Positions 1 through 64,000 of a stretch of DNA of 64,000 bases are shown here, piece by piece. The notes under the pieces were generated by a model. The model made no database searches. It had not been told where the DNA came from and was given only the letters and a program-made list of their open reading frames with translations. The translations under genes and the position numbers were made by a program. The stretch is from Calothrix sp. C42_A2020_038 (GTDB lineage: Bacteria > Cyanobacteriota > Cyanobacteriia > Cyanobacteriales > Nostocaceae): assembly GCA_015272395.1 (NCBI GenBank), contig JACYLQ010000001.1, positions 186,001 to 250,000 on the forward strand. Direction: 5' to 3'. The stretch's first letter is position 1; each line of letters starts with the position of its first letter.

Positions 1-693
1 ATCAACTGATAAGTTCATTTCGTAAGTAGTATCATATAATGATGCATATTGATATATCAACTCGCCGTAAAAGTCTTCTAACAAGTTATAGTGTAATGCT
101 CGATAGTCTTCAGGGGTAGATACTACGAACGCTGATGCTAATGCGTCGGCAACATATATTAATATTCCTACTTGTCTAGGATGAATTTCAAAGACGTGCA
201 GCGCTTCTTCCAGCCCAGTGATCGCGCGTCCACAAAATGAATACTCGCTTCTACAACCCAACCCATAAGAAAGTGTGTACTTGGAATATTCTTCCCATGC
301 AATTCTCGGACCATTGAAATATAATGATAAAAAACCTTCCATTGCTAGGTGCAGTGGCAAGAATCTGAGTGTGTTTTTTGTTTCATGTTTTACCATGCGG
401 TGCATTACCCGCGCGCTACATCCACCTTTAAAGCTTTTACCATCTCGTTTCGCAATATTGGCGCCCATATTGACTACAGCGTTACCATCGTTTGTCCACG
501 ACACTACTAGTCCGTGGGGTATGTAAGAAAGGTAATATGCTTTATCTTCGAGTGAGACGATGCCTAATTTTTCATTGTAGTTTCGACGCTGTAACCGTAG
601 GTCTCGACGAATATTACGACGAATAAGGGGAACGATGCGAATACTACCGCATATTTGAGAAGGGGCAATATCAAGCCCTTTAAGTTGTAACAT
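1..693 (-). CDS. ARPP-like protein, C-terminus outside the window
   Basis: The frame is open from an ATG at 693 to base 1 without a stop, giving at least 231 residues; the C-terminus lies beyond the window. The start begins MLQLKGLDIAPSQ and is followed by an arginine-rich stretch and YLSYIPHG. The gene starts 2 bp after the stop of the upstream vWA gene, so the two are almost certainly co-transcribed. From memory this resembles the ARPP-2 type domain described by Aravind and colleagues in gene pairs linked to conflict or RNA-repair systems; that family assignment is a recollection, not a search result. It has no membrane segment or signal peptide, so a cytoplasmic partner of the vWA protein is the simplest reading. 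Confidence 0.75.
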   Translation of the reverse strand, partial: MLQLKGLDIAPSQICGSIRIVPLIRRNIRRDLRLQRRNYNEKLGIVSLEDKAYYLSYIPHGLVVSWTNDGNAVVNMGANIAKRDGKSFKGGCSARVMHRMVKHETKNTLRFLPLHLAMEGFLSLYFNGPRIAWEEYSKYTLSYGLGCRSEYSFCGRAITGLEEALHVFEIHPRQVGILIYVADALASAFVVSTPEDYRALHYNLLEDFYGELIYQYASLYDTTYEMNLSVD

Positions 694-695
694 TA

Positions 696-2117
696 TTAAG
701 GGTTAAGTAATTGTTGCGTTCTTTGTGCTAAGTATGTTTCCAGTTCGGAGAGTGTTGATGAACCTTCTGCAAATCTAGCAAATCCGAGCATTGTGGGCAT
801 ATCCTCGGCTTCTCGTAAACCGACAGTGGGAATATGAGGACTAAGAATACGTAATGAGTAATTTTCGGTGCTGAATACTGGGTTACAATGAATTATTGAA
901 GTTTTACGTAAACGATCGAGTTTTGTTCTATATACTCGCAATACTTCGGCGGCGCCGTGAGGTGGGTCATTTTCACAACCGTCAGATACTATAACTATAG
1001 TCTCGGCACCGGAACCGAGCGCTGCCAAAAGTGGCGTAGCAAGGTCGGTTTGTCCATATGGATAAACTAATAATGGGTCTTTTGGTGTAACTGTCCAAAA
1101 CGCGCGGTAGCTTTGTGATGCTGCTTTGAGTAGATAATGGGCAGCTAATACTACACCCAATGGACGACGCTTTTTTTCCTCAGAACCAGAACTTGAATAG
1201 CTACAGTCAAGAACAGCAGCAACTCGTCCCAACTTCATAGGTGCTTTTTTTAATGTATTGCGAGCAGCATTTTCCATTGCCTGGTTAAACTTGTCCCAGG
1301 TTTGAGCGCGGGTTTTGAGAGGAAGTGAGAGAATATATAATCCCAGTTTGGTGAGTGGTAAGCGCTCCCAATTCAAATTAACATCAACATCACTACGCTC
1401 TGCCGCACCTTGATAACGAAGTTTTTCTGCTACCGTCATTTGCGACTGAATACGTTTGAGAAAGACTTCACGCTTAATTTTGTGTTTAGCAGCAAATCCT
1501 TCCGCGATAGTAAAGGGTAAGTTATATATAGCATCAGTGCTATATTGTGCTTTGCGGAACTGTTCAAATAATTTATGATCAAAATGTTTTTGTTCGTGGA
1601 ACTGGAATAAAAACTTGGGAAGTTCACCAGTTAATTTTAGGTGTGTATGGGATATTGCTGCTTTTATTTTTGTACGATACTTAATCGCTTCAAAATCTAT
1701 ATCTCTACGTGTAGCTAGATACTCGCGCGTGATAGCTCTGGCACGACGGTTATTAATGCGTAACTGCTGTAATTGTTGCAATAATCCCCATGCGCGTTGG
1801 GGTGGTAATTTATTAAGTGCAGCAGCAATCAACGCACCTTCTTCTTGACGATGTTCTTTGTGTGTATTTCGTCCTGTTGCTAAAAGCTTTAAGATAATTT
1901 GCGCTTGATTAAAATGATTAACCCCAGCAGCAAGAGTGCGAGCATAGAGTAAACGGTAATTACCTAAAATATAATCATGTAAAAAGTTAATTGAGACTTT
2001 TTGCCCCTCAGCATCATCATAAAATTCTCGCTGACCACTACAAGAGTAGCAAGCGTTTATAAACATAACTAAATCTTCCTGGGCTACTTGCTGCGCCCTA
2101 GATTCTAAATTCAACAT
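696..2117 (-). CDS. Ro60/TROVE-like protein with C-terminal vWA domain
   Basis: 473 residues. Residues 1-290 are alpha-helical, leucine- and arginine-rich (IKYRTKIKAAISHTHLKL, AEKLRYQGAAERSD) and look like the HEAT-type ring of TROVE proteins. Residues 297-465 are a vWA domain with an intact metal-ion site: D304-x-S306-x-S308 (DCSYSSSGS), T357 and D379 (IVSDGCEND). Ro/Rsr proteins bind Y RNAs and help degrade or survey misfolded RNA; this one is only distantly similar, so a different vWA scaffold is possible. The partner gene follows after 2 bp. A long hairpin lies 16 bp upstream of the start. No clear Shine-Dalgarno is visible. Confidence 0.7.
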   Translation of the reverse strand: MLNLESRAQQVAQEDLVMFINACYSCSGQREFYDDAEGQKVSINFLHDYILGNYRLLYARTLAAGVNHFNQAQIILKLLATGRNTHKEHRQEEGALIAAALNKLPPQRAWGLLQQLQQLRINNRRARAITREYLATRRDIDFEAIKYRTKIKAAISHTHLKLTGELPKFLFQFHEQKHFDHKLFEQFRKAQYSTDAIYNLPFTIAEGFAAKHKIKREVFLKRIQSQMTVAEKLRYQGAAERSDVDVNLNWERLPLTKLGLYILSLPLKTRAQTWDKFNQAMENAARNTLKKAPMKLGRVAAVLDCSYSSSGSEEKKRRPLGVVLAAHYLLKAASQSYRAFWTVTPKDPLLVYPYGQTDLATPLLAALGSGAETIVIVSDGCENDPPHGAAEVLRVYRTKLDRLRKTSIIHCNPVFSTENYSLRILSPHIPTVGLREAEDMPTMLGFARFAEGSSTLSELETYLAQRTQQLLNP

Positions 2118-2133
2118 AATTATAGTTGTATGC

Positions 2134-2236
2134 TATCGAGAGAAAGAAGTTCGGGGAATGTCGGTACGACTATGTATGGCAGATTCAATAGTCTGGTACG
2201 GAAGTCGTGCCATAGTCCCGCGAACTACTTTCGATA
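2134..2236 (+). ncRNA. Candidate structured RNA (Y-RNA-like hairpin)
   Basis: Nested complementary arms fold into one long interrupted hairpin: TATCGA (2134-2139) with TCGATA (2231-2236), AGTTCG (2148-2153) with CGAACT (2221-2226), GGGA (2154-2157) with TCCC (2216-2219), and GGTACGACT (2163-2171) with AGTCGTGCC (2203-2211). The apical loop is 31 nt. The last stem is complete only if read as plus-strand RNA, where it contains a U-G wobble; on the minus strand it would be a C-A mismatch. Length and shape resemble Y RNAs, which in bacteria are often encoded beside Ro genes. No promoter or terminator was identified. It could instead be a leader structure or a decayed repeat. Confidence 0.35.
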
Positions 2237-2564
2237 TACATAGGGTACCCAAGAAATCTTCCCCGAAGCTAATTCCGATTAATTTTGCTCACTTTCCTTG
2301 TGAATAAAGCTTTTGGCGCCTGGGTAACATCACTTTGCTCAGGGAATTCCCCCAGCTAGCTTTGCAAAGTGAATCTAGATGCCACACAGCTTGAATAATG
2401 GTGGTTTTGGAGGTCAGACCCAAAATTTACCCCGCGATTTTCTGCCAAAGTGCATGGTTTTTGAGCATCTAAATCCCATAATCTTGCACTTTTTACCTCA
2501 AAAATGATTAAAACCCTTTCTGGTCAAGGTTATAGCTTTAATCAGCAACCCCTAATTAATAAAA
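2237..2564. other. Intergenic region before the Uma2 gene
   Basis: No gene is recognised. TTCCCCGAA at about 2258-2267 is complementary to TTCGGGGAA at 2150-2158 inside the upstream hairpin and could form an alternative pairing. A GGCGCC site lies at 2315-2320. The remainder presumably carries the Uma2 promoter, which I cannot place. Confidence 0.4.
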
Positions 2565-3323
2565 ATGCCGGAATTACCAGCCAACTATAATATAAGGATA
2601 AAGTACCCGTCAGTATCAGCTATGCTGTCAGAAGAACCAAAAACGGTAATCCTACCCAGTACCGAAGAATTAGCTTGTTCGGACGATATACCCGTGGATA
2701 ATGAAGACCAGAATTTTCTACCAAATATTTTATTGTTTCTGCTCACTTCGATTTGGGCAGACCGGACTGACTGGTACTTTGGTGTAGACATGGCAGTTTA
2801 TCACACAACAGGGGTTAATCCGAGAGTGCCTGTCGTTCCAGATGGATTTCTCAGCTTGGGAGTCGAGCGCAAAAAAAACGGAAAATCCCGCAAAAGCTAC
2901 GCTGTCTGGGAAGAAAACGAGGTAGTGCCAATATTAACTTTGGAAATGGTATCCCACACACCAGGGGACGAATACGACGAAAAATTGGAAATATATCGCA
3001 AACTTGGTGTGCTTTATTACGTAATTTACAACCCAGAGTTTTGGCTGCGCGATCGCCATCAACCATTTGAAATTTACAAATTGATAGATAACAGCTACCA
3101 ACTACAAATTGGTGAACCATTTTGGATGCCGGAAATCGGTTTGGGAATTGGACGACACCGGGGAATAATCGGCGGAGTGCAGCAGGAAATATTATCTTGG
3201 TATGACGAACAGGGAAATAGATATTTAATGCCAGACGAAATTGCTCAACAAGAAAAACAAAAAGCCGAACAATTAGCGCAGTATTTACGTTCGATCGGTG
3301 TTGACCCCGATAATTTACCTTAA
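2565..3323 (+). CDS. Uma2-family (DUF820) putative endonuclease
   Basis: 252 residues of the Uma2 type, a PD-(D/E)xK-like nuclease fold expanded in filamentous cyanobacteria. The signature runs from DRTDWYFGVDMAVYH through VPDGFLSLGVER to VPILTLEMVSHTPGDEYDEK; the Asp in VPDGF and the Glu in LTLEMVS are the expected catalytic acids. The C-terminal tail (EIAQQEKQKAEQLAQYLRSIGVDPDNLP) is the usual short coiled coil. The biological role of the family is unknown. It is monocistronic. The ATG at 2565 is the first in frame; a later ATG (MLSEE) is possible. One of only four HIP1 octamers in the window is inside it (3049-3056). Confidence 0.85.
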   Translation: MPELPANYNIRIKYPSVSAMLSEEPKTVILPSTEELACSDDIPVDNEDQNFLPNILLFLLTSIWADRTDWYFGVDMAVYHTTGVNPRVPVVPDGFLSLGVERKKNGKSRKSYAVWEENEVVPILTLEMVSHTPGDEYDEKLEIYRKLGVLYYVIYNPEFWLRDRHQPFEIYKLIDNSYQLQIGEPFWMPEIGLGIGRHRGIIGGVQQEILSWYDEQGNRYLMPDEIAQQEKQKAEQLAQYLRSIGVDPDNLP

Positions 3324-3816
3324 ACAGCAAGAAGGCTCACACTTACCCGATAGGGAGGTGTTGAGATGAATTACGGCGAAAAACGCTATGTTACTCTAAA
3401 TCCGTGGATATGCTTAAACATTCAATTAGATTGCTAGTTCATTATTTAAAGTATAGAAAAATACCCGTGTTTTTCTGAATCATCCCGCATTTATGCAATA
3501 CCATCTCTCGTTCTATACTGCACTTTGCTAACTACAACGACCTTTGGCGCCTGTTGATGCCTGGTTATTATAACCTATTGCCAGACTCGCACTTCCCCCG
3601 CGCTTCCTAATAGGCTCCTCAACCTATAGTTACAATTTTGTTATAAGTAATCATCAAGACTTGATATCACACTGTCAGCACCTATAAGCTTTATATATAA
3701 AGCTTACATTTTGAATAAAAATTTATACCTGATTTAACTTGCCAAGTATTCTCTTAAAGCATAAAAACCCTGTTAGTCTATTAATAGCAATGTAAAGGTG
3801 TCAGGTTGCAAAGATT
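3324..3816. other. Intergenic region with a possible 23-codon ORF
   Basis: A micro-ORF at 3366-3437 (ATG to TAG, 23 codons) follows an excellent Shine-Dalgarno, AGGGAGG, with 7-nt spacing. Its peptide (start MNYGEKRYVTLNPW) is not recognised and may be chance. A GGCGCC site occurs near 3545. The last 150 bp before the monooxygenase is AT-rich and probably holds its promoter. Confidence 0.3.
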
Positions 3817-5271
3817 ATGGTACAAAGTTCCCTAGTCTCTGTTCAAGATGTAGTTATAGTGGGTGGTGGACCAGCAGGACTGGCTACCGCGTTAATGCTT
3901 GCTAAACGTGGTTGGAATAATATTACAGTTCTAGAAAAACGACCAAGCGCTGATTATTACGAACCTGACAAATCATTTAATTACGCAATTGATGGTCGAG
4001 GACAAAAATTTACTGACTTTTTAGGAATTACCAATAAATTAGCACAAATTGGTGTCCCCAGCACAGATTTTTACTTAACAATCATTAAAGCAGACGGTAG
4101 TCGGAAAATCTCAAAACTACCAACTGTTGACCCAAACCGCAAAACCGCGTACTGGCTACAACGTAAAGATTTTCTCTTGCTGTTATATCAAGAAATTGAA
4201 ACTAATTGGTACCAAAGTATAAAAGTACTATTTAAAGTTAAGAATCTGGATATTAAGAAAGAACAGGAAAAATTAAAAATCTCCGTTTGGAAAGAAGATG
4301 ATAGTATCGTTGAATTTGAATCTCGTTTGTTAGTGGGTTGTGATGGTATTAACTCTTATGTCAGAAATACCTTAAAGGAGTGGGATAAATCAGGTACAAA
4401 TAAATATGAGCTTCATTACTATCCTTCTCCTAGCTCGGTTTTGAAATATAAAGTCTTGACTCTACCTGCAAACTTTCCTCTGGACACGAGTGGTACAGAA
4501 AAATCGGTTTGTGATATGTCCTATGCTATTCGTGGGTCTTTCCAAGAACGCAAACGGAAAATTTCCCTTGGTTTATTACCAATTAAAAACCCAGATGCTC
4601 CTAGGACTGCAAATATTATTACTCTTCCAAACCATACAATATGGAATCTCAAAACCGGAGAAGATATGTATAAGTTTTTACAAAATTCTTTTCCTCAGTT
4701 ACCAATACATCAAATCATTTCATCTGAAGAAGCTGAAAAGTTTGCTCAAAGTCAAGGTGGTCAGTTTCCTATACCTCAGTGCTGTTCAGGATTATATTAT
4801 TTGCTTAATCATGAACAATCTCAAACTGGAGTTGTACTTTTGGGGGATGCTATCCATTGCTTTCCTCCCGACATTGGGCAAGGAGTCAATTCAGCTTTAG
4901 AGGATGTTTGCGTTTTGCATGAAGCCTTAGCTCAGACTAATGATAGTATAGTACAGGCCTTGCCTCTGTACGAATCATTACGGTTAAAAGATGTCAAACC
5001 TTTAATGCGTCTTGCACAGACTGCTTTCCCATGGCAGTATAATCAGGCGCCTTTGAGTAAGTTGTTGTGGAGTCTTAATTTTTTCCTGCGACTGCTACTT
5101 AGTAAAGTCCTACCATTTGTTTTCAGCCCCCCTGCATTTTTCCTCATCCAAAATTACCAACTTTCATATCAAGAAATTTGGACAAGAGTTCAAAGAACTA
5201 CTCAATTACTCTATATTTTAGGTCTATTAGGTTGTAGTTTTTTGGCTTGGCAACTATTTAACCATCATTAG
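3817..5271 (+). CDS. FAD-dependent monooxygenase (kynurenine 3-monooxygenase/UbiH-like)
   Basis: 484 residues, a class A flavoprotein monooxygenase. The Rossmann motif is at 12-42 (VVIVGGGPAGLATA, ribose-binding Glu near 40), the DG-type motif is LLVGCDGINSYVR, and the third FAD motif is GDAIHCFPPDIGQGVNSALED. The C-terminus adds two hydrophobic stretches (about 415-440 and 460-480), so the enzyme is probably membrane-attached, as kynurenine 3-monooxygenase is. The substrate is unknown; no kynurenine-pathway neighbour is present. It appears monocistronic, with a strong terminator about 50 bp downstream. The region from here to 7826 lacks the GGCGCC motif common elsewhere. Confidence 0.85.
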   Translation: MVQSSLVSVQDVVIVGGGPAGLATALMLAKRGWNNITVLEKRPSADYYEPDKSFNYAIDGRGQKFTDFLGITNKLAQIGVPSTDFYLTIIKADGSRKISKLPTVDPNRKTAYWLQRKDFLLLLYQEIETNWYQSIKVLFKVKNLDIKKEQEKLKISVWKEDDSIVEFESRLLVGCDGINSYVRNTLKEWDKSGTNKYELHYYPSPSSVLKYKVLTLPANFPLDTSGTEKSVCDMSYAIRGSFQERKRKISLGLLPIKNPDAPRTANIITLPNHTIWNLKTGEDMYKFLQNSFPQLPIHQIISSEEAEKFAQSQGGQFPIPQCCSGLYYLLNHEQSQTGVVLLGDAIHCFPPDIGQGVNSALEDVCVLHEALAQTNDSIVQALPLYESLRLKDVKPLMRLAQTAFPWQYNQAPLSKLLWSLNFFLRLLLSKVLPFVFSPPAFFLIQNYQLSYQEIWTRVQRTTQLLYILGLLGCSFLAWQLFNHH

Positions 5272-5322
5272 GCAATATTTTAGATACAGCAGATTAATAT
5301 GTGGTAAGACATAACTCCTCCC

Positions 5323-5342
5323 CTACCTTTTCACAAAGGTAG
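5323..5342 (+). terminator. Intrinsic terminator of the monooxygenase gene
   Basis: Perfect 8-bp stem CTACCTTT/AAAGGTAG with a TCAC loop, followed by ATTTTTC, 51 bp past the stop codon. Confidence 0.75.
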
Positions 5343-5656
5343 ATTTTTCTGTACAACGTCTGATGCGCGCGTCGAAAATCTGAATTTCATTAGTATCAAT
5401 TTTTCCTATACATTGGAATTATTACTTAATTACTATAAGTATAAATATTACGTAATGATACTTAGCGTTAGAACAGAGAACAGTTTGAACAACTTGGTAA
5501 AAATTCTAAAATCTTCACTATATGGGCATTTATTGGGATTTATCACCAGAAGCGTGTATTGAGCGGCTTTTTAATTGAAGTATATTAAATAAACAGTAAA
5601 AATATGACAACGATTATTTTACTGAAATATATAATCCGGATATAAAGTGTTATTAT

Positions 5657-5791
5657 TTACTTAATCTCACGGAGAGCAAATTCTGTAAAATCATAGTTTT
5701 GCACTAATTCAACCAGCCTAGAGCGAGTATAAAACTCGAAAATTAGCTGAGTTGCAACTGGTACAGGATTGTCAGGTTGTTCTGTATTTAC
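5657..5791 (-). pseudogene. C-terminal fragment of a lost gene (44 codons)
   Basis: On the minus strand a frame that looks coding runs from an in-frame TAG just before 5791 to a TAA at 5657-5659. It reads VNTEQPDNPVPVATQLIFEF, then continues to FALREIK. No ATG, GTG or TTG is placed to start it, so it is best read as the surviving end of a degraded gene. It could also be a small gene with an unusual start. The rest of 5343-5871 is AT-rich with no other gene visible. Confidence 0.4.
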
Positions 5792-5871
5792 CTATAAAAA
5801 CAAATAGTTATCAGTTCCTGATATATGACTCTGTTAGAAATCGTAAATATCAAAAATGCTAGGCGATTCAA

Positions 5872-7173
5872 ATGTTACGTTCACCAAATCCCTTTGTTGT
5901 TGGCAAACCAGTACCCGCAGAGCGCTTTGTCGGTCGAGAGTCGGAAATAGCGGCAGCATTTGACCAAATCTATAACCGCAGCCACATTGCTGTTTGGGGT
6001 GGTTCTGGTATGGGCAAATCCTCCTTCTTACAAAAACTAGAATCACCCCAAACTTGGGTAGAACATGGATTAGATGCTTTAAAAGCGGTTGTTGTTCGTT
6101 TTAGTTGTGAAGGTATAACTCCTTTTAGTTCCTCTGCTTTTTGGGGAGAAGCACTAACTCTCTTAAAGGATAAGTTGGAAGGTGAATTAGAGCAGGCTGA
6201 AATTGAGGCATTATTGCAGAAAACAGAAAAAACCAAGGATGACTTGCGACAGATATTAAAAGTCCTTGGGAGAAAAAACAAGTTCTTGGTGCTGTTGATC
6301 GATGACTATGATGTAGCTTTAAATACTAATGAATATTATGATGAAAAAGCTATGCAAAAATTTTTGAGTGAGTGTCGCAATTTGGCAGTTCATTCTGCTG
6401 AGGGTCAATATCTGTCAACGATTGTTACCTCGCGCGAGCGTCTTAGTGAGTCAGGTCCTCAACTAAACCCCAATGCTTCCCCTTGGTACAATCATTATCT
6501 TTTTTTACAACTCAAGCCATTTAATAATCTGGAAATTGACCAAATCTTAAAGATTTTGAGAATACCAGATTTGCGCGAAGCAATTAGAGAAACTACTGGT
6601 GGCCATCCTGCGTTGTTGCAAATAGCAGGTTTTTTACTGTATCGAGATTTAGAAACTGCAAATGCACCAAGTATGGAAGCATTCGTGAAGGAGTTTGAAA
6701 GTACCTCTCAACCAATTTTTCAAGATATTTGGAAAAGATGTAGTGAAAATGAGCAAACGTTGTTAATGCTCATGGCTCTTTCAGCTTTGAAAGGTCGTCT
6801 GCATCAGCAAAGGCAATTTGATGTTAGTGGTATAGAGTTTATTTTTAGTCAGAAAGAGAGAGAATTATCTAAATTAGAAGAACAAGGTATAATTAACCAT
6901 ACTTCTAATGAAGAGAAAACTAAAAATATTTACTTTTTTACTTCATCAACGATGGAACGTTGGGTCATTCAAGAGCTTTGGCAAACTGATGAAAAATGGT
7001 TAGACGCTAGACAAAAAGTTTTTCTAAATTTGATGAGTAAAGAACAGCGGGAAAAAATAAATAAATCGATTCAATGGCTGTGGAATAATCGAAAAGAATT
7101 ACCATCGGTTCTAGAATGGTTTGGCAAACTAGCGACAGCTTTCCCTAAAGGATTTATTTTACCGAATAGTTAG
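5872..7173 (+). CDS. STAND-type P-loop NTPase (first of three)
   Basis: 433 residues. It opens with NPFVVGKPVPAERFVGRE, the leader motif shared by the next two genes. Walker A is GGSGMGKSS (43-51), Walker B FLVLLIDDYD (138-147), an arginine-bearing sensor-1 strand is TIVTSRER (183-190), and GGHPALLQ is a STAND GxP motif. The last about 130 residues form a winged-helix or helical tail ending FPKGFILPNS, with no recognisable effector or sensor domain and no membrane helix. It may be the soluble partner or adaptor of the two receptor NTPases; the next gene starts 14 bp later behind a good Shine-Dalgarno (AGGGAGG), so they form an operon. Start chosen at the first ATG, immediately before the leader motif. 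Confidence 0.85.
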   Translation: MLRSPNPFVVGKPVPAERFVGRESEIAAAFDQIYNRSHIAVWGGSGMGKSSFLQKLESPQTWVEHGLDALKAVVVRFSCEGITPFSSSAFWGEALTLLKDKLEGELEQAEIEALLQKTEKTKDDLRQILKVLGRKNKFLVLLIDDYDVALNTNEYYDEKAMQKFLSECRNLAVHSAEGQYLSTIVTSRERLSESGPQLNPNASPWYNHYLFLQLKPFNNLEIDQILKILRIPDLREAIRETTGGHPALLQIAGFLLYRDLETANAPSMEAFVKEFESTSQPIFQDIWKRCSENEQTLLMLMALSALKGRLHQQRQFDVSGIEFIFSQKERELSKLEEQGIINHTSNEEKTKNIYFFTSSTMERWVIQELWQTDEKWLDARQKVFLNLMSKEQREKINKSIQWLWNNRKELPSVLEWFGKLATAFPKGFILPNS

Positions 7174-7187
7174 TAGGGAGGTAAATT

Positions 7188-10184
7188 ATGGTTGGGGGAA
7201 ACGGTAACAGAAATCCTTACATTATTGGTCGTCCTATTAATAGCAATGAAACTGAAAAGTTTTTTGGTCGAGAAACTCTCTTTAAATTCATTGAGGATAA
7301 CCTTCTTCAAGGCTCCAAAATTATTTTACTACACGGTCAAAGGCGCATTGGTAAATCATCTGTACTGAAACATATTCCTAATTTTATCACAAATGATGAA
7401 TTTGTTTTTGTTCAGTTTGATCTACAGCATAGAATTGGGTCAAACTTAAGTAACATTTTATATAATTTAGCGACAGAAATTATTCATCAATTAGGTCTAG
7501 ATGGAATTAAATGTCCTACAGAGACAGAATTTACAGAAATTAAAAATTGTTTCCATCGTCGATTTTTACCTCAAGTTTATGAGTTGATAGAACATAAAAA
7601 ATTAGTTTTACTACTTGATGAGTTTGATGTTGCTAATCAAAATAATAATGGTGCTGCTAATTCTGAACAAGGAACTTTCTTCCTGTATATAAACCAGCTT
7701 CTCAAGGAACAAGAAAATTTATTTATTATTCCTGTGGTTGGTAGATATCTAAATGATTTACCTAACCTCAGAAAATTATTTAAAAATGCGCCATTTCAAG
7801 AAATTGGTTTACTAGATGATATTGGCGCCAAACAACTGATAATTAAAACTGCTGAAGGAAAATTAAACTATCAACCAGAGGCGATAGAGCGAATTTTACA
7901 ACTAACTGCCGGACATCCTTATTTCACTCAAACTATTTGCTTTAGTCTATTTGAACAAGCTAGAAATGATGTAAACTGGACTGTGAGTTTTACCGACATT
8001 GAGCATGTTTTTGACCAAGCAATTGCCAATTCCGAAGCTGGATTAAGAGGATTATGGAATGTATTAACTATTCCAGAAAGAGTTATTATTTCATCTGTCG
8101 CAGAAGCCAAAAATATTGCTAATCAGAAAGGGACTACTACTTTAGAAGAACCTCTAATAGTACTGAAAAGAAAAGGTGTAGTTTCTACTGAACCATTAAT
8201 TCAGGCATGTGAAAGACTCAAAGAAAACCACTATTTGGATAACGATGGCTGTAAATTAACCGTAGAGTTCATTTGTCATTGGTTGATTAAACATCATCCA
8301 TTACGAGATGAGATATCTGAGTTGGAAAATCTAGAAATCCAAACAGTTCAACCCCTTCAAACAGCAGCCAATCTTCTTCGTGACGGAGCAGAATCCCCAG
8401 ATTCTATAATCATGCTTTATGAACGAGCTTTAACTATCAATCCTAATAACTTCTCAATTATATTGTTGTTAGCTCAAGAATATTTACATACGAGTAATTT
8501 TGAAAAAGCTTTAGAACTTTTTCGACGATGTTATCAAGTAAAACCCGAATATTATAGAGAAGCATATCTAACTGCTCTCACTACGTATGGGCACCATTTG
8601 ATAACCCAAAGACAGTTTACACTGGCAAAATTACAATACCAAATAATTTTAGAAATTGAACCAAATCGAGCATCAGCTAGAGAAAGATTAGAAGAAATTG
8701 AAGCTTATCAAAGGAAAAATACAAATTATATTGCCATTACTTGGCGAACGCTTTTCGATACACTACAATTATTTGTCAGTACTCCAGTCCTATCTTTGTT
8801 GATTACTGGAATTGCATCTCTGAGTGTTGGCATTGGTATTTATAGATATATTAGTCCCTGTGCTGAAGGTGAACAGAAAAAACTTGGTTTTCTTTGTGTC
8901 AACAGTCAAAATAGTAACTTTAGTAAAGGTGAACGGACTTTCTTTCCTAACCTTCAGAACCCAAAACGTGATGAAGGTACTAAACTATTTGCTAAAGGTA
9001 AGTATCCAGAAGCTGTCAAATCCTTTGAACAAGCTGTAGCAGATAACCGTAATGACCCAGAAGTACTCATCTACTATAATAATGCCCTTGCTTATCAAAA
9101 GAAAGAACCTTTCACCCTTGCAGTCGCAGTACCTGTAGGTACTAAAAGTAACATTGCTCAAGAAATTTTACGTGGTGTGGCACAGGCACAGCATGAGTTT
9201 AACAGTAAAGGCGGTTTAAACGGTCGATTGCTAGAAATTATTATTGCTAATGATGCTAACGATAGAGAACAAGCTAAATATGTCGCTTTTGAACTAGTTA
9301 ACAATCAATCGATATTAGGAGTAATCGGGCACTATTCTAGTGGTGTGACAGAAGTTGCATTGGAAGAGTATAACAAAACAGAAATACCAGTAATCTCTCC
9401 TACTAGTACGAGTATTTCCTTACAGGGGGAGTATTTTTTCCGAACTGTGCCTTCTGATGCTGCGGCTGGTAAAAAAATGGCGGAATATGCTTTTAAAACG
9501 ATGAATATAAATAAAGTCGTGATTTTTTTTAACCCGCGCGAATCATATAGTGACAGCATGAGAGAAGAATTTACAAAACGCTTTGAACACTTAACAGGGC
9601 AGGTAGTCCGTAAGATTAATTTAGCCGATAACCAATTTGACGCACGTAAAGAAGTTGCTGTCAGTCTGTTTAGATATCAAGCAGGAGCAGCAGTGTTATT
9701 CCCGGATGCAGGAAATACAAATGCAGCTTTAAAAATTGCTCAAGAGAGCCAAGATTTACTTAATAATCCCCAAAACCAAAACAGACAAAGGCTAAAACTT
9801 TTTGGAGGTGATACTCTCTATAGTAATGAAACCTTAAACTTAGATAGAGATGCAGTCGAAGATTTGGCTCTTGTTGTTTCCTGGTTTCGTGATTTTCCGC
9901 AAGCCAAAAAGTTCGCTCAAAAATCTGCACAGCAATGGGGAGGTGGCGTAAGTTGGCGGACTGCAACTAGCTATGATGCAACACAAGCATTTATTCAAGC
10001 TCTAGCTACTAGTCCGACACATCCTACCCGCTCAAGAGTGATTGACAGCTTAAAGAATATTAATCTTTCTAAAGAAAATACTTCTGGAGAACCGCTTCGG
10101 TTTACTCCAGATCGAGAGCGACAAATTGAACCATTTATCGTGACAGTAAAAAATAGAAAGTTTGTTGCAATACCGCAACAATAA
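7188..10184 (+). CDS. Transmembrane receptor NTPase: STAND ATPase-TPR-TM-periplasmic binding domain
   Basis: 998 residues in one chain. Leader NPYIIGRPI; Walker A HGQRRIGKSS (49-58), Walker B LVLLLDEFDV (139-148), GxP motif AGHPYFTQ (241-248); winged-helix region to about 380; TPRs at about 395-505; a single membrane helix at about 531-553; a further TPR (GTKLFAKGKYPEAVKSFEQA, about 597-616); and a type-I periplasmic binding domain of the Leu/Ile/Val receptor class from about 642 to the end (LAVAVPVGTKSNIA, VIGHYSSGVTEVAL, VISPTSTS). Topology implies a cytoplasmic ATPase and an extracytoplasmic ligand sensor. Inference: ligand binding outside controls STAND oligomerisation inside. The ligand is unknown; amino acids are typical for this fold. 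Confidence 0.85.
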   Translation: MVGGNGNRNPYIIGRPINSNETEKFFGRETLFKFIEDNLLQGSKIILLHGQRRIGKSSVLKHIPNFITNDEFVFVQFDLQHRIGSNLSNILYNLATEIIHQLGLDGIKCPTETEFTEIKNCFHRRFLPQVYELIEHKKLVLLLDEFDVANQNNNGAANSEQGTFFLYINQLLKEQENLFIIPVVGRYLNDLPNLRKLFKNAPFQEIGLLDDIGAKQLIIKTAEGKLNYQPEAIERILQLTAGHPYFTQTICFSLFEQARNDVNWTVSFTDIEHVFDQAIANSEAGLRGLWNVLTIPERVIISSVAEAKNIANQKGTTTLEEPLIVLKRKGVVSTEPLIQACERLKENHYLDNDGCKLTVEFICHWLIKHHPLRDEISELENLEIQTVQPLQTAANLLRDGAESPDSIIMLYERALTINPNNFSIILLLAQEYLHTSNFEKALELFRRCYQVKPEYYREAYLTALTTYGHHLITQRQFTLAKLQYQIILEIEPNRASARERLEEIEAYQRKNTNYIAITWRTLFDTLQLFVSTPVLSLLITGIASLSVGIGIYRYISPCAEGEQKKLGFLCVNSQNSNFSKGERTFFPNLQNPKRDEGTKLFAKGKYPEAVKSFEQAVADNRNDPEVLIYYNNALAYQKKEPFTLAVAVPVGTKSNIAQEILRGVAQAQHEFNSKGGLNGRLLEIIIANDANDREQAKYVAFELVNNQSILGVIGHYSSGVTEVALEEYNKTEIPVISPTSTSISLQGEYFFRTVPSDAAAGKKMAEYAFKTMNINKVVIFFNPRESYSDSMREEFTKRFEHLTGQVVRKINLADNQFDARKEVAVSLFRYQAGAAVLFPDAGNTNAALKIAQESQDLLNNPQNQNRQRLKLFGGDTLYSNETLNLDRDAVEDLALVVSWFRDFPQAKKFAQKSAQQWGGGVSWRTATSYDATQAFIQALATSPTHPTRSRVIDSLKNINLSKENTSGEPLRFTPDRERQIEPFIVTVKNRKFVAIPQQ

Positions 10185-10239
10185 TTATCTTTGTGTAAAA
10201 TACGACATATAATAACACAGTTGGAGTATCATCGATGCT

Positions 10240-13224
10240 ATGACACACTCAGTACCTTTAAGAAATCCCTATATAATCGGTCGTCCAATTGATGAACCGA
10301 AATTGCTTTTCGGGCGCCAAGAATTATTTGGTTTTCTAGAGGAAAATCTGAAGCAGGGTATCAAAGTTACTTTACTGCACGGTCAAAGACGTATCGGCAA
10401 GTCATCAATAATTCGTAATATCCCTAGGTTTGTTGGGTCTAATGATTTTGTTTTTATTCGCTTTGATTTAGAGTGTTACAGGCATGAAGCTCTTTGTGGT
10501 ATCTTATCTGGACTGATTAAGGAAATTATCGAGCATCTCAAATTAGATACAAGTAAGCTTAAACCACCAAATATTCAAGAATTACAAAAAGAAGTATACA
10601 GCTTTTACAGTAAATTTCTTGTCAAACTTTATCATGAATTAGGTGAAAAAAAAATAGTTTTATTATTGGATGAATTTGATGTACTAATTGATAGCTACTA
10701 TACATCAAATATCGAACATTTTTTTACATATTTACACTCGATTACTGAAGTTGATGACAAATTATCAATAATTGTATTTGCTGGTAGACAATCGGCAGAT
10801 ATGTCTAATTTAATAAGCATCTTTCCAAATGCTTCTACTCGTGAAATTGGTTTTTTAAATCAAGATAGTGCTATACAGTTAATTACTCAACCAGCAAATG
10901 GAGTTTTAAAATATGACCCACAGGCAATTCAATTAATTATTAAATTATCAGCGGGACATCCATATTTTATTCAAATTATCTGCTTTGCTATCTTTATCCG
11001 AGCTAGAGAATTAGAGCAATGGCATATTCGTCAGCAAGATGTCGAGATTATTATAGATAAAGCCATCGAAAATGCAGAAGCTGGTTTAGCATGGTTTTGG
11101 GACGGTTTAAACGTCTCACAAAAAGTTGTGTTTTCGGCTGTCGCTGAGTCTCAAAAAAAAGCTATTGAACAATCTCAACTTCCCGAATCTCCATTAAAAT
11201 TTCTGCAAAAATATGGAGTTAGAATCACAGACTCTCTCACAAAGGCTGCTCAAGAGCTAGTAAAATATAAATTCTTGAACGATACAGGCAATAATGTTAG
11301 AATTGAATTAGTCCGTCGCTGGCTTCTTCAACGTCATCCTCTGCGACAAGAAATCAAAGAATTGGAAAATCTAGATTACCCAGATATTAGCCAACAACCC
11401 ATACAAAATAAAAAACGCGGTAAATTAGCTATTTATGAAAGAAATTTGGTATGTAACCCTAATAGTTTTAGCAGTGTTTTAGCACTAGCTGAAGGATATA
11501 TGGAGGAAGAAAACTATTATAAAGCTTTGGAATTTTATGAGCGAGCTTATCAAGTAGACCCAGTGCGTAACAAAGAAAGTTTTTTGCAAGCACTAGAAAA
11601 ATGTGGAGATAAATTCAGACAGCAGTTTCAGTTTACAGAAGCTAAAAAACTGTTTGATAAAGTCTTAACGATTGAACCATTTCGCTTTTCTGCGCGCGAA
11701 AAACAAAGAGAAATTGAAGCTTTAGAAGAAAAGGAATTTTATTGGCAGCACAGAGTGGCTGAATTTCCTACTCCTCGTATCCTAAACAGTTCTAAAAAAA
11801 ATATAAATAAGAGTCTAATAGCAGTAGCTTCACTCGCTTTTATTCCATTGCTAGCTGTAGGTATTAATCATTTATCAAAAATTTATCATTTTCATCATGA
11901 ACAAGATAGCACAGGCATTTTTAGTATTATAGAGCAAGCTACAAAAAACACAAATACCAACACTAATTTTAGTGCTGGAGAACGTACATTATTTCCCATT
12001 GCTCGTAACACCTATCGCGATCAAGGTGTGCAAGCATTTAATGTCAAGAATTATCAAAAAGCATTGACTTTGTTTGCAAAAGCTGTAAAGGAAGATGCTA
12101 AAGACCCAGAGGTCTTGATTTACTATAACAACACCCGCGCACGTCAACATGGCAACACCTTCAAATTAGCAGTTGTTGTTCCTATAGACACTAAGTCTAA
12201 TATCGCGAAAGAAATGCTCCGTGGTGTTGCACAAGCACAAAATGAGTTTAACCGACAATATCACGTAGATAGAAAAAGTAAATTATTGGAAATCATAATT
12301 GCTAATGATGCTAATGAGCCAGAACAAGCAAAAAAAATTGCGTCTGAATTAGCAAAAAATCAATCTATATTAGGGATAATTGGACATTATTCTAGTGCTA
12401 CCACAAAAGCCGCTTTAGAAGAATATAAAAAAGCTGGAATATCAATTATCTCTCCTACGAGTACTAGTAATTTTTTGCAAGGCGCCAACTTATTTCGTAC
12501 TGTTCCTTCCGATGCTGCTGCTAGCAAAAAATTAGCACAACATACTTTCCAAAAGCTGCATTTACGTAAAGTGGCGGTTTTTTCAAATCCCGATAGCTCT
12601 TATAGTCATAGTATCAGTAAAGAGTTTCAACAAGAGTTTGAAAAATTAGGAGGCAAAGTAGTTCACAGTGTTGATATTACAAGTAGTACTTTTGATGCAG
12701 AGAAAGAAGTTAAAGCCAGTGTATTCATATATCGAGCGCAAGCAGCTTTGTTAGTTCCAGATACACAAAATACAGACGTGGCATTGAAAATTGCTCAAGC
12801 AAATCACGATTTAATCAAAAACCAAAATCAGCAAGGATTAAAATTATTAGGTACTGATAATCTCTACAGCAACCAAACTTTAAGTGCTGGTGGTAATAGA
12901 GTTGAAGGATTAACTATTGCAGTTCCTTGGTTTCGTGAAACTGCACAAGCAAAAAACTTTGCTCAAAAAGCTGCACAGCAATGGGGAGGAGGTGTGAGTT
13001 GGCGTACAGCGACCAGCTATGATGCAACACAAGCATTTATTCAAGCTTTATCTGCTAATCAAACTAATCCTACACGTCTTAAAATTAATAACGATTTAAA
13101 AAATATCAATATCACCCAAGAAAATACCTCTGGATATACACTCCAATTTACTTCAGACAGGGAACGACAAACCGAACCGAATTTAGTAACAGTTAAAAAT
13201 TGTAGGTTTGTGGCAATTCCATAA
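10240..13224 (+). CDS. Second transmembrane receptor NTPase, paralogue of the preceding gene
   Basis: 994 residues with the same architecture: leader NPYIIGRPIDEP, Walker A HGQRRIGKSS (47-56), Walker B IVLLLDEFDV, GxP motif AGHPYFIQ, TPRs, one helix (about 527-547), an outer TPR (GVQAFNVKNYQKALTLFAKA) and a type-I periplasmic binding domain (VVVPIDTKSNIAKE, IIGHYSSATTKAAL, IISPTSTS). It is clearly a tandem duplicate of its neighbour: the block from GGGVSWRTATSYDATQAF is identical in both, while the TM linker and the loop before the outer TPR have diverged. The intergenic gap is 55 bp, so co-transcription is likely. It ends 2 bp from the stop of the convergent NACHT gene. Confidence 0.85.
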   Translation: MTHSVPLRNPYIIGRPIDEPKLLFGRQELFGFLEENLKQGIKVTLLHGQRRIGKSSIIRNIPRFVGSNDFVFIRFDLECYRHEALCGILSGLIKEIIEHLKLDTSKLKPPNIQELQKEVYSFYSKFLVKLYHELGEKKIVLLLDEFDVLIDSYYTSNIEHFFTYLHSITEVDDKLSIIVFAGRQSADMSNLISIFPNASTREIGFLNQDSAIQLITQPANGVLKYDPQAIQLIIKLSAGHPYFIQIICFAIFIRARELEQWHIRQQDVEIIIDKAIENAEAGLAWFWDGLNVSQKVVFSAVAESQKKAIEQSQLPESPLKFLQKYGVRITDSLTKAAQELVKYKFLNDTGNNVRIELVRRWLLQRHPLRQEIKELENLDYPDISQQPIQNKKRGKLAIYERNLVCNPNSFSSVLALAEGYMEEENYYKALEFYERAYQVDPVRNKESFLQALEKCGDKFRQQFQFTEAKKLFDKVLTIEPFRFSAREKQREIEALEEKEFYWQHRVAEFPTPRILNSSKKNINKSLIAVASLAFIPLLAVGINHLSKIYHFHHEQDSTGIFSIIEQATKNTNTNTNFSAGERTLFPIARNTYRDQGVQAFNVKNYQKALTLFAKAVKEDAKDPEVLIYYNNTRARQHGNTFKLAVVVPIDTKSNIAKEMLRGVAQAQNEFNRQYHVDRKSKLLEIIIANDANEPEQAKKIASELAKNQSILGIIGHYSSATTKAALEEYKKAGISIISPTSTSNFLQGANLFRTVPSDAAASKKLAQHTFQKLHLRKVAVFSNPDSSYSHSISKEFQQEFEKLGGKVVHSVDITSSTFDAEKEVKASVFIYRAQAALLVPDTQNTDVALKIAQANHDLIKNQNQQGLKLLGTDNLYSNQTLSAGGNRVEGLTIAVPWFRETAQAKNFAQKAAQQWGGGVSWRTATSYDATQAFIQALSANQTNPTRLKINNDLKNINITQENTSGYTLQFTSDRERQTEPNLVTVKNCRFVAIP

Positions 13225-13226
13225 AA

Positions 13227-16200
13227 TTAACCCTCTGTTGACAGTTTTTGCTTGTGCCAAGCTTGATGAAAATCAACATAAGTCAATTTCTCCCCACAAT
13301 ACCAAATTAGTTTATAACAATGACGGTATTGTTCCATCTCTAAGCTCATTTGGTTAGAAAAACAATCTTTGAGCAATGGAACTAACTTGAGTATTTGTTC
13401 ATCACGTAACACTTTTTTCAAATTCTCTACCGTACGCTTACGGGTAGTGTCTTTTTTCCCATACTTCACTAATTCAATTAAGGTATTAAATGCAACTGTG
13501 TTATCTGGGTCAAGAAGCGCTAATTTGAATGCCTTGTTACCTTTGATATCTTCATTTTGAGCCGAAATTATTCCCTGTTCCAATGCGGTAATAAATTTTG
13601 TTGTATCGACTAATTTGGCAGGTTTTCTAGATTGGCTAGACTTTTGTAAACGTTTTTGAGTCTCATCTCTATCTTCATAAATTTTATTATTTAATAATTG
13701 AGCAAGAACTGGGATAGAGTTAACATAAGATAATATACTTGGGTTTTCCGTAACTAATGCACGAATGTTGTCAATTATTTGGCACCGTAAGACGGAATTA
13801 TCACTCTTAGTAATAATTTCTACAAATGTAGACAAGGCAACTTTATTTCCTGGGTCAATCTTAGCAAGAAAGTAGGCGCCTTTACGACGTATCGAATCCT
13901 TTGTTGTAGACTCAATAATCTCAGTAAGTGCTGTTACAGCAACTTTGTTTCCTGGTTCGACTTTTCCTAAGCTATCAGCAGCTTGTAAGCGTAAACTTTC
14001 TAAACGAATTAATCTGACTAACTTTTCTAGTGCAGCAATAGCTGTTTTATTTCCTGGGTCAAATGTTTTACCCAGACTATAGGCAGCGCTCCAAATTTCA
14101 AACTCGTTGTGACAAGTTTGAATAAATTCTTCCAAATGCATAATCGCACACTTACGGTCGGTTTTGAGTAATGCCACTCTTGCGCCTTCCTGAACTGGCG
14201 CCGGAAATCGGCGCCACTGATTTTGTGTAGGATTGTAGTAACCAAACCGCCATTTGATTAAAGAAGTGAGAATTTCTGATGAAAACGAACATGGAAACTC
14301 AGCAATTCCTGTGGCAGCTAAGAAGTAAGCTTGGTAGCTGTAGTAGTTACCAACACCGTCTTCAAATCGAATCAAAGCTTTGATAAATTCATCTTTAGCT
14401 TGTACAGGTATATCATCTCGACCTAACCATAGTAGTATAACCTCCCGCCATTGTGGCTCAAAAATACGATATGAAGTATGTGATAATTCAGGATTAAAGA
14501 AAAATCGCCAATCATCAATTGCTAACGCCGCAAAATATTCTTGAAATGTAGGATGATAAAACCCGTAGACTTTTTCGCCTTTGACTTCAGAAATACCAAC
14601 TTGGTTTAGCCAACCGAGTAACAGTGCCAACTGAAACAAACCTTCATCCGGCGCCCCTAATACTTTACAAACAAAGTGGTGACTGAGACGAAATTTTGTC
14701 TCAGCAGAGGATAGCGCTTGTAATGCTAACTCACCCAAAGCTTGGTTTAACTGCTTCCGTTGTGTGAAAGTTGTAGGAAAACGGTCTTGTTTCCATTCGT
14801 AAATTGCTTCGACAAACTGTTTATACAACATTGCCTTTGTCGAAGGAAACTCTCCTTGGGCTAGTGTCCAGGTTCGACACATCAATGCTAAACGTAAAGG
14901 GTTTTTGACCGCATCCTTAATACGCTGGCGTCCTTGTTGTTCTATTTCTGCTAACAATCTTTCCCCTAACACTGGATTATCTTGAAACCAATGCTGAATA
15001 AATTGTCTCACTAAATTTGGTGATTGATGAGAACCATAAGTAAAATTCAGGTTCCGATATGTTTTAAAATACTCCAAAGCATTTTTACCTGCATCCCAAA
15101 CATTCAAGCGACAGGTTAATATGACATTGGCATTACCTACCCATCCCGTTAAAAAACTCGCAATCCGACTCAAAGCATAACTCGATTCCATAGCCATTTC
15201 ATCAACAGCATCGAGTAATAGCCACACACGTCCTTGAGCAAACTGCTCGCAAAAGGTTTCCTCTGTTTCTACTGAAACATGACGTTTACGAATTGCCGCG
15301 CGTAACCAATCTTGTATCAAATAATCTTCTAAACTTTTCGTTTGTAAATCTGCAAGCGTTACCCAAATTGGTAAATCTTGGGTCTTTTCCAGTATCCATC
15401 CTGCCACCTTTTGTAGTAAAGTTGTTTTCCCCGCACCTGGCTCTCCAACAATTGCAATTCGATGTGGGTCTTGACTATCATTTATACTAACCAACTGTTC
15501 CAAAAATGAAGATAGTGTAGATTGTATAACTTCTGTTTCTTCCGGCTCATACAAACGTGACCCTTCTGTTGGTAATATGTCTTCGTGGCGCCTGTCACGT
15601 TGCTTACGCTCCACCAAACCCAACGGCACATAAACAGCATCAAGTTCAAAACTCATCCCATCAACACTAGTCAACGGGTTAGTCGTCAACCGTTGTTGGC
15701 TTCGTAACATTCCTTCACATATCTCTTTCCACTCTTCTCTTGCTCCTCTGTTTGTCAAGGGGAGGGACACGGGTGGGGTAGTGGGGTTACGCCGTTGTTC
15801 CCACTCATACTCAAACCGTTTTAAATTACCTTCAATATCATAACGGTGGCACCATAGATTAAGGGTAAAGTGCCAATTTTCCGAACCACCACGAGTTGAA
15901 CGGTTATCTTCTAATATTTCAACAAAATCAGCTAATCTTTTCAAACTTTCTTTGATTTGGTCAGCATTAAGAGGCTTTTGACCAGGTTGCAGTCCAGTTA
16001 ATGCTTGCAAAAATCTGACTTTAGTACGTATAACCAACCGACTTTCACTCAACCAACGAACTTGGATATGGGGTTGCAATGCATTGAGTGCCGACTCATC
16101 ACAGTCTAACGCATCGTTCGCATAAGCTAATAGTGCCGCAAACAAGCGACACGCGCGTTTTTTAGCTTCTGGTCCGTGGCTAACTCTTGCCATTGCCCAA

Positions 16201-16241
16201 TTTTTGTATACCGCAAATAAAGGTTGAACTAAGTTTAACAA
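13227..16241 (-). CDS. NACHT NTPase with C-terminal HEAT-like repeats
   Basis: 1004 residues. The N-terminal domain (about 1-155, including WHFTLNLWCHRYD and LKRFEYEWEQRR) is not recognised by me and takes the position of an effector or effector-recruiting domain. The NACHT core has Walker A GEPGAGKTT (266-274), Walker B WLLLDAVDE (340-348) and the sensor strand VILTCRLNVWD. After the winged-helix and helical section, about 690-960 hold HEAT/PBS-lyase-like repeats with recurring DPGNK/VAL phrases, probably the recognition end. The protein appears soluble. Bacterial NACHT proteins include antiphage sensors (bNACHT, Avs-like), so a role in defence or regulated cell death is plausible. The start may instead be Met17 (MARVSHGPEA). 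Confidence 0.85.
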   Translation of the reverse strand: MLNLVQPLFAVYKNWAMARVSHGPEAKKRACRLFAALLAYANDALDCDESALNALQPHIQVRWLSESRLVIRTKVRFLQALTGLQPGQKPLNADQIKESLKRLADFVEILEDNRSTRGGSENWHFTLNLWCHRYDIEGNLKRFEYEWEQRRNPTTPPVSLPLTNRGAREEWKEICEGMLRSQQRLTTNPLTSVDGMSFELDAVYVPLGLVERKQRDRRHEDILPTEGSRLYEPEETEVIQSTLSSFLEQLVSINDSQDPHRIAIVGEPGAGKTTLLQKVAGWILEKTQDLPIWVTLADLQTKSLEDYLIQDWLRAAIRKRHVSVETEETFCEQFAQGRVWLLLDAVDEMAMESSYALSRIASFLTGWVGNANVILTCRLNVWDAGKNALEYFKTYRNLNFTYGSHQSPNLVRQFIQHWFQDNPVLGERLLAEIEQQGRQRIKDAVKNPLRLALMCRTWTLAQGEFPSTKAMLYKQFVEAIYEWKQDRFPTTFTQRKQLNQALGELALQALSSAETKFRLSHHFVCKVLGAPDEGLFQLALLLGWLNQVGISEVKGEKVYGFYHPTFQEYFAALAIDDWRFFFNPELSHTSYRIFEPQWREVILLWLGRDDIPVQAKDEFIKALIRFEDGVGNYYSYQAYFLAATGIAEFPCSFSSEILTSLIKWRFGYYNPTQNQWRRFPAPVQEGARVALLKTDRKCAIMHLEEFIQTCHNEFEIWSAAYSLGKTFDPGNKTAIAALEKLVRLIRLESLRLQAADSLGKVEPGNKVAVTALTEIIESTTKDSIRRKGAYFLAKIDPGNKVALSTFVEIITKSDNSVLRCQIIDNIRALVTENPSILSYVNSIPVLAQLLNNKIYEDRDETQKRLQKSSQSRKPAKLVDTTKFITALEQGIISAQNEDIKGNKAFKLALLDPDNTVAFNTLIELVKYGKKDTTRKRTVENLKKVLRDEQILKLVPLLKDCFSNQMSLEMEQYRHCYKLIWYCGEKLTYVDFHQAWHKQKLSTEG

Positions 16242-16608
16242 CTTTCTTGGGAACTATATAAATTGGCAGATTCCCCTAAGTCATAAACTTCCCCTAGGTG
16301 CAAAAGTGTAAATTTATTGAAGTTATCATTAGGTGCATTGGAACTAGCTTAGGGGTAAAATGCGCGTTTACAGTCTTATTACTTAGAGCAAAACCTTGAT
16401 AGTCATACATTATAGGTATTGAAACACACAATTTGTAACTATTTATATTTTGTGAAAAAATCAAACCGGATTCTTATATTTTTGTAAACACAATTAGATA
16501 GCGCTAAATAAACGGAGTTAGATTAAAAGAAAGAGAATGCAGCAGTAAAAAATTTAGCCACAGTTCAAGTTAGAACCTCTCTCGATTCTTAACTTTGGGG
16601 GATTCAGT
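16242..16608. other. Divergent promoter region, NACHT and Usp
   Basis: A 367-bp spacer between divergent genes. CCCCTAAG near 16274 and CTTAGGGG near 16350 are complementary and enclose a second CCCCTAGG; this could be an operator or a hairpin in the NACHT leader. The Usp gene has a good Shine-Dalgarno (GGGGG) before its ATG. Nothing else is evident. Confidence 0.4.
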
Positions 16609-17145
16609 ATGCATAGGAGAATTTTGGTTGCGCTCGAAAATAATCAAATCGGCAATGATGTCTTTCGCGAAGCGTTATCTTTTGCTAAAATCAGCGGCGC
16701 CCGTTTAATGCTATTACATGTGATGTCACCGTTTGATGAGCGTTATATAAATCCAGTTTCCATTGACCCCTACAGCTATTATCCAGCGATGCATTCCGAA
16801 GCAATGCTGCAAACAGTCGAAAATTGGGAAAAGCTCAAACAAGACAATGTTAACTTTTTGAATAAATTATGTAGCCAAGCTACTTTTGACGGTATCACAT
16901 CCGAATTCACGCAAAGCGTTGGCGACCCAGGACAAAGTATCTGTGAAGTCGCAAGCAACTGGCAAGCTGATTTAATTATTGTTGGGCGCCGAGGACGTAC
17001 AGGACTGAGTGAATTTTTCCTCGGTAGCGTCAGTAATTATGTACTGCATCATGCTCCATGTTCAGTTTTAACAATTCAGAAAAAACAACAGAAAACAAAA
17101 GAAACCTTTACACAACCTGAAACAACGGAAGCTGCCGTCAGATAG
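16609..17145 (+). CDS. UspA-family universal stress protein
   Basis: 178 residues, one Usp domain. It begins RRILVALENNQIGNDVFREA and ends with the nucleotide-binding signature IIVGRRGRTGLSEFFLGSVS followed by YVLHHAPCSVLTI; the G-x2-G-x9-G(S) pattern indicates the ATP-binding subclass. An insert of about 25 residues around 45-70 (MSPFDERYINPVSIDPYSYY) is typical of cyanobacterial members. Soluble, probably dimeric, involved in stress adaptation. Start supported by GGGGG upstream. Monocistronic, with a hairpin terminator after it. Confidence 0.9.
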   Translation: MHRRILVALENNQIGNDVFREALSFAKISGARLMLLHVMSPFDERYINPVSIDPYSYYPAMHSEAMLQTVENWEKLKQDNVNFLNKLCSQATFDGITSEFTQSVGDPGQSICEVASNWQADLIIVGRRGRTGLSEFFLGSVSNYVLHHAPCSVLTIQKKQQKTKETFTQPETTEAAVR

Positions 17146-17177
17146 GTACTTGTGTCAAGCAATATAGCTATTTTCAC

Positions 17178-17206
17178 ATCCCCAAGTTGTTTAACAGCTT
17201 GGGGAT
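17178..17206 (+). terminator. Terminator-like hairpin after the Usp gene
   Basis: ATCCCCAAG (17178-17186) pairs with CTTGGGGAT (17198-17206), 11-nt loop; the following tract is AT-rich but not a strong T-run. Confidence 0.55.
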
Positions 17207-17273
17207 ATTAACTTATCCAACAATAATGATGTTTAATAGTTAATGAAGAATTATTGAGTTTTGTTAAGTTATT

Positions 17274-17771
17274 ATGACTAGATTTTGGCAAGTTCTGGGT
17301 TCTATTGTTTTAGTGTTTATACTGCTGTTTCCCCTTACGGCGTATGCTGCAAGTTCTTCAGGTGTAACTAGTTCAAGGATTGAAGGTAGTCTTAAAGGTA
17401 AAGATTTTTCTGGACAGAGTTTAATCGCGCAAGAATTTACCAGTGTGAACTTAGAAAAGGCCAACTTTAGTAATGCTGATTTACGTGGTGGAGTATTTAA
17501 CGGTGCATCACTACATGATGTTAACATGCACGGTGTTGATTTCAGCGAAGGTATTGCCTACTTATCTGACTTCAAAGGCGCCGACCTTAGCGATGCAATA
17601 TTTACGAACGCGATGATGCTACGTTCAGTTTTCGATGGTGCAGATGTTACCAACGCCGACTTTACAAATGCAGTACTCGACAAACCCGAAATCAAAAAGT
17701 TGTGTGTAAACGCTAGTGGCACTAACTCCAAAACAGGAGTATCAACGCGCGAGTCGCTTGGATGTAAGTAG
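17274..17771 (+). CDS. Exported pentapeptide-repeat protein (probably thylakoid lumen)
   Basis: 165 residues. An N-terminal signal peptide (hydrophobic VLGSIVLVFILLFPLTAYA, predicted cleavage after AYA) is followed by pentapeptide repeats at about 40-145 (FSNADLRGGVF, ADLSDAIFTNA, ADVTNADFTNAVL), which form a right-handed quadrilateral beta-helix. A short Cys-containing tail (KKLCVNASG and SLGCK) could be disulfide-linked. Luminal pentapeptide proteins of this size are conserved in cyanobacteria and plants; their function is unclear. Monocistronic; no regulatory site was seen. Confidence 0.85.
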   Translation: MTRFWQVLGSIVLVFILLFPLTAYAASSSGVTSSRIEGSLKGKDFSGQSLIAQEFTSVNLEKANFSNADLRGGVFNGASLHDVNMHGVDFSEGIAYLSDFKGADLSDAIFTNAMMLRSVFDGADVTNADFTNAVLDKPEIKKLCVNASGTNSKTGVSTRESLGCK

Positions 17772-17790
17772 GTTGTGATGCCACTAATAA

Positions 17791-17826
17791 CCTCTCAACC
17801 CCCTCTTATAAAGGGGGTCTAAGAGT
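17791..17826. repeat. CCCCC/GGGGG palindromic repeat, copy 1
   Basis: Hairpin CCCCCT...AGGGGG just downstream of the pentapeptide gene. The 19 bases at 17805-17823 (CTTATAAAGGGGGTCTAAG) are identical to 39731-39749, showing a dispersed intergenic repeat. It may also act as the terminator of the preceding gene. Confidence 0.6.
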
Positions 17827-17934
17827 AATAGTGAAGTGCATCTTTATATAGAAATGGTATCACCTACTTTTCCAGCCTAGGCGCCAAGTGACATGGCGCC
17901 ATTCACAAATAAAAATATAACTTTAAATATAATT

Positions 17935-19020
17935 TCAGACTTTTCTTGACATTGCACCATAAGTTTTACTCCAGAAAATCACGAACCCAGTGATAAATAA
18001 TGCTACCGGAGTCAAACCTAAGATTACATATATAAATCGCATCGGCGCACCAGCAAATTTACCAATATGAATTGGATACATCCAAGCTAAAACTTTTTCA
18101 AACCAAGGTGCATACTTAATGTTTTTTACTTGCAGCACTTCACCGTTATATTGATTTAAATATACATAGCTGCTACCATTCGGATTAAAGTCTCCAGGTA
18201 GTCGCTTGCGTATTCTTACAGTATCTTTTGAATTAATAGCAGGGTAAATAAAAGTTGTTTCTCCTCCAGGTAAGATTGTTTCTGCTGTATGTAAAAAATT
18301 ATCTAAAGTCGGTTTTTGAGCATCTTGTTGGACTACTGAAACAGGTTCTGCTATTGGTGTAAGCATAGATAACCGATATCCTAAAATCATCGCTTCCTTG
18401 TCAAACACTAACAAGGCACCTGTTATACCCGACAAAATCAAAAAAACTGCGGCAACTATACCAATTATCTTATGAAAATCATAGGTTATCAAATGGGAAG
18501 GCGCCTTCCAGCGAATTTTAAAGCCCGTGGATAACTTTTTCCAACCAGGAAAAATGATTAACCCACCAATCGCGCGTGCTATCAACAGTAACCCGCAAAC
18601 ACCTACAATTACATGACCCGCTTCCCCAGCCAGAAAACTCGTATGAATTTGACTTATGATCCCTGTGATAGTTCCATTCCTCCCCATTACTGAGACAATC
18701 TGATTGTTATCTAGATTTATATATATATCTGAACGCTGACGAAAGAACTTATCCTTATCTGAAACAACAACGTGGATTGGTTGACTGTTTAAAGAAATAG
18801 ATAGCAAGTTGCTGTCTGGATAATTTTGTTTAACTACATCTGCAATTTGTTCTATCGAGGGGGTCGCTGTAACTCTAATAGAACTTACTGGGTAAAAAAC
18901 ACTATCTATTTCTTTATGGAAAACTAATATACTACCTGTCAGTCCTAAAACAGCAAGCACCAAAGCGACTAAAATCCCTAAATAACGCTGTAGTGTCAGA
19001 TTCTTGTGTCTCATGAGCAA
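17935..19020 (-). CDS. PepSY-associated transmembrane protein
   Basis: 361 residues with four predicted membrane helices (about 12-35, 132-155, 180-208 and 327-350). Two soluble PepSY-type regions lie between them on the outer face (YPVSSIRVTATPSIEQIADVV and TIPIYPAINSKD-like segment). N-terminal KNLTLQRYLGILVALVLAVLGLTGSILVFHKE is the classical PepSY_TM start. Family members (PiuB/FsrB-like) are often ferric-siderophore or haem related reductases and induced by iron limitation; that role is inferred. The TonB receptor at 42.4 kb is not adjacent. The start may be Met1 or Met3 (MRHKNLT). Confidence 0.8.
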   Translation of the reverse strand: MLMRHKNLTLQRYLGILVALVLAVLGLTGSILVFHKEIDSVFYPVSSIRVTATPSIEQIADVVKQNYPDSNLLSISLNSQPIHVVVSDKDKFFRQRSDIYINLDNNQIVSVMGRNGTITGIISQIHTSFLAGEAGHVIVGVCGLLLIARAIGGLIIFPGWKKLSTGFKIRWKAPSHLITYDFHKIIGIVAAVFLILSGITGALLVFDKEAMILGYRLSMLTPIAEPVSVVQQDAQKPTLDNFLHTAETILPGGETTFIYPAINSKDTVRIRKRLPGDFNPNGSSYVYLNQYNGEVLQVKNIKYAPWFEKVLAWMYPIHIGKFAGAPMRFIYVILGLTPVALFITGFVIFWSKTYGAMSRKV

Positions 19021-19256
19021 ATTTTCTTGCGGCTAAAAGTTATAATAATCAGAACTTAGCTATTTGATTAGTGAAGCTTATATATAGCTTACGACAAAAG
19101 TATTGATTGAATCAAGGGTTAATAATAAAAATTTTTGATAAGCTGGAGTCAAATTGAATCGCTCATGAGTATAAATACTAAAAATAAGTCCGTGGCAATG
19201 TAGTTAAAGTGATGTTAAAATAATTGCAATTTAATTTCATTAAGTATTAAAGTAAA

Positions 19257-19670
19257 GTGCAGCGTTTAAATAGTTCAGAATTTGCCTCTAAGGTAGATAT
19301 AATTGCAAATTTATTCAAGCTTGCATTTCCTGAGACATGGGTAGACTTGAAACCTAATCTCAATGAATCGTCTACACTAAGAAAAAATTACCTAGATTCA
19401 ATTGATATAGCCATACACTTTCCAGGTAAAAGTATTCTGTGTCAATGCAGCATAATCATTGTACACATACGCTTTTATGTACATCCAGATTATGAGAAAC
19501 CATATTTCACTGCGATTGAAGCAGCAGGATATGATGATACTCTACTGATGTGGGTTTACTCTGGTGTTGATTGTTCAAGGTTTTATGGTGTGCAGGAACC
19601 AATGACATCAGGGCAAAGTAAGCTCAAGTATGTATTCAATCAGATATTTGATATTTTCGCGCGGGTGTGA
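19257..19670 (+). CDS. Hypothetical protein
   Basis: 137 residues from a GTG start (19257); no membrane segment. Composition and codon use look coding (FPETWVDLKPNLNESST, DSIDIAIHFPGKSILCQCS, HPDYEKPYFTAIEAAGYDDT). I do not recognise the family. It stands alone between the PepSY gene and a 63-codon ORF and could form a transcription unit with the latter, 66 bp downstream. An earlier part of the gene may be missing, since no ATG or Shine-Dalgarno precedes the GTG. Confidence 0.55.
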   Translation: MQRLNSSEFASKVDIIANLFKLAFPETWVDLKPNLNESSTLRKNYLDSIDIAIHFPGKSILCQCSIIIVHIRFYVHPDYEKPYFTAIEAAGYDDTLLMWVYSGVDCSRFYGVQEPMTSGQSKLKYVFNQIFDIFARV

Positions 19671-19736
19671 GTAAATTACAGTTTACAGTTTGTTGAAAAT
19701 TACTTTTAATAGAATTGTAATTATTTCGTAGCATCT

Positions 19737-19928
19737 ATGATGAAACCATTCTTTTCCAAAATTGCTAAACAACAAAAAAGAGCAGAATTTGACGAATATG
19801 TTAGTTTTACAGATGATTACGCAGAAAAGCTACGTAGTTTAATTCAAAAACGCTGGCATGATATTTGGAAGCAAGTAACAGAATATGGCGTTTCCGATGT
19901 TGCTAATTTTAGGGATGATTTGTCCTAA
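19737..19928 (+). CDS. Small hypothetical protein (63 aa)
   Basis: 63 residues, highly charged and probably helical (KIAKQQKRAEFDEYVSFTDD, LRSLIQKRWHDIWKQVTEYG). No signal or membrane segment and no recognised family. It follows the 137-aa hypothetical gene on the same strand. Tandem ATG codons (MMK) mark the start; no strong Shine-Dalgarno is visible. It could be a small regulator or toxin-antitoxin-type partner, but nothing in the sequence proves it. Confidence 0.45.
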   Translation: MMKPFFSKIAKQQKRAEFDEYVSFTDDYAEKLRSLIQKRWHDIWKQVTEYGVSDVANFRDDLS

Positions 19929-20037
19929 GTGAGCGAAACTTGTCACGGAGACTCTCCTCAAACGCAGCGAAAGGTAAAATCTTGATATATGTTGAGTGGA
20001 GCAGAGCGGAACAAAGCATGACAGTAATAAAAACCTT

Positions 20038-20065
20038 GTAGAGACGTTACATGTAACGTCTCTAC
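20038..20065. repeat. 28-bp perfect palindrome repeat, copy 1
   Basis: GTAGAGACGTTACA followed by its exact reverse complement. A near-identical copy is at 25267-25302. This type of palindrome is common between genes in filamentous cyanobacteria. It may act as a terminator or be a small mobile palindrome. Confidence 0.75.
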
Positions 20066-20196
20066 CAAGGTGCGTAATTAACTGGACATGATATGATTCC
20101 GCATTTATGTAACACTGTGCTTGCTAACCCTTCCCTGCTTTCGGGAGGAGTGTAGTTATGAAGAATTAGGCTTCAAAGGATTAACATAAGTAAAGA

Positions 20197-20709
20197 TTAT
20201 AAGGAAAATTCTTGTTTTAACTGAGTAACCCAAGCTTGCACTCTTTGTTGTGTCAATTCAGATTGATTATCTTCATCAATTGCTAATCCACAAAATTTAT
20301 TATTTCTAAGTGCTTTTGACTCTTGAAAATCATAGCCATCGATTGAAGTATAACCTACAGTTTGACCTTCAAGGGATGATATTTTTTCTTCCAACATTCC
20401 CATTGCATCTTGAAAACTGTAAGGATAACCGTTCTGGTCTCCAGGACCAAAGTAAGCTATTTTTTTACCACTGAAATCAATTTCATCTAGTTGCTCAAAA
20501 AAGCTTTCCCAGTCACTTTGCATATCACCTTGATTCCAAGTTGAACAACCAATAATAATATATTCATATTTATCAAAGTCTTCTGTGTCTGCTTGTGAAA
20601 TGTCGTGTAATTCCACCACATCATTACCAAACATCTGCTGAATGGTTTCGGCAATAGATTCTGTTGTACCTGTCGTAGTACCGTAAAATAAACCAATTTT
20701 TTTAGACAT
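20197..20709 (-). CDS. isiB: Flavodoxin
   Basis: 170 residues, long-chain flavodoxin. The FMN phosphate loop is GLFYGTTTGTTESIAE, the first aromatic FMN loop STWNQGDMQSDW (Trp stacking on FMN) and the second GPGDQNGYPYSFQDAMG (Tyr stacking). It replaces ferredoxin as electron carrier from photosystem I when iron is short. No isiA neighbour is present, so it is monocistronic. A candidate Fur site lies in the 265-bp divergent spacer at 20918-20936, nearer to the opposite gene. fldA is an equally valid symbol. Confidence 0.95.
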   Translation of the reverse strand: MSKKIGLFYGTTTGTTESIAETIQQMFGNDVVELHDISQADTEDFDKYEYIIIGCSTWNQGDMQSDWESFFEQLDEIDFSGKKIAYFGPGDQNGYPYSFQDAMGMLEEKISSLEGQTVGYTSIDGYDFQESKALRNNKFCGLAIDEDNQSELTQQRVQAWVTQLKQEFSL

Positions 20710-20917
20710 ACTTAGCAGTAGAAAATAAGTGACAATTATTTTTAATAGTCTTGATGCTATGTTAGCAAAAATAGATAAAATTACTTGTTGTCTAAATTAC
20801 GTATAAACATCTATAAAGATTCTTCGCTTCACCATCCCAAAATTATTAACGCCAAAATTTAAATACGTTATGAAGTACGTAACACATTCATGTAGTGGCA
20901 ATTAATGTTAGCTTATT

Positions 20918-20936
20918 GAAAATAATTATCTTGATG
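20918..20936. promoter_or_regulatory. Candidate Fur (iron) box
   Basis: GAAAATAATTATCTTGATG matches the 19-bp Fur consensus GATAATGATAATCATTATC at 13 of 19 positions. It lies in the spacer between flavodoxin and the divergent Cys-rich membrane protein, 38 bp before the latter. Such partial matches are frequent in AT-rich DNA, so this is weak. Confidence 0.35.
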
Positions 20937-20974
20937 AGATGCCCTTGCGGTTAAATAATATTTAAGGACAAGTT

Positions 20975-21259
20975 ATGTTGGCTATGTTTTTTATCTGTAC
21001 CTGGGTTGTAATGATGCTGGGATTTACTTATAGTGTTATCCTTGCTTTTAAGGAAGGAAAAGCGCAAATTCAGAAATTGCATCAAATACCTTGTTACAAA
21101 TGTGGTTTCTTTACCAAAAACTACCACCTAAAATGTACAGTCCATCCGACAATTGCTTGTACAGAAGCTGCTTTAGAATGTCATGACTTTGAACCTAGAA
21201 ACCTTAATACTAAAATTCATTCTTCTAGAAAACAATCAAGTATAAATCATGCCATATGA
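20975..21259 (+). CDS. Small membrane-anchored Cys-rich protein
   Basis: 94 residues: one N-terminal membrane helix (about 3-27, MFFICTWVVMMLGFTYSVIL) followed by a soluble part with conserved-looking cysteines in IPCYKCGFF, HLKCTVHP, IACTEAALECHDFEP. The CxxC-type pattern suggests metal binding or a redox-active site. I recall similar proteins in other cyanobacteria, without known function. It is divergent from flavodoxin, and an iron-starvation role is an inference from that position. RBS AAGGACAAG precedes the ATG. Confidence 0.7.
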   Translation: MLAMFFICTWVVMMLGFTYSVILAFKEGKAQIQKLHQIPCYKCGFFTKNYHLKCTVHPTIACTEAALECHDFEPRNLNTKIHSSRKQSSINHAI

Positions 21260-21368
21260 ATAAATTTTATAAAAACTATCAAAGAAAATAGAAATATTAA
21301 TGAGTTATACTTATTGAGAATAGATTGCTATAGTTACTAGTGTAGAGTTAGTCATCTAAATAACTGTT

Positions 21369-21548
21369 ATGGAAAATACAACACAGACAACAGCTCCTGT
21401 TGTAGAAAATCGTAATGAATGGCGTTGGGGTTTTACACCGCAAGCAGAAATTTGGAACGGCCGTCTAGCGATGCTTGGCTTTACTGTCGCAATCTTCATT
21501 GAATTATTTACAGATAAAGGTGTCTTGCACTTCTTAGACATTCTGTAA
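21369..21548 (+). CDS. High-light-inducible protein (Hlip, one-helix Cab-like)
   Basis: 59 residues. The single membrane helix carries the chlorophyll-binding signature of the LHC superfamily, AEIWNGRLAMLGFTVAIFIE (about 30-49), preceded by NEWRWGFTPQ. It binds chlorophyll and carotenoid in thylakoids, protects photosystem assembly and is induced by high light or stress. Monocistronic, followed by a strong terminator. It is short, so easily missed; the ATG at 21369 is the only sensible start. Confidence 0.93.
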   Translation: MENTTQTTAPVVENRNEWRWGFTPQAEIWNGRLAMLGFTVAIFIELFTDKGVLHFLDIL

Positions 21549-21578
21549 ATTCGACTTATTTTCCACCTTGAGCGATTA

Positions 21579-21603
21579 CATTCCTAAGTTTAACTTAGGA
21601 ATG
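21579..21603 (+). terminator. Terminator of the Hlip gene
   Basis: Perfect 10-bp stem CATTCCTAAG/CTTAGGAATG with a 5-nt loop, then ATTTCTTATTTT. Confidence 0.75.
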
Positions 21604-21897
21604 ATTTCTTATTTTGAATAAAATTAACGGTGCCTAACGAATATATAAAGTACTTATAAGGTAATAATAGCTGTGCAGATATGTTCCTTGCTCAAGATGC
21701 AGGCGCCTTGGGAGCTTTGCAGCAGCGAGAAATCTTCTTTCCAACAGCACCATGAATGTAGCTCCCGTGAAATGAGGTATCTACCAACGTGCCAAAACAT
21801 CTACCTCACGTGACTCAACCTTAAATACCTAAGATAGATTTTAGCTTCTGAAATTTTCACATACTATCAGTATTATGGCACAAACAGTAGAGGTATT
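21604..21897. other. Intergenic region upstream of MscS
   Basis: No gene is seen. TGAGGTA (about 21772) and TACCTCA (about 21802) form a weak inverted repeat, and ATCTACC is repeated. It probably carries the promoter of the MscS/DUF2254 pair. Confidence 0.35.
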
Positions 21898-22923
21898 ATG
21901 AGTGCAGAGATAGCCGCAGTTTGGAAAAATGTACAAGCGATGTTCAAAAGCTTCATCGCTTTATTACCCAATCTGGTTTTAGCTATCATAGTCTTTAGTA
22001 TCTTTTTCTTTGTTGCCAGGTCAATCAAACAACTTGTCAAACGTCTAACACGGAATAGGCGCCATGCCAGGAATTTAGGCTTAGTGCTGGGACGTTTAGC
22101 ACAGGGAATAACAATATTAGTAGGTTTATTTGTTGCCTTATCAATAGTAATTCCCACATTTCAAGCCGGCGATTTAGTCCAACTATTAGGAATAAGTGGG
22201 GTTGCCATCGGTTTTGCCTTTCGGGATATTCTGCAAAATTTTCTGGCAGGCATTTTAATTTTACTTACAGAACCATTCCAAATTGATGACCAAATTGTAT
22301 TCAAAAATTTTGAGGGAACTGTAGAAAATATTGAAACGCGCGCAACAACAATTAGAACCTATGACGGACGGCGAATTGTAATTCCCAACTCCGAACTATT
22401 CACTAACTCTGTGCAAGTAAATACAGCTTTTGACAATCGCCGTATCGAATATGACATAGGAATTGGTTATGGGGATGACATTGATGAAGCAAAGCAGTTA
22501 ATACTAGAAGCGATTTATAGTGTTCCAGAAGTTTTGAAAGACCCGGCGCCAGACGTATTATTACTAGAACTAGCAGAAAGCACAGTCAACATTCGTGCCC
22601 GCTGGTGGATAAACCCCCCAAGACGAATAGATGACCTACAATCACGCGATAAAGTCATATCTGCGATTAAGAAAACTTTTGATCAACATGGTATTGATTT
22701 AGCTTACCCAACAATGCAAATTCTCTTCCACGACCAAACAGAAGAGACAGATGGAGACCGTTCCAGACAACGGGAAGGTTGGCCAGCTGGTAATAAACAA
22801 GTACCTAAATCTCGAAAAGTCAGCGATGCTCTCACACGCATTAGTTCAAATGCGCGCGAAAATCAGATTAAAACCCTTGATCACAACTCATTTAACAGTA
22901 AAATTAGCAATGAAAAATGTTAA
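21898..22923 (+). CDS. MscS-family mechanosensitive channel
   Basis: 341 residues with three membrane helices (about 20-43, 65-88 and 92-112). The third is the pore helix, leading into the MscS signature GVAIGFAFRDILQNFLAGIL and TEPFQIDDQI, followed by the beta domain (IVIPNSELFTNSVQVNT). The C-terminal tail from about 285 is polar and not conserved. It releases solutes on hypo-osmotic shock. The last 14 bp overlap the likely start of the DUF2254 gene, so they form an operon and are translationally coupled. Confidence 0.9.
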   Translation: MSAEIAAVWKNVQAMFKSFIALLPNLVLAIIVFSIFFFVARSIKQLVKRLTRNRRHARNLGLVLGRLAQGITILVGLFVALSIVIPTFQAGDLVQLLGISGVAIGFAFRDILQNFLAGILILLTEPFQIDDQIVFKNFEGTVENIETRATTIRTYDGRRIVIPNSELFTNSVQVNTAFDNRRIEYDIGIGYGDDIDEAKQLILEAIYSVPEVLKDPAPDVLLLELAESTVNIRARWWINPPRRIDDLQSRDKVISAIKKTFDQHGIDLAYPTMQILFHDQTEETDGDRSRQREGWPAGNKQVPKSRKVSDALTRISSNARENQIKTLDHNSFNSKISNEKC

Positions 22924-24229
22924 GCTTGGTAAGCTTTGGGACTCGCTTCACTCTAGCTACTGGTTTTTACCTACACTGATGGCATGTTTATCAGTTATGT
23001 TAGCAGTAATAATGTTAACTATAGATAGGAATGGTGATTATGAGTTAATCGAAAAGTGGGGTTGGATTTATACTGGTGGCCCGGATGGTGCTAGAGCTTT
23101 ACTATCTGCTATTGCTAGTTCAATTATTACCGTTGCAACGACAGCATTTTCGATTACAATTGTTGCTTTACAGTTGGCTTCTTCTAACTTTGGTCCTCGA
23201 CTGTTGCGTAATTTTATGCAAGATACTGGTAATCAAATTGTACTGGGTATTTTTATTAGTACATTTATTTACTGTTTACTTGTATTGCGTACTATACGTT
23301 CAGAAGATTACGAAAAGTTCATACCTCAAGTCTCCGTTACAGTCGGGATTTTACTAGCAATTTTTAGCATAGCGGTATTAATCTATTTTATTCACCATGC
23401 TTCAACCATTATTCAAGCATCACATGTAATTGAGAGTACTTTTGCTGAACTCAACAGCGCAATAGACAGATTATTCCCAGAAAAAATTGGATATGGCGCC
23501 TCTGAGCATGAATCATCTTTGAGCCAATTTGCTAACTTTCAAGAAGATTCTTATCCAATTACAGCTAGAAAAGATGGTTATTTACAAGTAATTGATGATG
23601 AAGAGTTAATGAAAATCGCTTCAGAGCATGATTTAATTTTAAAGCTAGAAACTCGACCTGGAAAATTTATTGTTAAAGGCAGCAATTTATTATTACTATT
23701 TCCCGGAGAACGTATTAATCGTAAATTAACTAAAAAAATCAACGGTGCTTTTGTCATAGGTAAAGAGCGTACAGAACAACAAGACATAGAATTTCCTATC
23801 GAACAACTCGTAGAAATTGCACTTCGCGCCCTTTCTTCTGGAATTAATGACCCATTCACTGCAATCCGTTGTATTGATAGACTTGGTTCTGGATTATCCA
23901 GACTAGCAGAAAGAGATTTTCCTTCTGCCTACCGTTACGATAAATACAATAATCTGCGAATTATTGCTGAATCAATCACATTTATTGGATTAATAGACGC
24001 AGCTTTTAATCAGATTAGACAGTCCAGCGCCAAAGATGTTGCAGTCATAATTCGTTTATTAGAAGCAATAACCTATATTGCTACCCGTACTAATAACCCA
24101 AAACAACGAGAAGCACTAAAAATTCACGCTGAAAAAATAGTACGTAGTAGTAAACAAGCAATAATAGAAGAAGACCAAAAAGATATCCAACAAAGATATC
24201 AAGCTGTTTTAAAGGTTTTAAAAAATTGA
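22910..24229 (+). CDS. DUF2254 membrane protein
   Basis: 439 residues from the ATG at 22910 (MKNVKLGKLWDSL). An upstream in-frame ATG at 22751 is less likely, because it would lie deep inside the MscS gene and add a non-conserved extension. Four membrane helices occupy the first about 170 residues (SSYWFLPTLMACLSVMLAVI, LSAIASSIITVATTAFSITI, IVLGIFISTFIYCLLVL, VGILLAIFSIAVLIYFIHHA), followed by a cytosolic domain containing GINDPFTAIRCIDRLGSGL. This is the DUF2254 family, of unknown function; its coupling to MscS suggests an envelope-stress or ion-transport role. Confidence 0.85.
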   Translation: MKNVKLGKLWDSLHSSYWFLPTLMACLSVMLAVIMLTIDRNGDYELIEKWGWIYTGGPDGARALLSAIASSIITVATTAFSITIVALQLASSNFGPRLLRNFMQDTGNQIVLGIFISTFIYCLLVLRTIRSEDYEKFIPQVSVTVGILLAIFSIAVLIYFIHHASTIIQASHVIESTFAELNSAIDRLFPEKIGYGASEHESSLSQFANFQEDSYPITARKDGYLQVIDDEELMKIASEHDLILKLETRPGKFIVKGSNLLLLFPGERINRKLTKKINGAFVIGKERTEQQDIEFPIEQLVEIALRALSSGINDPFTAIRCIDRLGSGLSRLAERDFPSAYRYDKYNNLRIIAESITFIGLIDAAFNQIRQSSAKDVAVIIRLLEAITYIATRTNNPKQREALKIHAEKIVRSSKQAIIEEDQKDIQQRYQAVLKVLKN

Positions 24230-24519
24230 TAGTAACCGTAAATAAGTTCCTGACTACCATCAATGTTTTGTTAAGATAAATACATTCAAACTGTAAAAAT
24301 AAGTGTTATTCGCAAAAAAACCGCTATTTTACAAACTAAAATTAAAAAAAGAAGTTGATTTTATACACGTATGATATTTCACGCTATAAAACTAAATATA
24401 GCGTTTTTGTTTCTAATGAAGTACGCTAGAGTCAGGTAGTATCCTAAATGATGTCGAAAATACAAAATTTTGTAAATCTACCTAACCACACTCAAATTGT
24501 GTTACATTGTACATTGATT

Positions 24520-24684
24520 CCGGTTCTAGTGGAGAGCAGCCACTAGAGGTAACGGGGAAAGTTCGGTGCGAATCCGACACTGTCCCGCAGCTGTAAACTA
24601 AATTTTTGGTAGGAGATGCGGTAAAAAAAATTCCCGAATCGCTAATCTAAAACCAAAAATTGAGTAAGTCAGAATGCCCGCCGA
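24520..24684 (+). promoter_or_regulatory. Cobalamin (B12) riboswitch
   Basis: The conserved core is readable: AACGGGGAAAGTTCGGTG (24551-24568), AATCCGACACTGTCCCGCAG (24571-24590), CTGTAA, and the 3-prime B12 box AAGTCAGAATGCCCGCC (24666-24682). It lies 38 nt before the DUF1636 ATG. No intrinsic terminator is evident between aptamer and gene, so translational control of the GAGGT Shine-Dalgarno (24712-24716) is more likely. Cobalamin binding would lower expression of the downstream gene. The 290 bp before it hold no gene. Confidence 0.92.
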
Positions 24685-24721
24685 AAAGTCGAAAAGATAA
24701 GCAACAATCTACGAGGTATAG

Positions 24722-25144
24722 ATGAGCGTTCATACAATTTTTGTTTGTACCACTTGTGCTAGTAAGTGGGAAAATGGTAAGCGTGTTGGTGAAAGTGGTG
24801 GCGAAAAATTATTTAGACGCTTGCAAGCGGATCATACTAACTGGAAGTTAAGTCAAGAATTTCAGATTCAACCAGTCCAGTGCATGAGTGCGTGTAATCG
24901 CTCTTGTGTAATTTCCTTTGCTTCACCCGGTAAAAACAACTATCTTTTTGGTGATATTTCCTCAGAATTAACACCCGACCAAGTTCAGGGTATATTTGAT
25001 TGTGCTGAAAAATACTATGTAAATCTTGAAGGTTCCCTACCTTGGTCAGAACGTCCTGAACCTCTAAAGAAAGGTATTTTAGCTAGGATTCCCGTAGTTT
25101 CTGTCCCTAGTGAGAACGGAAAGGTACTTCATACAACTAGGTGA
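24722..25144 (+). CDS. DUF1636 protein, riboswitch-controlled
   Basis: 140 residues with four cysteines in a ferredoxin-like spacing (FVCTTCAS at 8-15; QCMSACNRSCVISF near 57-70), the DUF1636 pattern thought to be metal-binding, with a thioredoxin-like ferredoxin fold. Members are found near cobalamin and cobalt genes, and the riboswitch here ties it to B12 supply. The family has no proven reaction; cobalt handling or chaperoning is inferred. Monocistronic, with a palindromic repeat 120 bp downstream. Confidence 0.88.
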   Translation: MSVHTIFVCTTCASKWENGKRVGESGGEKLFRRLQADHTNWKLSQEFQIQPVQCMSACNRSCVISFASPGKNNYLFGDISSELTPDQVQGIFDCAEKYYVNLEGSLPWSERPEPLKKGILARIPVVSVPSENGKVLHTTR

Positions 25145-25266
25145 TATTTAAGTAACCCAAGGTTGGGATGTGTTAGTTTCATATTTTACTGGAACATTTG
25201 CGGCGCCAGTTTGAGGCTTACATACTGTACCTATACCCGTAATATCATGTCCAGTTTATTGCCCAC

Positions 25267-25302
25267 TCTGGTAGAGACATTACATGTAACGTCTCTACCA
25301 GA
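25267..25302. repeat. Palindromic repeat, copy 2
   Basis: TCTGGTAGAGACATTACA pairs with TGTAACGTCTCTACCAGA, one mismatch from perfect. The core is the same as the palindrome at 20038-20065. It sits between the convergent DUF1636 and PRC-barrel genes and could serve as a bidirectional terminator. Confidence 0.75.
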
Positions 25303-25314
25303 GATTCAACCAAT

Positions 25315-26151
25315 CTAGATTCGTTTGTCATCTACAGGACGACCATCTGCATTGATATCTAGTTCTTCTCGTCTAACCTGCTCTTGCGATTCTACTGTAT
25401 CACGGTCTACAACTTTCTTAACTTTAACCTCTTCTCGAACAACAGCTTCTTTGCGGATATCGGGCGTTTCTTCATAGATATCCATACGAGCAACTTCACC
25501 TTCACGAAAGGCGCCTGTAGGATTATTGCTAGGAGTTGTTGTTGTAGGATTTGTACGTTCAATAACTACCCGTTCTTTTTCAACAGGTACAGCAACTCGA
25601 CTAGTTTCCGTTTCTACACGTTTGCCAATAGAAACTTCACCCGTTTTACGACGTTGCTTGTTAGCAACCAATCTTTCCTCATAAAGTTTGAGACTTTCAT
25701 TGTTTGCGTCAATATCATATAAAGATGGTTCTTGCTCGTAATTGTAGGAGCTGCGGTCATAAGCTGTATCTTTCATGCTAGAAGTATCTGCTGTTGGACG
25801 ATAGATACCACGAACTCGCTCTTCGTAATCGTAATCAACTTTTTCTAACTCATCAAAATTAGGCAAATTTTCGACTTGTTCCTTAGTTAAACGGTTGACA
25901 TAAATCTCTTTGTTATCATAATCAACGTTCGCGCGACCAACTGGAAGCAAGACCTTTTTACCAAAAATCCAAAATCCGGTATCGACTACAAAATAACGTA
26001 AACGACCTGTGCTATCATCAATTAAGATATCAGACACAGTGCCAACTTTATCATTATCCTGAGCATATACATCGAAATTTTTGATATCCTCTGCATCTGA
26101 CATATCTTCACGATATTCAGGATAAAATTCATCAAGTTTAACAAGAGCCAT
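25315..26151 (-). CDS. PRC-barrel and DUF2382 stress protein
   Basis: 278 residues. A PRC-barrel at about 22-105 (NFDVYAQDNDKVGTVSDILI, GRLRYFVVDTGFWIFGKKVL) is followed by two DUF2382 segments (LYEERLVANKQRRKTGEVSI, then EGEVARMDIYEETPDIRKEA), which are Glu/Val/Arg-rich and probably beta-structured. The family is widespread in stress-tolerant bacteria (YsnF-like) without a known reaction. Paralogue of the divergent gene at 26501. Start supported by AAAAAAGGAG upstream of ATG. Confidence 0.85.
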   Translation of the reverse strand: MALVKLDEFYPEYREDMSDAEDIKNFDVYAQDNDKVGTVSDILIDDSTGRLRYFVVDTGFWIFGKKVLLPVGRANVDYDNKEIYVNRLTKEQVENLPNFDELEKVDYDYEERVRGIYRPTADTSSMKDTAYDRSSYNYEQEPSLYDIDANNESLKLYEERLVANKQRRKTGEVSIGKRVETETSRVAVPVEKERVVIERTNPTTTTPSNNPTGAFREGEVARMDIYEETPDIRKEAVVREEVKVKKVVDRDTVESQEQVRREELDINADGRPVDDKRI

Positions 26152-26500
26152 TCGTTTTTACTCCTTTTTTTATTACATTTACTCTCTACGTTAAGGAAAT
26201 TTTCAAGTAATTCATCTCTAATTTGATGTATTATTTCTTTGTCATCTCCAACATATCCTTCTACCAATTGATAGAATTTTTAGTTACTTCAAATATTTTG
26301 TGTGCTTTTCCATATAAAGTCAAAAGTCAGAATTAAGTAAAAAATTGTATGTAATATTTAATACGACTGGATTCAGTGATACAGACATCATATCACTTTT
26401 GAATCATATTTATTGTTCATACTACGTTTGGAAGATGAAAATAATCGGAATCATATCTTTAATAGAAGTGTCCAATATTAAAAATAAGAGGGATATTAAT
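26152..26500. other. Spacer between divergent PRC-barrel paralogues
   Basis: AT-rich, 349 bp, presumably with back-to-back promoters. An in-frame extension of the plus-strand gene (ATG at 26345) runs through its second half, but its 52 residues have no counterpart in the paralogue. Confidence 0.4.
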
Positions 26501-27508
26501 ATGGTTCTTTTCAGAGTTGACGAATTTGATAAAAACTTTCACCAAAGTATTGGCGAACATAACATCAAAAACTACGATGTTTATTCAGATGTTAGAAACG
26601 ATAAAGTTGGTAGTATTAAGGATGTTCTAGTCGATGAAGATGGTAATATTCGCTATCTAGTTGCAGATACAGGCTTTTGGGTTACTGGTAAACAAGTATT
26701 ACTTCCGATTGGTCGTTGTCGCGTAGATAATGCCAATCGTCGTATTTATGCCAAAGGGTTAACAAAAGAGCAGGTAGAGTATTTACCGGAGTTTGATGAA
26801 CTAGAACGAGTCAATTACGACTATGAAGAACAAGTACGTGGGGTGTATCGTACTGTATTTGTGCAAGCTCCTCTAGAAACTATGACACCCTTAGAAACGG
26901 AAGTTCCTTTAGAGGCGCCAATAATTCCAGAGTCTAATTTAATAGGCAACCAAAGTCAGCAAGAAAGAACTGTCCACAAAGAAATACCTGCCTATGCAGA
27001 ACCATCTGAGCGAACTATACCAGCACCTGTGGCGCCGCAACCTGTTTACAACCGCGAAACTTACACCTATCAGCAAGAGCCAGATTTATATCAAATGAAT
27101 GAGCAGGAACACAACACGCTCAAATTATATGAAGAAAGGCTAGTCGCTGATAAGCAACGTGTGAAAACAGGAGAGGTAACAATTGGTAAACATGTCGAAA
27201 CAGAAATAGCTCAAGTTGTTGTACCAGTTGAGAAAGAGCGAGTCGTTGTTGAACGTACTGCACCCACAGAAACAGGCAAAATAGTTGCTGATCATGAAGC
27301 AGTTTTTACTAATCAAGAAATTGTACGGATGGATGTCTATGAAGAAACCCCCGATATCCAAAAGCAAGCTGTTGTTAAAGAAGAGGTTAAGGTTAGAAAA
27401 ATTGTAGAACAAGATACAATTGAAGCTCAAGAGAAAGTCCGTCGAGAAGAATTAGATGTTGATACTGATGCTAAGGTATCTGAAGAAATAGAAAATAGAA
27501 AGATTTAA
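26501..27508 (+). CDS. PRC-barrel and DUF2382 stress protein, paralogue
   Basis: 335 residues from the ATG at 26501, which is preceded by AAGAGGG. It aligns from its first residue with the paralogue (MVLFRVDEF against MALVKLDEF), so this start is preferred to the ATG at 26345. PRC-barrel at about 22-108 (YDVYSDVRNDKVGSIKDVLV), then a proline-rich spacer longer than in the paralogue (APLETMTPLETEVPLEAPII, with an acidic repeat), then two DUF2382 segments ending REELDVDTDAKVSEEIENRKI. Probably a duplicated, inverted stress gene pair. A terminator follows. Confidence 0.85.
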   Translation: MVLFRVDEFDKNFHQSIGEHNIKNYDVYSDVRNDKVGSIKDVLVDEDGNIRYLVADTGFWVTGKQVLLPIGRCRVDNANRRIYAKGLTKEQVEYLPEFDELERVNYDYEEQVRGVYRTVFVQAPLETMTPLETEVPLEAPIIPESNLIGNQSQQERTVHKEIPAYAEPSERTIPAPVAPQPVYNRETYTYQQEPDLYQMNEQEHNTLKLYEERLVADKQRVKTGEVTIGKHVETEIAQVVVPVEKERVVVERTAPTETGKIVADHEAVFTNQEIVRMDVYEETPDIQKQAVVKEEVKVRKIVEQDTIEAQEKVRREELDVDTDAKVSEEIENRKI

Positions 27509-27536
27509 TACCAGAAATTTGTCACAGATTTATCAG

Positions 27537-27568
27537 GATTCCCGATGCACGCAAAATGTTCGGGAATC
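27537..27568 (+). terminator. Terminator of the PRC-barrel gene
   Basis: GATTCCCGA (27537-27545) pairs with TCGGGAATC (27560-27568), followed by TTCTTGTTTA. Confidence 0.65.
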
Positions 27569-27762
27569 TTCTTGTTTACACGACAACGGCGCCGCTTCAA
27601 AAAAAACAAAAAATTATACAACTCACCCAACTGGGTGAACCAATTGTAGGATGATAGCTAATAATCGACAGCACTATAATAATTAAAAGTTGATTTTATT
27701 TTATTTATAAGTATAAACCAAAGGCAAACGGTTACACAACAAGCAATCATCATTTCCAGCGT

Positions 27763-28380
27763 ATGCATTTAGATTACAACATCAAACAATACTCCTTTGG
27801 ATTAGTTCTACTTGTGATTGCAGTTCTGACTTTGCCTTTAACCGCAACTGCACTGAACATATATTTCTACAACACCAAAAGTAAACTCAAATCTGCTGAT
27901 GCTGCAATTGTACTAGGAGCAGAGGTTTGGCAAGAAAAACCATCTCCTGTTTTCAGAGAACGGATTAACCACGCTATAAACCTCTATAAACAAGGTAAAG
28001 TCAGTAGCATTATTTTTACTGGTGGAATTGGCGATGATAAAGATATTGCCGAAGCTACTGTTGGTAAAGACTATGCAATCGCAAACGGAGTCAATGAATC
28101 AGATATATTGATTGAAACCAGATCTCGAACAACATTACAAAACCTCAAAAATGCAAAAACAGTTGCCTCTTCAGAACAATTATCTGAATTTCTAATTGTC
28201 AGTGATCCCTTACATTTAAAACGAGCTACACTTATGGCACGAGATTTAGGAATGAATGCGTATCCTTCTGCTACACCTACCACTCGCTACCAAAGCGCTG
28301 AAAGTAAGCTCAAATTTTTGATACGAGAAACATCTGCTTACTTTATTTATCTGATATATAAATTTGGCAACCGATCGTAA
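27763..28380 (+). CDS. DUF218 (YdcF/SanA-like) membrane protein
   Basis: 205 residues: one N-terminal helix (about 11-33) and a DUF218 domain with AAIVLGAEVWQEKPSPVFRERI, IIFTGGIGDDKDIAEATV, ILIETRSRTTLQNLKNA and IVSDPLHLKRATLMARDLGM. The SanA/ElyC group acts in envelope barrier function and peptidoglycan or exopolymer supply; the exact reaction is unknown. Monocistronic, convergent with the MscS gene that follows at 33 bp. Confidence 0.85.
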   Translation: MHLDYNIKQYSFGLVLLVIAVLTLPLTATALNIYFYNTKSKLKSADAAIVLGAEVWQEKPSPVFRERINHAINLYKQGKVSSIIFTGGIGDDKDIAEATVGKDYAIANGVNESDILIETRSRTTLQNLKNAKTVASSEQLSEFLIVSDPLHLKRATLMARDLGMNAYPSATPTTRYQSAESKLKFLIRETSAYFIYLIYKFGNRS

Positions 28381-28413
28381 ATAAATATAGCATATGTACA
28401 TTTTATTATTAAC

Positions 28414-30030
28414 CTAATCATCCAAATTATTAGTTTGTGTTTGTTTCTTTAGCCATTCATTTAAAATCTTAAAGGTTTGGAATAAAGACTTTTCTAACTG
28501 GGGAGGAATTTCTAATGGTAAATTTCCTGAACGTATATGGAGAGAACGCTGAGGAAATGGAACTTGAATATTGATTTGCCGTAAATTTTCATCAATTTGG
28601 AAATAAATGTCACTTTTGATTTGAAATTGTCTACGGGGTTTGGATATCCAAACTAATAATTGAAAATCTAAACAATCCTCACCAAATTCTTTAATCCAAA
28701 CTCTTGGTGCTGGTTTATGTAGAACTTCAGAATGACTTTTTGCTGCTTCTAGTAATGCATAACGTACTTGGTTTATATTTGCATCAAAACTGACACGAAT
28801 TGGTAATACCAGTCGAGATGCTTGACTTTGATGACTCCAATTGATAACTTCCTGTTCTAACAATTTAGAATTTGGCACAATTACCAAAATATCATCAAGG
28901 GTACGGATTTGCATACTACGCGCGTTTAAACGCTCCACAGTTCCCATATAGTTGCCAATCTCAATAAAATCTCCTACTTGAATCGCACGTTCAAAAGTAA
29001 TCACTAAACCACTTACTAATTCTTTCGCAACCCCCTGTAACCCAATACCAATTGCAACACCCAAAATACTTGCAAAAATAGCTAAAGAACTGATGTCCAA
29101 ACCCCAAAGTTGCAGTAAGATAACAGTACCAATAAATATAAAACTATAGTTAAAAATAACTGCTACAGATTCTTGAACACCTCGACTGACCCTTGTAATA
29201 CGTAGAACGCGCGAACGTAACAAATTGGTAACAGCTCCTGCAAAAGCTAATAACCCAAAAAACAAGCCAATCAGAATTATTATATTAATAACTGAATAAG
29301 AATTTTCACCTATAGATATTATCGGTGATGTAAAACTTATCGAGAGAATATGTTTAATCCGTTGACTCCACTCTCGCGTCAAAGGAAATAAATCTGTAGT
29401 GTAAATAATTACTCCTAGCCAGAGCAGACTACGGATTAATAAAAGCGTTAAATATAAAAGTAATTCCAGTCCTTTTGGCTGCGCTCCTGTTTCCGGGTCA
29501 TTAGCACTTTCTGGTACCAATCTTCGTAACCAGTATTGCCAAACCCAGCCAAAAATTATGTGTATGGATAAAGCACCAAGTACTAAGAAGAGAACAAATA
29601 GCATAGTCCGACCTATATAACTAGGTCTTCGCTCCTGTTGACCCTGTTGTATTGCCTCAGTAATTATTTGTGACCAAATTTGTGCTTGTTCTTCTCTAGT
29701 TCTGCCAGTAGGAGTATCTTGCGAAGTAACGGTCAATAAATGGCGTCCTTGAACACGAATAACAGGTAATTGGTTATCTTGGACAATCTCAACCTTTACA
29801 TCCTCCTGAGAGCGAACCACTACCTTCAAAATTAAATTGGCATCATTCGCACGATTTTCGGCGGTCACTGGCCCTGTATTACTAACGTCAAATAAATGGC
29901 GCCCGTCAAGGGTTATAGGGACTGTTTGAGTTTGCGCTTGTACAGGCGCTACCAACAAAAAGCATCCTAATATCACTACCAAAGTAATACTTCTGATAGT
30001 AAAATAAAATAAAGAGTAGTTAGGACGCAT
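28414..30030 (-). CDS. Exported-start MscS-family channel
   Basis: 538 residues. A signal peptide (TLVVILGCFLLVAPVQAQTQ) precedes a periplasmic region (about 32-140), then five membrane helices and the MscS core (ASILGVAIGIGLQGVAKELV, TFERAIQVGDFIEIG, VPNSKLLEQEVINW) with a C-terminal alpha/beta domain. Similar large MscS proteins in cyanobacteria are thought to gate ions or osmolytes at the plasma membrane. It is a second MscS in this window and not closely related to that at 21898. Confidence 0.88.
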   Translation of the reverse strand: MRPNYSLFYFTIRSITLVVILGCFLLVAPVQAQTQTVPITLDGRHLFDVSNTGPVTAENRANDANLILKVVVRSQEDVKVEIVQDNQLPVIRVQGRHLLTVTSQDTPTGRTREEQAQIWSQIITEAIQQGQQERRPSYIGRTMLFVLFLVLGALSIHIIFGWVWQYWLRRLVPESANDPETGAQPKGLELLLYLTLLLIRSLLWLGVIIYTTDLFPLTREWSQRIKHILSISFTSPIISIGENSYSVINIIILIGLFFGLLAFAGAVTNLLRSRVLRITRVSRGVQESVAVIFNYSFIFIGTVILLQLWGLDISSLAIFASILGVAIGIGLQGVAKELVSGLVITFERAIQVGDFIEIGNYMGTVERLNARSMQIRTLDDILVIVPNSKLLEQEVINWSHQSQASRLVLPIRVSFDANINQVRYALLEAAKSHSEVLHKPAPRVWIKEFGEDCLDFQLLVWISKPRRQFQIKSDIYFQIDENLRQINIQVPFPQRSLHIRSGNLPLEIPPQLEKSLFQTFKILNEWLKKQTQTNNLDD

Positions 30031-30138
30031 GTTTACCGCTGTGTAATCTTAAATATCAGCAATTATAACAATAGCAAAAAGGTTAATATTATATATCTGT
30101 CAAACAGAAGTGTTTTTAGATTTAACAATAATTCATAA

Positions 30139-31335
30139 TTATGGATTTGGCAGTGGTTCTGGTCGCACTGTAAATTGCAACCTTTGTTCGTTACGTAACA
30201 ATTGAATTTGCAAGTTATTGTTCAAACCATTTTTTTCCACGACTCGCTGAACTTCTTCAGCATTATTTACAGGTTGATTATTAATTTGTTGAATTACATC
30301 ACCTGGACGTATGCCAATTCTAGCAGCAGGAGAACCAGGAACAACGCGCGCGACAATAACTCCTGTGTCTGCAACAATGCGAACATTACTATCTGGATAG
30401 TTATTTAGTTTTTGTTTGACTTCAGGAGTCAAAGTTAATGTTTGAATACCCAAATAAGGATACTCAACTTTACCATCTGTTATTAATTGTTGAGCTATAC
30501 GCTGCGCTGTATCTATGGGAATCGCAAAACCTATACCTTCAGCACCTTGAATAATAGCAGTATTCACACCAATAACTTGACCACGAGCATTCAGTAATGG
30601 CCCACCCGAATTTCCTGGATTGATTGCCGCATCAGTTTGGATATAGTTACTTGGTCGAGTCGAAAGATTTAACGAGCGGTCAATAGCGCTAATTACACCG
30701 ACTGTCACAGTTTGCTGTAAACCCAAAGGATTACCTATTGCAATAGCCCATTGTCCTGGTTTAATAGAATCGGGACTTGCAATTTCCACTGTTGGAAAAT
30801 TATTGCCTTCAATTTGTACAACTGCAACATCGCTAACAGGGTCTTTTCCCACCACCTTGCCTTCAGAAGTCTTACCATTTGAAAACGTTACCGTAACTCT
30901 ATCTGCATCACTCACAACGTGGGCATTAGTGAGGATTTGACCGTTAGAATTGATAATAAAACCAGAACCAACACCCCGCACGACTCGTTCTTGAGGTTGC
31001 CTTGGTACAGTATCGCCAAAAAATCGCCGAAAGAACGGATCATCAAATGCATCTGGTAATTGAGGCCTTTGAGTTCTAACTGTACGAGAAGTATTAATTC
31101 TAACAACTGCTGGCTCAACTTTTTCAACTACTGCAACCACAAAGTTATCATCATCAGCAGTTGGCGCCAGGGAACGGTTGGCTTGATTTTGTGGTTCCAT
31201 CACTGTTGGTAATGGTGACGCGGTAGATAAAGGAGCTTCTCTCGGCAACTCTCTTGTACAGCTACTCAATAAAGGCACCACAATAGAAACAAAAGGCAAT
31301 ACTAGATAAGTTGTGAATCTACTTTTATTCAACAT
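30139..31335 (-). CDS. HtrA/Deg serine protease (HhoA/HhoB type)
   Basis: 398 residues. The N-terminus has a lipobox-like LLSSCTREL, suggesting a lipoprotein. The trypsin-like domain (about 65-275) has the full triad: His in LTNAHVVSDAD, Asp in DPVSDVAVVQIE, Ser in AINPGNSGGPLLN. One PDZ domain follows (about 285-390; LGIQTLTLTPEVKQKLN, IGIRPGDVIQQINNQPVNN). A single PDZ fits the HhoA/HhoB/HtrA group of cyanobacteria. It degrades or refolds damaged proteins in the periplasm or lumen. Monocistronic. Confidence 0.93.
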   Translation of the reverse strand: MLNKSRFTTYLVLPFVSIVVPLLSSCTRELPREAPLSTASPLPTVMEPQNQANRSLAPTADDDNFVVAVVEKVEPAVVRINTSRTVRTQRPQLPDAFDDPFFRRFFGDTVPRQPQERVVRGVGSGFIINSNGQILTNAHVVSDADRVTVTFSNGKTSEGKVVGKDPVSDVAVVQIEGNNFPTVEIASPDSIKPGQWAIAIGNPLGLQQTVTVGVISAIDRSLNLSTRPSNYIQTDAAINPGNSGGPLLNARGQVIGVNTAIIQGAEGIGFAIPIDTAQRIAQQLITDGKVEYPYLGIQTLTLTPEVKQKLNNYPDSNVRIVADTGVIVARVVPGSPAARIGIRPGDVIQQINNQPVNNAEEVQRVVEKNGLNNNLQIQLLRNEQRLQFTVRPEPLPNP

Positions 31336-31708
31336 ATTTATAAAATTTTATTTAGTTGTAAATATTCTTTATTTATAAATTAAATTCTTTTCACTACCTT
31401 TTCATCTATCTCAAGTTTATATGTGTTCAGATTTGTGAGTTATTAAAATAGTTGGGAACTTTACCGTAACTCAATACTTCTTTTGGCAGACAAAGACATA
31501 AACCTTTAGGCTGACGAATGTTTCAGTTAAGCAAGGATAATGGTAATAGCTGGTTCAATACAGAGTATCAATGAGATTCTTAACGTTAGTGAGGATATAG
31601 GGTGTTGTACTAAGTAGCGTTAACAGCAATTTACACATCGAATCAGCAGTAACAGTGTTTTGCAAATATACATTAATTGTTTGCATTCCAGTCGTATAAG
31701 GAGAACAA
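31336..31708. other. Divergent promoter spacer
   Basis: 373 bp between the protease and the stress protein; no gene, no strong repeat. AAGGAG precedes the ATG at 31709. Confidence 0.4.
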
Positions 31709-32380
31709 ATGACTACTTCACAATATATACGTGCAGTTGGTACATTTCAGCGCCAAGAAGATGCAGAAAAAGCGCTTAACGAATTGAGAAATTCTGGTTT
31801 CTCTATGGATAGAGTTTCCATACTAGCTCAAAATAAAGATAGCAATGAAATCGCAGGTGCCAAAGTTAAAGATAGAGGAGACAACGAAGCTCAAGAAGGT
31901 GCTGGCATTGGTGCAGTTACAGGTACAGCATTAGGAGGTATCGGCGGTTTACTCGTAGGTCTCGAAGCACTAATTATTCCAGGTTTCGGCCCCTTTCTTG
32001 CGGCTGGAACTATTGCCACAACTCTCGCAGGTGCTGGTATTGGCGCCGCAGGAGGTGCATTAGTTGGAGCATTAACAGGTGCAGGTATTCCTGAAGAAGA
32101 TGCCAAAGCTTATAGTGACCGTATATCCGAAGGTTACTATTTAGTCATTCTAGAAGGTCGAAACGATGAAATTGAACATGCAAGTTCGATATTGAAGAAA
32201 TATCATCTCAGTAACTGGAAGACTTACAATATTTCTGACACTCCTACTTCCAATCCAAATTCTAGCCGTTACGATGCACCTGTAGAAAATCGCAGCACCC
32301 AAACATATACTGACAGAACAAGCATCGATAGTAACATCATAGATGTTGTTGACAAAAGAGATAGCACTCGTTTGTCCTAA
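31709..32380 (+). CDS. Glycine-zipper general stress protein (GSP 17M/YflT-like)
   Basis: 223 residues. The N-terminal domain (1-60, AVGTFQRQEDAEKALNELRN, FSMDRVSILAQNK) matches the general-stress 17M/YflT type. Then come two glycine-rich helices (about 73-100 and 108-132; GIGGLLVGLEALIIPGFGPF, GAGIGAAGGALVGALTGAG) of the glycine-zipper kind and a repeat of the N-terminal fold (YSDRISEGYYLVILEGRND). The tail is low complexity. Probably membrane-associated during stress; biochemical role unknown. Good Shine-Dalgarno AAGGAG. Confidence 0.82.
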   Translation: MTTSQYIRAVGTFQRQEDAEKALNELRNSGFSMDRVSILAQNKDSNEIAGAKVKDRGDNEAQEGAGIGAVTGTALGGIGGLLVGLEALIIPGFGPFLAAGTIATTLAGAGIGAAGGALVGALTGAGIPEEDAKAYSDRISEGYYLVILEGRNDEIEHASSILKKYHLSNWKTYNISDTPTSNPNSSRYDAPVENRSTQTYTDRTSIDSNIIDVVDKRDSTRLS

Positions 32381-32390
32381 TTATTATCAA

Positions 32391-32414
32391 CCCTCCCCGA
32401 TACTTTGGGGAGGG
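32391..32414. terminator. Bidirectional terminator
   Basis: CCCTCCCC/GGGGAGGG perfect 8-bp stem with an 8-nt loop, then AGTTTT; lies between the convergent stress-protein and lipoprotein genes. Confidence 0.75.
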
Positions 32415-32433
32415 AGTTTTAAATTCTCGACTT

Positions 32434-32637
32434 TTAACTTTGAGGAGTAGCAAGTTTCTCAGCAGATTTTGACAACTTTTCTAAAGCATCTGTTTGACGT
32501 TCAATTTGTTTAGTTTGCTTTTGAAGTTCCTGCAACTGCTTTGATTGAGACAGTGCATCACTGGTATGAGGAATAAAGTATTCGCAACCAGATAAAAAAA
32601 TGCAAATTGACATCATGATAATTAGAATATAACGCAC
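32434..32637 (-). CDS. Small lipoprotein with coiled coil
   Basis: 67 residues. Lipoprotein signal with lipobox FLSGC (Cys18), then a helix rich in Gln/Lys/Leu (LQELQKQTKQIERQTDALEK) likely to form a coiled coil. No named family; it resembles Lpp-like small outer-membrane or periplasmic lipoproteins. Convergent with the glycine-zipper gene. Confidence 0.7.
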   Translation of the reverse strand: MRYILIIMMSICIFLSGCEYFIPHTSDALSQSKQLQELQKQTKQIERQTDALEKLSKSAEKLATPQS

Positions 32638-32694
32638 CTGTTCTTTCTCCCTGAAAAATACAAGATATTTTGTCTGCCTCAGAAACTATCCTAT

Positions 32695-32865
32695 CTAGAT
32701 AATTCTTTTCAATTTACTAATTAATATACCGCTAAAAAACACTATAATAATCAGTATTAAGATAGATGAAAAATTAAACCTTACACTAAAGCCTTGGGGA
32801 GTATTATCCCAACGTAAAAGCCAGAATTTATCAGTGCCAACAATAAAAGATGGAATCCCTGACAT
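32695..32865 (-). CDS. Small predicted membrane protein (56 aa) or gene remnant
   Basis: 56 codons from ATG 32865 to a TAG at 32695. The translated peptide has a polar N-part (GTDKFWLLRWDNTPQGF) and a clear C-terminal membrane helix (ILILIIIVFFSGILI) followed by KLKR, giving N-out/C-in topology. The frame continues upstream of the ATG for 9 more codons before a stop, and there is no Shine-Dalgarno, so it could be the surviving end of a larger gene. The adjacent 32866-33102 shows no gene. Confidence 0.4.
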   Translation of the reverse strand: MSGIPSFIVGTDKFWLLRWDNTPQGFSVRFNFSSILILIIIVFFSGILISKLKRII

Positions 32866-33102
32866 ATGCAGAATTGGAACTAATAAGCTGTTTTATTTGC
32901 TTTGCTCATTAATCAAAAGAATAAAGCTAATAGAAATATTTCATTAATTGTTTTAATGATTTTTGAAATTTTTCTAGCTTTCAAGTGATTGAGGTAATGC
33001 CAGCACCGATAACGCCATAGCTACCAGTAAACTAATACTCACTGTTTTCACTGATACGGAGTTTCCAATATTCTTCCGCGATGCGAGTAATTTTCTACAA
33101 AA

Positions 33103-34521
33103 TTAAGGAACAAGCACAATATCATGGGCGCCACGAACAATATTGAGTTTGAAGCCTGTTCGCTCTAATTTAGGTTGTTTGCTGGAAACGACATTCCAAA
33201 ACTCTACTGCACCTATTTGGGGACTTTGTTCACGGTAGTTGTAAATAACCACCGCCAGGGATTTTCCATTGGCATCAAAAGTTGCTTGCTCTGGTAATAA
33301 TCCTTCAAAACCGTATTCTCCAATTGTTGTCAGTTGCCCAGTTTTAGAATCAAACTGCACCAGCGACAGCGAACTGTAGGGCTTACCTCGCCAAACAGGA
33401 GGCAAATTGTGACTCAGATAGGTACGCCGCATATTGACTGTGGCAATTAAGGAATTATCGGGACTTAGAGCAAATCCTTCAGGGCTAAGTCCAACTTCTG
33501 CTTTCGAGGCGACTTCTGGAGGTATACCAGTTTCCGGCTCAAAGCGAATGGCAATCATTTCACCTCTTGGGTTGAGTAAAAAGTTTAATGCGCGAGTTTT
33601 GTGAGTACGCCACTTAAGGTCGGGTACTAGGAAAAAGCGCCCATCTGCACTAAAGCGTCCATTACTCAAATGATTCCCAACTGCTAAAGGTTTCGCGTAA
33701 GGTTCAAACCGAATGGCTTTACCATCTTCAATCATCTGATAAAAGGCAACGAAGGAAGTGTATGTTCCTTCAGAACCATCACTAGTTGTGGTAATGGCCA
33801 AAAAGCGACCTGAGGGATGCCAAATTATTGCTTCTGGGATGGTTGAAGGAGAAAAATTTTTGGCGATCGCAAAGTTACTTTGTTCTCCCAAGGTGCCATT
33901 GGGTTGAATCCGAAAGATTGCTAATTCCTGACTAGGTTCTTCTAAATTAACCGTTAGAATTTTTCCATCAGGGCTGATGCTTAGATGTTTGGGATTTTTT
34001 ACCACGGTTACAGTTTGCAAAATTTTGGGTTGTTCAAGATTCTCAATATTAACTACAGTAATCTTTTCCCCTACTGGCATTTCTTCAATATTGTTAAACT
34101 CCTGAATGTTATCAGGGGGTCTTGATCGTACCTCTGCGACATACGCTCGTTTACCATCTGCTGAAACAGCAATAATTTGCGGCCATGACATCACAGAATT
34201 CGAGACTTGGATTGGTGAAATTATCGGACGATCAAGATTTAAAGGTAGTTTGATTGTTGTTAAGGTATCTTCGATCCCAGCCACTCGATTTAGTTTTGCA
34301 TCTGCATAAGCAGTTGCTACCATATCTGCATCAGAGGCTATCAGTAGGGCACGTCCAGCAAATTGCAGTGGTTGAGTTGATTGGGTAATGGAAGTAATTG
34401 ACACAGGTTCAATCAGTTGCAGTAAACCATAGCCCACAACAGCAAGAACTAGCCCTAAAATTATCCACAGCGATCGCCATAGAATCCTGAATTTCAGCAG
34501 TTTCATTTTTATTCCTGGCAT
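33103..34521 (-). CDS. Membrane-anchored beta-propeller (lactonase-like) protein
   Basis: 472 residues: N-terminal signal anchor (about 14-37, LWIILGLVLAVVGYGLLQLI), then a seven-bladed propeller with recurring SADGKRAYVAEV, SPDGKILTVN, HPSGRFLAITT, SADGRFFLVPD, SPDNSLIATV phrases. It resembles the YncE/6-phosphogluconolactonase propeller class; catalytic function is uncertain. It begins 5 bp after the NTF2-like gene and is probably co-transcribed with it. Two HIP1 octamers are inside (33863, 34470), unlike almost the whole window. Confidence 0.75.
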   Translation of the reverse strand: MPGIKMKLLKFRILWRSLWIILGLVLAVVGYGLLQLIEPVSITSITQSTQPLQFAGRALLIASDADMVATAYADAKLNRVAGIEDTLTTIKLPLNLDRPIISPIQVSNSVMSWPQIIAVSADGKRAYVAEVRSRPPDNIQEFNNIEEMPVGEKITVVNIENLEQPKILQTVTVVKNPKHLSISPDGKILTVNLEEPSQELAIFRIQPNGTLGEQSNFAIAKNFSPSTIPEAIIWHPSGRFLAITTTSDGSEGTYTSFVAFYQMIEDGKAIRFEPYAKPLAVGNHLSNGRFSADGRFFLVPDLKWRTHKTRALNFLLNPRGEMIAIRFEPETGIPPEVASKAEVGLSPEGFALSPDNSLIATVNMRRTYLSHNLPPVWRGKPYSSLSLVQFDSKTGQLTTIGEYGFEGLLPEQATFDANGKSLAVVIYNYREQSPQIGAVEFWNVVSSKQPKLERTGFKLNIVRGAHDIVLVP

Positions 34522-34526
34522 CGGTA

Positions 34527-35081
34527 TTATTGTTCAGGTTGATTTGAGGCAGGATAGGATACTTCTGGTTCAATTAAGGGGTTGAAATACTCTCTAATTA
34601 GAGCAATTTTACCATCAACGACTTCAAGTACACCGATGTATTGATTGCTATAAGGTCTTTGATTGCTTGATATCCGAAAATCACCCTGTCCTTCAAGAAT
34701 CACCGCATTATCAAACTGTGATTGTCGAAAAACCAGATTAACAAAACGAATTTGAGAATATTGATTAAAGATTCGATTAAAAAAAGCATTTGCCGCCTGT
34801 TTACCTTTGACTCGAATTCCTCCTGGTTGTAATTGAGAATAAGGTTGTTCCAGAACAATATTGTTTTTAATCAGTTGGTTAATAGTGTTGATATCTTTGG
34901 CTTCTACCGCCTGAAGAAATCGTTTAACAACATCAATGCGCTCAGAAGAAGCTGGTTCAGTATTCGTTTGTTGACTGAGAATATTCAAGGTTGATGGTTT
35001 GGCATTTACAACATTAACAGAGGACAAATTAATGCAAACCAGAAAAGCAGAAACAGTTAGTAATAACACTTTTCTATTCAT
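34527..35081 (-). CDS. Exported NTF2/SnoaL-like protein
   Basis: 184 residues. Signal peptide (LLLTVSAFLVCINLSSVNVV, cleavage near VNA), then a cone-shaped SnoaL-type domain at about 48-170 (VKRFLQAVEAKDINTINQLI, VLEQPYSQLQPGGIRVKGKQ, DGKIALIREYFNP). Such proteins may be isomerases, hydrolases or ligand-binders; the substrate is unknown. First gene of a two-gene unit with the propeller, divergent from a LysR regulator, which is the usual set-up for LysR control. Confidence 0.82.
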   Translation of the reverse strand: MNRKVLLLTVSAFLVCINLSSVNVVNAKPSTLNILSQQTNTEPASSERIDVVKRFLQAVEAKDINTINQLIKNNIVLEQPYSQLQPGGIRVKGKQAANAFFNRIFNQYSQIRFVNLVFRQSQFDNAVILEGQGDFRISSNQRPYSNQYIGVLEVVDGKIALIREYFNPLIEPEVSYPASNQPEQ

Positions 35082-35160
35082 GGTGATTTCCCCTCAACAA
35101 TTTTTAATCAGTGTACAATAATGCAAGTCCATCGTCCAATTCATTTTTGGCACTAGATTA

Positions 35161-35175
35161 ATAACTTCAAGTTAT
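35161..35175. promoter_or_regulatory. LysR operator candidate (T-N11-A palindrome)
   Basis: ATAACTTCAAGTTAT is a perfect 7-1-7 inverted repeat, 3 bp before the LysR start codon and inside the 97-bp divergent spacer. It contains T-N11-A, the core of LysR binding sites. Its position would suit autorepression. Confidence 0.55.
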
Positions 35176-35178
35176 CAA

Positions 35179-36069
35179 ATGGAACTTCGATATCTGCGAT
35201 ACTTTGTCACTGTTGCTGAAGAACTTCACTTCGGACGTGCTGCGGAACGCTTGCAAATGACTCAACCTGCTTTGAGTAAGCAAATTGCAGGTTTAGAAAA
35301 AGAACTCGGAGTACAACTGTTCGCTCGCACCAAACGTAGTGTACAACTGACCGTTCCAGGACAAGTCTTTTGGGAGCAGGCAAAACAAATTTTGTCTCAA
35401 GTGGATGACGCTATTCAACTTACAAAACGGGCGGCTCGTGGAGAAGAAGGACAGTTAAGGATTGGCTTTACTGCAACAGCAACCCACACTATACTGCCAA
35501 TGTTGGTAAGGAAATTCCGCGATCGCTTTCCCAATGTTGAACTTACGATGTTAGAACTTTGCACTGAGGCACAAGTCACTGCCCTCCAAGAGAGTAAGAT
35601 TGATCTAGGGTTTTTGCATCCACCCATCAATGAGCGGGGCTTAAAAATCTATCCCATTTTGGAAGAAAACTTTGTGGCTGTACTGCCAAAACATCATCAT
35701 TTGTTAAAATATCAACAAATTCCGTTGTCAGCATTTGCCAATGAGCCACTGATTGTACATCCTCGGCAAGAAGGGCCTGTACTCTATGATGGGCTGATTC
35801 AGATTTGCCAGCAGTTTGGCTTTCAACCTAAAATTATCCAGGAGTCAATCTCGCTGCAAACTCGCGTATGTTTGGTGGCTGCTGGAATCGGGATTAGCTT
35901 TGTATCAGAAAGCGTTCAATCTTTGGTTGGTACGGATGTGATTTGTAGAGCTTTAGCAAATTGTCCAATTAAATTGAGGTTTGCTGCTGCTTGGCGATCA
36001 AGTTTTACTGCTCCAACACTCCAAGAATTTTTAGCCGTTTTACCTGATATCTATAGTTTGATAATTTAG
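35179..36069 (+). CDS. LysR-family transcriptional regulator
   Basis: 296 residues. The winged helix-turn-helix at 1-60 (MELRYLRYFVTVAEELHFGR, ERLQMTQPALSKQIAGLEKE) is followed by a type-2 periplasmic-binding-like effector domain (about 88-290, GQLRIGFTATATHTILPMLV). Length is typical. Divergent from the NTF2/propeller pair, which it probably controls; the inducer is unknown. One HIP1 octamer at 35519. Confidence 0.92.
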   Translation: MELRYLRYFVTVAEELHFGRAAERLQMTQPALSKQIAGLEKELGVQLFARTKRSVQLTVPGQVFWEQAKQILSQVDDAIQLTKRAARGEEGQLRIGFTATATHTILPMLVRKFRDRFPNVELTMLELCTEAQVTALQESKIDLGFLHPPINERGLKIYPILEENFVAVLPKHHHLLKYQQIPLSAFANEPLIVHPRQEGPVLYDGLIQICQQFGFQPKIIQESISLQTRVCLVAAGIGISFVSESVQSLVGTDVICRALANCPIKLRFAAAWRSSFTAPTLQEFLAVLPDIYSLII

Positions 36070-36122
36070 ACCGTATTTTACTTGTTGACCTTTGTATAAA
36101 GTCGGGTACGCTTTACACATTC

Positions 36123-36172
36123 CAGTCAGGGACAGGTGGTAATTGTGCTTTATGTTTTCTTGTCCCTGACTG
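36123..36172 (+). terminator. Inverted repeat, possible terminator of LysR
   Basis: CAGTCAGGGACA (36123-36134) is the exact reverse complement of TGTCCCTGACTG (36161-36172), with a 26-nt T-rich loop; it lies 54 bp after the LysR stop. No T-tract follows, so it may be another repeat. Confidence 0.45.
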
Positions 36173-36241
36173 CCATTTATAATACCGATTTTGAAAACTA
36201 GAAACTATGCCAATAGCTTCAGCTATTGCTGCACGTCTTAA

Positions 36242-36658
36242 ATAGCTAGGACATTTCCGGAAAAACTGTCTCAAACTTGTTTGTGCGGCAATAAACAGAA
36301 AAAATCGCTATCTCAACGGGTTCATCATTGTTCCGTTTGCGGATTCAAGATGCAACGTGATATTTTATCTGCTTATTTGAGTCGATACGTCGATCCAAAA
36401 GAGGAAACGTTGTCAATCGAGGAAGCTAGAAATAGTTACTCAGGGATGGAACAATCCCTGCTGGATGGTTGGCAACATGGGTCAAATCAATCTGCGAGTA
36501 CTGCGACTAGTTCAAAGTCCCCTATTTCCGGTAGCAATATAGGGAATGGGGTAGAGCGGATATCCAGTAAGCCAATAGCGCGTAAGGAGTCGGAACCTGT
36601 GAGGGTAGACGAAACTTGCGTCGCAAGTTGGAACCCCCCGACTTCAGTCGTGGGGTAA
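36242..36658 (+). pseudogene. tnpB: C-terminal remnant of an IS200/IS605-type TnpB
   Basis: The frame from 36242 to 36658 encodes only the last part of TnpB: the zinc ribbon (CLCGN near 36278 and CSVCGFK near 36338) followed by the RuvC-III segment QRDILSAYLSRYV and a long tail. An in-frame stop at 36239 cuts off the rest, and no upstream TnpB sequence is visible. Ends with a stretch running into the right-end hairpins, as in intact elements where the guide RNA overlaps the 3-prime end. TnpB is an RNA-guided DNA nuclease; this fragment lacks the catalytic Asp and Glu of RuvC I and II, so it is inactive. A short ORF starting at a TTG (36281) is not a functional protein. Confidence 0.75.
36613..36655 (+). 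mobile_element. Right end of the IS605-like remnant
   Basis: Two adjacent hairpins: AACTTGCG-T-CGCAAGTT (36613-36629) and CCCCCGAC-TTCA-GTCGTGGGG (36635-36655). This arrangement is usual at the right end of IS200/605 elements, where the second hairpin is the transposase recognition site and the 3-prime end of the omega RNA. The left end was not found. Confidence 0.6.
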
Positions 36659-36666
36659 GTTCAGTA

Positions 36667-36720
36667 CTAAACCTTGTTTGTAACAAATAACAAGCACCGT
36701 TACATCCGTTGCTTCCCCGT
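36667..36720. repeat. Dispersed repeat, partial copy
   Basis: CTAAACCTTGTTTGTAACAA (36667-36686) matches, with one mismatch and on the opposite strand, 45055-45074. CGTTACATCCGTTGC also resembles the right arm of the 45-kb palindrome. It sits next to the IS end. Confidence 0.5.
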
Positions 36721-36727
36721 CCTAATT

Positions 36728-37273
36728 CTAATTTACACCCCGTAATTTACGAGTATTGTCAACCAAACTTTGAGCAAACTGGTCAAATCTTTGAGACAAC
36801 TTATCGTCCAACAACTTACCATCCGAACCAAAAGCTTGCCAAGCTTGACCAATCGCAACTTGCTCTGGTATCACCCACCCATGAACCCAACGCATAATAA
36901 TTCGCAAATCATTTAGAGCATTACTATTTGATTGTCCACCCAAAACACTAATCAATCCTGCCACTTTTCCTGATAATTGGTCAAAACTCATTAAATCTAG
37001 TGCATTCTTCAACACACCACTAACACTACCGTGATACTCCGGTGTCGCTAATATTAGACCATCTGCTTTTTGAAACGCATCCTGCAAACGCTTCACATCC
37101 GGAAAATCTGGATATTCATCTCTTCCATCACAAAACGGTAACTCCATCTGTCTCAAGTCCAGAATTTCCACCTCTGCTCCCAGCGCTTGAACCCTTTGCG
37201 CTGCTACTTTTAGAGCCATTTGACTATATGAATCAGCCCTTAAACTACCTGCAATACCTACTACTTTCACCAT
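36728..37273 (-). CDS. NADPH-dependent FMN reductase
   Basis: 181 residues, flavodoxin-like fold of the NADPH:FMN reductase family. The phosphate-binding loop is GIAGSLRADSYSQMAL, a second FMN contact ATPEYHGSVSGVLKNALDL, and GGQSNSNALNDLR. Members reduce FMN, quinones or chromate in the cytoplasm. Monocistronic. Confidence 0.88.
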   Translation of the reverse strand: MVKVVGIAGSLRADSYSQMALKVAAQRVQALGAEVEILDLRQMELPFCDGRDEYPDFPDVKRLQDAFQKADGLILATPEYHGSVSGVLKNALDLMSFDQLSGKVAGLISVLGGQSNSNALNDLRIIMRWVHGWVIPEQVAIGQAWQAFGSDGKLLDDKLSQRFDQFAQSLVDNTRKLRGVN

Positions 37274-37421
37274 ATTAACCTACCAATTAGCTACAAACTT
37301 ACTGGAAAAAAATCCAACGGCGCCAGTTCACCCTTATTAATGACAGATATTTAATCGAAGTCGTTACGACTTTATATTAATCATAGCGATGTGTAACGAA
37401 ATTGTCAAATAGCCATTCATC

Positions 37422-39548
37422 TTAGCTGGGGTTCTGAAAGAGTGGAATTTCAATCCAAAATTGCGTTCTTCCGCGCGTGGAAGTAAAATTAAAATTGCCC
37501 TTGTGTTTACTAACTATAATTTGGTAGCTAATGGATAACCCCAACCCTGTTCCTTTCCCTACAGGCTTGGTGGTAAAAAACGGGTTAAAAATGTTTTGCT
37601 GTACCGACTGTGGTATTCCTGGACCATTGTCAGTAATTTTTATAACTACGTGGTTTTGTTCTTTAATTTCAGTTTGAATTTCAATTACTGGGTTTGCTAG
37701 GTTAGCCTCTGTTTCCAAAGCATCAATAGCATTACATAGCACATTCATAAACACTTGATTAAGCTGTCCGGGATAACATTCCACATCTGGTAAATTACCA
37801 TAGTGTTTATGAACTTGAATGTTAACACCTGTTGTGGTTTTCAGTCGGCTTTGTAGGATTACAAGCGTGGCATCAATGCCATCGTGGACATTGACTGCTT
37901 TCATTGCCGCTTCGTCGAGTCGGGAGAAAGTACGCAAGGAGAGAACAATTTCACGGATACGTTCTGCTCCTAGTTTCATAGAGGAGAGTAATTTTGGTAC
38001 ATCGTCAATCAAATATTCATAATCAATATCTTTCATTTGCGCGAGTAATGCCTCAGACGGGTTGGAATGTTCTTGTGTGTAAGCTTGAAGCAAATTCATT
38101 AAGTCCTGAATATAATCGCTAACATGCTGAAGATTACCGTAAATAAAGTTGACCGGATTATTAATCTCGTGAGCTACCCCAGCAACTAACTGTCCTAAGG
38201 CCAACATTTTCTCGCTTTGAATTAAATGGGCTTGGGTTTGTTGAAGTTCTTGAAGCGTTGCTTCTAACTGCATCGCTTTCTGCTTTAGTAAGTTTTGCGA
38301 AGCAAGAAGAGCATCAGAGTCAGCTTTGCGCTCCGTAATATCTTCTGAAACGGCAAGAAGTCCAATTACTTTTCCGTCTTTATTACGAAGCGGTAGTTTA
38401 CAGATATCTAACCAAACTTGTTTGCCACTGGCTTGTCGTTGTGAGGTAATCATGTGTAGTAGGGGTTGATTCGATTTTATAACGCGCGCATCCCAAGCTC
38501 TCAGAAAATCAGCCTCCTCTTTTGTCCAAGCAAAATCATAGTCAGTTTTACCTATAACTTCATCAGGAGTGTTTAACCCTGCTATAGCCGCAAACTTTTG
38601 ATTACAACCTAAGCAAACTGAGTCGCAATCTTTCCAAACGATAGCTAGCGGTATTATATCGATTAGTAATTGTAAAAATTCTTTTGATTGACTTAACTCT
38701 TCTTCTATCGTTTTGCGCTCAGTGATATCGCGGAAAAACCAAATTCGACCGTAGTAAGTACCCTCAGATGAGTAAATAGGGGTAGTATATCGATCCAAAC
38801 TTCGCCCATCCTTAAGCAAAATTTCATCTCTGCTTGTAATTTCTCGATTTTGGTAAAGGTAATTTACCTTATTTATAAATTCTTCTTCATGAACAGACTG
38901 TGCAATGGCTAATTCTAAAATTTTACGGTTGTTACCTTCTTGCTTAACTAGCTCTTCAGGAATTTGCCAAATCTGGTAGAATATCTTATTATAAAAAACA
39001 ACTTGTTTGTTTTCATCCACAACTAGAATACCATCTACACCTGCTTCTTGCTGGGCTTTGAGAAAGGCATTACTACGGTTGAGAGCAGCTATCATCTGTT
39101 TACGCTCCTCAGCTTTAGCAGCCAAATCTTTGTTGGCATTAGAGAGTTCAAGGGTGCGTTGCAATACTAAAGACTCTAGTTTAGTATTAAGATCTTTTAG
39201 TTCAGCATTTGCTACTTCTAGCTTTTCCTGTGTTTGATTTAATATAAGTGGGGCATCGACTAAGAAAGAAAAGTAGCGTCGTAGGGCAATATAGGTAATC
39301 GCAATGCAGGCAGTCAGTAAATCCACCCCAACTTGAAATTTAAGTAAAAACGGCGAATGTTGACTACTGGCAAACATCCAAACATGTCCTCCGTGTCCCA
39401 GAGCGCAGCTAAAGAAAACCAGAATTGTAGCCAAAACAAGGGAACTTTTCTGTTGCCCCTGCAAAAAAGGTATCCAAATCAAAAATGCAATTATAAAATA
39501 TGACAATGAAATAACGCTGTTAGCAGCAACCAGTAGTCCATTCAACAT
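37422..39548 (-). CDS. Hybrid-sensing histidine kinase with ethylene-receptor-like N-terminus, two PAS
   Basis: 708 residues. Three membrane helices (about 10-30, 37-57, 73-92); a coiled coil (about 103-160); PAS at 163-282 and 290-408; a second coiled coil; HisKA with phospho-acceptor H460 (GVAHEINNPVNF); and HATPase with N-box NVLCNAIDAL, G1 ITDNGPGIP, G2 GKGTGLGLS. The membrane part looks like the ethylene-binding domain of ETR1: C48-x3-H52 (SCALGH) has exactly the Cys65/His69 spacing that binds copper, and the helix pattern agrees; the Asp25 equivalent is Asn. No response regulator is adjacent. Confidence 0.85.
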   Translation of the reverse strand: MLNGLLVAANSVISLSYFIIAFLIWIPFLQGQQKSSLVLATILVFFSCALGHGGHVWMFASSQHSPFLLKFQVGVDLLTACIAITYIALRRYFSFLVDAPLILNQTQEKLEVANAELKDLNTKLESLVLQRTLELSNANKDLAAKAEERKQMIAALNRSNAFLKAQQEAGVDGILVVDENKQVVFYNKIFYQIWQIPEELVKQEGNNRKILELAIAQSVHEEEFINKVNYLYQNREITSRDEILLKDGRSLDRYTTPIYSSEGTYYGRIWFFRDITERKTIEEELSQSKEFLQLLIDIIPLAIVWKDCDSVCLGCNQKFAAIAGLNTPDEVIGKTDYDFAWTKEEADFLRAWDARVIKSNQPLLHMITSQRQASGKQVWLDICKLPLRNKDGKVIGLLAVSEDITERKADSDALLASQNLLKQKAMQLEATLQELQQTQAHLIQSEKMLALGQLVAGVAHEINNPVNFIYGNLQHVSDYIQDLMNLLQAYTQEHSNPSEALLAQMKDIDYEYLIDDVPKLLSSMKLGAERIREIVLSLRTFSRLDEAAMKAVNVHDGIDATLVILQSRLKTTTGVNIQVHKHYGNLPDVECYPGQLNQVFMNVLCNAIDALETEANLANPVIEIQTEIKEQNHVVIKITDNGPGIPQSVQQNIFNPFFTTKPVGKGTGLGLSISYQIIVSKHKGNFNFTSTRGRTQFWIEIPLFQNPS

Positions 39549-40160
39549 TTACAAGCACCCAACTATTTAGGTATCAAACTAGAAAAATTGCCGATATTGG
39601 TAGCAATCTTTCTAAAATTTAGGATACCCAAAGCAAAATGCCAAATAACGCTAAATAAAGGCTTATTCTCCAAATATAGAACTCTGAAAAACCTAGCAAG
39701 ACGTAATAACTACTTAGACCCCCAACTCCCCTTATAAAGGGGGTCTAAGTAGGGTGTTGATTTTGTTGAAATTTGAGCGTTTTTTGATACTTTTGTACGT
39801 GATATTAAATTTATCGTCAAAAGCCTACTCAAAGCAAGGTTTCAGCCATCGCAATTAGTCATGTTTTGTGCATGAACGAAATTTCAAAAAAGGCACAAAA
39901 AATATCCTACAAAGTTTGAAGAGTTATCGCATTATATGCGGGAAATGAGTGATTATGCGGTGATGTAAATAAGCATTTTGCAAAATTTTGAATAGTGCTT
40001 AAGACAGTTGAAAAGGCACCTCATATGCTTTTTAGGAAAGATTTTTTTTAATTTTTGCCATTAATGTTAACAATTGCAACTATCTGGGTAATATAAACTA
40101 GAGGAATTATCTCTAACAGTACTAACAACAATTAGTATATATTACCTAAGATCAGTTTAT
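39549..40160. other. Intergenic region with a palindromic repeat
   Basis: 612 bp, AT-rich, no gene found. It contains the second copy of the CCCCC repeat (39712-39750). The remainder, including GTACGTGATATTAAA at about 39797, resembles degraded insertion-sequence flanks but is not identifiable. Confidence 0.4.
39712..39750. repeat. CCCCC/GGGGG palindromic repeat, copy 2
   Basis: ACTTAGACCCCC (39712-39723) is the exact reverse complement of GGGGGTCTAAGT (39739-39750). Shares 19 identical bases with the copy near 17805. Confidence 0.75.
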
Positions 40161-41333
40161 ATGTCAAATTTTGATTTCTACGATCAATTAAATACTTTTA
40201 GAAATTTTAAAGATTTTACTAATCTTGATTTCTATTTAGATGCACCATCAGATTGGTATATTGTTATTACTGATATTGTTAACTCAACAAAGGCTATAGC
40301 AACAGGAGAATATAAGCACGTTAATATGGCAAGTGCCCTATCACTCATTGCAGTCATAAACCTGAACCCAAATCAAAAATTACCATTTATATTTGGAGGT
40401 GATGGTATTACTTTATTAGTACCAAGACCAATGCTTTCTGATGTCAAAAGCGTTTTATCTGATAACCGTGACTTCGTTCAAAATAATTTGCATTTAAAGC
40501 TAAGAGTTGGATGCATATCAATTCAAGAAATTTACAAAGCTGGTTACGAACTAAAAATTGGGAAATATCAAATTTCTTCTAAATATTCACAGATGATAAT
40601 TATCGGTAACGGTATAGATTACGCAGAATACATTATCAAAAATGACTCTGAAGCTTTTAAGTACTTAGTTCCAGAGAATTATCAATCCCATGTCAAAGCA
40701 GATTATTCTGGCTTTGCTTGTCCTTTTGAGGATTTTACGACTAATAAAGAAGAAATTTTATCGTTAATTATTAAAGTTCGAGGTAATAATTTTCAAAAGC
40801 AAAGACACATCTATCAAGAAATATTATCTAAAATGGAATTTATTTTTGGCGCCATCGAAGAATGTCATCCACTATCTTCAACAATGTACTTTAAATTAGC
40901 TAGTGAGAAAACTAATGGAGCAGAAATTCTCATGAAAATAAGTCTACTGCGAAAAGACAAATTGATAAAATATTTGGCATGGTTAATTTTAAAAATAAGT
41001 TTTTATTTGAAAAGAATACAAATGAATATATTATTCATTTTTACAAAATTCAAAAAAAACATTATTAATTCTTCTGACTATAAAAAATTTGATGGTTCCC
41101 TGAAAATGACAATATCGTCTTATACTGAACAACGAAACAAATTTCAAACTTATCTCCAAAACTTGGAAAAAGAAGGTAAAATATATTTTGGCTTACATAT
41201 TTCTAATCGTGCTTTAGTTATTTGTTTAATCGGAAACCAAGAAGTACATTTAGTTGATGCTGCAGATGGTGGATATGCTCTGGCAGCAAAGCAAATTAAG
41301 CAAAAAACTATAGAGATTAAAAATTATTATTAA
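40161..41333 (+). CDS. DUF3095 protein, cyclase-like
   Basis: 390 residues of the DUF3095 family. Two motifs resemble class III nucleotidyl cyclases: WYIVITDIVNSTKAI (Asp38; compare the LFADIVGST motif) and FIFGGDGITLLVP (Asp81; compare the second metal-binding Asp). Both metal-binding acids are present, but no cyclase has been shown for this family to my knowledge. The C-terminus (about 275-390; basic, YLAWLILKISFYLKRIQMNI) is unusual and may touch the membrane. Convergent with the SBP gene; the two stop codons overlap by 3 bp. Confidence 0.78.
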   Translation: MSNFDFYDQLNTFRNFKDFTNLDFYLDAPSDWYIVITDIVNSTKAIATGEYKHVNMASALSLIAVINLNPNQKLPFIFGGDGITLLVPRPMLSDVKSVLSDNRDFVQNNLHLKLRVGCISIQEIYKAGYELKIGKYQISSKYSQMIIIGNGIDYAEYIIKNDSEAFKYLVPENYQSHVKADYSGFACPFEDFTTNKEEILSLIIKVRGNNFQKQRHIYQEILSKMEFIFGAIEECHPLSSTMYFKLASEKTNGAEILMKISLLRKDKLIKYLAWLILKISFYLKRIQMNILFIFTKFKKNIINSSDYKKFDGSLKMTISSYTEQRNKFQTYLQNLEKEGKIYFGLHISNRALVICLIGNQEVHLVDAADGGYALAAKQIKQKTIEIKNYY

Positions 41334-42232
41334 GCACTCTGATCAAATATATCTTTCAATTGTTTACAAGCCTTTTCAATCGCATCAATAGTACCTGCAT
41401 TAATTAAACCATAATAATCAAATACATAAACTCGATTATTTTTTGTCGCTTCAAGTTTACTCCAAAAAGATTCCTGCTGAAATGACTCTACAGTAGACTG
41501 TTCTGAACCACCTTGAGGAGGATTAACAAGAATAATAATATTTGGATTAGCTTCTAATACTTTTTCTGGAGATAAAGTTATATAACCTCTGATTGGACTT
41601 TGACCTTGGAGATTTGCGGTAATATTTTTAACATTAAATTTCTCAAGTAAATTTCCTGCCCAGCTAGACTTGTTTGGTGATAAGATAGGTTGACGACTGA
41701 CTAAAACCAATGTGGAAGCATCAGGCTTGATATTAGTATCTATGAAGCTTTGATAACGTTTTAATAACGGTTGTGGATCAGCGTTGATTTTTTGAGCTAA
41801 GTTTTTAGTCAGTTCTGTTAAAGAATCTACACTATTAACACTTGTAAGAAGTGTAGGTATTCCTAATTGCTTAAGTTTTTCTATCGTCTGATTAGAAAAT
41901 CCTTCTGCTCCAATCACTAAATCAGGTTTCAATGCCACAATTTTTTCTAAATTGGGTGGAGTTTGTCCTTCGCTTACGCGCGTAATATCTTTAAATTTTG
42001 GGTTTTTGTTCAGTAAGCTACTACCAGTTATACCTACTAGCTTAGATGAATCTAATTGATAAATTATATCAGCAGATAGAGAAGTAAGGGCTACAACTCT
42101 TTTTACCGATGCTAATGGTATTTGAGTAGAATTTGTTGTTTGCGTGACTTGTTGAGTTGTAAGGTTTTGACAAGCAACTACATTGAAAATCAACAAAAAT
42201 CCGATGCTTGATACAATCCAATAATTTTTCAT
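41330..42232 (-). CDS. Iron/B12-type ABC substrate-binding lipoprotein (FecB/BtuF-like)
   Basis: 300 residues from ATG 42232 (MKNYWIVSSIGFLLIFNVVA with lipobox VVAC); an ATG 63 bp upstream would give an extra 21 residues and spoil the signal peptide. The type-III SBP fold shows KRVVALTSLSADIIYQLDSS, KPDLVIGAEGFSNQTIEKLK, ANPNIIILVNPPQG. It binds a chelated metal such as a siderophore, haem or cobalamin. The TonB receptor lies 184 bp upstream, so an outer-membrane to periplasm relay is likely, but no ABC permease or ATPase gene is adjacent. Confidence 0.88.
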   Translation of the reverse strand: MKNYWIVSSIGFLLIFNVVACQNLTTQQVTQTTNSTQIPLASVKRVVALTSLSADIIYQLDSSKLVGITGSSLLNKNPKFKDITRVSEGQTPPNLEKIVALKPDLVIGAEGFSNQTIEKLKQLGIPTLLTSVNSVDSLTELTKNLAQKINADPQPLLKRYQSFIDTNIKPDASTLVLVSRQPILSPNKSSWAGNLLEKFNVKNITANLQGQSPIRGYITLSPEKVLEANPNIIILVNPPQGGSEQSTVESFQQESFWSKLEATKNNRVYVFDYYGLINAGTIDAIEKACKQLKDIFDQSA

Positions 42233-42416
42233 AATTGTAGGGTGTGTGACGAAACAAAAATTAATGTAGGTAGTGAAAAAAACTGATAGCGTCACGCACT
42301 CGACTTATCTTTTCTACTAGGGAAGCTACCGTGTACATACAACCTATTAGTAAAACCATTTCCAGTTGTCGCAGTTGGTGTGAAAAGTCAGCTGATCGCG
42401 TGACGCAACTTGTAGT

Positions 42417-44783
42417 TTAAAACCTAACAGTTAGACTAGCAGTCAGATTAACACCTGGTTGAGTAAATAAATCAATGGTTGGGTTATTTGCACTCAAACC
42501 ACGCACATCACCCCGGCGCCAATATTTTTCATTAAAGATGTTAAAAACACCTACATTGATTGTTGCATTTTGACTGATATTATAATAACCAATCAAATCT
42601 AGAGTAAAGTAACTATTAGGTACAAAAGGGTTAGGAACATCTTGAGTTTTGGGAACCCTTGGACTTCCTGCATAGGTAGTAACTAGCTCAGTTCCCCAAC
42701 GGTTCGCTGGTGCCCGATATCGTAACCCAGCCACTAACTTAAAAGGGTCAATAGAAGCTAGAGGTTGATTAGTATCCAAATCATCACCAACACTGTAGCT
42801 TGTACTTGCAATCAAACTTAAACCAGAAGCTAAAGGTAATTCCCCTTTCGCTTCTACACCATATATACGTACTTCCCCACGGTTAACTGTTTGGAATGAA
42901 CCAATAGCTAATCCAGGTGTGGGAATAACTCTACCAAATGTATCAATAAAGTTATTGTAAGTATTGTAAAAGCCGCTGAGACTAAATTTACCAGCAGGAA
43001 AAGAACCACGAATACCAACTTCAAAATTATTGCTGCTTTCAGCCTTTAAATCTGGGTTAGGAATTGTACGATAAAAACCAGGGTTTGTAAAACCAGGATT
43101 GATATCTTCTGCCGTAGGCGCCCGAAAACCCCTGGCATATTGAGCAAAACCCGTGATTTCGGGAGTAAAATTATAAACTAAACCCAATTTCGGTGAAATT
43201 GCTGAGTCAGAAAATTTTGTAGTTGGGAAATTGTTGGAATTTCTTCTATATATATCATCTGGGTCAGGCTTAAGACTGTAGGAATCATAACGAATACCAG
43301 GAATTAAAGAAAGATTTCCCCAAGTAATTTCATCCTGCAAGTAAATACCAAAACGACTACTGTCAGTATCAGCAATGTCTTTGACTGGGAATAAATCAGG
43401 ACCTACTTGTTTAGTAATAAAACCAATATTTCCCGGCGCCGCAATATTTTCTTGAAAGCCATCTCGTAAGCGAGATGTTCTAGTATTTGATATCTCAGTT
43501 CCATATACCAGTCTATGACTGATATCACCTGTAGTGAAATTACTCTCTAACTGGATATCGCCACCAAAAATACTATTTTGATATGTGGAAGTCCGAAAAC
43601 GGCGCCTATTTGCCACTCCAGTTGCCAGTGGCACTCCTATACGACGTACTTCGTTTGATTCTTCATTACTCTGAGAGTCTTGATAATAAATTTGGCTGCG
43701 TAAAACTTGGAAAAAACCTTTACCATCAGGATTCTTATATTCATAATTGAGACTGTATCTATGACGCTGACTTTCATCTGTCGAACGTAAACTGTCAGTA
43801 CGCGCGTTATTCGCAATACCAATAGATGATAGAACAATTGTATCGCTGGTTCGATTAAAGAATTCACCAGTGAATTTGAGTTTATGAAAATCTCCTAAGT
43901 TGAATACTAATTTACTTAACCAATTATTTGAGTCAGTGACTTGAGGATTAGGTGTCGCTCTACTATTAATTTGTGGTTCATAACCATCACGTCGGGTATA
44001 ACTTAACAATCCTTCAACATCGCCCAGTCGTCCTGCTACAGTTGCGGTGTTGGCGATTCCTCGATTCACGCTATCATAAGCAAATTTATTACTAAAATAA
44101 GCATCGTCTCCTGATTCTGTCAGATAATCTGCGGGGTCTTTCGTCAAAAAAGTAACAACGCCACCAATTGCATCACTACCATACAAAGTTGAAGCAGAAC
44201 CGCGAATTATTTCGACTCGTTTAAAAGATTCCGGGTCTACATAATCTCTACCCAACTGTGTACTACCAAATCTAAACGAATCTGGCAAGCGAACACCATC
44301 GATTTGCAGTAAAATTCGGTTTCCATCAATTCCACGAATATTAAAATCTTGGAATCCATAACGACGTGGGTCTCCACTTGTGGAGACACCTGGTTCATAA
44401 CGAATTAAATCATCTAAATTTTGTATCAGTCTGTTATTAATATCATCTTCATCAATCACAGTGATAGTTCCTGGTGATTCATCTACAGAACGGGGTGTTC
44501 TTGTTCCTGTCACTGTAATTTCAATATCAGCATCATTATTTGCTTCTTCTGATGATTTACATTCACGTCTTTCTGTCGTATTAGGAGGACATTTACTTGA
44601 TGCTGGTGTTTTATCCTGTGTATTAGTTGGTTGCTGCGTCAATAACTCTGCTTTTGTAGATGGGAAGTTAACATCGTTCAGTCTCGGAATTTCATCATTA
44701 ATAGCTTGAGATTCTGCTAATGCTGCCGGAACAATCCAAAAAGGAAATAAAGCTAAAACTACAAACAAAAAATGTAAATTCAT
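42417..44783 (-). CDS. TonB-dependent outer-membrane receptor
   Basis: 788 residues. Signal peptide (FLFVVLALFPFWIVPAALA), a Pro/Ser/Thr-rich linker with CPPNTTERREC, a TonB box (DIEITVTGTR), the plug domain (about 105-215, DESPGTITVIDEDDINNRL, EPGVSTSGDPRR, SASTLYGSDAIGGVV) and a 22-strand beta-barrel ending TLTASLTVRF. It is nearest to haemoglobin/haem or siderophore receptors. It imports a scarce chelated nutrient with TonB energy. No exbB/tonB is nearby. A possible Fur site lies 101 bp upstream. Confidence 0.92.
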   Translation of the reverse strand: MNLHFLFVVLALFPFWIVPAALAESQAINDEIPRLNDVNFPSTKAELLTQQPTNTQDKTPASSKCPPNTTERRECKSSEEANNDADIEITVTGTRTPRSVDESPGTITVIDEDDINNRLIQNLDDLIRYEPGVSTSGDPRRYGFQDFNIRGIDGNRILLQIDGVRLPDSFRFGSTQLGRDYVDPESFKRVEIIRGSASTLYGSDAIGGVVTFLTKDPADYLTESGDDAYFSNKFAYDSVNRGIANTATVAGRLGDVEGLLSYTRRDGYEPQINSRATPNPQVTDSNNWLSKLVFNLGDFHKLKFTGEFFNRTSDTIVLSSIGIANNARTDSLRSTDESQRHRYSLNYEYKNPDGKGFFQVLRSQIYYQDSQSNEESNEVRRIGVPLATGVANRRRFRTSTYQNSIFGGDIQLESNFTTGDISHRLVYGTEISNTRTSRLRDGFQENIAAPGNIGFITKQVGPDLFPVKDIADTDSSRFGIYLQDEITWGNLSLIPGIRYDSYSLKPDPDDIYRRNSNNFPTTKFSDSAISPKLGLVYNFTPEITGFAQYARGFRAPTAEDINPGFTNPGFYRTIPNPDLKAESSNNFEVGIRGSFPAGKFSLSGFYNTYNNFIDTFGRVIPTPGLAIGSFQTVNRGEVRIYGVEAKGELPLASGLSLIASTSYSVGDDLDTNQPLASIDPFKLVAGLRYRAPANRWGTELVTTYAGSPRVPKTQDVPNPFVPNSYFTLDLIGYYNISQNATINVGVFNIFNEKYWRRGDVRGLSANNPTIDLFTQPGVNLTASLTVRF

Positions 44784-44883
44784 GACTTAACCTCACAGCA
44801 AATAATTAAATTGCGACTGATAAAATTCCCAACCACTTTTACGAAGTCGGAATCTGAATCCATAAAATTAAAATCATCAAATA

Positions 44884-44902
44884 GATAATAATTACTCTTT
44901 TA
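44884..44902. promoter_or_regulatory. Weak Fur-like site upstream of the TonB receptor
   Basis: GATAATAATTACTCTTTTA matches the Fur consensus at 12 of 19 bases, about 100 bp before the start. Suggestive only; AT-rich background. Confidence 0.25.
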
Positions 44903-44984
44903 GATATACTTTCCCATCAAAGAGCTACCGCAGTCTAAGTTTTAACTGCGACTCTTACCTCCTCTGAAGTAACTTATCATTCCT

Positions 44985-45160
44985 AGTAGTTTGTGTCATA
45001 AATTTTGGGTGGGTTGGCTGGCAACGGATGTAGCGGATGTAATGGATGGGTTCTTTGTTACAAACCAGGTTTAGCTAATTAGAACTACTCATCCGTTACA
45101 TCCATTGATCATCTGTTGCCAATCTTTCTACCCACCAAAACTAATGACATAAACCATTAG
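44985..45160. repeat. Large imperfect palindromic element
   Basis: Left arm from about 44988 (TTTTGGGTGGG at 45003, GGCAACGGATGTA, GGATGTAATGGATG) is answered by the right arm CATCCGTTACATCC, CATCTGTTGCCAATC and CCCACCAAAA (45131-45140). The arms are about 65 bp, with several mismatches, and a central AT-rich spacer. A related fragment is at 36667. It is probably a non-coding MITE-like element. A 6-bp hairpin CGCAGT/ACTGCG precedes it at 44929-44950. Confidence 0.65.
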
Positions 45161-45224
45161 TAAGTGGTTTATATATTCAAGCATTAATGCAATATAATGT
45201 CAATTAATATTGCTGCTAATGGTA

Positions 45225-45345
45225 ACATCACGCACCTTCAGTAGCGTGCAAACAGGTAACGACAGACTTTCAACATCGCGCAAAAGCCTGGTTCCAGAAG
45301 CAGACAAGGATTCAACCCTTGTCTTTATGCTGAAGTTTTTTGTGG
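45225..45345 (+). ncRNA. Candidate small RNA or terminator pair
   Basis: CACGC (45229) pairs with GCGTG (45244) and the stem AGCAGACAAGG...CCTTGTC...TGCT (45299-45331) ends with a run of six T (45336-45341), like an intrinsic terminator with no gene before it. No promoter was found and it could be a decayed repeat. The remaining spacer to 45461 shows nothing else. Confidence 0.3.
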
Positions 45346-45461
45346 CGCCACGTATCCTACGTTTTCTTTTCACAAACAAATGAGTAATTCTTTATACATT
45401 TTAAATTGAGAATAAAATTACCCTGAGTTAATATTTAAAAATGCTTATTTCAGGGTGAAAC

Positions 45462-46535
45462 ATGACGAATTTTCCTCACGACCAGTTTGCAAAAAATTAT
45501 CTTAATGAATTACTCAAACCTTTAGGAAATGTTGAAAGAGGTAAGAGTGTTGCAGCAGAAATACGGCAAATAGATGTTTACTTTACACCTTCTCAGAATC
45601 AATCTCCAGAAAATATTAAAAAAATCGGATTATTAGGAAAATTTGCGTCTCATTCTGGACTGTTTGAAGCATTCAGAAATGCAGCAACTATAGACGAAAT
45701 TCGCAGTTGTACAACTAAGCTTCATTCAACCTTTGCCGAGTTACAGCGTAATGCAAAAACAAATAAAAAACGAATCAAAGAAGAGGAACTACCTTTTTTG
45801 TGGATACTAACACCAACAGCTTCAAAGTCAACTTTAAATGGATTTAGAGCTTATGAGGCGCCTGATGAGTGGAGTCAAGGAGTGTATTTACTCGGAAATT
45901 TTTGGAGGGGAGCCATTGTAGTACTTCACAAACTACCTTCTACTAAAGATACTCTATGGTTAAGACTTCTAGGTAGAGGAAAGTTTCGTCAACGAGCAGT
46001 CAAGGAATTAGAAATACTTACCACCGATAATGATTTGCGTTCTAAAGCTATTGAATTGCTATTGAGTTTAAAGACTACTTTAGAATTAAAACAGGATACT
46101 AGTAAAATCGACCAAGATGATAGGGGGTTAATTATGCAACTGTCACCAATTTATTTACAAAGGTTAGCCGAAGCTGAACAAAGAGGAGAGCAAAGAGCTA
46201 GAGACGAAGCTGCTCAACTTTACCAGCAAAGGTTAGCCGAAGCTGAACAAAGAGGAGAGCAAAGAGCTAGAGACGAAGCTGCTCAACTTTACCAGCAAAG
46301 GTTAGCCGAAGCTGAACAAAAAGGAGAACAAAGAGCTAGAGACGAAGCTAGACAAGAATTGCTGAAAGAACGCCAAAAGACTGTAGAAAATATACTACAG
46401 GCTAGATTCGGTGTTTTGGATGAAGATTTAAGAAAAATTATTAAGTATTTGTTAATTTTGTCTCCAGAGGAATTTACTCCTTTATTGCTACAATTATCCC
46501 GTCAAGAACTGCTAGATAGATTTAATCAAAGTTAG
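45462..46535 (+). CDS. Rpn/PD-(D/E)XK-like protein with 23-residue tandem repeats
   Basis: 357 residues. N-terminal domain (about 1-180; FPHDQFAKNYLNELLKPLGN, AAEIRQIDVYFTP) has the Glu and Asp of a PD-(D/E)XK-type nuclease fold as in Rpn/transposase-like proteins often mislabelled flagellar assembly protein H. A helical section follows. Residues about 230-300 hold nearly identical repeats (LYQQRLAEAEQRGEQRARDE), predicted coiled coil. The C-terminus (ILARFGVLDEDLRKIIKYL-like) is a DUF4351-type tail. Function unknown; cyanobacteria have many. Confidence 0.75.
   Translation: MTNFPHDQFAKNYLNELLKPLGNVERGKSVAAEIRQIDVYFTPSQNQSPENIKKIGLLGKFASHSGLFEAFRNAATIDEIRSCTTKLHSTFAELQRNAKTNKKRIKEEELPFLWILTPTASKSTLNGFRAYEAPDEWSQGVYLLGNFWRGAIVVLHKLPSTKDTLWLRLLGRGKFRQRAVKELEILTTDNDLRSKAIELLLSLKTTLELKQDTSKIDQDDRGLIMQLSPIYLQRLAEAEQRGEQRARDEAAQLYQQRLAEAEQRGEQRARDEAAQLYQQRLAEAEQKGEQRARDEARQELLKERQKTVENILQARFGVLDEDLRKIIKYLLILSPEEFTPLLLQLSRQELLDRFNQS
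46161..46350 (+). repeat. 69-bp tandem repeat, about 2.8 units, inside coding sequence
   Basis: Units start at 46161, 46230 and 46299, are in frame and encode 23 residues each. Units 1 and 2 are identical; unit 3 differs by two bases. The near-identity points to recent expansion and possible length variation between strains. Confidence 0.9.
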
Positions 46536-46550
46536 CGTTACCTTTTAAAC

Positions 46551-46590
46551 CAAGATTTCCGACCCAGGGTTTTATTTGTCGGAAATCTTG
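46551..46590. terminator. Strong bidirectional terminator
   Basis: CAAGATTTCCGAC (46551-46563) is the exact reverse complement of GTCGGAAATCTTG (46578-46590), with a 14-nt loop; convergent genes end on either side. The loop is T-rich and the stem is AT-balanced. Confidence 0.85.
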
Positions 46591-46594
46591 TTAA

Positions 46595-47404
46595 TCAAGC
46601 AGACCAAGCTTCGCGAAAATCTGCATAAAGTGTCAAACCACCATCTACAAAGAGCGTTTGACCTGTTACGTATGCTGCTTCATCGGATGCTAAAAAAGCA
46701 ACAGCAGCAGCAACTTCTTCGGAAGTTCCTGCACGACTCATGGGAATATGACTTTCTACAACCGCTTTTTTCTCTGGATCATCTACCCATTCTCGGTTAA
46801 TGGGTGTAATTGTAGCTCCCGGCGCCACACTATTGACACGAATGCCATTGTCTGCATACTCTAATGCCAAGGTTTTGGTCATATTTTCCATTCCACCTTT
46901 GCTGATAGAATAACTTAGGTAGAATGGTCGAGGAATAATTTCGTGAACACTGGAAATATTGATGATGACACCAGGACTGTTTTGTGAAAGCAAGTGCTTA
47001 ATTGCTTCACGCGCGCACATGTAAGCTCCTCGCAAATTTACTCCCAGCACCATATCGAAGTCTTCTATTTTGATTTCATGGGAAGGACATTCTTTTTGAA
47101 TTCCAGCATTATTAACCAGAATATCCAAACTGCCGAATTCCTTCACCACAGTATCGATTAAATTGATAACATCTTCTTCTTTAGAAACATCACCTTGAAT
47201 AGGTAACGTTTTTACACCGCAACTTGCCATATTTCCACAGGCTTTTTGGATAATCTTTTCCTCAGTATTTTCCGCGTCTTCTAACCTTTTACGGTAATTA
47301 ATCGCTACATTCGCTCCTTCTTGTGCAAAGCGCATTGCAATTATCTCACCGATGCCAGAAGTGGCGCCTGTAACCAAAACATTTTTACCTTTTAAACCTT
47401 TCAT
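46595..47404 (-). CDS. Short-chain dehydrogenase (glucose 1-dehydrogenase type)
   Basis: 269 residues, classical SDR. Cofactor motif VTGATSGIGEIIAMRFA (TGxxxGIG), NNAGIQ, catalytic Ser in INISSVHE, Tyr-x3-Lys in YSISKGGMENM. NINYRK after the second strand suggests NADP preference. Similar to glucose 1-dehydrogenase; substrate not certain. Start supported by a strong GAGGAGG before ATG 47404. Monocistronic unit, upstream of the convergent repeat protein. Confidence 0.9.
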   Translation of the reverse strand: MKGLKGKNVLVTGATSGIGEIIAMRFAQEGANVAINYRKRLEDAENTEEKIIQKACGNMASCGVKTLPIQGDVSKEEDVINLIDTVVKEFGSLDILVNNAGIQKECPSHEIKIEDFDMVLGVNLRGAYMCAREAIKHLLSQNSPGVIINISSVHEIIPRPFYLSYSISKGGMENMTKTLALEYADNGIRVNSVAPGATITPINREWVDDPEKKAVVESHIPMSRAGTSEEVAAAVAFLASDEAAYVTGQTLFVDGGLTLYADFREAWSA

Positions 47405-47427
47405 TTTGATTCCTCCTCATGTGTTAG

Positions 47428-48417
47428 TTAATTTTTTCGTCTAACTTCTTGAACTTGACCAACTTCAAAAATTAAAGTAAAGTTTCTTCCCATTTCTCTT
47501 TCAATAAATTCTTCCAATAATTCCACTTGCTTAGGAGTTACAGGTTCCCTCGCTCGGACATTTAAACGTATTTGTGGTGGGTTTACTAACCAGTTAGTTT
47601 CACTTCTGAGCAACTCCAATCTTTGGAAAGTCAGTGTTCGATTAACTAATGCTCGTCGCACACTAGTTTCTAATTGTACTTGCCGAACTAGTCGAGCAAA
47701 ACTTATACCCAAAGGAATAAGAAGAACTGCTGTTAAACCACCTGCCCAAAGTAGGGGTTTTCTTGCCTGCTCAGATGAGGTATAAGCAGCCAGCCAAAAT
47801 GTTAACATACATGACAACGCAATACCTAATAAATTAGTTAAGTAAAGTAGTGTTGCTCCTAGACTTAGTTGCCAATTTCCTTGTGCCAGTCCTAAACCAA
47901 CCACACATATGGGAGGCATTAAAGCAACTGCAATCGCTGTTCCTGCCAAACTACCTGAAACTTTTGGTTCCAATTTTGCATACCCACTAATTCCACCAGC
48001 CGCAACTGCAACTCCTAAATCTAATAAAGTTGGCTCTGAACGCGCCAAAATTTCACTACCATAACTAGGAAACTGTACAACCATTCCTATGCACCAAGAA
48101 ATTATAGCTGCCAGCAAAGTACCTACAAGTAAAGAAAGAAAACTTTTCTCGAATAAATAAACATTTCCTCTCAATGCTGCAAAAGCTATACCACGAATCG
48201 GTAACATTAAAGGAGCAATAATCATGGCGCCGATAATTACGGCAGCACTATTAGACAGTAAACCAAAAGTTGCAATCGTACAAGATGCGACAATTAAAAT
48301 TAAGTATGATAAATCTAAAGTTGACTCATTTAGTAAATCTTGCTGTAGTTGTTGAAGTTCTATTTTCTGAAATTGTTTAATTCTAAAATTCTTAAAACGT
48401 TGACGAATATTGTTCAC
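47428..48417 (-). CDS. DUF389 membrane protein
   Basis: 329 residues from a GTG at 48417 (VNNIRQRFKNF); GGAGG ends 5 nt before it, whereas the upstream TTG at 48429 has no ribosome site, so the GTG is preferred. A DUF389/TIGR00341 core has five to six helices (LILIVASCTIATFGLLSN, AVIIGAMIIAPLMLPIRGIA, FLSLLVGTLLAAIISWCIG, GTAIAVALMPPICVVGLGLA), and a C-terminal basic cytosolic tail. Function unknown; possibly transport. The Shine-Dalgarno overlaps the AI-2E stop codon, so it is the second gene of that operon. Confidence 0.85.
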   Translation of the reverse strand: MNNIRQRFKNFRIKQFQKIELQQLQQDLLNESTLDLSYLILIVASCTIATFGLLSNSAAVIIGAMIIAPLMLPIRGIAFAALRGNVYLFEKSFLSLLVGTLLAAIISWCIGMVVQFPSYGSEILARSEPTLLDLGVAVAAGGISGYAKLEPKVSGSLAGTAIAVALMPPICVVGLGLAQGNWQLSLGATLLYLTNLLGIALSCMLTFWLAAYTSSEQARKPLLWAGGLTAVLLIPLGISFARLVRQVQLETSVRRALVNRTLTFQRLELLRSETNWLVNPPQIRLNVRAREPVTPKQVELLEEFIEREMGRNFTLIFEVGQVQEVRRKN

Positions 48418-48429
48418 CTTAACCTCCAA

Positions 48430-49467
48430 TTATTTAAATCGAGAAGGTAAGTTTTCCCATCTATCAAGAACATCCTTAAATAGACTTTCCTCAATCCAAA
48501 TCTTAGCAACCACTGTTAAAGGTAATGCCATTAATAATCCTAGCGCTCCAAAAAAAGTGGTGAAGAACAATTGTGAAGTCAAGGTGATAGCGGGCAGCAA
48601 AGCTACTTGCTTTGCCATCACAGTAGGAGTTAACCAGTAGCTTTCAACATTCTGAATAATAACATATAGAATTAAAACTGCAATCACTTTCCAAGGTTCA
48701 TCAAGAAAAGCAACTGTCATTGGAAAAACTGCGCTTAAAGTTGGGCCAATATTTGGGATAAAGTTTAATAAACCTGCTAAAACTGCGTGAGCTAAAGCTA
48801 AGGGAACTCCCAAAACCCACAGACCAACTCCACTTAAAATTGCAATAAACAACATTTCAATTAAGGCGCCAATAGTCCAACTTCCTAAACCTTCTCTACA
48901 CTTTGTGAGAATTTCTTCAACTCGATAGCGATAGAAACTAGGGAAACAACGCACAAATCCCCTGCGGTATGGCTGAGGATTTATCAGCAGCATAATAGTC
49001 AACACTAAAACCAACAGAACTTGCAATAATACAGTGATAGAAGTTGAAAATAAAGTATAAATTTGTGCAATAAAATTATTTGCTAAAGGTTGAATTTGTG
49101 AAATAATTCCATTAATATCAGGAATTTCTATATTCCATCCTGTTAATCTCGTTTGTAACCACTCAATGCTTTTATTCATTTGATTTATTCCTGTTGGTAA
49201 AAGCGAGAATAATTCTTGAACTTGTCGAACAAATTGTGGTAAAATTAACAGAAAAACGCCAGTTAATAGTGTAATAATAATACCTAAACTTAACCATACA
49301 CCCCAGATACGTTTGACACCAGAATGCTGAAAGCGATCAACTAACTTATTGATCGCAACAGCCAATACAACAGCTGTAAACAATAGTAATAATAAATCTC
49401 GAATTTGCCAAAGAATATAAAATGAAGTAATCAATGCTAGTAATCCTATCCATTGTCCTAGTTTCAT
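48430..49467 (-). CDS. AI-2E family transporter
   Basis: 345 residues from the ATG at 49467 (MKLGQWIGLLALITSFY); the earlier ATG at 49485 is in the track but adds MIIYET without a Shine-Dalgarno. Eight helices: two N-terminal, a periplasmic stretch, then six (VLLVLVLTIMLLINPQPYRR, LIEMLFIAILSGVGLWVLGV, ALAHAVLAGLLNFIPNIGPT, LPAITLTSQLFFTTFFGALG). The PxxIPNIGP motif of AI-2E exporters is present (NFIPNIGP). Substrates are uncertain (signal molecules, metabolites or Na/H exchange). Operon with DUF389. Confidence 0.88.
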   Translation of the reverse strand: MKLGQWIGLLALITSFYILWQIRDLLLLLFTAVVLAVAINKLVDRFQHSGVKRIWGVWLSLGIIITLLTGVFLLILPQFVRQVQELFSLLPTGINQMNKSIEWLQTRLTGWNIEIPDINGIISQIQPLANNFIAQIYTLFSTSITVLLQVLLVLVLTIMLLINPQPYRRGFVRCFPSFYRYRVEEILTKCREGLGSWTIGALIEMLFIAILSGVGLWVLGVPLALAHAVLAGLLNFIPNIGPTLSAVFPMTVAFLDEPWKVIAVLILYVIIQNVESYWLTPTVMAKQVALLPAITLTSQLFFTTFFGALGLLMALPLTVVAKIWIEESLFKDVLDRWENLPSRFK

Positions 49468-49763
49468 AGTTTCATATATTATCAACTAAATAATATTTTT
49501 TATTGTTTGTAATTAATTACTTAAATAAGATTTAGCAGAACATGGGTAGCTACACATCTATCTATAGTGTCGATTACATAACATCAATCTCCTCCATAAG
49601 AAAGGTGCAACTATAAGATCGGCATAAAAGTCATCAGTAATCTTGCTTTTTTATCACTTTTCAATCACATTTACAACATATCTTAAAATGGGTAAATAAT
49701 ATTACCAATTAAGTATTTACAGTAACAAATCTTAATTTGTGAAAAAGTAACAGTGAGGAAAAC

Positions 49764-49949
49764 ATGCGACTACGTGCGATTGTTATCCTCATCTCAGTGT
49801 TAGTCTTTGTTGGCTTTTTAGGTTTTCAGTTAGAACTAACCTTACCAGGAAGACCACCAAATGTTAATACTACTTATACAGCTTTGACACAATCTCCATC
49901 ACGAGGAATTGATTCTTATGATGTGTTAGTTAGGATACTCCGTTTCTAA
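49764..49949 (+). CDS. Small membrane protein (61 aa)
   Basis: 61 residues; Met-Arg start with a single helix (VILISVLVFVGFLGFQL) and a polar tail (LPGRPPNVNTTYTALTQSPS). Shine-Dalgarno GAGG at proper distance before ATG 49764. No family recognised. It stands before the SOD/NOX operon by 358 bp. Confidence 0.55.
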   Translation: MRLRAIVILISVLVFVGFLGFQLELTLPGRPPNVNTTYTALTQSPSRGIDSYDVLVRILRF

Positions 49950-50307
49950 ACAAGATATCAGCAAGCTATTACAAACCTAAGCTGGACAAAATTGATTTGT
50001 GGGTTAGGTAGCAATGCCTGGCTTACAACTATTGGCGCCAATTTTTAAAAAATCTCTACCGATAAGCATAATTCTCTAGTTAGGTTCGTTATTTTGTAAC
50101 ATTCCGTAAGCTAGATGCAAAACTTTGAATAATCAATTAATCTTCTAAACAAATAAAAACAACTTTCTTCTCTACCAAAGTTTTTCTATCTAAGGATATA
50201 TTTTTGATTTAAATATAGTAACAACGGAGAAATAAAGCCATGAAATAATTCAATTGTTTTAGCTTAATTATGAAATAAAACAGTAATTGAAAAAAGGAGG
50301 ATAGTTA
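49950..50307. other. Intergenic region upstream of sodA
   Basis: 358 bp without a gene. ATTGGCGCCAAT (about 50030) is a palindrome around a GGCGCC site followed by a T-run, possibly a terminator. The ideal Shine-Dalgarno AAGGAGG precedes the SodA ATG. Confidence 0.4.
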
Positions 50308-51153
50308 ATGCTGAAGCTGTGGTTACTTTTTGTGTCTTTTATCAAGTTTCTCTTCAAGACCCCACCTTTATTGTTCATGACAGGTATTGTATTAGTAACT
50401 TTGTTATTAGTAGCTTGTCAACCACAAGAAGTTGCTGAGTCTCCAGCGAATAATGCAAATGCAACACCTGTAGCGACTGCAACATCTGTAGTACAAACGG
50501 AAGCTGTAGCTCAAGTTGGTCAAGGACTGAGTGCTAACCCAGCACAGTTACCAAAATTACCTTATGCTTATAACGCTTTGGAAAAAGCTATTGATGCACA
50601 AACTATGAAACTGCATCATGATAGACATCATCAAACTTATGTTGATAATTTCAATAAAGCGTTGGAAAAAAATCCAGATTTAAGAAACCAAACTGTAGAA
50701 GCTATGCTACGTAATTTGGATAATATTCCTGAAGATATTCGCACCACGATACGCAATAATGGTGGTGGACACCTCAACCATACTATTTTCTGGCAAATTA
50801 TGAGTCCTCAAGGTGGAGGACAACCAACAGGACAAATTGCTCAAGAAATAAATCAAACCTTTGGTAGTTTTGAAAAATTCCGTGAACAGTTTGATGAAGC
50901 AGGTAGTGACCGTTTTGGTAGTGGTTGGGTTTGGTTAGTACGTAACCCTCAAGGACAACTACAAATTGTTAACACTCCTAACCAAGATAGCCCAATTATG
51001 GAAGGTTTGTATCCAATTATGGGTAATGATGTCTGGGAACATGCTTATTATCTAAGATACCAAAACCGCCGCGCAGAGTACTTAAAAAACTGGTGGAATG
51101 TCGTAAATTGGAATGAAGTCAACCGACGTGCCCAAGCATCACGGCAAGCATAA
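50308..51153 (+). CDS. sodA: Membrane-anchored Mn superoxide dismutase
   Basis: 281 residues. N-terminal helix (about 20-36) ending in the lipobox-like LLVAC (Cys37), then a spacer, then a Mn/Fe SOD from about residue 70 ([20 protein letters not shown]). Metal ligands: His in [11 protein letters not shown], His in GHLNHTIFW, Asp and His in [20 protein letters not shown] and QDSPIMEG fit the Mn subtype as in Anabaena SodA. It removes superoxide outside or at the membrane. The NOX-like gene starts 18 bp later. Confidence 0.93.
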
Positions 51154-51171
51154 ATTTATCAAAGGTGCTGT

Positions 51172-52509
51172 ATGAGAAGTTTATTAATGCACAGTCCAGT
51201 AGTTATAGCTGCTGGTTGGATAGGAACTTACCTATTAATTACTCTTTTGCCTCTACTGTTACTACTAATATATCCACCGCCAGCAGATAGAGGTTTTTGG
51301 ATTGAGTTTTCCGTTGCCCTTGGTTTTATTGCTTTAGCGATGATGGCACTTCAGTTTGCTTTGACCGCGCGTATAAACCGCATTGAAGCATCCTACGGAG
51401 TTGACATTATTCTACAGTTTCACCGTTATATTTCTTTAGTTGCATTTACTTTAGTTCTTGTCCATCCCTTAATTCTGTTCGTAGTCCAACCCGAAACACT
51501 ACAACTACTTAACTTTCCTGTAGCACCTTGGCGGGCTAGAATGGCTGTTATGGGGACATTGGCTCTAATTGTATTAGTCGTTACAACAATTTGGCGCCAG
51601 CAATTAAAAATTCCTTACGAGCCTTGGCGTACATCTCATGGTATCCTTGCTGTCTTGTCAGTTGCTTTAGGACTAGGACATGCAATTGGAGTTGGCAATT
51701 ATTTGGGTTTATTCTGGAAAGCTGTATTGTGGACAGGTATTGCCGTTTTAGCTCTTTGGCTACTAGTTTACGTGCGTTTAGTAAAACCCTGGTTCATGCT
51801 CAAAAAGCCTTATTTAGTTGAGGAAGTGCGTCCAGAACGTGGGGACGTATGGACACTCGCGCTAAGACCTCTTGGACATAAAGGTTTTCGTTTTCAACCA
51901 GGTCAGTTTGCCTGGATAACTCTTGATATTTCTCCTTTTAGGATGCGAGAACATCCGTTCTCTATGTCTTCTGATGGAGATAATTCAGAACGGATAGAAT
52001 TTAGTATCAAGGCATTAGGTGACTTTACTAACACTATCAAAGATGTGGCGCCGGGAACCAAAGCATTTTTAGATGGTCCCTATGGAGTATTTACCACAGA
52101 ACGTTATGAAGACTCCGCCGGATTTGTTTTAATTACAGGTGGTATTGGCATCACACCAATGATGAGTATGCTTTTAACAGCTGCTAAACGCAAAGATGAT
52201 CGTCCTTATGTACTAATCTACGCCAGCAAAAAATGGGATGACATCACATTTCGTGAAGAGTTGGATGAATTGAAAGATAAGTTAGATCTAAAAATTATTC
52301 ACGTGTTAAAAGAACCACCCGAAGATTGGACAGGAGAGAAAGGTTACGTTGATAAAGAGCTACTGGAACGTTACATCCCCAAACGACGTGGAACTCGACA
52401 ATACTTTATTTGTGCATCACCCAAAATGATGGATCAAGTAGAGTTAGCACTCCACAGACTCCGGGTTCCAGCAACCAATATTCACATGGAACACTTTAAT
52501 CTAGTTTAA
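51172..52509 (+). CDS. NADPH-oxidase-like flavocytochrome (ferric-reductase fold)
   Basis: 445 residues. Six membrane helices in about 1-215 with paired histidines (LQFHRYISLVAFTLVLVHPL; TSHGILAVLSVALGLGHAIG), the bis-haem pattern of ferric reductases and NOX. FAD-binding beta-barrel at about 218-325 (RPERGDVWTLALRPLGHKGF, FRMREHPFSMSS with the RxHPFS FAD motif) and NAD(P) fold (FVLITGGIGITPMMSML, FICASPKMMDQVELALHRL). No calcium-binding EF-hand. It transfers electrons across the membrane to an acceptor such as oxygen, iron or a quinone. Paired with SodA. Confidence 0.9.
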   Translation: MRSLLMHSPVVIAAGWIGTYLLITLLPLLLLLIYPPPADRGFWIEFSVALGFIALAMMALQFALTARINRIEASYGVDIILQFHRYISLVAFTLVLVHPLILFVVQPETLQLLNFPVAPWRARMAVMGTLALIVLVVTTIWRQQLKIPYEPWRTSHGILAVLSVALGLGHAIGVGNYLGLFWKAVLWTGIAVLALWLLVYVRLVKPWFMLKKPYLVEEVRPERGDVWTLALRPLGHKGFRFQPGQFAWITLDISPFRMREHPFSMSSDGDNSERIEFSIKALGDFTNTIKDVAPGTKAFLDGPYGVFTTERYEDSAGFVLITGGIGITPMMSMLLTAAKRKDDRPYVLIYASKKWDDITFREELDELKDKLDLKIIHVLKEPPEDWTGEKGYVDKELLERYIPKRRGTRQYFICASPKMMDQVELALHRLRVPATNIHMEHFNLV

Positions 52510-52566
52510 CTAGGATGATGCAGATTTCATTTGTGTTATATCGATAAACTTTGGTCAAATCTACTT

Positions 52567-52695
52567 ATGCGTTACAGTATCATGCTTCAAGTTGTTACGG
52601 TTATCACCTTATTTTTAGTTGGTGGTGCTGCTTTATTTGCTTGGATACAAAATCGACCCAATTTACCTCAAGAAGGTACCTCTCACATTAATTAA
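52567..52695 (+). CDS. Small membrane protein (42 aa) after the NOX-like gene
   Basis: 42 residues: a single helix (MLQVVTVITLFLVGGAALFAW), then a polar tail QNRPNLPQEGTSHIN. The gene begins 57 bp after the NOX stop and precedes a strong terminator, so it is in the same operon. The size is reminiscent of small accessory subunits of membrane flavocytochromes (p22phox is larger), but no relation is proven. Too short to assign. Confidence 0.5.
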   Translation: MRYSIMLQVVTVITLFLVGGAALFAWIQNRPNLPQEGTSHIN

Positions 52696-52741
52696 AATAA
52701 ACATTATAGGGAAGCATCCAAATTTACCAAAATATCATGAG

Positions 52742-52783
52742 CGTAGGGGAGGCAAAACACAGTGTTGATTTTCCTCCCCTACG
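52742..52783. terminator. Terminator of the sodA-NOX operon
   Basis: CGTAGGGGAGG (52742-52752) pairs exactly with CCTCCCCTACG (52773-52783), with AAAA/TTTT adding to the stem; loop about 20 nt. Confidence 0.8.
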
Positions 52784-53125
52784 TGTATTTACAAAAATTA
52801 AATCGCACTCTCATATATGGGAAACTTTTTAAGCAAAATATTTTTTAATACTAATTCCAATTTGGGAAGTATTACTGTGTAGATAGATATTTTCAAATCC
52901 ATTCATTGTCGCGCGACAAATCTAAAATTGTATTATTCCATAATAATTGAAAACAATTAGTGTGTAGCTATACTTGAGAAACAAACAATTCGATGGTACA
53001 AATTTAACTAGATAATGTGTGAATAATTCTATAGATTACTTTTTATAAAAACAATAAGTCTCGACTTTGCATTCATGATATGGCATTGCTGTGATATTCA
53101 ATTGTTGCAGAATAAGAACTAAATT
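52784..53125. other. Intergenic region before the second NACHT gene
   Basis: 342 bp, AT-rich. One CGCGCG site (GTCGCGCGAC, about 52909). No gene or distinct motif; no Shine-Dalgarno before 53126. Confidence 0.35.
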
Positions 53126-56100
53126 ATGTCTAAAATTAAGCAGTTACAAGAGTTATTTGAGCATGAGTTAGGAAATATTTTTGATAGCAGAACAAAATTA
53201 TCTAAGGCTAGTTTTGAGCTAGCAATTTATTTGGGTTGGTTAAATTCTTCTTTAACATCAACTACTGTAGAATTATCTTTTTTGGGGTTAACAGAAAAAG
53301 GATTAAAACTTTACCAAAACAAAATTCAAAAGGAACTTGACCTTGTAGAGTGGATAGAAATTGCATTTCCTCTAGCTTATTTAGAAAGCTTTGAACTTTT
53401 AGTGCAGAGAAATGATTGGTTGAGAAGAAAAGTCAGTGCAATGGTTTCATACCAAGAAATGTTCAAAAAATATGAACGTTTAAAAGCTTTTTTAGAGATA
53501 TCTAAAACAACTAATCAGTGGAGAGAAGAGACTAAGGAAAAAATAAGACTATGGCAAGAAAGAATAAACAACACAGTTAAGCAATTGGAAGCAATTGAAT
53601 TAAATCAAGAGCTTGTTCAAGAAACTATAACCAACTTTCAAGAATCTCTTTTAGGACGCGCGTTAAATAACTTATTATCAATTTATCTTGAACAAATCAA
53701 ACTAGATACACATACCATTTCGATTATAACTGGATGGGTTGCTTGGGAAACTAAAAAACTTATTGAATCGTTGCTATTACATAAAGAAGAAAATTTTGTT
53801 TTAAGTAGACTTTGTATAGCAGCAACACAAGCAATCAAAACTAATCAAAAATTTTATAGCATTGAATCTTATCTAGTTCAACAAATATCTATTCATAATA
53901 ATGCTTCATTAAATCAAAAAAAATGGCACGTATTTAATGAGTTTACAATTCCTGATATTTACGTACCCCTCAAATGTCAGTTACTCAACTCTAATGGTAA
54001 AGAAAGACAACATTTACAGATACTTGACTTAGAAACCTGGGTAAAAGAACAACTTACAAACCCACTGAAAAATGGTCGATTTATGTTGATTCAATCTGAA
54101 CCAGGACTGGGAAAAAGTATATTTTGTAGAATGTTTGCAAATTGGGTACAGCAACATTTACATCCCATTTGGACACCCATACTGATTCGATTCTCTGATA
54201 TTAATACTTTTGATACTAAGATTGAGAATACTTTACGTGCTGCTATTAAAGAAGATTTTGCTCAAAATAACGATGACTGGTTAACTGACCTCAATACCAG
54301 ATTTTTGTTTATATTAGACGGTTTTGATGAATTATCTTTAGAGTCAAGAAATTCTGGTAATCTCAAAAAATTTCTGCAACAATTAGGAACCTATCAAGAA
54401 GAGTGTCAAAAAAACTCAAACCTTGGACATCGCTTTTTGATTACTGGTAGGCAATTAGCTTTGCATGGTATCGAACAATTTATGCCATGTAATTTAGAAA
54501 GAGTCAAAATTATCCGAATGGATAACCAACTGCAACAAAAATGGTTAAGACAATGGGATAATTTGGTTGGATACGAAGTCGCTCAAAAATTTCAAGGCTT
54601 TTTGCAAGGAGAAAATTGTCCCAAACTGATACAAAAATTTGCTCAAGAACCCTTGCTATTATCCCTTTTAGCTATAATCCATCGCGATGGTAAATTCAAT
54701 GCTCAAATGTTTGCAGGAATTAGTGAGTTTCGTGCTAAAATTTTGATCTACCAAACAATTTTTAATTTTGTATTAACTAAGCATTATTTAGAAGATTTTT
54801 ATTATACTACTATAAAATTTGGTATAGATGACTGGCGCCGGGTTTTGATTGAAGCTGGATTATGTAGTATTCAATCTGGTCGAGGATTAGTTTCATTTAA
54901 AATGATTGAACAACGTTTACAAGGTGATGTCAGAATTCAGAAATTATTAGAAAAACTTAGCAACCATATTCAAGATAATCCTTTACAAAATACTTTGGTA
55001 GTATTTTATACTCAATCAGCACAACTTGATGAAATCAATGAAGGATATGTAGAATTTTTTCATAGAAGCTTTGGTGACTTTTTAGGCGCCTTAAGATTAG
55101 TCGAAAGCTTAAGAAAATGGACGCAAGTCAATATTTATAGTAGGCATAAAGAATTTATCATCAATGATGAAAAGTTAGCAGAGGAAATTTATGACTTACT
55201 ATATTATGGAGGATTGACACTAGAAATTGCAGAGTACTTAATTAATTTACTCGATTATGATCATCATCGAGCTAACTTAATCAAGCACTTGTTTCAGCGC
55301 TTAGAACGATTTTATATCGATTGGTGCAACGGAAAGTTTATCAATGCTTATCCAAAAAACTTGCCGCAAAACAAAATGTCACAAATCAAAACAGCAAGTT
55401 CAATTGGATTGAGAGAAGTAGATATATATACTGGGCTGAATGTAATGATTTTGCTTTCAGCACTATATCGTTATGCTCAAACACATGATAATCTCAAAGA
55501 TGAAATAATTTTCTACCCTTGTGGTCAGAATAATAGTGAAAATTTTAAAACTGAACGGCTGATTTGTATAATTAATTATACTAACAGTATTAATTTATAT
55601 ACATTTTTAGATACACTAGGATTTTTACTTAGCAACGCGAAACTGAACGGCGCCAATTTAAGTGGCGCCAACCTGATTGGTGTTAAACTGAGTGATGCAA
55701 GTCTAAGTGGTGTGAATTTCAGTAATGCAAACCTTAGTTATGCAGATCTCAGTGGTACCGATTTGAGTGCAACAAACCTTAGTAACGCAAATCTTGATCA
55801 CGCAAACCTTAATCATGCAAACCTTGAAGATGCGAATTTAAGTAACACCAACCTTAGTGATGCTAATCTCAGTAATGCCAACTTGAGCAACGCAAAACTT
55901 AACTACGCAAATCTTTGTGATGCAAATCTTTGTAATGCAAATCTTGATGGAGCAAACCTTAATCATGCAAAGCTGATCTATGCAGACCTGAGAAATGCAA
56001 ACCTATATAATGCCAGGTGCTATGAAGTCAACTTTAGTGGAGCCAATTTATGTGGTGCAACACTTACTAATGTTAGATTGAAAGGGTCGAACTTACACAA

Positions 56101-56239
56101 CGCAGATTTGACTCGTGCTGACCTAACCAATGCAAACTTGATCAATGTACACAACATAACTGTTTACCAAGTTAAAACTGCTAATAATTGGAATAAAGCT
56201 GAATACAGTCCTGACTTTTCACTCATTATTTTTAAGTAA
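53126..56239 (+). CDS. NACHT NTPase with C-terminal pentapeptide repeats
   Basis: 1037 residues. Residues 1-300 are a helical N-terminal region of no recognised family (LWQERINNTVKQLEAIELNQ). NACHT core: Walker A SEPGLGKS (324-331), Walker B FLFILDGFDE (393-402) and FLITGRQLALHG; winged helix and helical section to about 830. From 55631 to about 56150 (residues 835-1008) run 34 or so pentapeptides (NANLSNANLSNAKLNYANLC and similar), a right-handed beta-helix likely to be the sensing or target-binding surface. NACHT plus pentapeptide is a typical cyanobacterial STAND architecture. Its neighbours are unrelated. Confidence 0.88.
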   Translation: MSKIKQLQELFEHELGNIFDSRTKLSKASFELAIYLGWLNSSLTSTTVELSFLGLTEKGLKLYQNKIQKELDLVEWIEIAFPLAYLESFELLVQRNDWLRRKVSAMVSYQEMFKKYERLKAFLEISKTTNQWREETKEKIRLWQERINNTVKQLEAIELNQELVQETITNFQESLLGRALNNLLSIYLEQIKLDTHTISIITGWVAWETKKLIESLLLHKEENFVLSRLCIAATQAIKTNQKFYSIESYLVQQISIHNNASLNQKKWHVFNEFTIPDIYVPLKCQLLNSNGKERQHLQILDLETWVKEQLTNPLKNGRFMLIQSEPGLGKSIFCRMFANWVQQHLHPIWTPILIRFSDINTFDTKIENTLRAAIKEDFAQNNDDWLTDLNTRFLFILDGFDELSLESRNSGNLKKFLQQLGTYQEECQKNSNLGHRFLITGRQLALHGIEQFMPCNLERVKIIRMDNQLQQKWLRQWDNLVGYEVAQKFQGFLQGENCPKLIQKFAQEPLLLSLLAIIHRDGKFNAQMFAGISEFRAKILIYQTIFNFVLTKHYLEDFYYTTIKFGIDDWRRVLIEAGLCSIQSGRGLVSFKMIEQRLQGDVRIQKLLEKLSNHIQDNPLQNTLVVFYTQSAQLDEINEGYVEFFHRSFGDFLGALRLVESLRKWTQVNIYSRHKEFIINDEKLAEEIYDLLYYGGLTLEIAEYLINLLDYDHHRANLIKHLFQRLERFYIDWCNGKFINAYPKNLPQNKMSQIKTASSIGLREVDIYTGLNVMILLSALYRYAQTHDNLKDEIIFYPCGQNNSENFKTERLICIINYTNSINLYTFLDTLGFLLSNAKLNGANLSGANLIGVKLSDASLSGVNFSNANLSYADLSGTDLSATNLSNANLDHANLNHANLEDANLSNTNLSDANLSNANLSNAKLNYANLCDANLCNANLDGANLNHAKLIYADLRNANLYNARCYEVNFSGANLCGATLTNVRLKGSNLHNADLTRADLTNANLINVHNITVYQVKTANNWNKAEYSPDFSLIIFK

Positions 56240-56365
56240 TATGGGAGCATCTATTTCTACGACCTAGAAAAAGATAATCCGTTTTTCAACCCTCTAGGGT
56301 ATTGTTTGATATGATTAAGTTTTATGCAGTTAAAGCAGTTATCCTGCTGGTATGATTAAAACTCG

Positions 56366-56992
56366 ATGAAAGTAAACAAATACGGACTTGCACTACACAC
56401 AACTACACCTGAATTAGGTTTGGCTATGAGTGACTTTGATCATGATACTCGTTCTCAAGTGTGGAATTTAGAGCGGGAAATGTCAAGTCATTTACATCAG
56501 TACTTAATCGATTTTATCAAGCCCCAACGCTGGAAAGATATGGCATTTATTGCGGTAGCAAAAGGCCCTGGTGGTTTTACAGGGACGCGCATTGGGATGG
56601 TGACCGCGCGTACTTTTGGTCAGCAGTTGGATATACCAGTGTTTGCGGTTTCTACCCTCGCAGCCTTTGCTTTCAAAAATGGAACAGGGGGAGATATTAT
56701 TGCGGTACAGATGCCAGCACAACGAGGACAGGTATTTGGAGGAGTATATCAACTGGCGCCCAGTAAAATGGGAATAACTACGTTACTTCCAGATAGTGTA
56801 TTTACACCTGAAGCTTGGCATTCCAAGTTATCTAGTTGGGAAGGTAGTTATAACTTAGTTGAAGCAAAGTTTGGTTTGGCTGCAACAGTAACGAGTATTT
56901 TACAGCTTGCTTATTTCGATTGGGAACAGGGTAGGCGCCCAAATTGGTCAGAAGCGTTACCATTTTATGGTCAACATCCTGTGCATTCCTAA
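56366..56992 (+). CDS. tsaB: TsaB, tRNA threonylcarbamoyladenosine biosynthesis
   Basis: 208 residues, ASKHA-fold TsaB. LALHTTTPELGLAMSD is the phosphate-1 strand, VAKGPGGFTGTRIGMVTAR the TsaB/YgjD motif, and STLAAFAF the signature. TsaB pairs with TsaD and TsaE for t6A37 modification of ANN-decoding tRNAs and is essential. A conserved core gene. It lies downstream of the NACHT gene by 126 bp with no evident co-regulation. ATG at 56366 has no strong Shine-Dalgarno. Confidence 0.93.
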   Translation: MKVNKYGLALHTTTPELGLAMSDFDHDTRSQVWNLEREMSSHLHQYLIDFIKPQRWKDMAFIAVAKGPGGFTGTRIGMVTARTFGQQLDIPVFAVSTLAAFAFKNGTGGDIIAVQMPAQRGQVFGGVYQLAPSKMGITTLLPDSVFTPEAWHSKLSSWEGSYNLVEAKFGLAATVTSILQLAYFDWEQGRRPNWSEALPFYGQHPVHS

Positions 56993-57143
56993 CTGCGAAA
57001 TGCTGACGTGACAAAGTAGCCTGGGGAGCATCGGCAAGCTATCTATGTATGGTACGTGAAAGCACTTTGATGCTAATATTGTATTGACAAAATGTAATTG
57101 TTTTCACGCACCCTACTTAAACTTAATTGCGCCTAAAAAATAA

Positions 57144-57305
57144 TTATAAAAAACTAGGCAAACTCGCTAAAACTGTTGCAATAGCTGTCCACATAGAAAA
57201 ACGTTGAATATCTGCCTCATCAAGAGCGGAACCCATTTGAAATAAAGAAGCAAGCATCGCTCCTAATAAGAAGCTTAAAACCACAACGTACTTAAATATA
57301 ACCAT
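57144..57305 (-). CDS. Small conserved-looking membrane protein (53 aa)
   Basis: 53 residues from ATG 57305 with Shine-Dalgarno GAGG at 7 nt (GAGGAAAATTAATG). Two helices: YVVVLSFLLGAMLASLFQM and MWTAIATVLASLPSFL, with an acidic loop SALDEADIQRF. It has no named family; it resembles the small photosynthetic-membrane proteins of cyanobacteria. 57005-57143 and 57306-57518 contain no other gene. Confidence 0.6.
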   Translation of the reverse strand: MVIFKYVVVLSFLLGAMLASLFQMGSALDEADIQRFSMWTAIATVLASLPSFL

Positions 57306-57518
57306 TAATTTTCCTCACAATGGTTCCAAGATAGCAGCTTATTCAATGATTATTCATGCTTTTGTTGATACAATCAAGCATGATTTTGATTGATATATTA
57401 TTAAGATTTATAAGAATTTTTTGTATAAAAATATGCGAACTTTTATTTATTTATTTATTTATAAATAATTTATATTATTGAAAATTTGGTTTGTGGCGCC
57501 GCATTTTTGAAGGCGTTG

Positions 57519-57559
57519 TAGGGTGCGTGATTAGTTTTGTCGTAGTGTCACGCACCCTA
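57519..57559. terminator. Perfect 12-bp inverted repeat near argD
   Basis: TAGGGTGCGTGA (57519-57530) and TCACGCACCCTA (57548-57559) are exact reverse complements with a 17-nt loop, 27 bp past the argD stop on the minus strand. CACGCACCCTA also occurs at about 57104, so the stem sequence is part of a small repeat. Confidence 0.65.
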
Positions 57560-57585
57560 AGTTTTGATTTTGCGTGTATTGGGTT

Positions 57586-58857
57586 TTATACAGTTACTTG
57601 TTCAAAAGCACGCCCTAGGGAGTCGAGGGCTTGATTGATTTCCGCCTCAGTTACTATTAATGGTGGCAGAAATCGGATGACTTTGGGACCTGCGGGAACT
57701 AGTAGTAATCCTTCTTTGATGGCAGCGTTAACAATATCACTGGAGGTTAAATCAGTGCTTGCGTTTAATTCCATTCCATTGATTAATCCCCAACCCCGAA
57801 TTTCACTGATATGTTGTGGGTATTTTGCGGCTATCAGCTTTAATCCGGTGCGTAGTTGTTCACCTCTTGCTTGAACGTTTGCTAGTATATTTTCTTTCTC
57901 AATTGTTTCACAAACGGCGAGCGCAACTCCACAAGCAAAAGGGTTCCCTCCAAATGTACTAGCGTGTTCACCCGCTTGGAAAACATCACAAAACTTTTTA
58001 GCTAGCATAGCACCGATGGGAATACCACCACCTAATCCTTTTGCACTGGTAAAAATATCTGGTTCAACACCTAAGTATTCGTAACCCCACAGTTTACCAC
58101 TGCGTCCCATGCCGACTTGCACTTCATCAAAGATTAACAATACACCTGTTTCATTACAAATTTGGCGCAGCTTCCGGAAGTAAGATACATCGCCAGGGCG
58201 TACTCCTCCTTCTCCTTGTAATGGCTCGATTAATATTCCCGCAACTCCGTAGTCTCCTTCATCGAGTTCACCAATTGCAGCCTCAACAGCCGCAAAATCA
58301 TTGTAGGGAACGTAACTAAATCCAGGAACGAGAGGATCAAAATGCTTTTGATATTTTGATTGAGCAGTCGCTGTAATTGTAGCTAAAGTTCGACCGTGAA
58401 AACTCGAATGTGCTGTTAAAATGATTGGGCGTTCTATTTTTAAAACTGTATGCGCGTATTTACGGGTTAATTTAATTGCGGCTTCGTTTGCCTCGGCGCC
58501 AGAATTACAAAAGAAAACTCGGTCAGCACAAGAATGCTTAATTAGCCACCTGGCTAACTCTCCTTGTTCAGGAATGTAGTACAAATTAGAAACATGATGT
58601 AACTTTTGAATCTGACGTGTTACAGCTTCGACCATTGCCGGATGAGCATGTCCAAGTGTACAAGTAGCGATCCCCGCGACAAAATCCAGGTATTCGCGTC
58701 CTTGTGTATCCCACACACGACATCCGGCGCCTCGTTCTAAAGCAATTGCATACCTTCCGTAGGTAGACATTACAGCTTTGTCGAAGCTACTGTTGTCAAA
58801 ACTAGTTGGTGTAAATGTTTCCGTTGGTTGTAATTTTGCAGGCGTTTCGATGCTCAC
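57586..58857 (-). CDS. argD: Acetylornithine aminotransferase
   Basis: 423 residues, class III PLP aminotransferase. PLP lysine in FTSAKGLGGGIPIGAML, the cofactor-binding LLIFDEVQVGMGRSGKL, and SGAEANEAAIKLTRKYAH. The N-terminal arm with RGAGCRVWDTQGREYLDFVA is characteristic of ArgD. It makes N-acetylornithine in arginine biosynthesis in the cytoplasm. Length and start are typical. Divergent from the potassium channel. Confidence 0.95.
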   Translation of the reverse strand: MSIETPAKLQPTETFTPTSFDNSSFDKAVMSTYGRYAIALERGAGCRVWDTQGREYLDFVAGIATCTLGHAHPAMVEAVTRQIQKLHHVSNLYYIPEQGELARWLIKHSCADRVFFCNSGAEANEAAIKLTRKYAHTVLKIERPIILTAHSSFHGRTLATITATAQSKYQKHFDPLVPGFSYVPYNDFAAVEAAIGELDEGDYGVAGILIEPLQGEGGVRPGDVSYFRKLRQICNETGVLLIFDEVQVGMGRSGKLWGYEYLGVEPDIFTSAKGLGGGIPIGAMLAKKFCDVFQAGEHASTFGGNPFACGVALAVCETIEKENILANVQARGEQLRTGLKLIAAKYPQHISEIRGWGLINGMELNASTDLTSSDIVNAAIKEGLLLVPAGPKVIRFLPPLIVTEAEINQALDSLGRAFEQVTV

Positions 58858-58949
58858 AAGCCTAACTCCTAGAAATCTTTCATTCTATAGCCATTTTCTA
58901 GCTGTTTTTACCAATGCTTATTTTTAGTTTAAACGTTTAAATCATTTCT

Positions 58950-60047
58950 TTGCGAGTGACGGTTGTGAAAAAAAGAACTGTATACTCAACGCTTGAGCAA
59001 AAATACCAGCGGATTCAAAAAGAATTAATGGCAGGAACCCTTGCACTTGTAGGTATTTTCCTGATTGGTACTTTGTGGTACTCGTTGGTTGAGCGTTGGA
59101 CTTGGCAAGATGCAGCGTATATGACTGTAATTACCTTGGCAACTGTTGGTTATGGGGAAACACATCCTCTTGGTCCCAGAGGTCGATTATTTACAATTGC
59201 GCTAATCTTAATGGGTGTAATCACTATTGGTTACATTGTTAATCGATTTACAGAAGCAGTAATCGAAGGTTATTTTCAAGAAGGTATTCGACTTCGACAA
59301 CGGCAACGGCTAATGAATTCTTTATCAGGACATTATATTATTTGTGGATTTAGCCGAACTGGTCGGCAAATTGCTAAAGAGTTTCAAGCAGAAGGCGTAC
59401 CGTTTGTGGTCATCGACTCCGAACTTGACTCAATGCGAGATGCTCAACAAGAAGGCTACACCGTTTACCAAGGTGATGCCACACTCGACGAAACTTTATT
59501 ACAAGTAGGTGTTGAAAAAGCAATTTGTATTGTTGCGGCTCTTCCATCCGATGCTGAAAATCTTTATACTATCCTTTCTGCCAAAACTCTCAATCCCAAT
59601 ATTCGTGCCATCGCCCGCGCTAGCACCGAAGAGTCATTACAGAAATTGCAGCGCGGTGGCGCCGATGCTGTTATTTCGCCTTATATTACAGGTGGTAAGC
59701 GCATGGCTGCTGCCGCACTCAGACCCCAAGTCATGGACTTCGTGGAGGGAGTTCTCACTGGTGGGAATCGGCAGATATATATGGAGCAACTTCTGCTTGA
59801 CCCAGCAGTTTGTCCCGTTGTTGGGTTAACATTGCAGAAAGCTTGTTTGCGAGCGCAAACTGGTGCATTAGTATTAGCTATTCAACGTGCGGATGGTTCT
59901 CTGATTGGTGGGCCCACGGGTGATACGCTTTTACTGCCAGGGGATGTACTGATTTGTATGGGAACCGCAGAACAATTGCGGAGTCTCAACCAAATTATTG
60001 AACCTATCAGTAGACAACAAAGGCGCCGTCCTCGGTCAGGTGCTTGA
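58950..60047 (+). CDS. Potassium channel with TrkA-type RCK domain
   Basis: 365 residues. Two helices (about 29-52 and 86-108) flank the pore with selectivity filter TLATVGYGETHP, followed by an RCK/TrkA-N domain (HYIICGFSRTGRQIAKEFQA, Rossmann GxGxxG form) and a TrkA-C domain at about 268-350. A ligand-gated K+ channel of the MthK/KefC-relative type. The start is uncertain: a TTG (58950), GTG (58956) and GTG (58965) are all in frame within 15 bp; the last is followed by KKRTVYSTLEQ. Confidence 0.88.
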   Translation: MRVTVVKKRTVYSTLEQKYQRIQKELMAGTLALVGIFLIGTLWYSLVERWTWQDAAYMTVITLATVGYGETHPLGPRGRLFTIALILMGVITIGYIVNRFTEAVIEGYFQEGIRLRQRQRLMNSLSGHYIICGFSRTGRQIAKEFQAEGVPFVVIDSELDSMRDAQQEGYTVYQGDATLDETLLQVGVEKAICIVAALPSDAENLYTILSAKTLNPNIRAIARASTEESLQKLQRGGADAVISPYITGGKRMAAAALRPQVMDFVEGVLTGGNRQIYMEQLLLDPAVCPVVGLTLQKACLRAQTGALVLAIQRADGSLIGGPTGDTLLLPGDVLICMGTAEQLRSLNQIIEPISRQQRRRPRSGA

Positions 60048-60083
60048 CTCTCCCAATTCATCCCCTATCTTACAATCACGTAG

Positions 60084-61250
60084 ATGATAAATAATTTTTT
60101 TTGCAAGATTCCTCTGGCATGGCAGCAGCTAATCAAGGAAAAAACACGTTTAGCTGTTGCTGTTGCTGGTATCACATTTGCAAATATTCTGATGTTTGCT
60201 CAAATGGGTTTTGAGGGAGCATTATTTGAAAGTGCAATTGCACCTCACAAAAGTTTTGATACTGATTTAGTATTGGTAAGTCGTAATTTTGAAACAATTT
60301 ATTCAATCAAAAATTTCCCTATAGAGCGTTTGTATCAAACACGAGGATTTGGAGGAGTTGATACGGTTAGTCCTGTATACATTGGCTTAGGTAAATGGAA
60401 TAATCCCAAAACTCAAGGACTACAAACTGTTTTGATTATAGGGTGTGACCCTGCAAATCACATTTTCAAGTCAAATCTTATCAAAGACAATCTTAGTCAG
60501 CTTCAAATTCTCAACCAGGTACTATTTGATAAAGCTGCTTTACCCCAAGATCGCTATATTCTCTCGTTGTTTCAGAACCAGTCTGTACCGGAAACTGAGG
60601 TTAATCAAATTCAGGTGCGTATTGGTGGTTATTTTTCTCTGGGAAAATCATTTGCTACCTATGGAAATATTATTACCAGTGATTCTACTTACTTACGACT
60701 TTTTCCTAGTCATCAACCAAACCAAATTGGAGCAGGTTTAATTAAATTAAAACCTGGCGCCAATATCAAACAGGTGGTCAAAAACTTACAATTAGGCTTA
60801 CCCAACGATGTTTCAGTGTTAACGCTTGAAGATTACATTAATGTGGAAACTGAATATTGGGGAAAAACAACTCCGATTGGTTTTATTTTTGGAGTTGGTG
60901 TAATTGTTTCATTTATTGTTGGTTGCGTTATTGTCTATCAGATACTCTACTCCGATATTTCTGCTCATTTAGCTGAGTATGCAATGCTCAAAGCTATCGG
61001 TTATACAAACCAATACTTACTGACAGTTCTTGGACAAGAAGCTTTACTACTAGCTATTCTTGGCTATATACCAGGTTTATTTGTCTCGTTTGGCTTTTAT
61101 AAACTAGCTGCAAATGCGACACGACTACCTGTATTTATGACTATTGAACGAGGTACTAGTGTTTTTTTACTGACACTGATGATGTGTTTTATCTCTGGTA
61201 TTATTGCTATGCAAAAGCTACGTACCGCAGACCCAGCAGATTTAATGTAA
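60084..61250 (+). CDS. devC: DevC-type ABC exporter permease, orphan
   Basis: 388 residues with four helices, the first at about 20-43 (LAVAVAGITFANILMFAQMG), a large periplasmic domain, and three C-terminal helices (FIFGVGVIVSFIVGCVIVYQ, AILGYIPGLFVSFGFYKLA, SVFLLTLMMCFISGII). DevC/MacB-type; it normally acts with DevB and DevA to export heterocyst glycolipids or siderophores. Neither devB nor devA is adjacent here, so it may join a complex encoded elsewhere. Starts 36 bp after the channel gene. Confidence 0.9.
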   Translation: MINNFFCKIPLAWQQLIKEKTRLAVAVAGITFANILMFAQMGFEGALFESAIAPHKSFDTDLVLVSRNFETIYSIKNFPIERLYQTRGFGGVDTVSPVYIGLGKWNNPKTQGLQTVLIIGCDPANHIFKSNLIKDNLSQLQILNQVLFDKAALPQDRYILSLFQNQSVPETEVNQIQVRIGGYFSLGKSFATYGNIITSDSTYLRLFPSHQPNQIGAGLIKLKPGANIKQVVKNLQLGLPNDVSVLTLEDYINVETEYWGKTTPIGFIFGVGVIVSFIVGCVIVYQILYSDISAHLAEYAMLKAIGYTNQYLLTVLGQEALLLAILGYIPGLFVSFGFYKLAANATRLPVFMTIERGTSVFLLTLMMCFISGIIAMQKLRTADPADLM

Positions 61251-61291
61251 GTGTTCCATATATAACATTAAAACTATCCTCAAATTCCTAA

Positions 61292-61873
61292 TCAAGTATT
61301 CACAATTGGTTGTTGAGCATTTACCTCTTCCCATCCATGCAAACAAGCAACTGTCCTTAACATCCACTCAATCATAACTGGAGGCGCCTCAGAAATTAAA
61401 ATACCTGGATAAACAGATGTACCCCAATTAGGATGAAGCACAACACGACACTTGTTCTTGATAATCGGATAACCGAGTAACGCTTTAACAACAGCAGTAT
61501 CGTCATGGGGAAATTGTCCGGGACGTGATAACAAAGGATACCCTGTTCTTGGGTCTATTAAATCTGTCAAATACCCTTTATCTCGTAAGTTAAACGCCAC
61601 ATCAAACCCATACCTAATAAACTGTTCACGCAAAATTTGTTTTTCAGTTTCTACTAAAACACCTGTATCTAGCATTTCACAGCGTGCTTGAGCTAGTACA
61701 ATCACAACCCACATTGATGTCTGATTTTTCCAGTCTGGAAATATCCGATCGCGGTTGGTACGGATATACTGACTTGGAGAATGAATCGAGATTTGAAGTG
61801 AGTATCCTCTCGTTCCAACCAAATTAATGAGATGGCTCTCACCTGAAGTCCGAACTTTGAAAAATTCCACCAA
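61292..61873 (-). CDS. MMADHC-like cobalamin-trafficking protein
   Basis: 193 residues. The sequence (SGESHLINLVGTRGYSLQIS, FPDWKNQTSMWVVIVL, RDKGYLTDLIDPRTGYPLLS, HPNWGTSVYPGILISEAPP) matches what I remember for cyanobacterial homologues of the human methylmalonic aciduria type D protein, which guides cobalamin to its enzymes. No cysteine or membrane segment. Convergent with devC (41 bp). The identification is by recall. A B12 riboswitch is elsewhere in the window (24.5 kb). Confidence 0.75.
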   Translation of the reverse strand: MVEFFKVRTSGESHLINLVGTRGYSLQISIHSPSQYIRTNRDRIFPDWKNQTSMWVVIVLAQARCEMLDTGVLVETEKQILREQFIRYGFDVAFNLRDKGYLTDLIDPRTGYPLLSRPGQFPHDDTAVVKALLGYPIIKNKCRVVLHPNWGTSVYPGILISEAPPVMIEWMLRTVACLHGWEEVNAQQPIVNT

Positions 61874-62212
61874 TTTAAAACCGTTTTTTACAAAAGAGCG
61901 CTAGTTTGTTCCTGGTACAGATAATAACTCTTTATTTTTAAGAAAAAACATGATTTTTTTTCAAAATCAAAGTTTATTTGTTAAATTGTAAAAAATTTAT
62001 GTTTTTTTTAATACTCTCTTCATTATTTCTTAATATTGTTAATGTGAACTTATATGAAACCAGTAATTTTTGAAACTTTAGGTAGATGTTTTGACAATGG
62101 GAACTTTGGAGTTTATATTCCCGACCGATGCGCGTAAGTATAATCGGATATGCATAAGTTATACATACTGAGAAATAGATGTAAATGTGTCAATCAACGA
62201 GAATATCAAGGT
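61874..62212. other. AT-rich intergenic region
   Basis: 339 bp, runs of T and A, no gene or repeat recognised. An in-frame extension of the next gene (ATG 62150) lies at its end. Confidence 0.35.
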
Positions 62213-62719
62213 ATGAACGCGAAAAATGCCGTTTCGATTGGATTTTTGCTACTTGGAATCGGATTATCAGGCTTACAGCCAGCAGGCGCCGGAACTACTA
62301 AAATCAACTCAGCTTCACATGGTGCAAATATGACTAAACCTTCGTCATATACTATTGCCCAATTTTCACAAGCAACTTCCCCACTTTATGGAAACTGGAA
62401 ATTAACTTATAGTGTGGATGGGATTGTCTATGAAAGTATTCTAATTATGAATGGGTATACAGGTGGGATGGGAACCACGTACTATGACCCCAATTTACGC
62501 AGAACTCGAATCATCTCGCAAGCGATGTATCTAAGGTCTTCGTCTCAAGGATTGATTTTAGTTGGTTCTGACCCCAGAGATTACTACACCAAAAGGCCTG
62601 AACACAACTACGCTGCTGATAATTTTTTAATCTCAATTAGACCCAATGGGTCATTACTGGTGATTAATTGTGATCGAGCAGGAAGATGCTCAGATGTGGA
62701 TATACAAGCAATTAAGTAA
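62213..62719 (+). CDS. Exported hypothetical protein
   Basis: 168 residues from ATG 62213 (MNAKNAVSIGFLLLGIGLSG), which gives a proper signal peptide (cleavage near PAGAG); an upstream in-frame ATG at 62150 would put 21 polar residues in front. The mature protein has a beta-rich domain (SPLYGNWKLTYSVDGIVYES, GGMGTTYYDPNLRRTRIIS). Unrecognised family. Shine-Dalgarno AAGG. Confidence 0.65.
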   Translation: MNAKNAVSIGFLLLGIGLSGLQPAGAGTTKINSASHGANMTKPSSYTIAQFSQATSPLYGNWKLTYSVDGIVYESILIMNGYTGGMGTTYYDPNLRRTRIISQAMYLRSSSQGLILVGSDPRDYYTKRPEHNYAADNFLISIRPNGSLLVINCDRAGRCSDVDIQAIK

Positions 62720-62745
62720 TGCAAAATATTACATATTATTTGTTG

Positions 62746-62770
62746 AAACCTTCCTTGTCTGGGAAGGTTT
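62746..62770 (+). terminator. Terminator of the exported-protein gene
   Basis: AAACCTTCC (62746-62754) and GGAAGGTTT (62762-62770), 9-bp perfect stem with 7-nt loop, followed by TGTGTTCC. Confidence 0.7.
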
Positions 62771-62995
62771 TGTGTTCCTTGAGATATTAAAAAACCCTTT
62801 CCTAACTCCTCTCAACCATCAAGCCGAGGGTTAATAGAATACTCAGGGGTAAACTTGCAATAGTTCATTCGTTTTAGGTAGTATGACGTTGGAGCAACAC
62901 CGAGCGTTAACGGCGCCGAAACAATTTTTGGTAGATTAGTTAAGTTAATCTTGGGAAAGCTGAACTTGCTTTGTTTGCTCATTATACGAATTAAT

Positions 62996-63967
62996 ATGAA
63001 TGTTCTTGTTACGGGTGCAACAGGTTTTCTTGGTAGAAAATTAGCGGAAAGACTCAACTTATCGCATCAAGTAACAGTATTGGGTCGTAATCAAAAAGTA
63101 GGTAAACAGTTAGAAAGTCAAGGAATGAGATTTTTGGCTGTTGATATTCGTGATGCAGATGGAGTTTTGGCTGCTTGTAAACGTCAAGATTATGTTTTTC
63201 ACTGTGCTGCTCTATCATCCCCTTGGGGTAAATATAAAGACTTTTATAATACAAATGTTGTTGGCACCCGTAATGTCGTTAGAGGATGTGAAATTTATGA
63301 AATTAAAAGACTGATACATGTTTCTACATCCTGTGTCTACTTTAACTATTCCCATCGTTTGAATATTTCTGAAACTGATGTATTGCCAGAACCAGCGAAT
63401 GGACACATAATGACAAAGTTGCTCGCAGAAGGTTTGGTTAATAGGGCTTCACAAAGAAAGTTATCGGTTATATCGATTCGACCGCGTGCTATTTTTGGTC
63501 TTGGAAGGTTTCCAATCTTACCACAATTAATGACTATAAGTCAGAAAACAGGTATACCACTGATTAATGGTGGCAAAGCATTAGTTGATATTACCTATGT
63601 TGATAATGTTGTTGATGCACTGCTACTTTGTCAAACGGCGCCAGATAATTTATCAGGTCGAACTTTTAATATTACTAATGGTCAACCAATGCATTTGATT
63701 GACTTATTAAGAATAATTTCTCATAAGTTGGGATCTGAATTAAAATTACAACCAGTGTCTTATGGTGTTGCTGATAACTTAACTTTGCTAATGGAGTTGA
63801 TATCAAAGCGACTTTTGCTTGGGAGAGAACCTATACTAACTCGATATACCCTTGGAACACTGGCGTTTAGCCAGACTTTGGATATTACTGCTGCTTTATC
63901 TGAATTAAACTATCAACCTCGTATTACTATCGAAACAGGATTGGATATTTTTGGGTATGGTGCGTGA
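62996..63967 (+). CDS. NAD-dependent epimerase/3-beta-HSD-type extended SDR
   Basis: 323 residues from ATG 62996 (MNVLVTGATGFLGRKLAERL); an ATG 45 bp upstream adds an unrelated hydrophobic extension. Rossmann TGATGFLG, then HCAALSSPWG, catalytic Ser in HVSTSCVYFN. The Tyr-x3-Lys position reads NGHIMTKLLAE, with His instead of Tyr. Similar to 3-beta-hydroxysteroid dehydrogenase-like or sugar epimerases; substrate unknown. It ends 33 bp before the edge. Confidence 0.82.
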   Translation: MNVLVTGATGFLGRKLAERLNLSHQVTVLGRNQKVGKQLESQGMRFLAVDIRDADGVLAACKRQDYVFHCAALSSPWGKYKDFYNTNVVGTRNVVRGCEIYEIKRLIHVSTSCVYFNYSHRLNISETDVLPEPANGHIMTKLLAEGLVNRASQRKLSVISIRPRAIFGLGRFPILPQLMTISQKTGIPLINGGKALVDITYVDNVVDALLLCQTAPDNLSGRTFNITNGQPMHLIDLLRIISHKLGSELKLQPVSYGVADNLTLLMELISKRLLLGREPILTRYTLGTLAFSQTLDITAALSELNYQPRITIETGLDIFGYGA

Positions 63968-64000
63968 AAGTATTTTTGTACTAAATAAAACTGAACCTAA

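Follow-up and report, generated by a model that had tools for sequence, protein, structure and literature searches.

A conserved Y-RNA-like RNA gene accompanies a family of predicted Ro60-like proteins in four bacterial phyla

According to the accessible text of PMC4726728, Y RNAs are bound through a bulged lower stem on the outside of Ro60, single-stranded RNA can enter the ring, and in Deinococcus radiodurans a Y RNA tethers the protein Rsr to PNPase. The vertebrate Ro60 site, as given in parts of the same article and of PMC11277228, consists of a 7-bp helix, a single bulged C, a 3-nt bulge opposite and the sequence GGUCCGA. The roles of Y RNAs, and the features of these RNAs that are relevant to Ro60, are still unsettled. 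ARPP proteins, in turn, are placed by the available portion of PMC9503650 in ADP-ribose-centred conflict systems, and their conserved Cys and Gln suggest an enzyme. We found no described function for the ARPP-2 proteins. The titles and abstract openings listed in searches of the open PMC literature contain no account of the RNA reported here or of the pair of Ro60-like and ARPP-2 genes; an earlier mention is possible.

The genome of the cyanobacterium Calothrix sp. C42_A2020_038 encodes a canonical Rsr (L144:4362-5966, from G000:C34:95000-105000), recognised by the profiles vWA_Ro60 (E 1.1e-38) and TROVE (E 6.2e-16). Two tandem tRNA-like Y RNAs lie upstream of it at L144:4001-4286, ending and beginning 76 and 361 bases upstream, and ARAGORN called no tRNA at that position. 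Here we describe another locus of the same genome, contained in a window of 64,000 nucleotides (the whole stretch of DNA that was analysed). A first-pass annotation had pointed to nested stems at window positions 2134-2236 and had read them as a possible plus-strand Y RNA beside a Ro60/TROVE-like gene. The stems are present: RNA of the plus strand folds with -46.8 kcal/mol (z -6.74) and RNA of the minus strand with -34.4 kcal/mol (z -4.79), and on either strand 0 of 200 shuffles were as good. The hairpin is real, far above chance. It ends 16 bases from the ATG of the gene at 696..2117 on the minus strand, exactly the gap originally claimed, and is overlapped by none of the listed open reading frames of at least 80 aa. 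No Rfam Y RNA matched the hairpin at gathering score in a search of the whole window, and positions 1950-2620 contained no Rfam or tRNA match at E up to 10. Elsewhere in the window, the plus strand carries a cobalamin riboswitch (24506-24699, 53.9 bits), a STAND/AAA-type NTPase gene (5872-7173) and a gene for a 998-aa protein (7188-10184) with an NTPase-like N-terminus and a ligand-binding-receptor-like C-terminus, both by eye.

What kind of protein does the adjoining gene encode? The reading frame at 696..2117 (minus strand, stop codon included) specifies 473 aa, with a helical N-terminal part and a C-terminal vWA domain whose DxSxS MIDAS residues D304, S306 and S308 are invariant in 63 sequences. 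By sequence this protein falls outside TROVE. Neither the TROVE nor the vWA_Ro60 profile matches it; Pfam returned no family at E 0.01 and, with the limit raised to 10, only Mak16 (E 0.26); NCBIfam gave no match above cut-off, a PDB sequence search none at E 0.5, and PADLOC and PHROGs no result for the proteins of the locus. Comparison with the canonical Rsr of the same genome yielded a BLAST E of 0.12 and a profile probability of 5%. The predicted structure, however, is of the Ro60 kind. An AlphaFold2 model based on the 63-sequence alignment (pLDDT 85.4, pTM 0.82) matched only four PDB entries in Foldseek at E<0.001, all of them Ro60/Rsr, with TM 0.45-0.57 (normalised to query length), rmsd 7.7-9.7 and identities of 12-14%. 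VIA-align placed only Ro60, Rsr or TROVE proteins in its ten top rows (Z 13.2-18.1 over 398-412 residues, rmsd 4.8-5.2), with Z 18.1 for 9kop (rmsd 5.0, 409 aligned), 16.0 for human Ro60 9nep (rmsd 5.0, 412 aligned) and 13.3 for D. radiodurans Rsr 2nvo (rmsd 5.2, 402 aligned); the best non-Ro row reached Z 10.5 and covered the vWA domain only. An earlier AlphaFold model from a narrow alignment (pLDDT 70.5) still had a TROVE/Ro protein in its top row (Z 12.2, rmsd 12.8). Eight viral models matched at E<0.001, the best named Ro-like and another TROVE, the remainder unnamed or annotated VWFA, VWA, DUF2828 or DUF7788. As modelled, the protein is a helical-repeat ring plus a vWA domain with a Ro60-like fold. 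The label Ro60/TROVE-like therefore holds for the predicted fold (Z 13-18 over about 400 residues) and not for sequence membership in TROVE.

Is the hairpin conserved together with this gene? A collection with one genome per species contained 115 relatives of the gene, and the best 80 of these (loci L033-L112) come from cyanobacteria, Myxococcota, Armatimonadota and Planctomycetota; locus L093 is labelled Comamonas, doubtfully, as its sequence groups with Myxococcus loci. Using a strict string pattern, which replaced an earlier, looser one that returned mostly noise, we found the same element upstream of the gene and on the gene strand in 76/80 loci. We aligned 57 non-redundant copies and built from them a covariance model, R1. 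These copies were chosen by the patterns CGGGACT, ACTTCCG and TCCCC with at most one substitution each, so that invariance at these strings is partly built in. The window copy, itself among the 57, scores 80.9 bits against R1 (cmsearch, E 3.3e-20), and it is the only copy in its own 6.5-Mb genome, the sole other model match being at chance level (E 1.08). Covariation across relatives, which the first-pass annotation had named as a check, is evident in the alignment: 19 of the 26 consensus pairs show compensatory changes on both sides. Paired cells amount to 93.3%, compared with 77.2% after shuffling and at most 45.8% when partners are slid, and the covariation score is 0.541, compared with 0.223 and at most 0.155, respectively. 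Internal loops are conserved in sequence. Six single copies from four phyla share the outer architecture (z -5.2 to -2.4), and the divergent cyanobacterial copies of genomes G163 (55.1 bits) and G152 (40.9 bits), which lie outside the model and were not chosen by pattern, retain the structure with P2 rewritten. Likewise outside the pattern selection, L096 is without TTCCG and L154 without GGGACT.

The direction of the RNA was assigned from the whole family. The plus strand had originally been preferred on account of a U-G wobble that complements that strand only. This is correct for the window copy, in which the minus strand has a C-A mismatch, but the family points the other way: across the 57 copies the gene-strand structure contains 141 G-U cells versus 27 A-C cells, while a structure derived on the opposite strand has more A-C (63) than G-U (21) cells. 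The consensus energy is -37.2 kcal/mol on the gene strand versus -22.8 for the reverse-complement alignment folded as a control. Less in favour of the gene strand, single copies prefer it in only 39/57 cases (mean -38.3 versus -36.5). The window copy, which folds better on the plus strand, is an exception. The RNA is encoded on the minus strand, in the direction of the gene, and the plus-strand assignment is withdrawn.

Read on the minus strand, the Y-RNA-like noncoding RNA occupies 2134..2236, as supported by shuffles and covariation; the model match covers 2137-2236, and the outer stem of the copy itself reaches 2134. A length of about 100 nt and a long stem formed from both ends are present, the ends being those of model and fold rather than of a mapped transcript. 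The consensus opens with P1 (9 pairs), the 5' arm of which (2221..2229, columns 8-16 of alignment A2) pairs with 2145-2153. A single bulged pyrimidine follows at 2220 (A2 column 17; C in 44/57 and U in 13/57 aligned copies), and then GGGACU at 2214..2219, in which GGGA (2216-2219) forms four pairs with UCCC (2154-2157) and CU opens an asymmetric internal loop. GGGACU is invariant in 57/57 aligned copies, partly by selection. UCCC and the 3' arm of P1 together occupy 2145..2157 and are assigned by covariation, with both-sided changes in 8/13 pairs of helix 1. Beyond the internal loop lies P2 (9 pairs; both-sided changes in 7/9), with its 5' arm at 2203..2211 and its covarying 3' arm at 2163..2171 (A2 columns 26-34 with 70-78). 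The motif UUCCG at 2199..2203 (A2 columns 34-38), whose first U closes P2, is found in 57/57 copies, again partly by selection, and is also kept in the distant loci L145 and L146; these two contain the strings GGGACT and TTCCG, but their lower stem reads GGAAC where GGGAC would be expected, and they are without TCCCC. The small apical hairpin P3 (2180..2194; A2 columns 44-47 with 56-61) has both-sided changes in 4/4 pairs and 86.4% of its cells paired. Within 20 bases before P1, 30 of 69 copies carry TGnTAnnnT, an extended -10 element, 23 of them at -14/-15; the 69 copies were dereplicated at 80% and are not fully independent, and the background of this motif averages 0.05 per offset with a maximum of 1. 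An extended -10 fixed 14-15 bases before P1 implies that the RNA probably starts at P1. The window copy is without TGnTAnnnT and has, by eye, a weak -10-like TATATC at 2233..2238.

Applied to 82 sources (1.03 Mb), R1 produced 87 matches at E up to 1, every one on the gene strand and upstream of the gene. Eighty-five of these fall in 77/80 loci, and the other two are the window and L032, which represent the same place. The genomes of the three loci without a linked RNA (L045, L057 and L069) hold the RNA elsewhere, those of L057 and L069 at the end of a contig, which is where an assembly break between RNA and gene would leave it. For the 80 loci, the conserved stem that was anticipated beside the gene is found upstream of it or, for three, elsewhere in the genome. 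Strong protein matches (E<1e-100) occur in 35 of 150 relatives, and the RNA is found in the identical 35; six more have weak partial protein matches and no RNA. Among 292 genomes of the phylum, 12 have the RNA and 14 the protein. Every genome with the RNA also has the protein, and completeness is 87% and 73% for the two that have the protein only. Of 146 myxobacterial genomes (Archangium phylum), 35 encode the protein; the RNA was detected in all of these and, marginally, in one more (G453, E 0.004), a match that we took as false, that genome having no protein match. In eleven genomes from outside the cyanobacteria the RNA has a single strong copy, accompanied in one of them by a weak extra match (E 0.019). 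The genome sets overlap partly with each other and with the 80 loci, and stricter Infernal filters, at which weak matches are lost, applied whenever more than 40 genomes were searched. The RNA gene is conserved, covaries and goes with the Ro60-like gene family across four phyla.

Two bases separate the Ro60-like gene from a gene for ARPP-2 (PF22549, E 5.6e-98). Its window portion lies at 1..693 on the minus strand, another 461 bases extend beyond the window edge, and the full reading frame (L032:9539-10693) encodes 384 aa. An ORF of the ARPP-2 cluster is located downstream in 70/80 loci, counting those cut by a contig end, with a median distance of 1,474 bases from the start of the match; cluster ORFs were called mechanically, and Pfam ARPP-2 was confirmed for the window and L033. 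In the divergent genomes G152 and G163, too, ARPP-2 adjoins the Ro60-like gene. An ORF cluster next to the RNA in 13/80 loci was considered as a third component and rejected: three members tested belong to alr0857, a named family that is widespread in Nostocales, and the cluster probably only marks the ancestral site. ORFs similar to L038:2259-5213 are found near the operon in 11/80 loci, and the one member tested is an EAD4-NACHT protein, a neighbourhood typical of conflict systems. On the Nostoc edaphicum plasmid pNe_3, XisH and XisI (L150:6478-7217) separate the Ro60-like gene from the gene that occupies the ARPP-2 position. Genome G136 contains a truncated Ro60-like gene (285 aa; L153:6865-7722) that still has the RNA upstream and lies beside ORFs that appear transposase-like by eye.

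Distant homologues of the protein exist on mobile elements. A plasmid of Alkaliphilus sp. B6464 (L149:3172-6195) encodes one, with a profile match over 360 columns, followed by an ARPP-1/DUF6569 gene and with a TerD-family gene nearby. Upstream of it is a hairpin (L149:3172-3355, z -4.74) with UUCCGA after its second stem, to which R1 gives no match; we regard this hairpin only as a lead. An uncultured jumbo phage (LR756500.1, L151:3378-5989) encodes a Ro60-like homologue followed by a gene that is ARPP-like by eye, with no notable hairpin upstream. Searches of viral contigs returned nothing for the Ro60-like protein or for its Alkaliphilus homologue, and phage records nothing for ARPP-2.

We consider it very probable that the hairpin is the gene of a minus-strand noncoding RNA of about 100 nt, which acts in trans as the dedicated partner of the adjoining Ro60-like protein. 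The covarying structure, its bias to the gene strand, the promoter-like element, one-to-one co-occurrence with the protein gene and the predicted Ro60-like fold lead us to read it as an RNA gene, and we infer that the RNA is transcribed and bound by the protein. Could the hairpin instead be a cis-acting operon leader, to which the Ro60-like protein or another factor binds on its own mRNA to regulate expression, so that a free RNA would be unneeded? The upstream, gene-strand position in 77/80 loci agrees with such a leader, and so does the spacing of the outer stem, whose end in many loci lies about 5-60 bases from the start codon (heuristic starts) and in the Sorangium-type loci L096, L103, L104 and L111 about 6 bases from it. 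Yet a position in the leader of the controlled gene does not hold in two Nostoc-like genomes. In G061, RNA and operon are on different contigs (C228 and C130, respectively), and a stretch of over 15 kb upstream of the gene lacks the RNA. In G550, the genome of L045, the RNA is at C240:4461 and the gene within 130-144 kb of a contig of 236 kb; were this a single contig, the distance would still be at least 120 kb. The 13.4-kb operon locus of G550 is without the RNA, and in both genomes the RNA adjoins an alr0857-cluster gene. This separation argues for action in trans. Also awkward for a leader are extra copies in G136 (3.6 Mb off, on the same contig) and G518 (13 kb off), distances to the start codon of up to about 580 bases, one to three tandem copies, an alr0857-cluster ORF that in L040 and L054 separates the RNA from the operon, and a T-run close after P1 in some loci (for example L098, L099 and L105). 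Taken together, we judge the leader to be unlikely. Apart from this spacing, several observations count against the trans-acting partner: the better plus-strand folding of the window copy and of other single copies, 39/57 of which prefer the gene strand, the lack of any Ro60 relationship by sequence methods, the modest Foldseek TM values, the jumbo-phage homologue without a hairpin, the Alkaliphilus hairpin without an R1 match, and runs of at least four T's just after P1 in only 16/85 copies.

The arrangement recalls the canonical pair, with its two Y RNAs just upstream of Rsr, and together with paired ends and a Ro60-like fold it would also suit a true YrlA-type Y RNA that has drifted beside a drifted Rsr. 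A short CCGAA string is common to the new RNA and the canonical Y RNAs, and UCCGA is shared with the vertebrate motif as given in the accessible part of PMC11277228, though it stands elsewhere in the new RNA; both likenesses may be chance. Membership of the bacterial Y RNAs (YrlA) in the literal sense is not supported by the features tested: the element lacks a tRNA-like module and matches neither an Rfam Y RNA nor a tRNA, no Rfam Y RNA reaches gathering score in 10 loci of the new RNA, and a search of 9 canonical Rsr loci gave no match to R1. Moreover, TROVE scores above cut-off in 22/60 relatives, 13 of which also have the new protein and 9 of which do not, with the new protein occurring without TROVE in a further 4/60. 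Coexistence in 13 of the 22 means that there one is not the drifted form of the other, and drift from YrlA thus appears distinctly improbable. Nor does a DNA element, such as a transposon end, a recombination site or a bidirectional terminator, explain the data. The hairpin is a long intergenic inverted repeat with near-palindromic ends in the window copy, but the excess of G-U on one strand, the conserved internal-loop sequence, the presence of one strong copy per genome, both in Calothrix and in the 11 others searched, and a promoter-like element tied to the 5' end make this reading almost negligible. By the tested features the RNA is Y-RNA-like and not a Y RNA, a label that rests on a Y RNA-type arrangement and anatomy while the hallmarks of YrlA fail; its place next to a Ro60-type gene, as first proposed, stands in 77/80 loci, given the predicted fold.

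Most likely, then, the locus encodes a second, parallel Ro-type ribonucleoprotein, as yet predicted, whose Y-RNA-like RNA belongs to a new family and acts in trans. By analogy with Ro60 and Y RNA, the protein would probably bind the lower stem, namely the single bulged pyrimidine and the GGGA/UCCC helix, and the RNA would most likely lie on the outside of the ring. There it would stabilise the protein and control the access of other RNAs to the ring. Its upper part would gate the ring or recruit a partner, for which ARPP-2 is the obvious candidate. ARPP-2 would probably be the enzyme served by the particle and would function in RNA turnover or repair when cells face stress or phages; this is the least certain step. 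A bolder version seems to us less likely than not. In it, a non-TROVE protein of Ro60 fold and its own RNA family would form a second class of Ro ribonucleoproteins, parallel to Rsr-YrlA in the same cells. The RNA would link the ring to ARPP-2, as an enzyme for ribose or ADP-ribose groups, and the particle would serve largely multicellular bacteria against stress or viruses, with the RNA as guide or gate.

A second Ro-type pair, unrelated in sequence to the first, with near one-to-one co-occurrence and a canonical control in the same genome, would separate what is essential to such particles (paired ends, a bulged lower stem, the Ro ring) from what is dispensable (the tRNA mimic), and the pair gives the ARPP-2 proteins a concrete setting. 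How does it compare with the systems already described? With Rsr-YrlA of D. radiodurans and of Calothrix itself (G000:C34, L144:4001-5966) it shares a predicted Ro60-like fold with a vWA domain and a structured RNA of about 100 nt just upstream, sometimes in tandem. It differs in a protein that the TROVE and vWA_Ro60 profiles do not recognise, in an RNA without a tRNA-like module or a detected sequence relation to YrlA, and in ARPP-2 as the partner gene. Phage Ro60 proteins (9l5y of Thermus phage phiLo, and Gordonia phage VanLee in BFVD) are among the closest fold matches, at about 11% identity over the aligned part. The vertebrate Ro60-Y RNA complex offers a likeness of anatomy that need not reflect homology: a lower stem formed by the ends, a single bulged pyrimidine, a short helix and an internal loop, as well as UCCGA. 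The lower part of the new RNA comprises a 9-bp helix, a single bulged C/U and a 4-bp helix, followed by an internal loop. The two kinds of RNA differ in sequence, in where the bulge sits and in the upper part, and the new RNA has no known La binding. The ARPP-containing conflict systems of PMC9503650, finally, resemble the locus in an ARPP-type protein and in neighbourhoods that can hold a vWA protein. The partners named in the available portion of that article are ADP-ribosylglycohydrolase, phosphatases and vWA chaperones, with no mention there of a Ro60-like fold or an RNA, whereas at the present locus ARPP-2 is paired with both a Ro60-like protein and an RNA.
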